This document shows positions 1-37,022 of a DNA stretch of 37,022 nt, in pieces. The DNA is taken from NCBI GenBank assembly GCA_902777385.1, contig CACYTP010000025.1:1-37022 (forward strand), in the 5' to 3' direction. The translations under genes and the position numbers were made by a program. The notes below the pieces were generated by a model. It saw nothing but the letters and a program-made list of their open reading frames with translations, was not told the DNA's origin and ran no database searches. Within the stretch, counting starts at the first letter, position 1; each line of letters starts with the position of its first letter. The DNA comes from an uncultured bacterium. GTDB taxonomy: Bacteria > Cyanobacteriota > Vampirovibrionia > Gastranaerophilales > Gastranaerophilaceae.

Positions 1-75
1 GCAATCCAGTTATTTCATCATTATCGACAAATTAAACGGCTGGATTGCCACGCCCTAACGGGCTCGCAATGACAT
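1..75. repeat. Dispersed palindromic repeat, copy 1
   Basis: The segment begins with GCAATCCAG (1-9) and carries its reverse complement CTGGATTGC further on. It then has CGCCCTAACGGGC and ends in CTCGCAATGACAT. The same building blocks (GCAATCCAG, TCATTGCGAG, GGGC...GCCC) recur at 16151-16184 and 36790-36933. It looks like a fold-back intergenic repeat of the kind common in bacterial genomes. The left end may be cut by the window edge. Confidence 0.6.
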
Positions 76-207
76 GCTACTGTAAAATAGTATATAATTG
101 CCTTTTTTTATATATAATATATTATAGCATATCTTTTATATTTATTCAATATATATTAATGAATGTCTAAACTAAAAGAATTATATTATTATGCAGTATA
201 ATGTTTA

Positions 208-636
208 ATGTATAATAATATTATGCAGCGTGTGTCAGAAATAAATTTTAGCGGAAATTTTAATTACGGAAAATTAAAATTAAAGCAATCTCAGAAATTA
301 AATGAAATTTTAAAAACACAATATTACGGTGAGTCAAATGAAGAATTACTCAAAAAATTACCATACGACATTGACGTTTATTGTGTAAACCCTACAAAAC
401 GTGCGATAAATCCCAGATTTAAATTTTGGTTATCAAGTACAAAAAGGCAGGCAACTTTAAGAGGTATGATTTTATTAACAAGTAAAGATGCGGTTGAGCA
501 AAATGTTTTAAAACTGAGAAATTTTATTCTGAATTTTGATAAAAAGTTTAAGTCTCTAAAAGGTGATGAAAAATTAACCAGAGCCGAAGAAACTCAACGT
601 CAGGTCGATTTTCTTTTGTTTGGACGGTGGTCTTAA
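208..636 (+). CDS. Hypothetical protein with N-terminal INFSG motif
   Basis: This is a 142-residue soluble protein with no signal peptide or membrane segment and no family I recognise. Near the N-terminus it has INFSGNFNYG. The body alternates charged helices with a hydrophobic segment (GMILLT), and the last third is lysine-rich. Two starts are possible: ATG 208, or ATG 223, which would begin MQRVSEINF. A TATAAT at 197-202 would put the transcript start at about 208-210, so the message would be leaderless or nearly so from either codon, and no Shine-Dalgarno is visible. It ends 7 bp before the convergent kinase-like gene, with no terminator between. An FSG/SFG motif also occurs near the N-terminus of the lysine-rich protein at 5047-6510. 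Real gene likely; function unknown. Confidence 0.6.
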   Translation: MYNNIMQRVSEINFSGNFNYGKLKLKQSQKLNEILKTQYYGESNEELLKKLPYDIDVYCVNPTKRAINPRFKFWLSSTKRQATLRGMILLTSKDAVEQNVLKLRNFILNFDKKFKSLKGDEKLTRAEETQRQVDFLLFGRWS

Positions 637-643
637 TCTTGAA

Positions 644-1480
644 CTAGCCGCAAATATCACGCAATGTCTTGAATATATCGTCAGTAATTTCCTGAATATA
701 TTTCTGCGAAACCATACCATTTATAACGGCATCTGATATTTGGTATGTAGGACGAATATATTTTTGAGCGGTTTCGTTTACATCTTTAAATTGTAAATCA
801 GCTGCAGTACCGGTTTTACCTCGGCTTGCCGCACGTTTATACCAGCGTTCTTTAATAACTTCCAGTGGAGTGTAGACGTAAACCTTAACATCCATAATAT
901 CTCTTACACCTTCGTTTAATACATATAAACCTTCGTTTAAAATGACTTTTGCAGGTGTCTTTATATCCCCGTCAGGATGAGATTCGCATGTAACAAAATC
1001 GTATCTCGGAGAAACAACTTGTTCGCCGGCTTTTAATTTTATCAAATGTTCTTTCATTAGCTCAAGATTAATTACATCAGGGGTATCAAAACTAAATCCT
1101 GTTTTAAAAAGAGCCTCATAACTGCCTGCTTCTTTTAATTCTCTGGATGTGTCTTTATAATAATCATCACATCTAATAACGGTATAAATACCTTCTTTTT
1201 TATCTTTAACACAGGCATGAATAGTGTTATCTACAAATACGGTTTTTCCGGATGCACTTTCTCCCGTAATACCTATAAGAAAAGTTTTCTGTTTATCCTG
1301 AACAACTTTCCTTGCAATATTCATAATCAGATTGTCTGATATACGCAAAAATAAAGGCTGTTCCTGTTTTTTATCTTCCTGCAAAATCTTTTTCAGTGCA
1401 TCAACTACAGTCGATACCAATTCCATATCACTTCTGTTTGAATAAAAATTGTAGCTTGTTAAATCGTAACTTGTCATCAT
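644..1480 (-). CDS. Uridine kinase / phosphoribulokinase-like P-loop NTPase
   Basis: This is a 278-residue P-loop kinase of the uridine kinase/phosphoribulokinase superfamily, which phosphorylates a nucleoside or sugar hydroxyl with ATP or GTP. The Walker A motif GESASGKT lies at about residues 73-80. The acidic CDDYYKD segment at 104-110 matches the substrate/metal region, and FDTPDVINLELM at about 131-142 matches the FDHPDA-type motif of uridine kinases. A lid-like arginine segment (KERWYKRAASRGKTG) follows at about 210-224. The roughly 65-residue N-terminal extension before the P-loop is unusual for plain uridine kinase, so the substrate is uncertain. ATG 1480 and ATG 1477 are both possible starts; TTAGG and GGGA lie upstream. 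It is transcribed alone, convergent with the small gene ending at 636. Confidence 0.8.
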   Translation of the reverse strand: MMTSYDLTSYNFYSNRSDMELVSTVVDALKKILQEDKKQEQPLFLRISDNLIMNIARKVVQDKQKTFLIGITGESASGKTVFVDNTIHACVKDKKEGIYTVIRCDDYYKDTSRELKEAGSYEALFKTGFSFDTPDVINLELMKEHLIKLKAGEQVVSPRYDFVTCESHPDGDIKTPAKVILNEGLYVLNEGVRDIMDVKVYVYTPLEVIKERWYKRAASRGKTGTAADLQFKDVNETAQKYIRPTYQISDAVINGMVSQKYIQEITDDIFKTLRDICG

Positions 1481-1634
1481 ATAAACCTAATTCCCAAAAT
1501 GTCTTTTTATTATTGTACTTTAAAGTAATTAAAATATCTCATAATTATAAATTTTGTAACAAATTTGTAAAATAATTAAAGTTTTAGATTTCAGTAACCG
1601 ATATACTGACTGTTGATAGAAACGGGAGTTGATT

Positions 1635-1745
1635 ATGAACTATTTACACATTGAAGAAAGAGCTGAAATGGAGCAAAGTATGGATTTAGCATTAGAACAA
1701 TTTTTTAACAGTATTTTAGATTGCATCGTAATGGATGAAAAGTAA
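1635..1745 (+). CDS. Possible 36-residue small protein upstream of rpsU
   Basis: A short ORF starts at ATG 1635 with GGGAG 8 bases upstream. It encodes 36 residues: an acidic first half (HIEERAEMEQSMD) and an amphipathic helix (LALEQFFNSILDCIVM). It lies about 125 bp before rpsU, which has its own promoter in between. Nothing identifies its function. The RBS and sensible composition favour a real small gene, but chance cannot be excluded. Confidence 0.35.
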   Translation: MNYLHIEERAEMEQSMDLALEQFFNSILDCIVMDEK

Positions 1746-1795
1746 CATCCTGACTGATATTAGAATTAAAATATCTGTATTTATACGTTCCCCAC

Positions 1796-1824
1796 TTGAA
1801 ATATATTATTGTTTGTTGTAAAAT
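1796..1824 (+). promoter_or_regulatory. rpsU promoter
   Basis: TTGAAA (1796-1801) and TAAAAT (1819-1824) are separated by 17 bp. This predicts a start near 1831 and a 5' leader of about 40 nt, ending in the RBS AGGTGGTG before ATG 1871. Confidence 0.6.
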
Positions 1825-1870
1825 GTCTACACAAACACTAATACAAGCAATAAAGGTGGTGAAAATATAA

Positions 1871-2044
1871 ATGGCAGAAGTTAAAGTTGGCGAAAACGAA
1901 AGTATCGAAGTAGCTTTAAGACGTTTCAAAAAGAAAATCCAAAAAGCAGGTATTCTTTCTGAAGTAAAAAAACGTGAAAGATATGAAAAGCCAAGCGTAA
2001 AAAGAAAACGTAAATCTGAAGCTGCTCGTAAGAGAAAAGTATAG
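1871..2044 (+). CDS. rpsU: 30S ribosomal protein S21 (bS21)
   Basis: This 57-residue protein is bS21, a small-subunit protein near the 3' end of 16S rRNA that takes part in initiation. It begins [19 protein letters not shown], the typical S21 opening. The middle ([20 protein letters not shown]) and the basic tail ([13 protein letters not shown]) are also canonical. The length is normal for the family. The RBS AGGTGGTG sits about 10 bases before the ATG, with a sigma-70-type promoter upstream and a strong hairpin terminator downstream, so it is probably monocistronic. Identification is from the sequence pattern. Confidence 0.95.
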
Positions 2045-2065
2045 ATTTACAACTGATATATTTAC

Positions 2066-2098
2066 AAAAAGACGAAGCTGAGTAAGTTTCGTCTTTTT
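2066..2098 (+). terminator. rpsU intrinsic terminator
   Basis: AAAAAGACGAA pairs with TTCGTCTTTTT (11 bp) around an 11-base loop. The T-run follows the GC part of the stem. It lies 21 bp after the rpsU stop. Confidence 0.85.
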
Positions 2099-2128
2099 GT
2101 GTTAGTATGATTTATAAAGGATCGAGCT

Positions 2129-3853
2129 GTGAAAGAGTTTATACTGAAATATAAATCGGATATATATTGTATTTTAGGATTGTTAGCCGTTTTTCTTGTA
2201 TGTTCAATTGTTTCGTGGGGAACTTTTGGTGCATTGTATTACGATTGCGGACGCGAACTGATTTTACCGCAGTGGATTCTTGAAGGGAAACTGATTTTTA
2301 AAGATATTTTTGGAATGTATTTGCCCTTGCCGTATTATTTTAATGCAGTTTTTGTAAAAATTTTTGGCAGCAGTATTACATTATTTCAGATTTTGGGGGT
2401 TATTAATACTATCGTCATTATAATCGCTATATACAGTATAATGCGGAACTTTACAAGCAAATATTTTTCATTCGCTATGTCGTTGTTTATAATCTTCTTT
2501 TATATTTTGCGTTCGACAACATGTATTAATTATATTTTTCCGTATGCATATCCAATGATATATGCATTATCTGCTATGTTAATATCCCTCTTATTTGGTC
2601 TGAAATATATTGAAACCGACAAAAACTTATATATTAATTTGGCATTTTTAATGCTCGGAATATCAGTTGCGAATAAGCCGGAATTTTTATTTTGTATTAT
2701 TCCCCTGATATTAGTGACCGTATTAAGCCGAAATAACAGCCTTAAATTATGTGTATTAAATACCATACTATTTATGCTTCCAACAGTTTTAAGTTTTGGG
2801 ATACTAATATTACAGGGCTTTAATGTTGATGATTTCAAGAACTATTATGCGTTTTTGCAAAAGTTTTTTAATACGGATGAGCAAAAATATTATACTGCAC
2901 ATTTTGTAAAGCTCCCTATTACAAAAACCTGTATTCTGGCAATTGTAAAATCCTTTCTTACATGTGTCGCAACAATAATTTTATCTGTTATGACTTTTAA
3001 ATTTATTGCACTGAAAAAATTTAGATTGTTTGGAATATTTTTGTTACCTTGCCTCATCTTACTGCTTTTGTATTTGAACAAGGTGTTGACTGTCGGTATT
3101 TATGAACCCCTGAATTGGCTTGGTATTGCAACAAGTATAATTACCGTTATCTCTTTCATAAGCAAAAACAAAAAATTATCTTTTTTAAGTTTGTTTGCGT
3201 TGCTGTCGTGCGTCAGAATAAATTTTATGCCGATATTACAAAACGGATATTGTTTATATTTAATATTGCTCCCGTTAATTACAACGTGGGTATTTATTAT
3301 TCAAAAATATAATAGTATTATTTGTGAAAAGTTAAATATTAAACATCAGCTTGTTATATCACTTGTGTTAATTTCATTTATGGTATTTGTTTTTAATGTT
3401 TCCCTGAAAAATGTTCATTATATTCCTGTGAATACTAATAATAAAGGAATTCTAAAAGCTCCAAGAGAACTTACTGTACCGTTTAATAATGTAATTGAAT
3501 GGATAAGCATTAATACAAAAGAAACCGATCGAGTAGCCGTTTTACCCGAAGGTCCTATGATTAATTATATAACAAATAGGCCTGCATTACAGAAGTATTA
3601 TCACCTTATTCCTAATCATATATCTGCACTGGGCGAGGATTTAGTCGTTGAAAATTTATCAAAAGAAATGCCTGAATATTTTATTATAAATAATACAGAG
3701 TACAGTACATACAATAAACCTCATATCTGTGAAGATTTTGGGTTTGAAATATGCAAATTTGTTGAAAAAAATTATAGTTTGCAGGTCGTCTATACCGCAT
3801 ACAGTCCAAAAGGCAAGCCGCATACTTCAAAAATCTATAAACTGAACAACTAA
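2129..3853 (+). CDS. GT-C-type polytopic membrane protein (GT39/ArnT-like)
   Basis: This is a 574-residue integral membrane protein with about ten or more hydrophobic segments and a hydrophilic C-terminal domain of roughly 140 residues. After the first membrane helix it has YDCGRELILPQWILEGK followed by DIFGMYLPLPYYFNA. The acidic-loop D-x-G-R-E pattern with downstream tyrosines and prolines is typical of GT-C glycosyltransferases of the PMT/ArnT kind, which transfer sugars from polyprenyl-phosphate donors at the outer face of the inner membrane. The start is GTG 2129, with AAGGA 7 bases upstream. It ends 4 bp from the convergent DUF2229 gene, and no hairpin separates them. The acceptor cannot be told. 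It may work with the lipid-linked sugar genes near 20-24 kb, but this is inference. Confidence 0.7.
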   Translation: MKEFILKYKSDIYCILGLLAVFLVCSIVSWGTFGALYYDCGRELILPQWILEGKLIFKDIFGMYLPLPYYFNAVFVKIFGSSITLFQILGVINTIVIIIAIYSIMRNFTSKYFSFAMSLFIIFFYILRSTTCINYIFPYAYPMIYALSAMLISLLFGLKYIETDKNLYINLAFLMLGISVANKPEFLFCIIPLILVTVLSRNNSLKLCVLNTILFMLPTVLSFGILILQGFNVDDFKNYYAFLQKFFNTDEQKYYTAHFVKLPITKTCILAIVKSFLTCVATIILSVMTFKFIALKKFRLFGIFLLPCLILLLLYLNKVLTVGIYEPLNWLGIATSIITVISFISKNKKLSFLSLFALLSCVRINFMPILQNGYCLYLILLPLITTWVFIIQKYNSIICEKLNIKHQLVISLVLISFMVFVFNVSLKNVHYIPVNTNNKGILKAPRELTVPFNNVIEWISINTKETDRVAVLPEGPMINYITNRPALQKYYHLIPNHISALGEDLVVENLSKEMPEYFIINNTEYSTYNKPHICEDFGFEICKFVEKNYSLQVVYTAYSPKGKPHTSKIYKLNN

Positions 3854-3857
3854 AAAT

Positions 3858-4928
3858 TTACTTAGTTTCAATGTATTCCATATTAGGAGCATAATCAACA
3901 TCACTGTTGATATTAATTTTGTTTAATATGTTAGCACGTTTTTTGCGGAATAACATATCAACAAAAGCTTCCAGTCTGGTAACAAAACCTGCTTCTCCGG
4001 TTTGTTCATCTATGGTTAAATTGATGATAGGTTTGTTAAATTGTTTTGCTTTTCTTACAATTTTTTCAACCATGAGGGAATCCGGCCCGCAGCCAAATGC
4101 GTTAAGGGCAATTATACCGTCAATTCTGTTATCTTTCAAATAATGTCCGGCAGTACCAGTCATTTCAAACTCGTTTGCCCAATATAGTTTTTCACACAAG
4201 GTATTTATACCTTCACTCATTTGTTCACGAGATAGTTGAAGTGAAGTATATACCTTGACATCCATAGCTTCAAGCTTATCAATAATCTTCATACATGCTC
4301 TGTCATCATATATATTGTATCCATGAGAAACTAATGCAATTGATATAGGATATTCTTTTGTATTATTTTCTATCAAAACTTTGCCCTGTAGTGCATAATT
4401 TAAAGCTTTTTTATAGCTCATACCGGATTTAGCCATAATGTGGAAATTATTAAAAGTCCTCCAGCCTGCTTTAGATGCCGTTTTAATCTTATCCATATCA
4501 GTAATGCCGAAAGGTTTGACAGCCTGAGCCAAAAATTCATATAAACCTTGTTTCTTTTCGGATTTGTCAATAGTTGCTTCAATCATTGTGAATGGTTGTT
4601 TTACGACATTTCTGATTAAATCGGGAAGTCCTCTTATTTTAGAGCAGTTGTAAATCTTTGGAGCTATAGACTGAATAGATGGAACAAAGATTTTATCAAC
4701 TCCTTTGTTTAAAAGGTTTAGGATATGTCCTACATAAATTTTAATAGGCAGGCATGTCTCGGTAACTACAAGTGCTGAACCATCAGACATGGTCTGTTTG
4801 GTAGTAACATCAGATAAAATAATCTTAATTCCGAGAGCATTAAAAAATCCAAAATAGAACGGATAGTTATGGTAAAAATTCATAGCTCTTGGTATCCCTA
4901 TAACCATTTCTTTTGTTTCAGCCTGCAT
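3858..4928 (-). CDS. Stand-alone DUF2229 / acyl-CoA dehydratase activase-related protein
   Basis: This 356-residue soluble protein opens with KEMVIGIPRAMNFYHNYPFY, then has ETCLPIKIYVGHI (about 56-68) and NAFGCGPDSLMVEK (about 274-287). These are hallmarks of the DUF2229 / COG3580-3581 family, whose cysteines resemble those of 2-hydroxyacyl-CoA dehydratase components. Family members are often one large protein with ASKHA ATPase activase domains plus DUF2229; here only the DUF2229 part is present and no activase gene lies beside it. Conserved cysteines are visible in ETCLP and FGCGP, suggesting an Fe-S cluster. The function of such single-domain proteins is unknown. GGGAG lies about 12 bases before the ATG. 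Confidence 0.75.
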   Translation of the reverse strand: MQAETKEMVIGIPRAMNFYHNYPFYFGFFNALGIKIILSDVTTKQTMSDGSALVVTETCLPIKIYVGHILNLLNKGVDKIFVPSIQSIAPKIYNCSKIRGLPDLIRNVVKQPFTMIEATIDKSEKKQGLYEFLAQAVKPFGITDMDKIKTASKAGWRTFNNFHIMAKSGMSYKKALNYALQGKVLIENNTKEYPISIALVSHGYNIYDDRACMKIIDKLEAMDVKVYTSLQLSREQMSEGINTLCEKLYWANEFEMTGTAGHYLKDNRIDGIIALNAFGCGPDSLMVEKIVRKAKQFNKPIINLTIDEQTGEAGFVTRLEAFVDMLFRKKRANILNKININSDVDYAPNMEYIETK

Positions 4929-5046
4929 ATTCTAAGATATCTCCCTATAAGGTAAAAGTACTACTACCAGTATAATACTTCAAATTAAAAAAAAATGCCA
5001 GTTCTTATATCAAAATATTAATATTTGTGACTTTTTATTTGTAAAT

Positions 5047-6510
5047 TTAAATTGAGTCCTGATTTCCAAAGATAATTTCAAGATATTTTTTAAGGCGAAG
5101 TCCAAACTTTCTAATCTCGACTTCATTAAAATTAGCATCAAAAATTCTTCGGTTTTTTGTAGTAAGTGGTTTGCCGCTGACACTTGAACGTAAAATTTCA
5201 TTAGTAGTGAGGTCAATGTTTGTATAGTCAGAGAGTCTGTTTTTTTGAGCATCCTCAAAGGATAGATATGGAAGAGCATTAACATCCAGTGTTGCCAGTG
5301 ATTTTTTGCGTACAATCAGTTTCCCGTTTTCTGATGTATTAACTGTAAATTCAATGATTTGTCCTCTATCGCTGGTTTTTGGAATTATATGTGAAGGAAG
5401 TTCATTTATTGGAAGTCTAAATAATTCTGATACTTTTTTGATAGCGGTTTGCAAAATATTATTAAAATTATCAAAATGTTCCTGTGTAGTCATAAAACCT
5501 TTTGTAAGAGTATCTGATTTTGGTGCAGTTTTTGAGGTTGTTTTATTGTCTGTTTTCTTAGATTCTGTAGTAACAGTTTGTTTTATCGGATTGGAAGATA
5601 CCTTTTCTGTTTTGTTTTTAGCAGCTTTAGGAAGTTTAGTTTTTTTAGATGTATTTGTTTGTTTTATTTTATCTGATTTAATTCTGACAGGTTTGACTTT
5701 AATTGCTTTAACTTTTTTAACCTTCGGAGATGTTGTTTTAGGTTGTTTAACCTGTTTAACCTGTTTAATATTATCTTTGGTGGTTTTAAGTTTTTTAATT
5801 TTTTCAGCTTTAACTTTAATTGGTTTAATTTTCTTTTCTTTTAATTTTTTAGGTTTTGCAATTTTAATTTTTTTGATACGTTCCTTTTTAGGAATGGTAA
5901 TTTCCCCGTTTTGGAATTTTCTAATAAAATCAGCGTAAGCATTCATTTTTTCATAGGCAAGGTTAATAAATTTTTCGGGCTGTATTTCAGAAATTTTTTC
6001 AGCACTCATGTGTTTAAGAATTCTTGGCAGCATGTGGGGGTGGTTTTCGCTATAGTTTGCAACCAATTTATCGGTGCCGTCAAGGATAATTCCGTTAAAT
6101 TTACTGCCATCTTCAATGTTTATCCACATTAAATTTTGTTGCTTGCCTTTAATAATAACCAGAGTATCATCTGTATCAGGCAGATGAAAGGTAATGCCGG
6201 CGTGTCGTTTTTGGACTACATCGGGGTATAACTTTTTGATTTTAGAGCCAAGCAGAGGCTTGTTTTTATTATATGGAGCAAAAAAGCTTTTAATAAAATC
6301 CATATTTTCATGAATAGCTGTAACTTTAGGGCGTAGCTCTTTAGCAATAGTAGACGGAATACCGTAATCAATAACACGCCCAAATGAAACAGTATCTTTT
6401 ACCGGAGAAGGATACTGTATAGTGGCGAACTTATTGTGATGTTTAATTCTATTATTGTTATTGTTCAGGGAAAAATTATATTTATCAGATAAAATGCTGC
6501 TTATTTTCAT
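5047..6510 (-). CDS. Lysine-rich repeat hypothetical protein with SFGR motif
   Basis: I place the start at ATG 6510 because AAGGAGT lies 5-6 bases upstream; an ATG at 6531 in the same frame lacks an RBS. The product is 487 residues. It begins with a polar N-terminus containing an Asn run and then DTVSFGRV. Next comes a globular domain of about 180 residues, then roughly 110 residues rich in Lys with I/V-K-x-K units (IKVKAEKIKKLK, VKKVKAIKVKPVRIK). A second globular domain of about 140 residues closes the protein. No signal peptide or membrane helix is seen. The basic linker could bind nucleic acid or a polyanion, but that is a guess. It is a single gene, 81 bp from the next gene on its 3' side. 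Confidence 0.7.
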   Translation of the reverse strand: MKISSILSDKYNFSLNNNNNRIKHHNKFATIQYPSPVKDTVSFGRVIDYGIPSTIAKELRPKVTAIHENMDFIKSFFAPYNKNKPLLGSKIKKLYPDVVQKRHAGITFHLPDTDDTLVIIKGKQQNLMWINIEDGSKFNGIILDGTDKLVANYSENHPHMLPRILKHMSAEKISEIQPEKFINLAYEKMNAYADFIRKFQNGEITIPKKERIKKIKIAKPKKLKEKKIKPIKVKAEKIKKLKTTKDNIKQVKQVKQPKTTSPKVKKVKAIKVKPVRIKSDKIKQTNTSKKTKLPKAAKNKTEKVSSNPIKQTVTTESKKTDNKTTSKTAPKSDTLTKGFMTTQEHFDNFNNILQTAIKKVSELFRLPINELPSHIIPKTSDRGQIIEFTVNTSENGKLIVRKKSLATLDVNALPYLSFEDAQKNRLSDYTNIDLTTNEILRSSVSGKPLTTKNRRIFDANFNEVEIRKFGLRLKKYLEIIFGNQDSI

Positions 6511-6576
6511 ATATACTCCTTGACAGAGCAATTATAAAACTGAGATAAGTATATATCAACTAAATGATTAAAAAAT

Positions 6577-6605
6577 TTTACAAATCAGAGATTTTGGAGT
6601 AGAAT
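6577..6605 (+). promoter_or_regulatory. tRNA-Gly promoter
   Basis: TTTACA (6577-6582) and TAGAAT (6600-6605) have a 17-bp spacing. The start would be near 6612, six bases before the mature tRNA 5' end. Confidence 0.65.
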
Positions 6606-6617
6606 GTAGAGGAACGA

Positions 6618-6689
6618 GCGGAAGTAATTCAGTGGTAGAATGCAACCTTCCCAAGGTTGACGTCGCGGGTTCGAGTCCCGTCTTCCGCT
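6618..6689 (+). tRNA. tRNA-Gly (anticodon CCC)
   Basis: A full cloverleaf can be drawn. The acceptor stem GCGGAAG pairs with CTTCCGC (6682-6688). The anticodon stem CAACC/GGTTG holds the loop TTCCCAA, giving anticodon CCC for codon GGG. The T-arm is CGGG-TTCGAGT-CCCG. The discriminator base is T and CCA is not encoded. The 3' end is duplicated downstream in the tandem repeat. Confidence 0.93.
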
Positions 6690-7060
6690 TTTTTGAATGG
6701 AGTTTAGATAAAATTAAAAAACAGGGACGAGAACCCACCAAGCGAAGCTTGGTCAGTGGTTCGAGCGTGAGCGAGCTGAGTGCGAAGGCTTTGGCACGAG
6801 ATAAACAAAGTTAATTAGTGCCAAACCGCAGACACGTTAAAAGCGAGCGAATAAGAAGTCCCGTCTTCCGCTTTTTTGAATGGAGTTTGGATAAAATAAA
6901 AAATAGGGACGAAAACCCACCAAGCGAAGCTTGGTCAGTGGTTCGAGCGTGAGCGAGCTGAGTGCGAAGGCTTTGGCACGAGATAAACAAAGTTAAAGTA
7001 GTGCCAAACCGCAGACACGTTAAAAGCGAGCGAATAAGTCAGTCCCGTAAGTTGCTTTTA
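6675..7060. repeat. Tandem ~183-bp repeat seeded by the tRNA-Gly 3' end
   Basis: Two nearly identical units begin at 6675 and 6858, and a third truncated, diverged start lies at 7042, so the period is 183-184 bp. Each unit opens with GTCCCG; the first two continue TCTTCCGC, exactly the tRNA-Gly 3' end, followed by a T-run. Inside each unit are AAGCGAAGCTT, GAGCGTGAGCGAGC and AAAGCGAGCGAATAAG. The units differ only by scattered substitutions and short indels. The third start reads GTCCCGTAAGTTGC. This fills the whole 431-bp gap to the next gene, and I see no credible ORF in it. Confidence 0.85.
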
Positions 7061-7120
7061 TGCCGAAGTTTGGTTATAATTTGCTAATTTGCATATCGCC
7101 GATTCTCGGCAGATTATTGC

Positions 7121-8776
7121 CTAGTATGGTATTCTATAAGCAACCTTTAGTCCGAGCTCGTAATTATTATCTGAAGATTCGTTATCTTTTATATTTGTTA
7201 TTCCGGCATGTAAACCTATATTAAAATCTTTGATGTCATATCCTGCATTAAGTTCTGCATATCTCATTTTCATATTACCGGTGTCAATTGCACCTGCTTC
7301 TAAACTTGCAAATATATTCTTTCCAGGATTTATATAACTGCCTTCAAATGATATGTATTTGGTATCACTTGGTGCAGCTCCGTTTTGTGCAACTCTGTTT
7401 ATGGCACCGATTATACTGGCATTAACTCTTTGCCCGTCATTCCAGCCTTTTGAAATTTCTGTAATTAACCCTGCAGTACCCTTTACGGCTTCAGCATTAT
7501 TATCTGTTGGCGATGTGTAGTCATATATTCCGGCAACTGGAGCAATCGTCAGATTAAATTGTTTCTGAGGCTTATTAACAAGATTAATACCATATTGTGC
7601 TGCAATACCGCATTTTGAATTATCGTATTCAAAGTCTATGTCCCAGCCCTTACCGATATTCAAAAGAGGATTATCCTCGGTAGCTGTTGTATCATCAGCA
7701 AGCGATACTTCGCTTTCCTGTTGAGATTGCTTATCTGTCCTATTATTAGATAGCAGGTTGTCTTTTTTACGATTTACCAAGTCTATTTTAAATTTCATTT
7801 GACTTTTTTGTATTGTTTCGCCTGTTTTCTCATCTTTAGTAACGACGGTACGTCTTGTCAAATCTGCACCTATATTGGTGTCTTTGTGCAGTATTGTGAT
7901 ATGTTGATCATGAATTTGGTTACTGTTGGGGTAAAAATTCGAATCAATACCTGCACCAAGTGTTATTTTATTACTGTCAAATCTGGTATTTATACTAATA
8001 CTGCCCATTTTTGAGGTTTCGGAGGAAAGCTGTTCAGAATTATCAGCTGCAGGGACATCGCTTTCATCTTTTTTCGGTGCTGAAGTTGGATCCGTTGTCT
8101 TGGTTGATGCAGTATCCAAGTCTTTTGGTTCTGTAGTATCTGAATCTGATTCAAAATCGAACTCAAATGAATTCCCTGTATATTTATTATGTTCATATCC
8201 ATAAGAAGCACTTGCTGTAATTCCGAATGTTTTATTTTTATTTTGCCACTGATTATTTACTATTGCGTGAAACGTGTTGGTTTGTGTACCTTTAGCTCGT
8301 TCTACTGATGTATAAATGTTTCCTTGAATTAATCCTGATTCGGGCATTTCTTCTGTTAAATTATCAATATGACTTTGCCCGATGTTATCTATATCGTCAA
8401 CTGTATTGACCAAATCGTTGACATCTTCCAACCCTTCGGTTTCTGATTCCGATAAATTTGCTTTTTGAGTAAGCTTGTTTTGTGTGGAAACTAATTTATT
8501 GTATGTATTATTAACAACTCTCGTCAGATTAGTTGCACCTTTTTCCCTTGTCTTATGAGTAGTACCATGGGTATTACTTTTTTTCGTATCATCTGTTTTT
8601 TCTACAGAAAGTCCTTTAATAGGTTCATCTTGTTGTTCAGGAGATTTGCCGATTGGTATGGTTATCCCTGCTTTTTTTAGTATTTGTTCTGATTCTTTAC
8701 AAACTTTTTCCCCATAGAGTTTGTAGCTTTCAGCGTAATTTTGAGCTATACCGTTTTCAATTTTTTCAATCCCCAT
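7121..8776 (-). CDS. Probable outer-membrane beta-barrel protein, no signal peptide visible
   Basis: The 551-residue protein has a helical, polar first third (to about residue 150) with many Thr, Lys and Glu. The rest is a series of amphipathic strands with alternating polar and hydrophobic residues (FGITASASYGYEH, ISINTRFDSNKITLGAG, FNIGLHAGITNI). It ends VAYRIPY, with the terminal aromatic residue expected of barrels inserted by BamA. Acidic low-complexity loops rich in Asp, Ser and Thr lie between strands, at about 205-245 and 345-370. The N-terminus MGIEKIENGIAQNYAES has no Sec signal, which is odd for an outer-membrane protein. It is divergent from the LdpA-like gene. AAGGG lies about 11 bases before the ATG. 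A secreted or cytoplasmic beta-rich protein is the alternative. Confidence 0.55.
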   Translation of the reverse strand: MGIEKIENGIAQNYAESYKLYGEKVCKESEQILKKAGITIPIGKSPEQQDEPIKGLSVEKTDDTKKSNTHGTTHKTREKGATNLTRVVNNTYNKLVSTQNKLTQKANLSESETEGLEDVNDLVNTVDDIDNIGQSHIDNLTEEMPESGLIQGNIYTSVERAKGTQTNTFHAIVNNQWQNKNKTFGITASASYGYEHNKYTGNSFEFDFESDSDTTEPKDLDTASTKTTDPTSAPKKDESDVPAADNSEQLSSETSKMGSISINTRFDSNKITLGAGIDSNFYPNSNQIHDQHITILHKDTNIGADLTRRTVVTKDEKTGETIQKSQMKFKIDLVNRKKDNLLSNNRTDKQSQQESEVSLADDTTATEDNPLLNIGKGWDIDFEYDNSKCGIAAQYGINLVNKPQKQFNLTIAPVAGIYDYTSPTDNNAEAVKGTAGLITEISKGWNDGQRVNASIIGAINRVAQNGAAPSDTKYISFEGSYINPGKNIFASLEAGAIDTGNMKMRYAELNAGYDIKDFNIGLHAGITNIKDNESSDNNYELGLKVAYRIPY

Positions 8777-8904
8777 GTAATGTATTTCCCTTAAATTTAT
8801 TTCCCCGTACTTTATAAAAAAAATTTTTTAATAGTTTAATTGCTTTTAGAAAGTTAAATATTACATATTGTAAATAAATTGCAGAGAAATTTTACAGAAT
8901 TTTA

Positions 8905-8920
8905 TGCTAAAATCAGAGTA
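8905..8920 (+). promoter_or_regulatory. Extended -10 promoter at the LdpA-like start codon
   Basis: TGCTAAAAT (8905-8913) fits an extended -10 element and there is no convincing -35 box. The predicted transcript start, about 8919-8921, coincides with ATG 8920, and no Shine-Dalgarno precedes that ATG. Confidence 0.45.
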
Positions 8921-9876
8921 TGTTATCGAATATTTTACAGGCAAAAAAATGTTTTAAACTTGTATGCGGTGCAGGAAATGAAGATATTGATGAGGTAGAA
9001 AAGCTTGTCTATCTTTATTCAAAAGCCGGATGTAATTTTTTTGATTTATCTGCAAATATTGATGTTGTGAGGGCTGCAAAAAGAGGGCTTGAACTTTCAG
9101 GTGTAACAGAAAACAGATATTTGTGTGTAAGTGTCGGTATTGCAGGTGACCCACACATAAATAAAGCAGAAATAAATGATAAATTGTGTACAAAATGTGA
9201 CAAGTGCAGAAAAATGTGTCCTCAAAATGCCATATTTGAGGATATCCGTTCTAATTATGTGAAAAGTAAACGTTGTATAGGCTGCGGCAGATGTGAAAAA
9301 TTTTGTACTAATAATGCTATAAGTATGTATTCAAAAGAAATAGATTTGGAAGAAGTTTTACCGCCTATTATTTCTGAAGGGATTGACTGTTTAGAGTTTC
9401 ATGCATTAGTTGAAGACGATTATGAAGTGATGAATAAGTGGCAGGTGTTGAATAGTTTGTATAGCGGTATGCTCAGTATCTGCATAGACAGATCAATTTT
9501 GGGAAATATGAAAATTCTGAACCGTGTTAAAGAAATGATTAAAAACAGAAATCCATATACAACAATAGTTCAAGCGGACGGAGCTCCTATGTCAGGTGGA
9601 GAAGATAATTATAAGACTACTTTGCAGGCTGTAGCAATGGCAGAAATAATAGAAAATGCTGATTTGCCGGTTTATGTACTCATATCAGGCGGTACAAATT
9701 CTAAAACTTTAGAACTTGCTAAGATGTGTGATTTGCATCCGTCAGGTGTTGCAATCGGTTCTTATGCAAGAAAAATTGTAAGAAATTATATCCAAAGAGC
9801 TGATTTCTATAAAAATCAGCAAATACTTGATGAAGCATTAAGTGTTGCAAAAAATCTTGTTAATTCCTGTATGTAA
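8920..9876 (+). CDS. ldpA: LdpA-family 4Fe-4S protein (circadian redox-input homologue)
   Basis: The 318-residue protein matches the layout of LdpA, the Fe-S protein that adjusts circadian period to light and redox state in Synechococcus. The N-terminal part (FKLVCGAGNED, YLYSKAGCNFFDLSAN, AAKRGLEL) resembles a TIM-barrel-like LdpA N-domain, followed by GDPH at 76-79. Two 4Fe-4S motifs follow: Cys 90/93/96/100 and Cys 119/122/125/129. The C-terminal domain has QADGAPMSGG (219-227), ISGGTNSKT (255-263) and GVAIGSYARK (276-285), which are typical LdpA blocks. In this non-phototrophic setting it more likely reads intracellular redox state than light; that is inference. No other clock gene is nearby. 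The main alternative is a related ferredoxin-domain protein of unknown role. Confidence 0.8.
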   Translation: MLSNILQAKKCFKLVCGAGNEDIDEVEKLVYLYSKAGCNFFDLSANIDVVRAAKRGLELSGVTENRYLCVSVGIAGDPHINKAEINDKLCTKCDKCRKMCPQNAIFEDIRSNYVKSKRCIGCGRCEKFCTNNAISMYSKEIDLEEVLPPIISEGIDCLEFHALVEDDYEVMNKWQVLNSLYSGMLSICIDRSILGNMKILNRVKEMIKNRNPYTTIVQADGAPMSGGEDNYKTTLQAVAMAEIIENADLPVYVLISGGTNSKTLELAKMCDLHPSGVAIGSYARKIVRNYIQRADFYKNQQILDEALSVAKNLVNSCM

Positions 9877-9893
9877 ATTAAATTTTTGATATA

Positions 9894-9924
9894 TTAAATT
9901 TGCGTAAAGATATAGCAAATTTAA
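9894..9924. promoter_or_regulatory. 10-bp inverted repeat at the Na/Pi transporter promoter
   Basis: TTAAATTTGC (9894-9903) and GCAAATTTAA (9915-9924) are perfect inverted copies around an 11-base spacer. No T-run follows on the plus strand, so a terminator is unlikely. The right arm covers the expected -35 position of the extended -10 TGATAAAAT at 9934-9942. This placement suits an operator. Confidence 0.5.
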
Positions 9925-9933
9925 GTATGTACA

Positions 9934-9942
9934 TGATAAAAT
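9934..9942 (+). promoter_or_regulatory. Extended -10 promoter of the Na/Pi cotransporter gene
   Basis: TGATAAAAT fits TGN plus TAAAAT. The predicted start at about 9949 gives a leader of about 57 nt to TTG 10006. Confidence 0.45.
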
Positions 9943-10005
9943 TTAGGTATAGGCATGGATTATACATGTCTTGTTTAACAAAATATAAGAAAAGGATGGA
10001 ATAGT

Positions 10006-11775
10006 TTGGATATATATTCTATATTGACTCTAATCGGAGGTTTGGCATTTTTCCTTTACGGGATTTCTATTATGTCATCCGGTTTGGAAAAGGTAGCAGG
10101 CGGAAAACTGGAAAAATTGCTGAAGAAAATGACATCAAATCCGTTGAAGAGTTTTGCTCTTGGTGCCGGAATTACTGCGATAATTCAGTCATCATCTGCC
10201 GTGACTGTAATGCTAATAGGTCTTGTAAACTCCGGAATTATGCAATTATCTCAGACCGTAAGTGTAATTATAGGTGCTAATGTCGGCACAACTATAACGG
10301 CTTGGTTGTTGAGTTTGACAGGCATACAGGAAAGTGCGGGATTTATTTTCAAACTGCTGAAACCTGAATCGTTTTCTCCTGTTCTCGCTATGATTGGCGT
10401 TATATTTTTTATGGTAGCAAAAAGTAATCGTAGAAAAAGTATTGGTTCAATATTGCTGGGATTTGCAATATTGATGACAGGTATGGGCTTTATGGCAGGT
10501 GCAATGACACCTCTTGGTGATATGCCAAGTTTCCAAAAAGCAATGGTAGCATTTACAAATCCATTTTTAGGCTTTATGGTCGGTATGATTTTGACAATGA
10601 TAATTCAAAGCTCATCTGCATCTATAGGTATCTTGCAGGCTCTGACTCTTGTAGGTGGGGTGTCTTGGGGTGTTGCAATCCCTGTAATATTAGGTCAAAA
10701 TTTGGGTACATGTATTTCTGCAGTTTTGGCAAGTATTGGAGTAAATACAAATGCAAAGCGTGTAGCCGGAGTTCATGTAATTTATAATATTCTTAGTGTC
10801 GGATTTTGCTTCCCGCTATTTATTATAGGAAGTTTCTTTATAAAAGATACTCTGTTGGCTAATAATATTACCCCGTTTGGAGTTGCTGCATTCCATACGG
10901 TATATAACTTATTTACAGCATTTACTTTGTTCCCTTTTGCTAAGTTTATAGAAAAGCTTGCAGTTAAATATATTCCTGAAAGTAAAAATGAAAGCGCGCA
11001 AAAGGTTCTGTTAGATGACAGATTATTATTGGTTCCGACATTGGCTATTTCCGAATGCTATAAGAAAACTTATGAAATGGCAGAGCTTGCTCAGGAAAAT
11101 TTTATTTTCGCATCAAGAATGCTGAAAAGTTTTCATCACAAAAAGGCTGAACAAATTACTGAAAATGAAACAATTATTGATTCTTATGAATTTAAACTCG
11201 GTAATTATTTACTAAAACTTTCAGGTAAAGAATTAACCGAAGAAGATAATAATAAAATCTCTCAGATACTTCTTATAATAAGTGATTATGAGCGAATTGG
11301 CGATCATGCCAGCAATATTTTGAAAGTTGCTGAAAAATTTAACGAGATGGAAAAGAAATTGTCAGATGAAGCAATCGTAGAACTTAAAACAATTGTAAAT
11401 GCGGTGTCTGAAATTTTGAGTATGTCTCTTGAAGCGTATAAAAATGAAGACAGAGAGTTAGCTATGAAGGTTGAACCTCTGGAAGCAGTTATTAAAAAAG
11501 GTGTCAGAAGGGCAAAAAACAACCACATCCAACGATTGCAGGAAGGTCAATGCTCTGCGGAAGTCAGCTTCCTGTTCTCGGATTTACTGAACGATTTAAG
11601 AAGAATTGCTGCACATAGCGGAAATGTTGCAACCAGTATAATTCAGCTTTATGACTCAACATTTGACAAACATGAGTTCCGTCACAGAAATAAAGCGGAA
11701 GATGAAGAATTTACCAACAGATATAAAGATTACAAATCAAGATATCGTGTTGTTAAGAAAACTGAAAATGTGTAG
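10006..11775 (+). CDS. Na+/phosphate cotransporter, NptA/PNaS family, with PhoU-like C-terminus
   Basis: The 589-residue inner-membrane protein couples sodium to inorganic phosphate transport. Two inverted Na_Pi_cotrans repeats are visible, each with the QSSSA signature (61-65 and 201-205) followed by a glycine-rich motif (GANVGTT 90-96, GQNLGTC 230-236). About eight membrane helices fill residues 1-320. From about 340 to 560 there is a helical PhoU-like domain (EFKLGNYLLKLSGKEL, ISDYERIGDHASNILK), which suggests regulation of transport. The start is TTG 10006, with AAGGA about 9 bases upstream; no ATG fits better. Domain order and length match bacterial NptA-like proteins. In this family transport may run in or out. 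Confidence 0.92.
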   Translation: MDIYSILTLIGGLAFFLYGISIMSSGLEKVAGGKLEKLLKKMTSNPLKSFALGAGITAIIQSSSAVTVMLIGLVNSGIMQLSQTVSVIIGANVGTTITAWLLSLTGIQESAGFIFKLLKPESFSPVLAMIGVIFFMVAKSNRRKSIGSILLGFAILMTGMGFMAGAMTPLGDMPSFQKAMVAFTNPFLGFMVGMILTMIIQSSSASIGILQALTLVGGVSWGVAIPVILGQNLGTCISAVLASIGVNTNAKRVAGVHVIYNILSVGFCFPLFIIGSFFIKDTLLANNITPFGVAAFHTVYNLFTAFTLFPFAKFIEKLAVKYIPESKNESAQKVLLDDRLLLVPTLAISECYKKTYEMAELAQENFIFASRMLKSFHHKKAEQITENETIIDSYEFKLGNYLLKLSGKELTEEDNNKISQILLIISDYERIGDHASNILKVAEKFNEMEKKLSDEAIVELKTIVNAVSEILSMSLEAYKNEDRELAMKVEPLEAVIKKGVRRAKNNHIQRLQEGQCSAEVSFLFSDLLNDLRRIAAHSGNVATSIIQLYDSTFDKHEFRHRNKAEDEEFTNRYKDYKSRYRVVKKTENV

Positions 11776-11790
11776 ATATTATAAAGTATA

Positions 11791-11823
11791 AAAAGGCGGA
11801 ACTTGTAAAAGTTCCGCCTTTTT
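11791..11823. terminator. Bidirectional terminator between transporter and proS
   Basis: AAAAGGCGGAACTT and AAGTTCCGCCTTTT form a 14-bp stem around GTAA, with T-runs available on both strands. It separates two convergent genes. Confidence 0.9.
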
Positions 11824-11839
11824 AGTCAAATTGATTATA

Positions 11840-13567
11840 TTATTTTTTAAGGATTTTATTAATCAAATCATTCACAGCTTCTTCCGGAGTTAGTTTTAAG
11901 ACTTCCTCTGTTTCTCTGATTTTATATTCAACAAAACCTTCGGTTAATGTTTTCCCTGCAGTTACTCTGAATGGGAAGCCAATTAAATCCGCATCTTTAA
12001 ATTTGACTCCGGCACGTTCATCTCTGTCATCAAGAACAACCTCAACACCTGCAGCAAGAAGTTTATCATACATTTCTTGAGCAACTTTCATTTGAAGTTC
12101 ATCTTTAATGTTAACAGGAACGATTACAACATGGTATGGAGCAATGGCTAGAGGCCATTTAATTCCGTGTTCATCATAGTGTGCTTCCACTGCAGCAGCA
12201 GCTGTTCTTGTAACACCGATACCATAGCAACCCATAATATATGGTTGAGCTTTCCCGTTTTCATCCAGATAAACGGCATTCATAGGTTTTGAATATTTCG
12301 TTCCGAGCTGGAAGATATTACCAACTTCAATACCTTTTGTAACTTTTAACGGTTTACCGCATTCAGGACAAAAATCACCTGCTTCAACCAATCTTATGTC
12401 AACATAATTTTCAATTGCAGGAATGTCAGATAAGTTTGCTCCAACAATGTGTTTATCTGTTTGATTTATTCCTACAACAAAATTCTTCATATCTTTAACG
12501 GTCTCATCTGCTATAATAGGAATATCAGTCATCCCTTTTGGCCCGATAAATCCGGGAACAGCATCAAAACCTTTTTCTGCCATAAGTTCTGCAATTTCAG
12601 CGGATGATGCAATTCTGATATCAACTCCGCCAACTGCATTCATTAGTTTGGTTTCTTCAACATTTTTATCAGCCCTGATTAAAGCAATAACAGGTTTCTT
12701 ATCTACAATGTATACAAGTGATTTAAGAATAATTGTTGCCGGAATATTAAGGAATTTGCACAATTCATCAATAGAATGAGTGTTTGGCGTGTCTATAACT
12801 TTTGTTTCTGCAAAATATTTTGAACCATCGGTTAAAGCTTCCGGCAATTTTGATATGGCGTGATTAGAGTTTGCAGAGTAATCACAATCACAGTAGAATA
12901 CGTCGTTTTCTCCTGCATCACCATCTGTGATAACCATAAATTCGTGGCTTACACTGCCGCCAATAGCACCGGAATCCGATTGAACCATTTTAGTTTCCAA
13001 ACCGCAGCGGTCAAAAATTCTTTTATATGCTTGAGCCATATTTTCATATTCTTTATTTAAGCCTTCTTGAGTTTTATCAAAACTGTAGGCATCTTTCATA
13101 ATAAATTCACGACCTCTTAAAAGACCGTATCTCGGGCGAACCTCGTCACGAAATTTTGATTGAATTTGATACAGATTAACCGGCATTTGTTTGTAAGATT
13201 TAATAACATCTCTGGCAAGTGCTGTGATAATTTCTTCATGAGTAGGTCCAAGGCACATTACTCTGTCGTGGCGATCTTTTAATCGCATTAATTCTTTGCC
13301 GTAGGCTTCCCATCTGCCTGATTCTTCCCATAATTCTTTTGGTTGAACAAACGGCATTAATAACTCTTGAGCCCCTGCTCTATCCATTTCTTCTCTGATA
13401 ATATTTTCAATCTTCTTTAATACTCTCCACATAAGCGGCATATAATTATAAACACCACTGGTAAGTTTTTTGATGTAACCTGCACGGGCAAGCATTTTGT
13501 GAGAAATAACTTCAGCATCCGAAGGAAATTCTCTCAAAGTTTGCACAAACATTTTTGACATTTTCAT
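11840..13567 (-). CDS. proS: Prolyl-tRNA synthetase, bacterial type
   Basis: The enzyme charges tRNA-Pro with proline in the cytoplasm. At 575 residues it has the length of the bacterial type with an inserted editing domain. Class II motifs are clear: GPTHEE at about 107-112, motif 2 KFRDEVRPRYGLLRGREF at about 138-155, and motif 3 YGIGVTRTAAAAVE near 443-456. Between about 230 and 390 lies the YbaK-like insertion domain that deacylates Ala-tRNA-Pro (VGGVDIRIASSAEI). The C-terminal anticodon-binding domain contains VEVVLDDRDERAGVKFKDAD. AAGGAAG lies 7 bases before the first ATG. It stands alone, between a convergent transporter and an SLH gene on the same strand. Confidence 0.97.
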   Translation of the reverse strand: MKMSKMFVQTLREFPSDAEVISHKMLARAGYIKKLTSGVYNYMPLMWRVLKKIENIIREEMDRAGAQELLMPFVQPKELWEESGRWEAYGKELMRLKDRHDRVMCLGPTHEEIITALARDVIKSYKQMPVNLYQIQSKFRDEVRPRYGLLRGREFIMKDAYSFDKTQEGLNKEYENMAQAYKRIFDRCGLETKMVQSDSGAIGGSVSHEFMVITDGDAGENDVFYCDCDYSANSNHAISKLPEALTDGSKYFAETKVIDTPNTHSIDELCKFLNIPATIILKSLVYIVDKKPVIALIRADKNVEETKLMNAVGGVDIRIASSAEIAELMAEKGFDAVPGFIGPKGMTDIPIIADETVKDMKNFVVGINQTDKHIVGANLSDIPAIENYVDIRLVEAGDFCPECGKPLKVTKGIEVGNIFQLGTKYSKPMNAVYLDENGKAQPYIMGCYGIGVTRTAAAAVEAHYDEHGIKWPLAIAPYHVVIVPVNIKDELQMKVAQEMYDKLLAAGVEVVLDDRDERAGVKFKDADLIGFPFRVTAGKTLTEGFVEYKIRETEEVLKLTPEEAVNDLINKILKK

Positions 13568-13650
13568 AATTAATCTTCCTTTAAATACAATATTGTTTCT
13601 GAATAAATTTTACCACGCACAAAAATAAAAGTTAATAAAAGCACAAAATA

Positions 13651-13686
13651 AAGAAGCCGATATCTTGTAAAAGACATCGGCTTCTT
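13651..13686 (-). terminator. Terminator of the cysteine-rich SLH gene
   Basis: AAGAAGCCGATATCTT pairs with AAGACATCGGCTTCTT around GTAA with one mismatch. It lies just past the stop codon of the minus-strand gene. Confidence 0.85.
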
Positions 13687-13710
13687 GGGTTAAATGACCA
13701 TTAGCACTAA

Positions 13711-15702
13711 CTATTCATGACAGCCAAAAGCAATGGTAAGATGCTCTCTCGGATTTACGGCAGAAATTTTATAACCCTTAGGATCTACAAGGTAAGCAAA
13801 CTCGTCACCTGTAGTCTGGAATAAGCCCATTGTACCCGATAATGCAGTTCTTGTTACATCAACAGGGGCTTTGACAGTTTCCCAGATGCCATCGCCGAAG
13901 CTTCTTGCAGCAGCACCAAATTTTCCTTGAGCGATATGACCAAGAGTGTAGCCTGCATCGTTCGATACGTTTTCAACAGCATTACCAAGGTTAGTGATAA
14001 CACCACCTACAGTTCTGCCGGTTACACCAACAAGTGAACCTGCCAATGTGAACGGCATTTCAAGTAATCTTGCAACAGGGTTAACCTGATTTGATTTATT
14101 AACTTGTGCTTGCAAGATTTGTTTAGGTAAGTTTGCATTATGGCAGCCATCAGTGATACTTGTGAAGGATAGTTTTAATGCACCCTTATTGCATCCTGAA
14201 GGTCTGATAACTTCAACGACCTGACCTGTTACAGTTGAACCTATAGGGTATGTTACACCGTTAAGAGTAATTTCTTCCAATGTGTTTGCCCTGAAGTATT
14301 GACCGACGTGAGAAGATTTTGCCGTAAGCTGATCTATCATCTTAATTTTTAGTGTCGGAATGTCAACTACTTCGGAATTCTCAACAAAAGCCTGTTTGTC
14401 GAATTGAGTAGATATAGGACAAGCTGCGTTTGCTGTTTGCGGATTTGTATCATAACCTAACGCTACACGAACGGTCTGAAGCATAGATGCAATATCTGCA
14501 CGGGTGGCTTCTCTGTTCGGATAAATCATGTTTGGATTAGGAGTGTCTTTTAAAGCACCATTTTGAAGTGATTTTGCAATAGGAATTCTTGCCCAGCCCG
14601 GAACGGATTTTCCGTCAGCGTAATGCGAAAGAATTTCATCCGCTTTACACTTATCCATATCGCAATCCATACCTTTAGCAATAGAAGTTAAAGCTTCGGC
14701 ACGGGTAACACGTTTATTAGGTTCAAATTTGCCGTTAGGATATCCTGCTAACAAATCTTTATCAACGGCTTTTGCAATCGCTGCATTTGCCCAATTGTTG
14801 GTAGGTACGTCAGAGAAAATTCTTTTTGTAGGCATACCGCAATCGTCAAGGTTAAAGCCTTTAACGAGCATTGTAGCAAATTCTGCACGGGTGATATCTC
14901 TGCCCGGTCTGAACATGCCGTCAGGGTATCCGACAACAACATTGTTTACAGCAAGTTTATCTATGTTACAGGATGCCCAATAGCTGTTCGGAACATCAGG
15001 AAACATTCCTCCTGAAGTTGGTGCAGCAGCTCCTATCGGCAGCCCTTCAAGTGCCGTTTTTAAATCAAACGGTACCATAGATTTTTTGATGGCTTTCATT
15101 GAGTGATTAGTTTGTACATCAACTGGAGTTCCGTTGCCGTCCATCAATCTGTCATTTCTTCCGACATTAACCCCGTTAAATCTAGTAGGATCATCTCCAA
15201 TGCATGGAAGTTGAGCGGCAGCACCGGTAATTTGACCTTGTGAAGAAATAGTTGTGCCGCTAATTGCTGCATTCATATTAGGGGCTGAACCATAGAAGCC
15301 ATTGTTAATGCCAATAGCGGCATTTTCGGTAGAGAGGATAGAATTAGCCTGTTCCCCTACATAGTTGTTAGTCCCGTAGATTGCATTCGGGTATCCATAT
15401 ACCTGTTTCATGTCAGCACGGGACGGTTTCCCTGAGCCGGGGCAAACTGCACATGCCTGATTGTCAGATAAAATATCATCATTTTGGCAATCACAGTCAT
15501 CGAATGCTTTTTGGCAATCGTTGCATTTAGGTGTTTGCGTACATGGACATGCCGGACCTGTAATAACAGGTAACGGTTCTGCACACGGAGCTTGTGAAAC
15601 CGGCTGTTGTGTGCACGGACAAGCTGCCATAGCCTGATTCAAGGAACAGGTTGCAATTCCGACGGCAATCGCAGCTGCCACAGTAAGTTTTTTAATTGTC
15701 AT
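13711..15702 (-). CDS. Secreted SLH-domain protein with cysteine-rich N-terminus
   Basis: The 663-residue protein starts with a Sec signal peptide (MTIKKLTVAAAIAVGIAT... to NQAMA, cleavage near 26). Residues 28-87 contain 11 cysteines, several as CPC or CxxC (ACPCTQ, CNDC, CAVC). Three SLH domains follow at about 233-283, 295-345 and 357-412, each with the YPDG/TRAE signature (VGYPDGMFRPGRDITRAEF). SLH domains anchor proteins to peptidoglycan-linked polymers, here probably in the periplasm or linked to the outer membrane. The C-terminal 240 residues hold a beta-rich segment and glycine-rich helices (GRTVGGVITNLGNAVENV) of unknown role. The RBS is AAGGAGG before ATG 15702. It has its own terminator. 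Confidence 0.85.
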   Translation of the reverse strand: MTIKKLTVAAAIAVGIATCSLNQAMAACPCTQQPVSQAPCAEPLPVITGPACPCTQTPKCNDCQKAFDDCDCQNDDILSDNQACAVCPGSGKPSRADMKQVYGYPNAIYGTNNYVGEQANSILSTENAAIGINNGFYGSAPNMNAAISGTTISSQGQITGAAAQLPCIGDDPTRFNGVNVGRNDRLMDGNGTPVDVQTNHSMKAIKKSMVPFDLKTALEGLPIGAAAPTSGGMFPDVPNSYWASCNIDKLAVNNVVVGYPDGMFRPGRDITRAEFATMLVKGFNLDDCGMPTKRIFSDVPTNNWANAAIAKAVDKDLLAGYPNGKFEPNKRVTRAEALTSIAKGMDCDMDKCKADEILSHYADGKSVPGWARIPIAKSLQNGALKDTPNPNMIYPNREATRADIASMLQTVRVALGYDTNPQTANAACPISTQFDKQAFVENSEVVDIPTLKIKMIDQLTAKSSHVGQYFRANTLEEITLNGVTYPIGSTVTGQVVEVIRPSGCNKGALKLSFTSITDGCHNANLPKQILQAQVNKSNQVNPVARLLEMPFTLAGSLVGVTGRTVGGVITNLGNAVENVSNDAGYTLGHIAQGKFGAAARSFGDGIWETVKAPVDVTRTALSGTMGLFQTTGDEFAYLVDPKGYKISAVNPREHLTIAFGCHE

Positions 15703-15723
15703 TTTTACCTCCTTGTAATATGG

Positions 15724-15745
15724 CGGGTTTTGCAGAGAAAACCCG
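15724..15745 (-). promoter_or_regulatory. 5'-leader hairpin upstream of the SLH gene RBS
   Basis: CGGGTTTT (15724-15731) and AAAACCCG (15738-15745) form an 8-bp stem with a 6-base loop, ending 22 bases before ATG 15702 and just upstream of AAGGAGG. There is no T-run on its downstream side, so mRNA stabilisation or translation control is likelier than termination. A second palindrome, ACCTTTTTAAAGGT, at 15782-15795 lies near the expected -35 of a TATAAG box. Confidence 0.5.
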
Positions 15746-15856
15746 AAAAAATTTAAAAAACAAACTTATACCTGATTATGTACCTTTTTAAAGGTTATAA
15801 ACATTACCGCAAGGTACTATTCAGGCAGGCTATTCTAAAAAATTACAGATAATGAG

Positions 15857-15884
15857 TTGACAAAAAAAATTGATAATGTAGAAT
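15857..15884 (+). promoter_or_regulatory. tRNA-Ser promoter
   Basis: A perfect TTGACA (15857-15862) and TAGAAT (15879-15884) have a 16-bp spacing, 24 bases before the tRNA. Confidence 0.75.
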
Positions 15885-15908
15885 AGTAATACATCCGGAC
15901 AATCGTAT

Positions 15909-15995
15909 GGAGGAGTGCCAGAGCGGTTGATTGGAGCAGTCTTGAAAACTGTCGAACGTTCACGCGTTCCGTGGGTTCGAATCCCACCTCCTCCT
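15909..15995 (+). tRNA. tRNA-Ser (anticodon TGA)
   Basis: The acceptor stem GGAGGAG pairs with CTCCTCC (15988-15994). The anticodon stem GCAGT/ACTGT holds loop CTTGAAA, giving TGA. A long variable arm (GAACGTTCACGCGTTC) marks a class II serine tRNA. The T-arm is GTGGG-TTCGAAT-CCCAC. The discriminator position is T rather than the usual G of bacterial tRNA-Ser. CCA is not encoded. Confidence 0.93.
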
Positions 15996-16001
15996 AATTT
16001 T

Positions 16002-16030
16002 AAAAAGCCACCTTTCAAGGTGGCTTTTTT
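16002..16030 (+). terminator. tRNA-Ser terminator
   Basis: AAAAAGCCACCTT and AAGGTGGCTTTTTT form a near-perfect 13-bp stem with a two-base loop and T-run, immediately after the tRNA. Confidence 0.9.
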
Positions 16031-16150
16031 GTTGCAATGAGTATAATTGAGTATAGTTTAACAGGACATTTTATTTGAACGATTAAAATGATTATTCGGC
16101 AAGGTTTAGTGTGTACCTTTTATCAGGACATTTGGTCGGAAGAGTTTCAT

Positions 16151-16184
16151 GTCTTTGCAAGGGCGAAAGCCCGAAGCAATCCAG
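16151..16184. repeat. Dispersed palindromic repeat, copy 2
   Basis: The copy reads GTCTTTGCAAGGGC, GAAA, GCCCGAAGCAATCCAG. The GGGC/GCCC arms and the GCAATCCAG end match the copies at 1-75 and 36790-36933. This is the shortest form. Confidence 0.65.
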
Positions 16185-16301
16185 TTTTTGCCAATTTATA
16201 AAGGTCGGAAGTTACTTGATTAAAAATGTCCTAAATGTCCGATTTCAGTAGCAGAAATGTCCTCTTTTTGCACCCTTTTGTCCCCAAAATTGCACTAAAA
16301 A

Positions 16302-16359
16302 GTAGGGTTGACTTTAGTCAACCATTTCAAGATATTTGGTAGACTGAAGTCTACCCTAC
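16302..16359. repeat. Twin palindrome element
   Basis: GGTTGACTTTAGTCAACC (16306-16323) and GGTAGACTGAAGTCTACC (16338-16355) are each 18-nt palindromes differing by a few bases. The outer GTAGGG (16302-16307) also pairs with CCCTAC (16354-16359), so the unit can fold as one long hairpin or as two. It is probably a small dispersed repeat. Confidence 0.6.
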
Positions 16360-16539
16360 CAACTTTTAGAACAAATTTGCAATATGGCGTAAATTCAATT
16401 ATACTTAGAAAGCAACAGTATAATATCTAAATACTTTTGCGTAAAAATGACAAGTGTTATTTTTACAAATGATATTTATAGCCATTTGGGGTATAGACAA
16501 CAAGATTATTTATAATATTTTAGAAGAAATGGCTAGAAA

Positions 16540-17208
16540 ATGAAAAAATTTATTTTTACTATTTTATCTTTATTATTTGTACTTGGGACATGCCTATATG
16601 CAGTTATATTGTTTTTAGATAAATTTATATTATTTGACCAATATAAGATTTCTTATCCTATTAAAAATATTACTTTATTAATGGGAATATTATTTGGAAT
16701 ATTTTTAATTTTAATTTCATATTTAAGTATATTAAGCATAAAAAGATTTCTTATTTTAACAATTAATAAAAAATATCCTGATGAAAATATAATAAAAATA
16801 TTACTTCCGGCATTACCCTTAATGTTATTGGGTGAATTTTTAATTGGTGTATTTATTGGTGGAGATATATTACCATTTTTCATTTTTTCAAATATTTCTC
16901 AGGTAAGAATGGTAACAATTAATACCTTATATATATATTTGAATTATGGTATTTTATGTTGGGTTTTGTGTGTTTTATTGGGCAGTAAAAGTGTAATAAT
17001 TTTAAATTCTAAAATTATACAATATACACCATTGTTGACTAAGCCATCGACATATCTGATTAAGGATATTGCTAGTATTGAAAGTTATCAAGAAAGTTTT
17101 TATAAACATGGCATTAAAATCAAGTTTAATAATAATGAAAGTATAAAAATAGTAAGAAAAAATATTGCATCAGAGGTAATAAATATTTTAAATAAATTAA
17201 GGAGGTAA
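16540..17208 (+). CDS. Hypothetical four-helix membrane protein
   Basis: The 222-residue protein has about four membrane segments in residues 1-150 and a cytoplasmic tail of about 65 residues. The tail (TYLIKDIASIESY followed by YKHGIKIKFNNNESIKI) resembles the strand pattern of bacterial PH-like domains, but the match is weak. Codon use is extremely AT-rich, more so than the core genes around it. The ATG at 16540 lacks a strong RBS. The stop is followed by AGGAGGT and a new ATG at 17212, so another gene was once coupled to it. Function unknown. Confidence 0.5.
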   Translation: MKKFIFTILSLLFVLGTCLYAVILFLDKFILFDQYKISYPIKNITLLMGILFGIFLILISYLSILSIKRFLILTINKKYPDENIIKILLPALPLMLLGEFLIGVFIGGDILPFFIFSNISQVRMVTINTLYIYLNYGILCWVLCVLLGSKSVIILNSKIIQYTPLLTKPSTYLIKDIASIESYQESFYKHGIKIKFNNNESIKIVRKNIASEVINILNKLRR

Positions 17209-17211
17209 TTA

Positions 17212-17538
17212 ATGAGTTCGTAGTGTGCACGTTAGTGCACAAAATTGTCATTTTGTTAAAAGTTTTATTATGTGATAAAAGATAATCCTGATTTTTGTGA
17301 GAATCGAATAAAAGTAAGGGTTTTAAGTGGTGGACATGATATTCCACACGATGATATAGTACGCAGATTTTATCGCAGTAAAGAAAATTTTTGGAATATA
17401 TATAAAGATTGGGTTGACGAATGGAATTTGTTTTACAACGGCACTTCTGAATATATTTTGGTCGCACAATTTGCTAATAATGATATTGAAGTTTTTAGTG
17501 AAAACTTGTATAATGAGTTTATAAAGAATTTTGATTAA
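17212..17538 (+). pseudogene. Remnant of zeta-toxin-type kinase (C-terminal part only)
   Basis: The open part encodes about 90 residues with RVLSGGHDIP, DIVRRFYRSKENFW and DEWNLFYNGT. This is the C-terminal signature of zeta-toxin/predicted ABC-type ATPase proteins, P-loop kinases of about 190-200 residues. The Walker A half is missing. A strong RBS (GGAGG) and ATG at 17212 lie in the same frame, but stops follow at 17221, 17233 and 17257 before the homologous part resumes at about 17260. The simplest reading is loss of the N-terminal ~110 residues with decay at the junction. A GTG at 17272 could start a short peptide but not a working kinase. Confidence 0.7.
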
Positions 17539-17702
17539 TGACAAAATTATCTGAAAAATTATTAAAACTTGGTAATAGAGCAGTAAAAAAGGCTCATGAA
17601 AACAACCGTAAAAACGGTATTCCTAATGTTTACTGTATAAATGGAAAGATAATTTTTGAACTGCCTAATGGTGAATTAACGACACAATATAGTTTTTCTT
17701 AG
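17538..17702 (+). CDS. Small companion protein of the zeta-type toxin (possible antitoxin)
   Basis: The 54-residue ORF begins at ATG 17538, sharing one base with the stop of the toxin remnant (TAATG). It starts MTKLSEKLLKLGNRAVKKAH and ends with NGIPNVYCINGKIIFELPNG. The basic amphipathic helix followed by a short beta-rich tail is the kind of small partner found directly after this class of kinase. Translational coupling supports a functional pair in the ancestor. An antitoxin role is inferred from position only. With the kinase broken it is an orphan. Confidence 0.6.
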   Translation: MTKLSEKLLKLGNRAVKKAHENNRKNGIPNVYCINGKIIFELPNGELTTQYSFS

Positions 17703-17882
17703 GATAGTCAAACTGTCTGTTTAAAAATTTCAAACCGACTGTTATTTTGCACCTTTTAAGATTTTTATAAAAGGTCGGTAATTTTTTCTTGAAGGTAGGA
17801 AATAAATTCAAAGACACAAAACAACATAAAGCTCGGAAATGGTGTTCCAATACTGCGTAAAACGAGTTAATGTGTGTGTACG

Positions 17883-18254
17883 ATGAATGAAACATATATT
17901 GATATAAGCAAAGCTTCTAGCTCCTCACTCGTTGAAAGAGTCGGTGCAAGCACCACTCTTAACTCGTTCGTCCCTATCAAACGCATAGCAGAAATAAAGG
18001 GGCTTAAAAGCACCCGCTCAATCAGGATTGCTATTCAAAAGGGTAAATATATTGCTCGGGAAATTAAAGTTAATGGCGGAACTTCTTATGAAATATTATA
18101 TTCATCATTAGAACCTGAAATACAGGAGCGGATTTTCGGTATGGCGATGTCGAGCGATAGCGAGCAAGCCCGTAAGGTGCCGGTCGGACGTTTCACCTCT
18201 CACAAAACATTCACTGGATGTTTTTGTTCGGCAGAGTGCCGGCACCCCGAATAA
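17883..18254 (+). pseudogene. Mu-type transposase N-terminal fragment
   Basis: The start is ATG 17883; an in-frame GTG lies at 17874. Residues 1-85 contain FVPIKRIAEIKGLKSTRSIR, GKYIAREIKVNGGTSYEILY and SSLEPEIQERI. This matches the N-terminal DNA-binding domain of phage Mu-type transposases (MuA HTH domain), in which a GLP-S/T-type motif precedes the helix and a Y-x-hydrophobic-S-S-L strand follows. After about residue 88 the sequence changes character (FGMAMSSDSEQARKV...), is more GC-rich, and stops at 123 residues, while MuA-type enzymes are about 600 or more. The DDE catalytic domain is absent. It is the relic of a Mu-like transposon or prophage. Confidence 0.65.
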
Positions 18255-18346
18255 TCCAAGACGGATGCATTTGAAAGTTGCCGCAAAACCCAACTAAATA
18301 AATATTCTTACAATTTCAGAGATGATAATTCTTTGGAGTTTAATTT

Positions 18347-18529
18347 TTATTTTGAACTCCATTGGAATTTGCGGCTTGGCGGCAGAGGGCTGAAGTGCGA
18401 GCGTGCCCGTTTAACGCCGACAACCAAGCAGTAATCCACAATGACAGCGATATTATAAACATCCTCTGCCCACTTACAGACTTTCTTGAATTCCTGCTCG
18501 CTAATGTTGTATCCGCTAACTTCTTTCAT
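18347..18529 (-). CDS. Small hypothetical gene, possibly a Mu-like element remnant
   Basis: This 60-residue ORF has an excellent RBS (TAGGAGG, 5-6 bases before ATG 18529). The first 38 residues (MKEVSGYNISEQEFKKVCKW and so on) look like a folded helical domain. The last 22 (ARSHFSPLPPSRKF...) fall in a GC-rich patch and look out of frame or foreign. It is convergent with the transposase fragment and shares a similar sequence just upstream of its start (see findings). Function unknown; probably truncated. Confidence 0.45.
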   Translation of the reverse strand: MKEVSGYNISEQEFKKVCKWAEDVYNIAVIVDYCLVVGVKRARSHFSPLPPSRKFQWSSK

Positions 18530-18609
18530 AAAAACCTCCTAACGCACACAACACATTAGCGTGAAAGCACATAAAAAGCATTCAAATTTTTACATAGCAA
18601 CACAAAGCA

Positions 18610-19532
18610 TTATTCATTGACTTGCCAATGACCATTTTTATTAGCACCAATTCTATTTATTAATCCGCTATTTTGTAGTTTTTTCATGTTAGCTGTTGTT
18701 GATTTATAGTAACCTTTATAGTAACCTTTTTGGTAACCTTTTCTTCGGCTTTAATAATTTCTTCAATTGTATTTAAAATTAATGTAAGCATAAATTCTAT
18801 AAATTTAGTGCTATTGGCGGCACTATCGCTCACACAAAGGACAGAATAATACTCTTTTTGATTTTCTTTTACTAAAGTTTCAACAGGAAGCCAAGCGAAA
18901 ACTTCTTTCCATTCTTTTAAAATGACGGTTTGCCACAGACGGCCCATTCTGCCATTTCCGTCTTGGAAAGGATGAATAAACTCAAATTCATAATGAAAAA
19001 CACAACTTTTTATAAGCGGATGCACATCGCTTGTTTTTAGCCATTCAAATAAATCCCCCATAAGTTCAGGAACTCTATCTGCCGGTGGTGCCATATGAAC
19101 AACTTTTTCTCCGTCAAATATTCCGACTCCGTCAGTTCTATATTTGCCGTTTCTTTCCACCAAATCCTGCATCATAAGTTTATGAGCTTTGAGCAAATCT
19201 TTTTCATTGTACGGATCAAGTGATAAAAGCAAGTCATACGCCTGAATTGAGTTTTTTACTTCTTTAATTTCGTTCGGATTGCCTAAAATTCGCTTTCCGT
19301 CAATTATTGCCGTAATTTGTTTTAAACTTAAACTATTATTTTCAATAGCCAAAGATGAATGTATCGTTTTTATACGATTTTCTTTTCGCAATTTAACATG
19401 ATATGGGCTATCCTGAAGCGAATTTATTTCTCCGATTTTTTCTGAAATGTTGGAGATAAGTTCAATTATTTTTGATGTAATTTCAAATGGTGGTGTGTAC
19501 AATTTTATACATCCTTGTGTTATGAGTACCAC
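18610..19532 (-). pseudogene. Fic-family AMP-transferase-type protein with disrupted C-terminus
   Basis: The intact frame (18684-19532, GTG start) gives 282 residues. Residues 187-198 are HPFQDGNGRMGR, the complete Fic active-site motif whose histidine is needed to transfer AMP or a related group to target hydroxyls. S60-x-x-x-E64-N65 (SLAIEN) is the inhibitory motif of class II Fic proteins, placed on the N-terminal side. After the repeated KVT units (KVTKKVTIKVT) the frame ends at once. In another frame, 18610 to about 18690 encodes TTANMKKLQNSGLINRIG and then GHWQVNE, the usual end of the C-terminal winged-helix domain of such proteins. A deletion plus frame change inside that domain is the simplest explanation. 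The catalytic core may still be made. Confidence 0.75.
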
Positions 19533-19546
19533 TTAATACCTTTATT

Positions 19547-19726
19547 TTACCACACGGGTTCTTTTTGCGGAATTAAAAGCCCTTGTTCTTGATCATGTTG
19601 ATATATGAATCTGACTTTTTCCATAACTTCTTCTTCACCTATTATCTCTGTTATGTTGTTTATTAATTTTTAGTGCCGTAAAATTTTGATTATAACTCTG
19701 TTTTCTTTGTACTTGTATTTTATCAT
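19547..19726 (-). pseudogene. Small ORF upstream of fic with one in-frame stop
   Basis: From ATG 19726 the frame encodes MIKYKYKENRVIIKILRH, meets TAA at codon 19, and continues for 40 sensible codons (KLINNITEIIGEEEVMEKVR ... LLIPQKEPVW) to a second TAA, 14 bp before the Fic start. The composition on both sides of the stop is protein-like, so a single nonsense mutation in a 59-residue gene is the best reading. The position suggests it belonged to the Fic operon. It lacks the S/T-x-x-x-E-G/N inhibitory motif of class I Fic antitoxins, which fits the motif already lying inside Fic. Confidence 0.5.
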
Positions 19727-19795
19727 TCCCTTATACTCTTACATGTCTCATTTTATTATAAACCTTGTAAATTTAAAATTTGCTATCAGATAATC

Positions 19796-19825
19796 AAAAA
19801 CTTTGTTAAAATTTCTCAAACAAAG
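19796..19825 (-). terminator. Terminator after the XRE gene
   Basis: On the minus strand CTTTGTT pairs with AACAAAG around an 11-base loop and is followed by TTTTT (19796-19800). Confidence 0.55.
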
Positions 19826-19939
19826 CGGTTTATGTGTATTCACCCAAGCTGTCAACTGCAAAATATTTTAATCTATACCTGTTATTTTTTGTGTCTGTTC
19901 AAAATTTTAAGTTCAATGTAAATCCGCAATGTTTGATAA

Positions 19940-20158
19940 TTACAGGTCTAATATTTTTGTTACGGGAATATTTAATGCGTTTGATAAATCAACAATCTTT
20001 TTTACAGTTAAATTTTGTTCTCCACGCTCAACTTTACCAATGTAGTTTGTATGCACATTTGCTCGTTCTGCAAATCTTTCCTGAGAAAGCATTTGTTTTG
20101 TGCGTTCGACACGAAAATTTAGCCCTATTTTTTTCAAAATCTCTTCGTAATTTTCCAT
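19940..20158 (-). CDS. Small XRE-family helix-turn-helix regulator
   Basis: The 72-residue protein is almost entirely one HTH_3 (Cro/C1-type) domain. It has the N-terminal helix IGLNFRVERTKQMLSQERFA, the recognition helix region NVHTNYIGKVERGEQNLTVK, and the closing helix IVDLSNALNIPVTKILDL. It binds DNA as a repressor, probably a dimer. It is complete for the minimal form of the family. It lies upstream of and on the same strand as the Fic group, but a hairpin terminator intervenes. It is divergent from the membrane glycosyltransferase-like gene at 20229, with about 70 bp between, so the two could share a control region. Its target is unknown. Confidence 0.88.
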   Translation of the reverse strand: MENYEEILKKIGLNFRVERTKQMLSQERFAERANVHTNYIGKVERGEQNLTVKKIVDLSNALNIPVTKILDL

Positions 20159-20228
20159 TTACGACATTGTAGACTATTAAATATGTTTATTCTATACTAT
20201 TATAATAGTGTGTAAGGAGATGAATTCC

Positions 20229-21719
20229 ATGCCAAATTTTGATATTATCAGAGCAGTTAATTTAAAAGATATACTTCACAAAAACATATATACTGTTTTG
20301 TTTTGCTCGTTCTTTTTCTTGTATCTCTCATTAGGATTGTTTATTGTTTATTATTCCGGTGTTATTACAGATTTAAATTTCGATTTGGTTCACTCAATTG
20401 ATTCAGGAGCCGCATACTGGCAATTATATTTGAATGACCATATTGCTGCGAGGAAACATCCGCTTATTCATGTTTTTTTAAATCCGATTATATTCATGTT
20501 AAAGGAATTTTTCCGAGATCCGAAATTGCTGGAAATCGTATTACAGTCGTTATTGCAGAGTACTGTCATTTGCTTTGTATATAAAATTCTTTTTAAATTA
20601 ACAAACAGAATGAGTTTGTCTTTGTTATTTTCACTTGTGTATGGCTTTAGTTACACTGCAATTTTATTCGCAATTTTCCCTGACGTATATGCTTTTGCTG
20701 CAACAGGTCAAATATTATTTTTCAGTTATTTTATCTATTGTTATTTCAATGCCAAAAACAAATTAGATTTTAAAAATTTTTTAGTATTAGTTTTTCTGTC
20801 CGTAATGGGGTATGGTATAAACCTGATTAATATTGCAAGTTGTGGTATTTTTATAATATTTTTGTTGTTTAAATATTATAACAGGCAGTATAAAAAAATA
20901 TTTATAGAGGTCTTGAAGTTTGCAAGTATAATTGCGGTATTGATATTGATTTTATTTCAATTGCAAAATTTTACATTTAGTATTCAGGGCAGAACAAGCG
21001 GTGTAGGTCATGTAAGATTGGGTTATACCGAAGGAAAAATATCTGAAGTTATAAAGGGGACTTATATAGAACCTTTATATGCACTAAAATCAGGGCAATC
21101 TCAGGAATTGAACGAATATGAAAAACATGATGGAAGTGTTGTTTATTTACCACGCTATATAACTTTAGAAAATCAAAGCTTTGCAAGATGCTTTCCTGCC
21201 TTGATATTTTTCTTGTTCCCTTTGGTATTTTATTTGAAAAATTATAAAAAGTATAAAAACAGGGCAATAATTAATTTGTTATTATCAATAGTTGCTCTAT
21301 ATACATTATTTAATTACTCTTTTTATAGTGAAGAGTGTGCCCTTTTTGCACTTAACTTCTTCCCGTTTTTCGTAATTCTTTTGGGGCTTATTTATGAACA
21401 TATAAAACCGTTGGTAGTAAATTGTTTAGTCGGGATATTCCTGATATATGCCGTATTTTTAAATGTGTTTAATTTATTTGATATACATAAATTCTTATTA
21501 AATTACGATGCTGCCGGTCATTCATTCTTATTTTGCGTTTTGATTGCTGCAATATTTGTTTGTGCTTGTTGTTTCGTATTTGTTCTATTGAAAAAAATAT
21601 ATGACAAAAATCAATTTTTCAAATCGGTAAAAGATCCCTATTTGCATTGGGTATTAATGTATGCGTCAATTATAACGATATTTATTGCTTCAAGGTGTTT
21701 GTATCGCATTGTTTCTTAA
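20229..21719 (+). CDS. GT-C-like polytopic membrane protein
   Basis: I choose ATG 20229 because AAGGAG (20214-20219) is 9 bases away; ATG 20220 and GTG 20208 in the same frame are too close or lack an RBS. The product is 496 residues with about 11 membrane segments. After helix 1 the loop contains LVHSIDSGAAYWQLYLNDH and then ARKHPLIHVFLNP, with acidic, aromatic and His-Pro residues placed as in the first extracytoplasmic loop of GT-C glycosyltransferases. The C-terminal half is four to five helices with no large soluble domain. It lies 27 bp before the DPPR-synthase-like gene and is probably co-transcribed with it, which would make a polyprenyl-phosphate-pentose the natural donor. Sequence identity to known transferases is low. 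Confidence 0.6.
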   Translation: MPNFDIIRAVNLKDILHKNIYTVLFCSFFFLYLSLGLFIVYYSGVITDLNFDLVHSIDSGAAYWQLYLNDHIAARKHPLIHVFLNPIIFMLKEFFRDPKLLEIVLQSLLQSTVICFVYKILFKLTNRMSLSLLFSLVYGFSYTAILFAIFPDVYAFAATGQILFFSYFIYCYFNAKNKLDFKNFLVLVFLSVMGYGINLINIASCGIFIIFLLFKYYNRQYKKIFIEVLKFASIIAVLILILFQLQNFTFSIQGRTSGVGHVRLGYTEGKISEVIKGTYIEPLYALKSGQSQELNEYEKHDGSVVYLPRYITLENQSFARCFPALIFFLFPLVFYLKNYKKYKNRAIINLLLSIVALYTLFNYSFYSEECALFALNFFPFFVILLGLIYEHIKPLVVNCLVGIFLIYAVFLNVFNLFDIHKFLLNYDAAGHSFLFCVLIAAIFVCACCFVFVLLKKIYDKNQFFKSVKDPYLHWVLMYASIITIFIASRCLYRIVS

Positions 21720-21746
21720 CAGTGATGTAGTTTACAGAGGAAGATT

Positions 21747-22607
21747 ATGCTGAAAGATATTATAAAAACTTTAAAAATAAACCACTATATAAAGAATATT
21801 ATTGTTATACTTCCGTTATTCTTTTCCATGAACTATGCGAACATAAATCTTTGTATTGAGTGCTTAATTGTGTTTATGTCATTTTGTTGGATATCTTCCT
21901 CGGTGTATATTTTAAATGACATAATAGATATAGAGAAAGATAAAATCCACCCTATAAAATGTAATCGTCCGATTGCAAGCGGAAGATTATCAAAGCCTTT
22001 AGCCGTAGCGATTTTAGTTATATTATTTTGTGCAAGTGTTTTTATGGCAAAACTTGTAAATTTGCTTTGTGTATTAATGGTGATTCTTTATTTTATATTA
22101 AATGTATTCTATTCATTGTATTTTAAAAAGATTGTAATTGTTGATGTTGCGTGTATTGCTTTTGGTTTTATATTCAGAATAATAGCCGGATGTTTTGCAA
22201 TTAATGTTATACCTTCTGCGTTTGTAATTTTGATGACCTTTTTTGCATCAATGTTTTTTTCTTTTACAAAAAGAAAAATGGAACTTAAACTTGTCGGGGA
22301 AAGCGGATGCAGAGAGTCTATAAAAGGATTTAATATCCCTGCTATAAATCAATTCATTTTGGTAAATGCAATTTTATCCATAGCCTTTTATTTTACTTAT
22401 ACTATGGATGAGGTTACAATACATAGGGCGGGAACGGAATTTTTATACATTACAACCATACCGTTTACTTTATTAGTATTTAGATTTTTATATCTGATTA
22501 ATTTTTCTGATGGTGAAGATGATCCTATTATTTTTATGAAGGATACTACATTAAAAATTTTTGCTGTATTTTATATTATTATTTTTGTTGTCGCATATTT
22601 GTTGTAA
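21747..22607 (+). CDS. UbiA-family phosphoribosyl/prenyl-phosphate transferase (DPPR-synthase-like)
   Basis: The 286-residue protein with about eight to nine membrane helices belongs to the UbiA superfamily. The first Asp-rich motif is NDIIDIEKDKIHP (57-69), followed by NRPIASGRLS. The block FFASMFFSFTKRKMELKL corresponds to the second, Lys-Arg-type motif of decaprenyl-phosphate phosphoribosyltransferase (Rv3806c type). The end (FRFLYLINFSDGEDDPI, then KDTTLK) also follows that subfamily rather than quinone-type UbiA enzymes. The expected reaction is transfer of 5-phosphoribose from PRPP to polyprenyl phosphate at the inner membrane, the first step to a lipid-linked pentose donor. AGAGGAAG precedes the ATG. 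A PAP2 phosphatase lies next door in convergent orientation. Confidence 0.82.
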   Translation: MLKDIIKTLKINHYIKNIIVILPLFFSMNYANINLCIECLIVFMSFCWISSSVYILNDIIDIEKDKIHPIKCNRPIASGRLSKPLAVAILVILFCASVFMAKLVNLLCVLMVILYFILNVFYSLYFKKIVIVDVACIAFGFIFRIIAGCFAINVIPSAFVILMTFFASMFFSFTKRKMELKLVGESGCRESIKGFNIPAINQFILVNAILSIAFYFTYTMDEVTIHRAGTEFLYITTIPFTLLVFRFLYLINFSDGEDDPIIFMKDTTLKIFAVFYIIIFVVAYLL

Positions 22608-22856
22608 TTATATATGTAGTTAGGTCGTCAGATATAAACTTTGGTAATTATATCCAAAGTTACACAATCCGAGTGAATAAGTGATTAAATGATTAAGTTT
22701 TTTAGTTAATAATAGATTATTACTTCACTCGAACAAGTAATTACTTCGTAATCACTGTCGCTCATATTGTCCTCATTACTTCGTGTCGTCGCTATGCTTT
22801 GTCCTACGCAAAATCCGCTGTGCCGATAAAACGTAACAACCTATTCACTTTTTTAC
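22608..22856. other. Non-coding interval between convergent genes
   Basis: A 249-bp gap. It has one inverted repeat, AACTTTGG/CCAAAGTT (22637-22661), that could end transcription weakly but lacks a T-run. After it comes sequence with CTTCGTAATC, GTCGCTCAT and TCGTGTCGTCGC that resembles dispersed-repeat material. No ORF with an RBS. Confidence 0.45.
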
Positions 22857-23849
22857 TTAATAACTTTTAAAATAATTGTTTATTTTTGAAAAAATGTATG
22901 GATAAATTGCAGTTATAATGAGTCCGCATAAAAACGGTACTATAAAAGCAGTCTTAAAGCGGTATCCTGCTCCTGTCAGAAATACCATTGAGTATCTGAG
23001 TAATAATATAAGTCCGGTTCCGCCGATAATAGCTTTTATTAACCTTGCTTTTATGCTTTCACTACTTAAATCAAACGGGAAAAATCTTCTGCATAAAAAT
23101 GCTCCGTTTAAAATCCCTCCAATGTAACCATAACACCATATTGTTGATTTGATTGAAGAATGCGGATTAACAAGTAATTCCCCGTTTACATAATCTAACG
23201 GATAGGAATTGAAGTAACAAAGATATATTAATATTGCAATTATCACAATGTTTGTAATTGCAATAAGATATAAATATCTGTTTTTATTATTTTCTACCCA
23301 ATTAATTACAAAATTCAGGATAAACACAAGCGTAAATCCTGTGATAAGCCCTACAATTACGTCCTGAGGAGTGTGAACACCGAGCCATAATCTTGAAAAT
23401 CCTACTAAAAATACGGCTAATACAAGAAGCAGAATTGAAAGAATAATTTTCTTTCTTGCAAGAAATGCTATACCTCCTAATAGGGAAGATGCCTGTGCTG
23501 AATGCCCGCTCGGGAATGAATAACCTATAGCTAGTGCCAGAGCTTTTTTTACGGGCTGAATTTTATCAGATAATATCCACGGTCGATATACGCAAGCACA
23601 CATCTTGAATAACTGAGTAAATAAAACGTTATATCCACTTAATGCAGTCAGGTAAAGTCCGGCTTTTACATCAATACACCAGTACACTAATGCACAAATA
23701 AGTGTAGGCAGCCAAAATTCTCCGATAATTGTTACGGATAGAAATAAATCATCAAGCATGCTAAAATGATTTATTCTGAGATTTTGCAAAGTTAATAAAA
23801 AGTCTATTTGCGGATCAATCCAGCTGCTATCTGATAAACATTCAATCAT
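22857..23849 (-). CDS. PAP2-family membrane phosphatase
   Basis: The 330-residue integral membrane protein carries the three phosphatidic-acid-phosphatase type 2 motifs: KMCACVYRP (K82, R89-P90), YSFPSGHSA with PSGH at 113-116, and SRLWLGVHTPQD with S152-R153 and H159. The catalytic histidines are present. The long C-terminal part (residues 180-330) adds about four more helices than a minimal PAP2 enzyme. Such enzymes dephosphorylate lipid phosphates on the outer face of the inner membrane, for example undecaprenyl pyrophosphate. In mycobacteria a PAP2 enzyme adjacent to DPPR synthase acts on the phosphoribosyl lipid. That role is a sensible inference here. No strong RBS is visible before ATG 23849. 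Confidence 0.88.
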   Translation of the reverse strand: MIECLSDSSWIDPQIDFLLTLQNLRINHFSMLDDLFLSVTIIGEFWLPTLICALVYWCIDVKAGLYLTALSGYNVLFTQLFKMCACVYRPWILSDKIQPVKKALALAIGYSFPSGHSAQASSLLGGIAFLARKKIILSILLLVLAVFLVGFSRLWLGVHTPQDVIVGLITGFTLVFILNFVINWVENNKNRYLYLIAITNIVIIAILIYLCYFNSYPLDYVNGELLVNPHSSIKSTIWCYGYIGGILNGAFLCRRFFPFDLSSESIKARLIKAIIGGTGLILLLRYSMVFLTGAGYRFKTAFIVPFLCGLIITAIYPYIFSKINNYFKSY

Positions 23850-23872
23850 ATACTAATTCTAACACAAAAATA

Positions 23873-23902
23873 AAAAGGAGGCTTATTTAAAAACCTCCTT
23901 TT
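23873..23902 (-). terminator. Terminator of the DegT-type gene
   Basis: AAAAGGAGG and CCTCCTTTT pair (9 bp) around a 12-base loop. On the minus strand the stem runs into TTTTTATTTTTG. Confidence 0.8.
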
Positions 23903-23923
23903 ATAATTTGTGCTTGTTATTAA

Positions 23924-25048
23924 TTAAACACTTGCAACAGATTTTGATTTTTCAATGCAATCAATCAAAGTGCTTGCAACTGTTCTCTGTTCTTCTTCTG
24001 TCAGTTCAGGGAACATTGGTAAAGATATTACCAACTCAGTATTCTTTTCTGAAACAGGAAGAGAACCTTTACCAACACCGAGATATTCATGAACTTTTTG
24101 TAAATGTAACGGAATCGGGTAATATAACATTGCTCCGATGCCGCGTTCCTGCAACATTTTGTGTACTTCGTCACGGTTTGGTACTTTTACTGTGTATTGG
24201 TGATATACGCAATATGTGTCAGCCAATTCTTTTGGCGTTTGAATATCTGCACAGTCTTTGAATAATTCATTGTAATAGTATGCATGTTTCCTTCTCAATT
24301 CGTTCCATGTTTTAACGTGCGGTAGTTTTACTCTTAAAATTGCGGATTGAATTTCGTCAAGTCTGCTGTTAACACCAATTTCATCGTGATGGTATCTGAT
24401 AGCCCCACCGTGGTTGCGAAGTGCAACTACTCTGTCACGGAGTTTTTCGTCACTTGTCATTATTAAGCCGCCATCACCCATACCGCCAAGGTTTTTGGTC
24501 GGGTAGAAGCTTAAACAACCGAAGTCTCCAAATGTACCTACCATTTTACCTTTATATAATGCACCAACTGCCTGACAACAGTCTTCAATAACGTGCAAAT
24601 TATGCTTTTTGGCAACAGCCATGATTGTATCCATATCGCAAGGCTGACCGTATAAGTGTACAGGTATAATAGCCTTAGTTCTTGGTGTAATAGCTGCTTC
24701 TAATTTTGATGCATCCATATTAAATGTATCTTCATCAATATCAACAAATACAGGTTTTGCTCCTACAATGCCGATAGCTTCAGTTGTTGCAACAAATGTA
24801 AATGCAACAGTTATAACTTCATCTCCGGCTCCGATATCTAACGCTCTTAATGCAAGATGTAGAGCATCTGTTCCTGAATTCAAGCCTACCGTATATTTGC
24901 ATCCGAAAAAGTCTGCCATTTCCTGTTCAAAAGCTTTTGTGTTTGGTCCTAAAATATAAGAACCTGAACGTAAAACTTCGCATACAGCTTTTTCTACTTC
25001 TGTGCCAATAGTTGCATACTGACGTTTTGAATCAATAATAGGTATCAT
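23924..25048 (-). CDS. DegT/DnrJ/EryC1/StrS-family PLP aminotransferase
   Basis: The 374-residue PLP enzyme is of the fold-type I sugar aminotransferase family. These enzymes aminate keto sugars bound to nucleotides for LPS O-antigen, capsule or glycan sugars. The substrate-side motif is LNSGTDALHLALRAL (56-70), the PLP aspartate lies in VIEDCCQAVGA (153-163), and the lysine that forms the Schiff base is K185 in FYPTKNLGGMGDGG. The length is normal. AAGGAG precedes ATG 25048. The exact sugar cannot be told, since no nucleotidyl-transferase, dehydratase or acetyltransferase partner lies beside it. It is a single gene with its own terminator. Confidence 0.93.
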   Translation of the reverse strand: MIPIIDSKRQYATIGTEVEKAVCEVLRSGSYILGPNTKAFEQEMADFFGCKYTVGLNSGTDALHLALRALDIGAGDEVITVAFTFVATTEAIGIVGAKPVFVDIDEDTFNMDASKLEAAITPRTKAIIPVHLYGQPCDMDTIMAVAKKHNLHVIEDCCQAVGALYKGKMVGTFGDFGCLSFYPTKNLGGMGDGGLIMTSDEKLRDRVVALRNHGGAIRYHHDEIGVNSRLDEIQSAILRVKLPHVKTWNELRRKHAYYYNELFKDCADIQTPKELADTYCVYHQYTVKVPNRDEVHKMLQERGIGAMLYYPIPLHLQKVHEYLGVGKGSLPVSEKNTELVISLPMFPELTEEEQRTVASTLIDCIEKSKSVASV

Positions 25049-25126
25049 ATATATTTCTCCTTTTCTATTCTGCCCCCTTTCCTTTAGTATACCACAGGAT
25101 AAAGTATCTTTATATAAATTTAATAA

Positions 25127-25156
25127 AAAAGGACTTACTCTACAGTAAGTCCTTTT
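25127..25156 (-). terminator. Terminator of the coiled-coil gene
   Basis: AAAAGGACTTAC pairs with GTAAGTCCTTTT (12 bp, 6-base loop), with a T-run on the minus strand. Confidence 0.85.
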
Positions 25157-25179
25157 CTGTTTATAATCAGTATTTAAAT

Positions 25180-25662
25180 TTAATCAACGCCAAAATCGCC
25201 ATCCGTAGGTTCATTAGAATAATAATTGTCGGATCTGCCGCCGTCTATTTCATCAATTTTAGCTTCTCGTTTGTCTATTTTTGCTTCAAGTTTCGCAATC
25301 TTCTTTTCTAATTTTGCAGCTTTTTTATCGTCATCGGTTTCTGCAAGTTTTTCTTTTAAATCTGATATTTTATTTTCATATTTTTCAATCTTATCGTATT
25401 GTTTAGCCATTTTATCTACGGAGTCAAGGTCTATTCCGGCTGTCTTATATGCATCTTCCCAAACATCATGCACATCATAATTCTTTGCCAAATCCTTCAG
25501 GCTGTGTGCAAACGGGTCAAATGCAGCTCCGGTAGCTTTGCCGTCTGCTCCTGTTACAGCTTTTGGGGCATCATAATGTACTGCACCCTGCGGATCTCTC
25601 CATCCGTTTGCTCTGATATGGTCATTTTTGTTCATAATGTAAATGCCGTTTAGAAATGTCAT
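25180..25662 (-). CDS. Hypothetical acidic coiled-coil protein
   Basis: The protein has 160 residues. Its first half (MNKNDHIRANGWRDPQGAVH, GAAFDPFAHSLKDLA) is polar with no membrane segment. Residues about 88-143 form a regular coiled coil of E/K heptads (YDKIEKYENKISDLKEKL, KKAAKLEKKIAKLEAK), and an acidic tail ends DGDFGVD. GAGGAG lies about 7 bases before ATG 25662; an internal ATG 9 codons in (MNKNDH) is a second possible start but lacks as good an RBS. No family recognised. Confidence 0.65.
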   Translation of the reverse strand: MTFLNGIYIMNKNDHIRANGWRDPQGAVHYDAPKAVTGADGKATGAAFDPFAHSLKDLAKNYDVHDVWEDAYKTAGIDLDSVDKMAKQYDKIEKYENKISDLKEKLAETDDDKKAAKLEKKIAKLEAKIDKREAKIDEIDGGRSDNYYSNEPTDGDFGVD

Positions 25663-25932
25663 AGTAAAATCTCCTCAGTTACTAAATTGTTATATATTAT
25701 ATATATAAAAACTATATAATATATAAAATTGCGTTACAGATTGTTTTTTTTTTATTATTAATATATATGCCCGGTAGAAAACGCAGTCTAATAGTCGGAT
25801 ACGAACATTGTTACAATATGTTATTAATCTTAATAAATTGTAATAAATTAACATTTCTTCAAATATATTGTTTTAAAAGTGAATTCAAAGTACCATGGGC
25901 ATGTTGGTTAGCAGATTACAGGAGAGTTTATT

Positions 25933-27078
25933 ATGAAATATTGGGCAAAGGGATTAATGTCAGCGGTTGTGTTGATGCTTGGAATAGTTCCTGCAATGGC
26001 ATTTCAGTTTCCTGATGTTGATGAAAATCACTGGGCAGCAAAACAAATTGACATATTATCAGATCAGGGTGTAATTGTCGGTTATCCTGACGGTACATTT
26101 AAGCCTGACGAAAATGTTACAAGAGCTGAGTTTGCTTCAATGGCTATTAAGGCTTTAGGACAGGAACATACAAAGGTTATTCAGCCTGTTGAATTTACGG
26201 ATATTACATCTGCATTCTGGGCTTATGATGCTATACAGAAAGCTTTGTATTTTGACTTGATTTCAAGTGACAAAACATTATTCAGACCTGATGATAATGT
26301 TTCAAGAGAGGAAGCAACGACGGTAGCGGTTAATGCTCTTACTACCGAGCAGATTAGTCCGGCAAAAGCTCTGGAAGTTTTGGCAAAATATTCTGATTTA
26401 GAGTCTATTCCGAATGATTTTTTGATTCCTGCAGGAAAATCTGAAATATTGAATATGATTGTTGTAGCTCCCGGTAGTGAGAAACCGGCTTTAGAACCGT
26501 TAAGACCGGCAACCAGAGCTGAGGTAGCTGCTATTTTATTCAATATGAGAGAGCAGGCAAAACTAAATCCTAATGCGAAATTAGCTGAGGCTATGCGTAA
26601 AAAAACAGGTAACGGGTATGTGATTGAAGATGCTACAATACAAGGTAGTATAGGTACTATTCCTGCAGGTGCAATTTTCCCTGTAAAAATTACGAAGTAT
26701 GTTTCAACTCAAACTTCGACTGCAGGAGATGTATATGTAGGTGCGGCTCCGCAAAACTATACGACAAAGGATCACTACATTCTTGTTTACGAAAATTCGA
26801 ACTTCAAAGGGCAGCTTCTTGATGTAAGAAGCGGTAAATGGTTTGTTAGAAACGGCGTTTTGGTATTTGAAAATTCACTAATTACAACGTATAATGATCA
26901 GACTATCGAGTTTAAAGCGACAGGCGAATTGCACAAGGACAGAAACTGGTTTATGAAGTTTGTAAGAGCTACATTGAAAGGCGAAAAATTGGAAGCTTCT
27001 CCTAGTGACGTTGTCTATATGAGATTATTAAAACCGGTTAAAATTGATTTAACAAACGGTTGGATATACGAAGAATAG
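25933..27078 (+). CDS. Secreted SLH-domain protein, first gene of a signalling operon
   Basis: The 381-residue protein has a signal peptide (MKYWAKGLMSAVVLMLGIVP, cleavage after AMA at 23). Three SLH domains follow at about 25-75, 88-138 and 152-207, with VGYPDGTFKPDENVTRAEF as the clearest signature; the third is degenerate. Residues 210-381 form a beta-rich domain (IQGSIGTIPAGAIFPVKI, GQLLDVRSGKWFVRNG) of unknown function. SLH domains bind peptidoglycan-linked polymers, so it probably sits in the periplasm attached to the wall. The RBS AGGAGAG precedes ATG 25933. A TPR gene follows after 9 bp, with a kinase, a regulator and a secreted protein beyond, all on the same strand. It could be the sensory or structural partner of the kinase. 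Confidence 0.85.
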   Translation: MKYWAKGLMSAVVLMLGIVPAMAFQFPDVDENHWAAKQIDILSDQGVIVGYPDGTFKPDENVTRAEFASMAIKALGQEHTKVIQPVEFTDITSAFWAYDAIQKALYFDLISSDKTLFRPDDNVSREEATTVAVNALTTEQISPAKALEVLAKYSDLESIPNDFLIPAGKSEILNMIVVAPGSEKPALEPLRPATRAEVAAILFNMREQAKLNPNAKLAEAMRKKTGNGYVIEDATIQGSIGTIPAGAIFPVKITKYVSTQTSTAGDVYVGAAPQNYTTKDHYILVYENSNFKGQLLDVRSGKWFVRNGVLVFENSLITTYNDQTIEFKATGELHKDRNWFMKFVRATLKGEKLEASPSDVVYMRLLKPVKIDLTNGWIYEE

Positions 27079-27087
27079 AATAGTAAA

Positions 27088-28011
27088 ATGTCAAAAATTG
27101 AACAGATACAAGACTTACAAGAAATATTAAGAGAAGACAGTGAGAACTACAGAGCAAGACGAGAGCTTGCTCTGCTTCTCATTGATTCGGGTTTTGCGGA
27201 AGAGGCTGCTCAACATATAAGCTATTTACTTCAAAAGATGCCTGATGATTGCGAATTATATTATAATCTCGGAATTGCGTATGAAAAAATGAAAATGCCA
27301 GTACAAGCCGAGCAGGCATATCAAAAAGCTATTGACCTAAATCCTGAATACAATGATGCTGTTTATAATCTGGGCTTAGTATATACTGATTTAAAGGATT
27401 ATAATAGCGGTATCGAGTGTTTTAAGAGAGTTTTAAGCAAGGATGAAAATGATTCAAATTCTTATTTTAATTTGGGAATTTGTTACTTCAAACTCGGAGA
27501 TTACGTCAATGCTATTATAAACTTTCAAAATACTTTAGATTTGAATGATAACGATATATATGCACATTTTTATATCGGAAATATATTATTTGAGATAAAA
27601 GAATATGACGCTGCAAAGGAAGAATTTTTAAAGGTAATAGATTTGTCGCCTGATTACAGTTGGGCATATTATAATATCGCATGTATTTCATACGAAGAAG
27701 GCGATTATGAAGCAGTAATTAACTGCTTAAATAAAACAATTGAACTTAATCCGAAGGATGAAGGTGCTTATTTGAACTATGCGAAATTGCTTGCGAAAAT
27801 GAATATGTATGAGGAAGCAAAGTCTGTGATGAATTCTGCAGCGGAGAATTGTCCGGATGTAGGTCAAATTTGCTATTATATGGCTCAATTGGCAAAAGCT
27901 GTCGGTAATAATGAAGATTACTCCGCATTTTTAAATCTTGCACTTGAAAACAGAAATACCTTGAATATTGATGTTGATAAAATTATGGCTGAAATTGAGA
28001 ATATAAATTAA
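27088..28011 (+). CDS. TPR-repeat protein
   Basis: The 307-residue soluble protein is made of about seven tetratricopeptide repeats from residue 20 to 270. Clear units are YYNLGIAYEKMKMPVQAEQA, AVYNLGLVYTDLKDYNSGIE and SYFNLGICYFKLGDYVNAII, each closing with a D/E-L-N/S-P consensus. It has no signal peptide, so it is cytoplasmic and serves as a protein-binding scaffold. It lies 9 bp after the SLH gene and 63 bp before the kinase start, with a weak RBS, so translation may be coupled. A partner in the kinase/regulator system is the natural inference. Confidence 0.85.
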   Translation: MSKIEQIQDLQEILREDSENYRARRELALLLIDSGFAEEAAQHISYLLQKMPDDCELYYNLGIAYEKMKMPVQAEQAYQKAIDLNPEYNDAVYNLGLVYTDLKDYNSGIECFKRVLSKDENDSNSYFNLGICYFKLGDYVNAIINFQNTLDLNDNDIYAHFYIGNILFEIKEYDAAKEEFLKVIDLSPDYSWAYYNIACISYEEGDYEAVINCLNKTIELNPKDEGAYLNYAKLLAKMNMYEEAKSVMNSAAENCPDVGQICYYMAQLAKAVGNNEDYSAFLNLALENRNTLNIDVDKIMAEIENIN

Positions 28012-28074
28012 TGCTATTTATTGCGACTTTGTAACGTATTTGTTTTAAAGTCAAAAATAAATTATTATTATGTT

Positions 28075-29661
28075 ATGAAAGATTCAAGGATTATTTTAGT
28101 TGATGATGAAAAAATGGTTACTTCAGCTTTTAAAACACTGTTGAAAGTTGAAGGGTATGCTAATATAGAATGTTTTAATGTGCCGGCTGAAGCTTTGGAA
28201 TATTTGAAAAATAATACTCCCGATATAATTGTGTCAGACTTCTTAATGCCGGAGATGAACGGTTTGGAATTTTTGACGGAAGCAAAAAAAATGTATCCGG
28301 AAGTCAGTATGATTATGCTTACCGGATATGCAGACAAAGAAAATGCGATTAGAGCGATTAATGAAATAGGTCTGTATAAATATATAGAAAAGCCGTGGGA
28401 CAATGATGACTTATTGATAAATATACGAAACGGTATTGAAAGAAGTCATTTGTTGGCAGGATTAAGAGAAAAAATAGCTGAGCTTGAAGAAGCAAAGAAA
28501 CAGCTTGAAATATATTCAAATGATTTGGAAAAGCTTGTTGCGGAAAGAACAAAAGATCTTACAATTGCAAACAGCAAGTTGTCAGGAATAATCAGTTATT
28601 GTGCTGATGGAATAATTATTCTTGATGATTCGGGAAATATTCTTCAGGCAAATCCTGCTTGTGAAAATATGACCGGTTTAAGTGAAGCCTCATTAAAAGA
28701 AATGAAGTTTCAGGAAGTAGCTTATGTTGCAAACAGAAGAGGAAATAATGCCTCACAAAATACTAACGGGGGTATATTCGGTTTAAATAAAGACACAAAT
28801 GACGTGCTTGTTAAGGATTGTGTTATAATTAACAAACTGGGTGGTGCGGAAATTCCTGTAGAAATTAACTTTGCTGCAATATATTCTGAAGGTGCCGATA
28901 ACAGATATGTTGGTGTAATTCGTGATGTAAGTAAACAAAAAGAAAATGAACGATTGCGTGATGATTTTATTGCAACCCTTACACATGATTTAAGAACTCC
29001 ACTGCTGGCTGCAATTCAGACTTTAAAATTCTTTTTGGACGGTTCGCTTGGTGAGGTTGAAGAAAAACAAGCTGTATTGCTTTCTACAATGCTTCAGAGT
29101 AACGAAGATTTGCTTGGGCTTGTAAATGCCTTGTTAGAAGTTTACAGGTTTGAAAGCGGGAAACTCTCTCTGTGCAAAACAGTATTTCCTGTGAAAGATT
29201 TAGTAATACAATGCTATGATGAATTAAAACCACTTGCGGATAAGAAAAATATAGACTTCAAACTTGTTTGCGAAATGGATGATACTACAGAAATAGAGGC
29301 AGATAAATCCGAAATAAAAAGAGTAATGATTAATCTGTGCGGTAATGCTGTTAATTACACAAATAAGGGTGGTGTTATTGAAATCATAGCAAAAGCTCAG
29401 TCCGGAGATTTTATATTTTCTGTTTCCGATAACGGTAATGGTATTCCTCAGGAAGATATTCCTAAATTGTTTAACAGATTTTCTCAGGGAACTACAAGAA
29501 AACGCTCTACAGGTACCGGATTAGGTTTATATTTGTCAAGACAAATTGTTGAAGCTCACGGGGGTAAAATCTGGTTGAACAGTAAGCTTAACAAGGGTAG
29601 TGAATTTACATTTTTACTTACAAATGTTGTAAAAGAAGAAAGACAGGTCGTAAATGGTTAG
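28075..29661 (+). CDS. Hybrid sensor histidine kinase: REC-coiled coil-PAS-HisKA-HATPase
   Basis: I start it at ATG 28075 (MKDSRIILVDDEK) because the upstream in-frame stretch from 28021 is not REC-like. No RBS is obvious. The product is 528 residues. An N-terminal receiver domain (about 5-120) has D10-D11, phospho-acceptor D55 (VSDFLMPEMNG) and K106 (YIEKPW). A coiled-coil linker (130-170) leads to a PAS domain (about 171-290: SYCADGIIILDDSGNILQAN). HisKA has H304 in THDLRTPL. The N box (NLCGNAVNYT) and G boxes (NGNGIP, GTGLGLYLSR) are complete. It is soluble, with no membrane helix. The stop overlaps the next gene's start by 8 bp, so kinase and regulator are coupled. Confidence 0.93.
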   Translation: MKDSRIILVDDEKMVTSAFKTLLKVEGYANIECFNVPAEALEYLKNNTPDIIVSDFLMPEMNGLEFLTEAKKMYPEVSMIMLTGYADKENAIRAINEIGLYKYIEKPWDNDDLLINIRNGIERSHLLAGLREKIAELEEAKKQLEIYSNDLEKLVAERTKDLTIANSKLSGIISYCADGIIILDDSGNILQANPACENMTGLSEASLKEMKFQEVAYVANRRGNNASQNTNGGIFGLNKDTNDVLVKDCVIINKLGGAEIPVEINFAAIYSEGADNRYVGVIRDVSKQKENERLRDDFIATLTHDLRTPLLAAIQTLKFFLDGSLGEVEEKQAVLLSTMLQSNEDLLGLVNALLEVYRFESGKLSLCKTVFPVKDLVIQCYDELKPLADKKNIDFKLVCEMDDTTEIEADKSEIKRVMINLCGNAVNYTNKGGVIEIIAKAQSGDFIFSVSDNGNGIPQEDIPKLFNRFSQGTTRKRSTGTGLGLYLSRQIVEAHGGKIWLNSKLNKGSEFTFLLTNVVKEERQVVNG

Positions 29662-30319
29662 GGTGCTTATAATTGAAGATCAGGATATGGCAAGGGTTGC
29701 TCTCTCTGTAGTATTAAGTAAAAACGATAATATTGAAATCGCTGACATGGCTGTTGACGGTTTGGAGGGAGTTGAAAAGGCTTTAAGACTCAGACCTGAT
29801 CTTGTGATTATGGATATAGGGTTACCTTCTATTGACGGTATTGAAGCTACCAGACGTATAAAAGAGGCTGATTCTAAAGTAAAAGTATTGATGTACACTT
29901 CCAGAGAAGATGAGAATGACATATTTGATGCTTTCAAGGCCGGTGCAGACGGATATATAACCAAGGGGGCTACTGTTGAGCAAACAATATCTGCAGTATT
30001 GGCTGTAAGTGAAGGTACAGGATGGCTTGATCCGGCTATTGCAAAAGTTGTGTTGACGAATATCAGAAAAAGTACATCAACTGAAGGCAGACGTGGTGAA
30101 ATTAATTATAAACTCGGTAAAAATCTGTATGGTTTGACCGAGAGAGAAATGGATGTTTTGGCTCTAATTGTTGATGGGCTTACTAATCCCCAAATTTCAG
30201 ATAAACTTTGTATTACAATTTCTACTACTAAAACACATGTTCACAGTATTCTTCAAAAGTTGTATGTAAGAACAAGGGCTAAAGCTACTGCAATTGCAAT
30301 GAATGAAGGTTTGGTATAG
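29654..30319 (+). CDS. NarL/FixJ-family response regulator
   Basis: The 221-residue protein has a receiver domain at 3-120 with E8-D9, phospho-acceptor D54 (IMDIGLPSIDG), a Thr in MYTSRE and Lys in YITKGA. The C-terminal LuxR-type HTH at about 158-221 (LTEREMDVLALIVDGLTNPQ, ISTTKTHVHSILQKL) binds DNA. This is a standard phosphorylation-controlled transcription factor and the presumed partner of the overlapping kinase. The ATG lies inside the kinase's last codons. Its output HTH is LuxR-type and not the winged helix of RpaA. Confidence 0.95.
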   Translation: MVRVLIIEDQDMARVALSVVLSKNDNIEIADMAVDGLEGVEKALRLRPDLVIMDIGLPSIDGIEATRRIKEADSKVKVLMYTSREDENDIFDAFKAGADGYITKGATVEQTISAVLAVSEGTGWLDPAIAKVVLTNIRKSTSTEGRRGEINYKLGKNLYGLTEREMDVLALIVDGLTNPQISDKLCITISTTKTHVHSILQKLYVRTRAKATAIAMNEGLV

Positions 30320-30323
30320 AGTT

Positions 30324-31754
30324 ATGAAAAGGCTTTTGTGTTTTTTCGCAATTTTGGCAGCTGTCACACAAGTTTTAACCGTGGTTGATGCTGTAGCCGC
30401 AAAGGATATGGCTACTAAAGAAGCCGAGTATCTTAAACGAATTGAAAAAGACCGAATAAAAGAAGAATACGGCAGAAAAATTATGGACAGAAAGCCTTCC
30501 GGCTATATGACGATTGAAGAATATGAAGAATTGTCAAAGCCGAAGGATAAGATGTCTATTGATTATGGTACTCCTCAGGTAGAAAAGCCTTATGATATGC
30601 AGTATGTTCCGCATCCTATTTATAAGCTTGCAAGATATAATGATCCTCCGGGTTCTCCTGATTTAGCCGTAAATTTAGATTTATTCAAAAACGGTCAGAT
30701 GAATTTGCCGGGCATTACATCCCCTGATTTCACATTTATGGTTTATCCTGCGGTATATTATTATCCTGAAAGAAAAGCTGTATCTTGTGATTTGTTCATG
30801 GTTGCATTGAGGGATAATGACAGTTCCGTAAATAAGATTTTGAAAGCTAATATTGCACACAGATTTCCTGATCCGATTTTATCAACAGATAAAGAGCTGA
30901 CAAACAGCAGTACATACAGAACATTAACTCCGATAGATTTTTCTGCTGACAGCCGTAAGCTTTTGGTGAAGGAAAAAATAGGCAGTTCTGCGGATGGTAT
31001 TTGGCAGACTAATATTATTGTTTATGATTTTAGTACGAGAGCTTCTTATAATTTGTCGGAATTGCGTGATGCTGTCAGCTATTATTGGAAAGAATACAAG
31101 GGAATAGATTTAATAGATAAACGTTGGGATATTTATCCGTTAGGATTTAGTAAAGGTAATCCTAACCGTGTAATGGCAACGGCTTATGCGTATACAGGTG
31201 ATACCCCTGTATTTCTCGGTGTGTGGTCAATTGATTATAAAGGGGAACAATCGAGGTTGATTTCGCTTAATAACGGTAGCATAGAAGTTGCATCAAACGG
31301 TTTTAAAATAGTTAAAGACGGAGCTGTTAACAAAACTCTTGTTGAGAAGCAGGAAAAGTTTGAAAGAGATCTTGTCAAACGACATGCAGCCGCAGAAAGA
31401 AAACAGGATAGGGCTGAAGTAAAAGAGATGAAAACCGAAATGAAAGAAAAACTCAAAGAGGTTAATAAACAATTTAAGTTGGAAAAAGAAGACTATAGAC
31501 TAATGGATAAACTTAAAGGTACTACTGAAGAAAATGATAATATTGAAAAATATAAAGAGCTTCAGGAAGCCTTAGATAAAAAACGTGAACTAAAAGCAGA
31601 AAAAGCAGAACAAAAGCAAAAGCAAAAAGAACTAAACAAACAAGGCAAAGAGCAAAGAAAATTAGAAAAAGCTCAACGAAAAGCCGAAAAGGAAGCAGAA
31701 AAAGCAAAAGAAAAAGAGAATAAACCTCCTAAAGGTGGTACTCCAATCCAATAA
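30324..31754 (+). CDS. Secreted protein with long charged coiled-coil tail
   Basis: I start it at ATG 30324, 4 bp after the regulator stop; the in-frame codon at 30303 lies inside the regulator and would spoil the signal peptide. The product has 476 residues. A signal peptide (MKRLLCFFAILAAVTQVLTV..., cleavage near VDAVAA) is followed by a charged helix, then a beta-rich globular domain of about 250 residues (SPDFTFMVYPAVYYYPERKA, IIVYDFSTRASYNLSELRD). The last 130 residues are Lys/Glu/Ala/Gln-rich coiled coil ending in a proline-containing tail. It is probably periplasmic. As the last gene of the SLH-TPR-kinase-regulator run it may be the secreted effector or sensor of that system. No family recognised. 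Confidence 0.7.
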   Translation: MKRLLCFFAILAAVTQVLTVVDAVAAKDMATKEAEYLKRIEKDRIKEEYGRKIMDRKPSGYMTIEEYEELSKPKDKMSIDYGTPQVEKPYDMQYVPHPIYKLARYNDPPGSPDLAVNLDLFKNGQMNLPGITSPDFTFMVYPAVYYYPERKAVSCDLFMVALRDNDSSVNKILKANIAHRFPDPILSTDKELTNSSTYRTLTPIDFSADSRKLLVKEKIGSSADGIWQTNIIVYDFSTRASYNLSELRDAVSYYWKEYKGIDLIDKRWDIYPLGFSKGNPNRVMATAYAYTGDTPVFLGVWSIDYKGEQSRLISLNNGSIEVASNGFKIVKDGAVNKTLVEKQEKFERDLVKRHAAAERKQDRAEVKEMKTEMKEKLKEVNKQFKLEKEDYRLMDKLKGTTEENDNIEKYKELQEALDKKRELKAEKAEQKQKQKELNKQGKEQRKLEKAQRKAEKEAEKAKEKENKPPKGGTPIQ

Positions 31755-31784
31755 TAGTGTGTTATTGAAGGTTTAGCTTAAAAA

Positions 31785-31806
31785 AATAGCCGCAATTGCG
31801 GCTATT
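31785..31806 (-). terminator. Perfect palindromic terminator
   Basis: The 22 bases form a perfect palindrome, AATAGCCGCAA/TTGCGGCTATT. The minus strand continues TTTTTTT, so it ends the gene at 31833-32663. On the plus strand it may also stop read-through from the operon. Confidence 0.85.
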
Positions 31807-31832
31807 GAATTGAATGTTAGATGTTTTTGTGA

Positions 31833-32663
31833 TTATGCTGCATTTCTGGTTGAACGATTTAAAAATCCAATGCACAATGTTGTGATTGAACCTATAATTA
31901 ACGCACCGGTTGCCGCAGATTTTGTTCTTGCTCTAGGCAGAAATTCTTTTACTATTTCGTAACTTTTTTTAAGCTGTTTGCTGTTTGAAAGCTCAAACAA
32001 CTTGTTTGAAGCTACAGTTCTTCTTTTTGCTAATGCGGCAAGAAAATCATGATAAGCTTCTCTCACTCCGGCATATCGTGCAGGATTATTTTTTACTTGT
32101 GCCAGTCGTTCTTCTGATATGTTTCTAACGTTTGTTTTATATATATCAAGTTTTGCGGAAATTACCGCTTTGGCTTTTGCTAAAGCCGAATTAGCTTCAT
32201 TCAGAGCTGTTTTTAGTCCTCCGTTTTCCGGATTGTTTTTTAGTGCATTTTTAGCAGCACGATAGTTTTTGTTTAATTGAATATAATCAGTTTCTTTAAT
32301 TGCCTGTTGGAGATTAGTACGACTTTCTTTGTAATTTTTTTCCATCTTATCGGGAACTGCTACATTTTCAAATTTCTGCCGCCATTCTCCGGCTGCTTTT
32401 TTTACCTGATTAATTACCGTACTTTTGGATGTTCTGTAATCTGCTCTCGCTTTTTTTATTGCCATTAGGGCTTTAGATTCTCTAGGGGACATGTTTTCAG
32501 CTAAATCTTTAGTGTAAATTTGTTGAAACTTGTCTTCCTTTAAAATTAGCAGGCGTTTTAGTGAATACTTCCTTGGTGCTAACGTATAACCAATGCCCAA
32601 TCCTATAACTCCGCCTGCAACCGGTTCAATCATAGGACTGACTGATAAGGACCTCTCGCTCAT
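31833..32663 (-). CDS. Hypothetical membrane-anchored coiled-coil protein
   Basis: The 276-residue protein has a glycine-rich hydrophobic segment near the N-terminus (VAGGVIGLGIGYTLAP, about 15-30) and a C-terminal membrane helix (ATGALIIGSITTLCIGFLN, about 251-269). The 210 residues between are basic helices with coiled-coil character (LNKNYRAAKNALKNNPENGG, LKTALNEANSALAKAKA). Both ends could sit in the membrane with a soluble helical arch between. A strong RBS (AAAGGGGG) precedes the ATG. It is divergent from the GT2 gene. No family recognised. Confidence 0.65.
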   Translation of the reverse strand: MSERSLSVSPMIEPVAGGVIGLGIGYTLAPRKYSLKRLLILKEDKFQQIYTKDLAENMSPRESKALMAIKKARADYRTSKSTVINQVKKAAGEWRQKFENVAVPDKMEKNYKESRTNLQQAIKETDYIQLNKNYRAAKNALKNNPENGGLKTALNEANSALAKAKAVISAKLDIYKTNVRNISEERLAQVKNNPARYAGVREAYHDFLAALAKRRTVASNKLFELSNSKQLKKSYEIVKEFLPRARTKSAATGALIIGSITTLCIGFLNRSTRNAA

Positions 32664-32763
32664 AAGAACCCCCTTTTACATATTCTCTTTTAACTCCTAA
32701 ACCTGTAATTATTATAACTCAAAATTTAAAATTTTGTTATATTTCTTTATAAAACTTTACATA

Positions 32764-32792
32764 TTGTAACATTCGATTATTTGTGGTATAAA
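32764..32792 (+). promoter_or_regulatory. Promoter of the GT2 gene
   Basis: TTGTAA (32764-32769) and TATAAA (32787-32792) have a 17-bp spacing, with TGG just before the -10, an extended form. The start of about 32799 puts the RBS AGGAGG almost at the 5' end. Confidence 0.6.
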
Positions 32793-32811
32793 TAATATAT
32801 TAGGAGGAATT

Positions 32812-33909
32812 ATGCCAGAAGAGTTGCCATTAGTGACGGTTGTTACGCCTGTATCAAATATAATTGATAACGAAAAAATAGATGAATTTAATTTATTAAC
32901 AACTTTGTTAAATCTACAGATGTATCCGAGGGTTGAACATTTAGTCATTGATAAAGCATCTAAGGATGGGACTGTCCAGTTGCTGATGGATTATAAAAGT
33001 AAAGGGTATATTCAAATGTATACTGAGCCTGACAGCGGCAGGTACGAGGCTCTAACAAAAGGTATAATGCATGCAAGAGGGAAATATGTAACATTTCTGA
33101 ACTGTGATGATTTTATGCATGACATTACTGCGTTGATGGAGATTGTCCGGATGATGGAAGAATATGATGCTGCATATACGTTTTCCACAGCTTATGCGAT
33201 ACATCCTGAAGGATATGTATTTTCCTTTGCACCGACAATGTATAATGTATTTCAGGTTATGCCTTGTGCTTTACAGGGCATGGTGTTTAAAAAGTCAGTG
33301 CTTGCTCAGGAAGGGTATTTTGATACTAAATTTAAATTGCTTGCGGACTATGATTTAATTTTAAGATTATTCTTAAAAGAGTATCCGGGATTATATTACG
33401 ATAAGAATTATGTGACTTACAGAATATCTGAAACAGTCCTGAATTCTCCGCAAGTTGTTGAATCTGAAACAAGACAAATCTTTATTAAAAATTACAGGAA
33501 TATGTTTGGATTAACCAATGAGATTGTTGACAAAATATCGGCTACATCGGAATTCCCGCCTGAATTCCTTGATAAGTTGGCAAAATATTTTCCTGAAGAA
33601 TCAAAATCCGAATTTTTGGAAGCCTGTGAAAATATGCACCAAATGAGATTGGGAAATGATATAATTGAGGATGAAAATGAAGAGCAGGCTGAAAATGCTG
33701 ATGAGCAGCTACAATCTCAAAATAATAGTCAGCAAGTTCCGCAAGCACCGCAACAGCAATCAGGTATGGGGCAAACTCCAAGCAGAGGTTTACCTCCGCA
33801 GCAGTCCGGCATGGGACAAGCTCCAAGACCGGGTATGTCTCCTCAACAAAGATTTTCTACTCAACCATTCCCACAGCGTCAGACTCCGCCTCCGGGATTT
33901 TCAAGATAG
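32812..33909 (+). CDS. Family 2 glycosyltransferase with Q/P-rich C-terminal tail
   Basis: The 365-residue protein has a GT-A fold domain in residues 7-220. It opens VTVVTPVSN, has EHLVIDKASKDGTVQLL (the nucleotide-binding S/D-x-D-G region), then GRYEALTKGIMHARGKYVTF and the metal-binding motif LNCDDF. GT2 enzymes move a sugar from a nucleotide donor. The last 100 residues are low complexity: an acidic stretch (IIEDENEEQAENADEQLQ) followed by Gln/Pro/Gly sequence with repeated QQSGMGQ units. Such a tail is unusual on a GT2 enzyme. No membrane helix is seen. It is followed after 65 bp by lptB, with its own promoter between, so the products may act on the same envelope glycans. Confidence 0.88.
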   Translation: MPEELPLVTVVTPVSNIIDNEKIDEFNLLTTLLNLQMYPRVEHLVIDKASKDGTVQLLMDYKSKGYIQMYTEPDSGRYEALTKGIMHARGKYVTFLNCDDFMHDITALMEIVRMMEEYDAAYTFSTAYAIHPEGYVFSFAPTMYNVFQVMPCALQGMVFKKSVLAQEGYFDTKFKLLADYDLILRLFLKEYPGLYYDKNYVTYRISETVLNSPQVVESETRQIFIKNYRNMFGLTNEIVDKISATSEFPPEFLDKLAKYFPEESKSEFLEACENMHQMRLGNDIIEDENEEQAENADEQLQSQNNSQQVPQAPQQQSGMGQTPSRGLPPQQSGMGQAPRPGMSPQQRFSTQPFPQRQTPPPGFSR

Positions 33910-33925
33910 TTCATATTCCCTTGCA

Positions 33926-33955
33926 TTGTGATTTTATTTCAAGTAAAATTATAAT
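33926..33955 (+). promoter_or_regulatory. Promoter of the lptB operon
   Basis: TTGTGA (33926-33931) and TATAAT (33950-33955) have an 18-bp spacing. The start is about 33962, followed by RBS AAGGGG and ATG 33975. Confidence 0.6.
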
Positions 33956-33974
33956 ACATGATTAAGGGGAATAT

Positions 33975-34700
33975 ATGAAGATAGAGGCTCAAAATCTTAT
34001 AAAAATTTACGGCGACCGTAGTGTAGTAAATGACGTTTCCTTTTACGTTGACAAGGGGGAAGTTGTTTGTTTACTTGGTCCTAACGGTGCAGGAAAAACT
34101 ACTACTTTTTATATGATAGTAGGTTTAATAAAACCAAATAAAGGAAAAGTTTTGCTGAATGGTGAAGATATTTCGTCTATGCCTATGAATGTCAGGGCAA
34201 AAATGGGTATAGGTTATCTTCCTCAGGAGGCGTCAATATTCAGAAAATTGTCTGTTGAAGATAATTTAAAGCTTGTTCTTGAGATGAATGAAAAGTTAAC
34301 AGTATCTGAGAAGAAGAAAAAGCTTGAAGAGTTGTTGACAGAATTTGGTATTGAAAGATTGCGTTCTTATGCGGCTATTTCGCTGTCAGGTGGTGAAAGA
34401 CGTCGTGTTGAAATTGCAAGAGCACTTGCCGCAAGTCCGGATTTTATTCTTTTGGACGAGCCTTTTGCAGGTATTGACCCTATCGCTATTGGAGAAATCA
34501 AGGATAATATAAGAAAAATATCTGAAGAAAAAGGAATTGGAATTCTGATAACAGACCATAATCCTAAGGCGACATTGTCTATTACTGATAGAGCTTATGT
34601 AATATTTGACGGTAAGATTAAAATTCAGGGAAAAAGTCAGGATGTTGCGGTTGATCCTGTTGCGAAAGAGTTTTATTTAGGAAAGGATTTTGAACTTTAA
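33975..34700 (+). CDS. lptB: LPS export ABC transporter ATPase LptB
   Basis: LptB powers extraction of lipopolysaccharide from the inner membrane through the Lpt bridge. The 241-residue length is exactly typical. Walker A is GPNGAGKT at 35-42, the Q loop is YLPQEASIFR (Q84), the signature LSGGERRR is at 137-144, Walker B is FILLDEPFAGIDP (157-169), and the switch histidine is in LITDHNP. The FYMIVGLI, YLPQEASIFRKLSV and DEPFAGIDP wording is that of LptB rather than other ABC ATPases. It overlaps the permease by one base (TAATG). Its presence implies an LPS-bearing outer membrane. Confidence 0.95.
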   Translation: MKIEAQNLIKIYGDRSVVNDVSFYVDKGEVVCLLGPNGAGKTTTFYMIVGLIKPNKGKVLLNGEDISSMPMNVRAKMGIGYLPQEASIFRKLSVEDNLKLVLEMNEKLTVSEKKKKLEELLTEFGIERLRSYAAISLSGGERRRVEIARALAASPDFILLDEPFAGIDPIAIGEIKDNIRKISEEKGIGILITDHNPKATLSITDRAYVIFDGKIKIQGKSQDVAVDPVAKEFYLGKDFEL

Positions 34701-35815
34701 TGAAATTATTTCCTAAGATTACGATTTATGACAGATATATATTTAAGCAGGTTATGCTTGCAACTTTTGTTGCAATATTGTTGTTTACCGTAGTATGGAT
34801 TGCTCCGGAAATGCTTTTAAATACTATAAAAAAGGCTCTGTCAGGTGAGTACACACTAAAAATGGCGTTTGTTGTGCTATTGTGTGAAACACCGTTAATT
34901 TTGGGTAAAGCGTTCCCTGTAGGATTGTTACTTGGTTCATTGTTTACCTTTGATAAATTGTCAAAAGATTCAGAGTTGACTATATTTAGGGCTGTAGGGT
35001 TATCTTTCAAGAGAATTCTTGCTCCGGTTCTTGTTCTAAGCTTTTTGGTAACAGGTTTATGTTTTTGGACTTGTGATAAGTTAATTCCAAAAGCGGAAAA
35101 TATGCAAAAAACTATCAGAGGCATACATCCTTCAACGCAATACATTTATACGCAAAAATATGACAGTGGTGCCCCAAAAATGGCTGTTGTTGTTTCTGAA
35201 TTTAGCGATAGTACGATGCACAATGTTATTGTTTTGGATTTTTCAGATAAGATATATTCGGATGTTCATCAATTGTCAAATATATATTCTGCAGTAATAG
35301 GGGAATACAAAGGTGATTATTGGAGTCTATCTGATATAAAGCAGTATAAAATAAACAGGGACGGTATATTTACAGCAATCGGGCATCTTGATAATCTGGA
35401 TATATTAAAGGGTGAATCTGCTAAAAATGCTTATACTTTGATGACTTATTCTACTAAAAGAGAAAGAGAAATCACAAATTCAGAATTGAAAAATTATATA
35501 TCTTTGCTCAAAAAAGAAGGAATGGATGAAGAGTATCAGTATATGCTAAACAAGTATTTTCAGCGATTTTTACATCCGTTTGTCTGTGTGTTATTGGCTA
35601 TAATGGGTACATTATTAGGTTTCAGCAAGCCTAGAGAACAAAGGATGATAGGATTTGCAATTGCGATTGCCAGTATTTTTGTATACTATATTACGCTTCC
35701 GTTTTTCGATTTGCTCGCAGAAAAAGGTGTATTACATCCGTTTATTACTGCGGCATTTCCTCCTGTAGCTTTTACAGCTTGTATTATTGCATTTTATAAG
35801 TCAAAGGATTTGTAG
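34700..35815 (+). CDS. LptF/LptG-family LPS export permease
   Basis: The 371-residue inner-membrane permease works with LptB. It starts ITIYDRYIFKQVMLATFVAI, the usual opening of YjgP/YjgQ proteins, and has six membrane helices, three on each side of a periplasmic beta-jellyroll domain (about 120-260). The C-terminal part (LNKYFQRFLHPFVCVLLAIM then GTLLGFSKPREQR) is diagnostic. LptF and LptG cannot be separated on this sequence; in Cyanobacteria-related lineages a single permease often serves. It is translationally coupled to lptB and followed by a lipoprotein gene 4 bp later. Confidence 0.92.
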   Translation: MKLFPKITIYDRYIFKQVMLATFVAILLFTVVWIAPEMLLNTIKKALSGEYTLKMAFVVLLCETPLILGKAFPVGLLLGSLFTFDKLSKDSELTIFRAVGLSFKRILAPVLVLSFLVTGLCFWTCDKLIPKAENMQKTIRGIHPSTQYIYTQKYDSGAPKMAVVVSEFSDSTMHNVIVLDFSDKIYSDVHQLSNIYSAVIGEYKGDYWSLSDIKQYKINRDGIFTAIGHLDNLDILKGESAKNAYTLMTYSTKREREITNSELKNYISLLKKEGMDEEYQYMLNKYFQRFLHPFVCVLLAIMGTLLGFSKPREQRMIGFAIAIASIFVYYITLPFFDLLAEKGVLHPFITAAFPPVAFTACIIAFYKSKDL

Positions 35816-35819
35816 AAAA

Positions 35820-36620
35820 GTGAAAAAGTTTTTTTTATGTTTAATATCTTGTATATTATTATGTGGTTGTACTGTAGAGAGTGCACCTATTGATATAGAT
35901 TATAATGATGGAATTTATCATATTACTGTAGATAAAAGTAAGGCAAAGAAAAAGATAAAAATGTATGCGGCTCAGGATTTGATGACAAATTACGAGGTGC
36001 ATAAACATAGCGGAGCAGAATTGACGATAAATTCAGGCTTTTTTGATCCGTCCAACGGAAAGACTATTTCTTATGTTGTGATGGATAGACAAACTGCAGA
36101 AGATCCGATGTTTAATTCAAATCTTTTTGCAAATCCCGTATTAAGACATAATATGTCAAAAATATTGAATCGCACAGAATTCAGAATTGTAGAATGTGAT
36201 AATAAATATGAATTTCAGATGGTTCCTCATAATACTCCTGTTGAGTTTTCCTGCTCAATTGTTGAATCTGTGCAGGGCGGACCTTTGATATTGCCTGAAC
36301 TAAGATTAGAAGAAGAGTATTTTATAGAAAAAGACGGAGATACTGTTGTAAGAGAGTCATGTTCTGTTTTACACAAAGTAGCTCGTACTGTATTAGGCTT
36401 GAAAGACGGCAATTTGCATATTTTAATTATTACGGATGAACATCCTATGGATATGTACGAGGTTCAGGAACTGTGTAAAAAACTCGGTTTTGAAAGAGCT
36501 ATGGGCTTAGACGGAGGCAGTTCGACATCTATGGATTATAAAGACAAATATCATGTAATCTCGATAAAAGGCGATGGTGCCGGACGAAAATTAAAATCTT
36601 TTATAACAGTTTATAAGTAA
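35820..36620 (+). CDS. Phosphodiester glycosidase (NAGPA-like) lipoprotein
   Basis: I choose GTG 35820, 4 bp after the permease stop and with AAAGGA about 10 bases upstream; the earlier in-frame TTG lies inside the permease. The 266-residue product has a lipoprotein signal (MKKFFLCLISCILLCGC, lipobox LCGC with Cys17), so it is membrane-anchored. The domain matches the phosphodiester glycosidase family (NAGPA / DUF2233): TINSGFFDPSNG (69-80), VQGGPLIL (151-158), ARTVLGLKDGNLHI (188-201) and GLDGGSSTSMDY (229-240). Family members cleave sugar-1-phosphodiesters; the bacterial substrate is often unknown. Coupling to lptB and the permease suggests envelope glycan or LPS trimming, which is inference. 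Confidence 0.88.
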   Translation: MKKFFLCLISCILLCGCTVESAPIDIDYNDGIYHITVDKSKAKKKIKMYAAQDLMTNYEVHKHSGAELTINSGFFDPSNGKTISYVVMDRQTAEDPMFNSNLFANPVLRHNMSKILNRTEFRIVECDNKYEFQMVPHNTPVEFSCSIVESVQGGPLILPELRLEEEYFIEKDGDTVVRESCSVLHKVARTVLGLKDGNLHILIITDEHPMDMYEVQELCKKLGFERAMGLDGGSSTSMDYKDKYHVISIKGDGAGRKLKSFITVYK

Positions 36621-36639
36621 ATTTTAATTTTATGCAGGG

Positions 36640-36667
36640 TTGCAAAAATTCTAAAATAGTTTATAAT
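36640..36667 (+). promoter_or_regulatory. Promoter of the poly-G ORF
   Basis: TTGCAA (36640-36645) and TATAAT (36662-36667) have a 16-bp spacing. The start is about 36674, with RBS GGAGG at 36687-36691. Confidence 0.65.
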
Positions 36668-36699
36668 GAAAATGTACAAAACCCACGGAGGATGTTATC

Positions 36700-37022
36700 A
36701 TGATTGGAATTAAGCATAGGGGGGGGGGTAAAATCCTCTCGTAGTAAGGGTTTACAGGATTTTATTATACATCATCCTGAAGATAACATGTCATTGCGAG
36801 GAGCCGAAAGCTCGGCTACGAAGCGAATTTCTGTACGGCACTTGTGCCGGATAGCGACGAAATTGAGCGATTCGCACAACGTGCAGATAGCGAAACTCTC
36901 GGAGCGTGGAAGAAATCCAAGACAGCAATCCAGCTTATTAAGCAATGTTGAAAATTTTGATGATAAAACAGTTAGTTCTGTATCTAAAAAGTTTGAACAA
37001 GTTTCAAATAATGCAACTTTAA
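36700..37022 (+). CDS. ORF with poly-G frame switch, partial at window end
   Basis: ATG 36700 has a good promoter and GGAGG 8 bases upstream. It reads MIGIKHR, then enters ten G (36719-36728) and stops at TAG 36742 after 14 codons. Removing one G (or adding two) opens the frame: VKSSRSKGLQDFIIHHPEDN and onward without a stop to the end of the window at 37022. The middle, from about 36790 to 36933, is the dispersed repeat read in frame. After it the sequence (NVENFDDKTVSSVSKKFEQV) again looks like ordinary protein. Either a phase-variable gene in its off state, a decayed gene, or a homopolymer miscall. No family recognised. Confidence 0.5.
36719..36728 (+). repeat. Homopolymeric run of ten G
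   Basis: Ten consecutive G lie seven codons into an ORF, in otherwise AT-rich DNA. Such tracts gain and lose units during replication. Confidence 0.9.
36790..36933. repeat. Dispersed palindromic repeat, copy 3 (long form)
   Basis: It starts GTCATTGCGAGGAGCCGAAA and ends GCAATCCAG, the two ends seen in the copies at 1-75 and 16151-16184. In between are internal palindromes (GAGCC...GGCT, CGGCACTTGTGCCG). It lies inside the ORF at the right end of the window and has no stop in that frame. Confidence 0.7.

Follow-up and report, generated by a model that had tools for sequence, protein, structure and literature searches.

What does a protein known from the cyanobacterial clock do in a gut bacterium of a non-photosynthetic order? 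Gastranaerophilales are an order in the non-photosynthetic Vampirovibrionia (Melainabacteria), phylum Cyanobacteriota. An earlier note on a 37,022-nucleotide stretch of DNA from this order (the window, which is contig C25 in G000, an assembly of 2.32 Mb) claimed a homolog of LdpA and offered two roles for it, an ancestral redox-sensing job or a metabolic enzyme.

The window gene is a member of the LdpA family

The gene lies at positions 8920..9876 on the plus strand, begins with ATG and encodes 318 amino acids. The open reading frame call, Pfam and NCBIfam profiles, a structural model and a tree mark its product as an LdpA-family protein of the B-type described below. Residues 151-315 match Pfam LdpA_C (PF12617, E = 2.7e-21, 76.4 bits against a cut-off of 22.2), and the ferredoxin part matches LdpA_Fe-S-bd (PF25160, 32.1 bits against a cut-off of 27.6). 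The full-length NCBIfam profile CircClkLdpA (NF045992) covers residues 6-301 (E = 4.5e-48) with a score of 164.1 bits, below its equivalog cut-off of 450 bits. Two complete CxxCxxCxxxC motifs precede LdpA_C at the positions given earlier (Cys 90/93/96/100 and 119/122/125/129). All eight cluster cysteines are invariant in an alignment of 29 B-type sequences and are conserved across both A- and B-types, with the sole exception of Cys93, which is absent in some non-phototrophic classes. The stretches QADGAPMSGG, ISGGTNSKT and GVAIGSYARK, likewise reported in the earlier note, are all present and rank among the best-conserved of the family. Identity to oxygenic LdpA is about 32% over 315 columns, far above chance.

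Many Fer4-type profiles match residues 83-140, which would suit a generic ferredoxin-domain protein that matches LdpA by chance. We consider this next to impossible: the LdpA_C match falls outside the ferredoxin part and rules such a protein out, and the whole-length LdpA profile is the best NCBIfam match by a wide margin. Judged by its sequence, membership of the window gene in LdpA is secure at the family level.

Its standing as an ortholog of clock LdpA is unsupported. For the Kai oscillator that such orthology implies, profile searches of the window's genome found neither KaiB nor a KaiC-sized PF06745 (KaiC/RadA) protein; the PF06745 matches there consist of two frames whose lengths, 457 and 346 aa, fit RadA and RecA respectively, plus a third, weak match. 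The photosystem reaction center (PF00124) was not found in the genome by profile search either. The earlier remarks that no kai gene is in view and that nothing suggests photosynthesis extend from the window to the assembly for these families.

The predicted fold is a TIM barrel with an inserted ferredoxin

An AlphaFold2 model of the window protein, built with 28 relatives in the input (pLDDT 91.9, pTM 0.89), is a TIM barrel in which all eight strands alternate with helices and close into a barrel, and DSSP places a two-cluster ferredoxin between strand 3 and helix 3. This insert (residues 81-138, 9160..9333, plus strand, as are all features of the gene) is also delimited by Pfam Fer4 families and the invariant cysteine columns. 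Profiles, model and conservation place conserved K13 and D42 on barrel strands 1-2 (8950..9051). This first barrel unit has a weak match to DUF561/Ycf23 (PF04481, residues 2-56, 22.4 bits with the cut-off at 21.6), a likeness limited to 55 residues, with the Fe-S insert outside the match. Model and conservation further mark strand 4 (9388..9402), with invariant E159 and H161, and the C-terminal barrel half (9562..9768), with QxDGxPxSG on strand 6, SGGTN on strand 7 and a GxxARK-type loop after strand 8. In the model, this half is similar to the end where ribulose-phosphate-binding barrels hold their phosphate, and may likewise bind phosphate.

The best structural neighbors found with VIA-align are hexulose-6-phosphate synthase, ribulose-phosphate 3-epimerase (RPE), PseI, TrpA and IGPS (Z 16.8-16). 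These are effectively tied, so a specific enzyme family is not implied. Foldseek searches with the model returned many barrels as well, and a PDB sequence search with the window protein returned ferredoxin-domain matches only. The likeness to the ribulose-phosphate-binding barrels (hexulose-6-phosphate synthase, RPE, TrpA, IGPS; Z about 16-17) concerns the barrel of the predicted model, whereas identity is 10-14%, LdpA has the ferredoxin insert and no catalytic residue is matched to a known mechanism.

Sixteen of the 19 non-ferredoxin residues that are invariant in both types sit on the barrel's catalytic face, defined as the C-terminal half of the strands or the loops after them (hypergeometric p = 3e-6). 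TIM-barrel enzymes have their active sites at the C-terminal strand ends and the following loops, so catalysis is the simplest reading of this pattern. LdpA thus looks like an enzyme in the model, with fold and conserved face suggesting rather than proving catalysis. The A-type would adopt the same fold, going by its alignment with the B-type protein for which the model was built.

LdpA comprises two types

An unrooted tree of 60 sequences, with three extremely long rows excluded, divides the family into two types with support of 100/99. The A-type comprises oxygenic cyanobacteria, Vampirovibrionia family f4 and other non-phototrophic classes. The B-type comprises Gastranaerophilales, including the window protein, and homologs from surface-sugar operons; its members outside Gastranaerophilales come from Omnitrophota, Thermodesulfobacteriota, Elusimicrobiota, CPR, Anammoxibacter and some Prochlorococcus. 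A tree with cyanobacterial LdpA, as proposed earlier, assigns the gene to the second type: in this unrooted tree it does not fall with cyanobacterial LdpA.

AU tests reject a single clade of Gastranaerophilales with the A-type of their f4 class-mates (p = 0.0002). The window protein is 40-43% identical to B-type genes of other lineages, against 32-36% to the f4 proteins. The window copy is unlikely to correspond to clock LdpA by vertical descent. The AU rejection and the identities weigh against a history in which Gastranaerophilales LdpA is a divergent vertical ortholog that shifted away from ycf45, with transfer, from this LdpA or from a shared source, giving rise to the sugar-operon copies elsewhere. 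We regard this history as unlikely, although LdpA is nearly universal in the bacterial family and a grouping that unites Gastranaerophilales with the A-type and sets the sugar-operon copies apart survives the AU test (p = 0.087). The A-type branches are moreover long, so that long-branch attraction among them is possible.

Gene neighborhoods concur with the two types

The neighborhood of the genes agrees with the A/B split. A ycf45-like gene, our label for a gene with SpoIIIAA-like ATPase, PF25516 and R3H domains, adjoins A-type LdpA at 30 of 30 oxygenic and 21 of 23 non-phototrophic loci. It was seen at none of the 116 B-type loci, the window included; these are mostly from related Gastranaerophilales with some genomes counted twice, and are thus not 116 independent observations. 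The genome of the window retains its ycf45-like gene, which lies on contig C14 and does not have LdpA as a neighbor. The order ldpA then ycf45-like gene recurs across the phylum, in oxygenic and in non-phototrophic classes alike (L002-L058, L145-L164), and a literature search that covered few subscription papers found no paper mentioning both genes.

Outside Gastranaerophilales, B-type LdpA mostly occurs in a conserved operon with an HMGL-like aldolase, a HAD phosphatase, an HpaI aldolase, a KdsB-like CMP transferase and a TIGR04326 surface-carbohydrate protein, LdpA following the HMGL-like gene. At loci L068, L070-L077, L079, L080, L082 and L084 it is flanked by at least two of these partners, and a DegT aminotransferase and an MsbA-like transporter are likewise recurrent nearby. 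Two Sericytochromatia copies (L067, L069) have no such sugar genes in their vicinity. Some Prochlorococcus (L060, L181, L183, L065, L066; G223, G165, G475, G476) carry B-type LdpA in a surface-sugar cluster, with KdsB-like, HAD and HpcH-type genes close by. Searches with the A3 profile found no A-type LdpA in the near-complete Prochlorococcus-type genomes G223 and G165. A Fisher test on which we place no weight links presence of the B-type to absence of the A-type outside Gastranaerophilales (p = 1e-6, on hand-entered counts from few lineages, two of these being incomplete MAGs). PF25516 was absent in the Prochlorococcus search and equally absent from a genome with A-type LdpA, which makes its absence uninformative.

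Some Gastranaerophilales loci also carry such genes: LdpA precedes HAD and HMGL at L176 and L177, HMGL at L163, L161 and L118, and an HpcH/HpaI-like aldolase gene at L081, L139 and L130. L139 is placed beside the window protein in the tree, and its LdpA and HpcH/HpaI-like genes overlap. Most Gastranaerophilales copies lie behind a beta-lactamase-like gene or next to tilS, so the sugar role may hold for some paralogs only. At about 50 Gastranaerophilales loci (L083-L143), a few bases separate ldpA from the beta-lactamase-like (PF13354) gene upstream of it. In a fast-evolving, divergent set of Gastranaerophilaceae LdpA (L185-L199), tilS, encoding tRNA-Ile lysidine synthase, is alongside at 15 of 15 loci.

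Distribution within and beyond the phylum

A profile search detected LdpA_C (PF12617) in 377 of 386 genomes of the phylum, phototrophs and non-phototrophs alike. The earlier emphasis on LdpA outside phototrophs is accurate for this genome, but with such a spread that presence is by itself no special relic. According to a survey of 11,264 genomes, LdpA is confined to Cyanobacteria and is the sole clock input factor retained in Prochlorococcus (PMC5520375). RpaA, RpaB and NblS were earlier reported in Melainabacteria (PMC3787301, PMC4040986); the text of PMC4040986 does not mention LdpA, and our literature search, with few subscription papers covered, found no paper that connects LdpA with Melainabacteria or with a TIM barrel.

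Beyond the phylum, relatives were found in records labeled Omnitrophota, Thermodesulfobacteriota, Elusimicrobiota, Planctomycetota (Anammoxibacter) and CPR, and one Omnitrophota genome belongs to a phylum where such a relative occurs in 6 of 237 genomes. These records are mostly MAGs in which single binning errors are possible; an operon common to several phyla speaks against binning error as a general explanation. Two loci with Gastranaerophilales-like LdpA, titled Muribaculaceae (L109) and Clostridiaceae (L132), are probably mislabeled bins. Other Vampirovibrionia have KaiB-family matches, here considered candidate KaiB only, chiefly in family f43, whose genomes are 3-8 Mb (G096, G407, G410, G420, G433, G442 and others).

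A putative metabolic function

We lean toward a metabolic rather than a clock function for the window protein, with B-type LdpA, a TIM barrel with inserted ferredoxin, acting as an Fe-S enzyme that replaced the A-type in Gastranaerophilales. The predicted phosphate-binding-type barrel, with its two-cluster ferredoxin domain after strand 3, would most likely act on a small phosphorylated or keto-acid metabolite, and electrons may pass through both clusters. In Gastranaerophilales, the B-type would stand in for the ycf45-linked A-type of the remaining phylum. The aldolase, phosphatase and CMP-transferase partners of its relatives point to the synthesis of surface keto-deoxy sugars; for the window gene itself, this link is suggested by the relatives and not by its own locus. 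An enzyme family whose B-type took the place of the A-type in Gastranaerophilales is the most economical account of the homology, the predicted fold, the conserved barrel face, the two types and the neighbors of the relatives. Of the two roles in the earlier note, the barrel model, the conserved face and the relatives' neighbors favor the metabolic enzyme.

The other role supposes that Fe-S redox sensing predates the clock and that the window gene keeps such a regulatory function in the absence of Kai proteins. In its favor, the two cluster motifs are complete, and reviews call clock LdpA a redox sensor, its mechanism being unresolved (PMC13421787). The A-type has its ycf45-like neighbor in non-phototrophic classes just as it does in oxygenic cyanobacteria, which makes a role of LdpA older than the clock plausible. 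For the window gene we nevertheless consider a sensor rather improbable, as this copy is of the B-type and lacks the A-type neighbor, conservation centers not on the clusters alone but also on the barrel's catalytic face, and B-type relatives travel with biosynthetic enzymes. An ancestral sensing job suits the A-type of other non-phototrophic classes better. The enzymatic reading could tentatively be widened to all of LdpA, as an Fe-S TIM-barrel family with an undescribed metabolic reaction whose types were swapped in some lineages. The clock would then have recruited an enzyme whose activity, beyond its clusters, reports metabolic state.

The window protein shares with LdpA (light-dependent period A) of Synechococcus elongatus (NF045992, PF12617/PF25160) the order of barrel and ferredoxin, both cluster motifs and all conserved barrel motifs, a likeness judged on oxygenic LdpA sequences, with S. 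elongatus itself serving as a control match only. It differs from oxygenic and clock LdpA in its low identity, its score below the equivalog cut-off and its tree type, and its locus differs in having no ycf45-like neighbor and a host without a detected Kai clock. With the B-type genes of surface-carbohydrate operons in Omnitrophota, Thermodesulfobacteriota, Elusimicrobiota and Prochlorococcus it shares about 39-53% identity and the side of the A/B split, but it stands outside any such operon. How LdpA acts on the cyanobacterial clock is listed as an unresolved question (PMC13421787). The barrel with its conserved catalytic face, the constant ycf45-like neighbor of the A-type and the biosynthetic partners of the B-type in other phyla offer concrete hypotheses on LdpA. 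The predicted structure and the relatives' neighbors suggest that LdpA is less a dedicated component of the clock than a family of barrel-shaped Fe-S enzymes, with ties in some lineages to the making of cell-surface sugars.

The window locus

In the window, LdpA is flanked by an ORF without a family match and by a Na/Pi symporter. Aldolase, phosphatase and CMP-transferase neighbors were looked for at this locus and not found, and these flanks rule out a local sugar-gene operon. The window locus lacks the beta-lactamase-like neighbor seen with most Gastranaerophilales copies, an HMGL-like homolog used as query had no match in the window's genome, and promoter and terminator scans near the gene stayed at shuffle level. 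A 551-aa ORF (7121-8776), upstream of LdpA and divergent, has no Pfam or NCBIfam match. A DUF2229/2-hydroxyglutaryl-CoA dehydratase-like gene, assigned by Pfam (3858..4928, minus strand), also occurs close to LdpA in L085 and L139, the nearest relatives of the window gene; it is a weakly conserved neighbor with at most a putative functional link. Further along, the window encodes a hybrid sensor kinase with receiver, PAS, HisKA and HATPase domains followed by a LuxR-type response regulator (28021-30319). Two SLH-domain proteins (13711-15702 and 25933-27078) are also present, the first with a weak match to a SomB-type iron uptake porin model.
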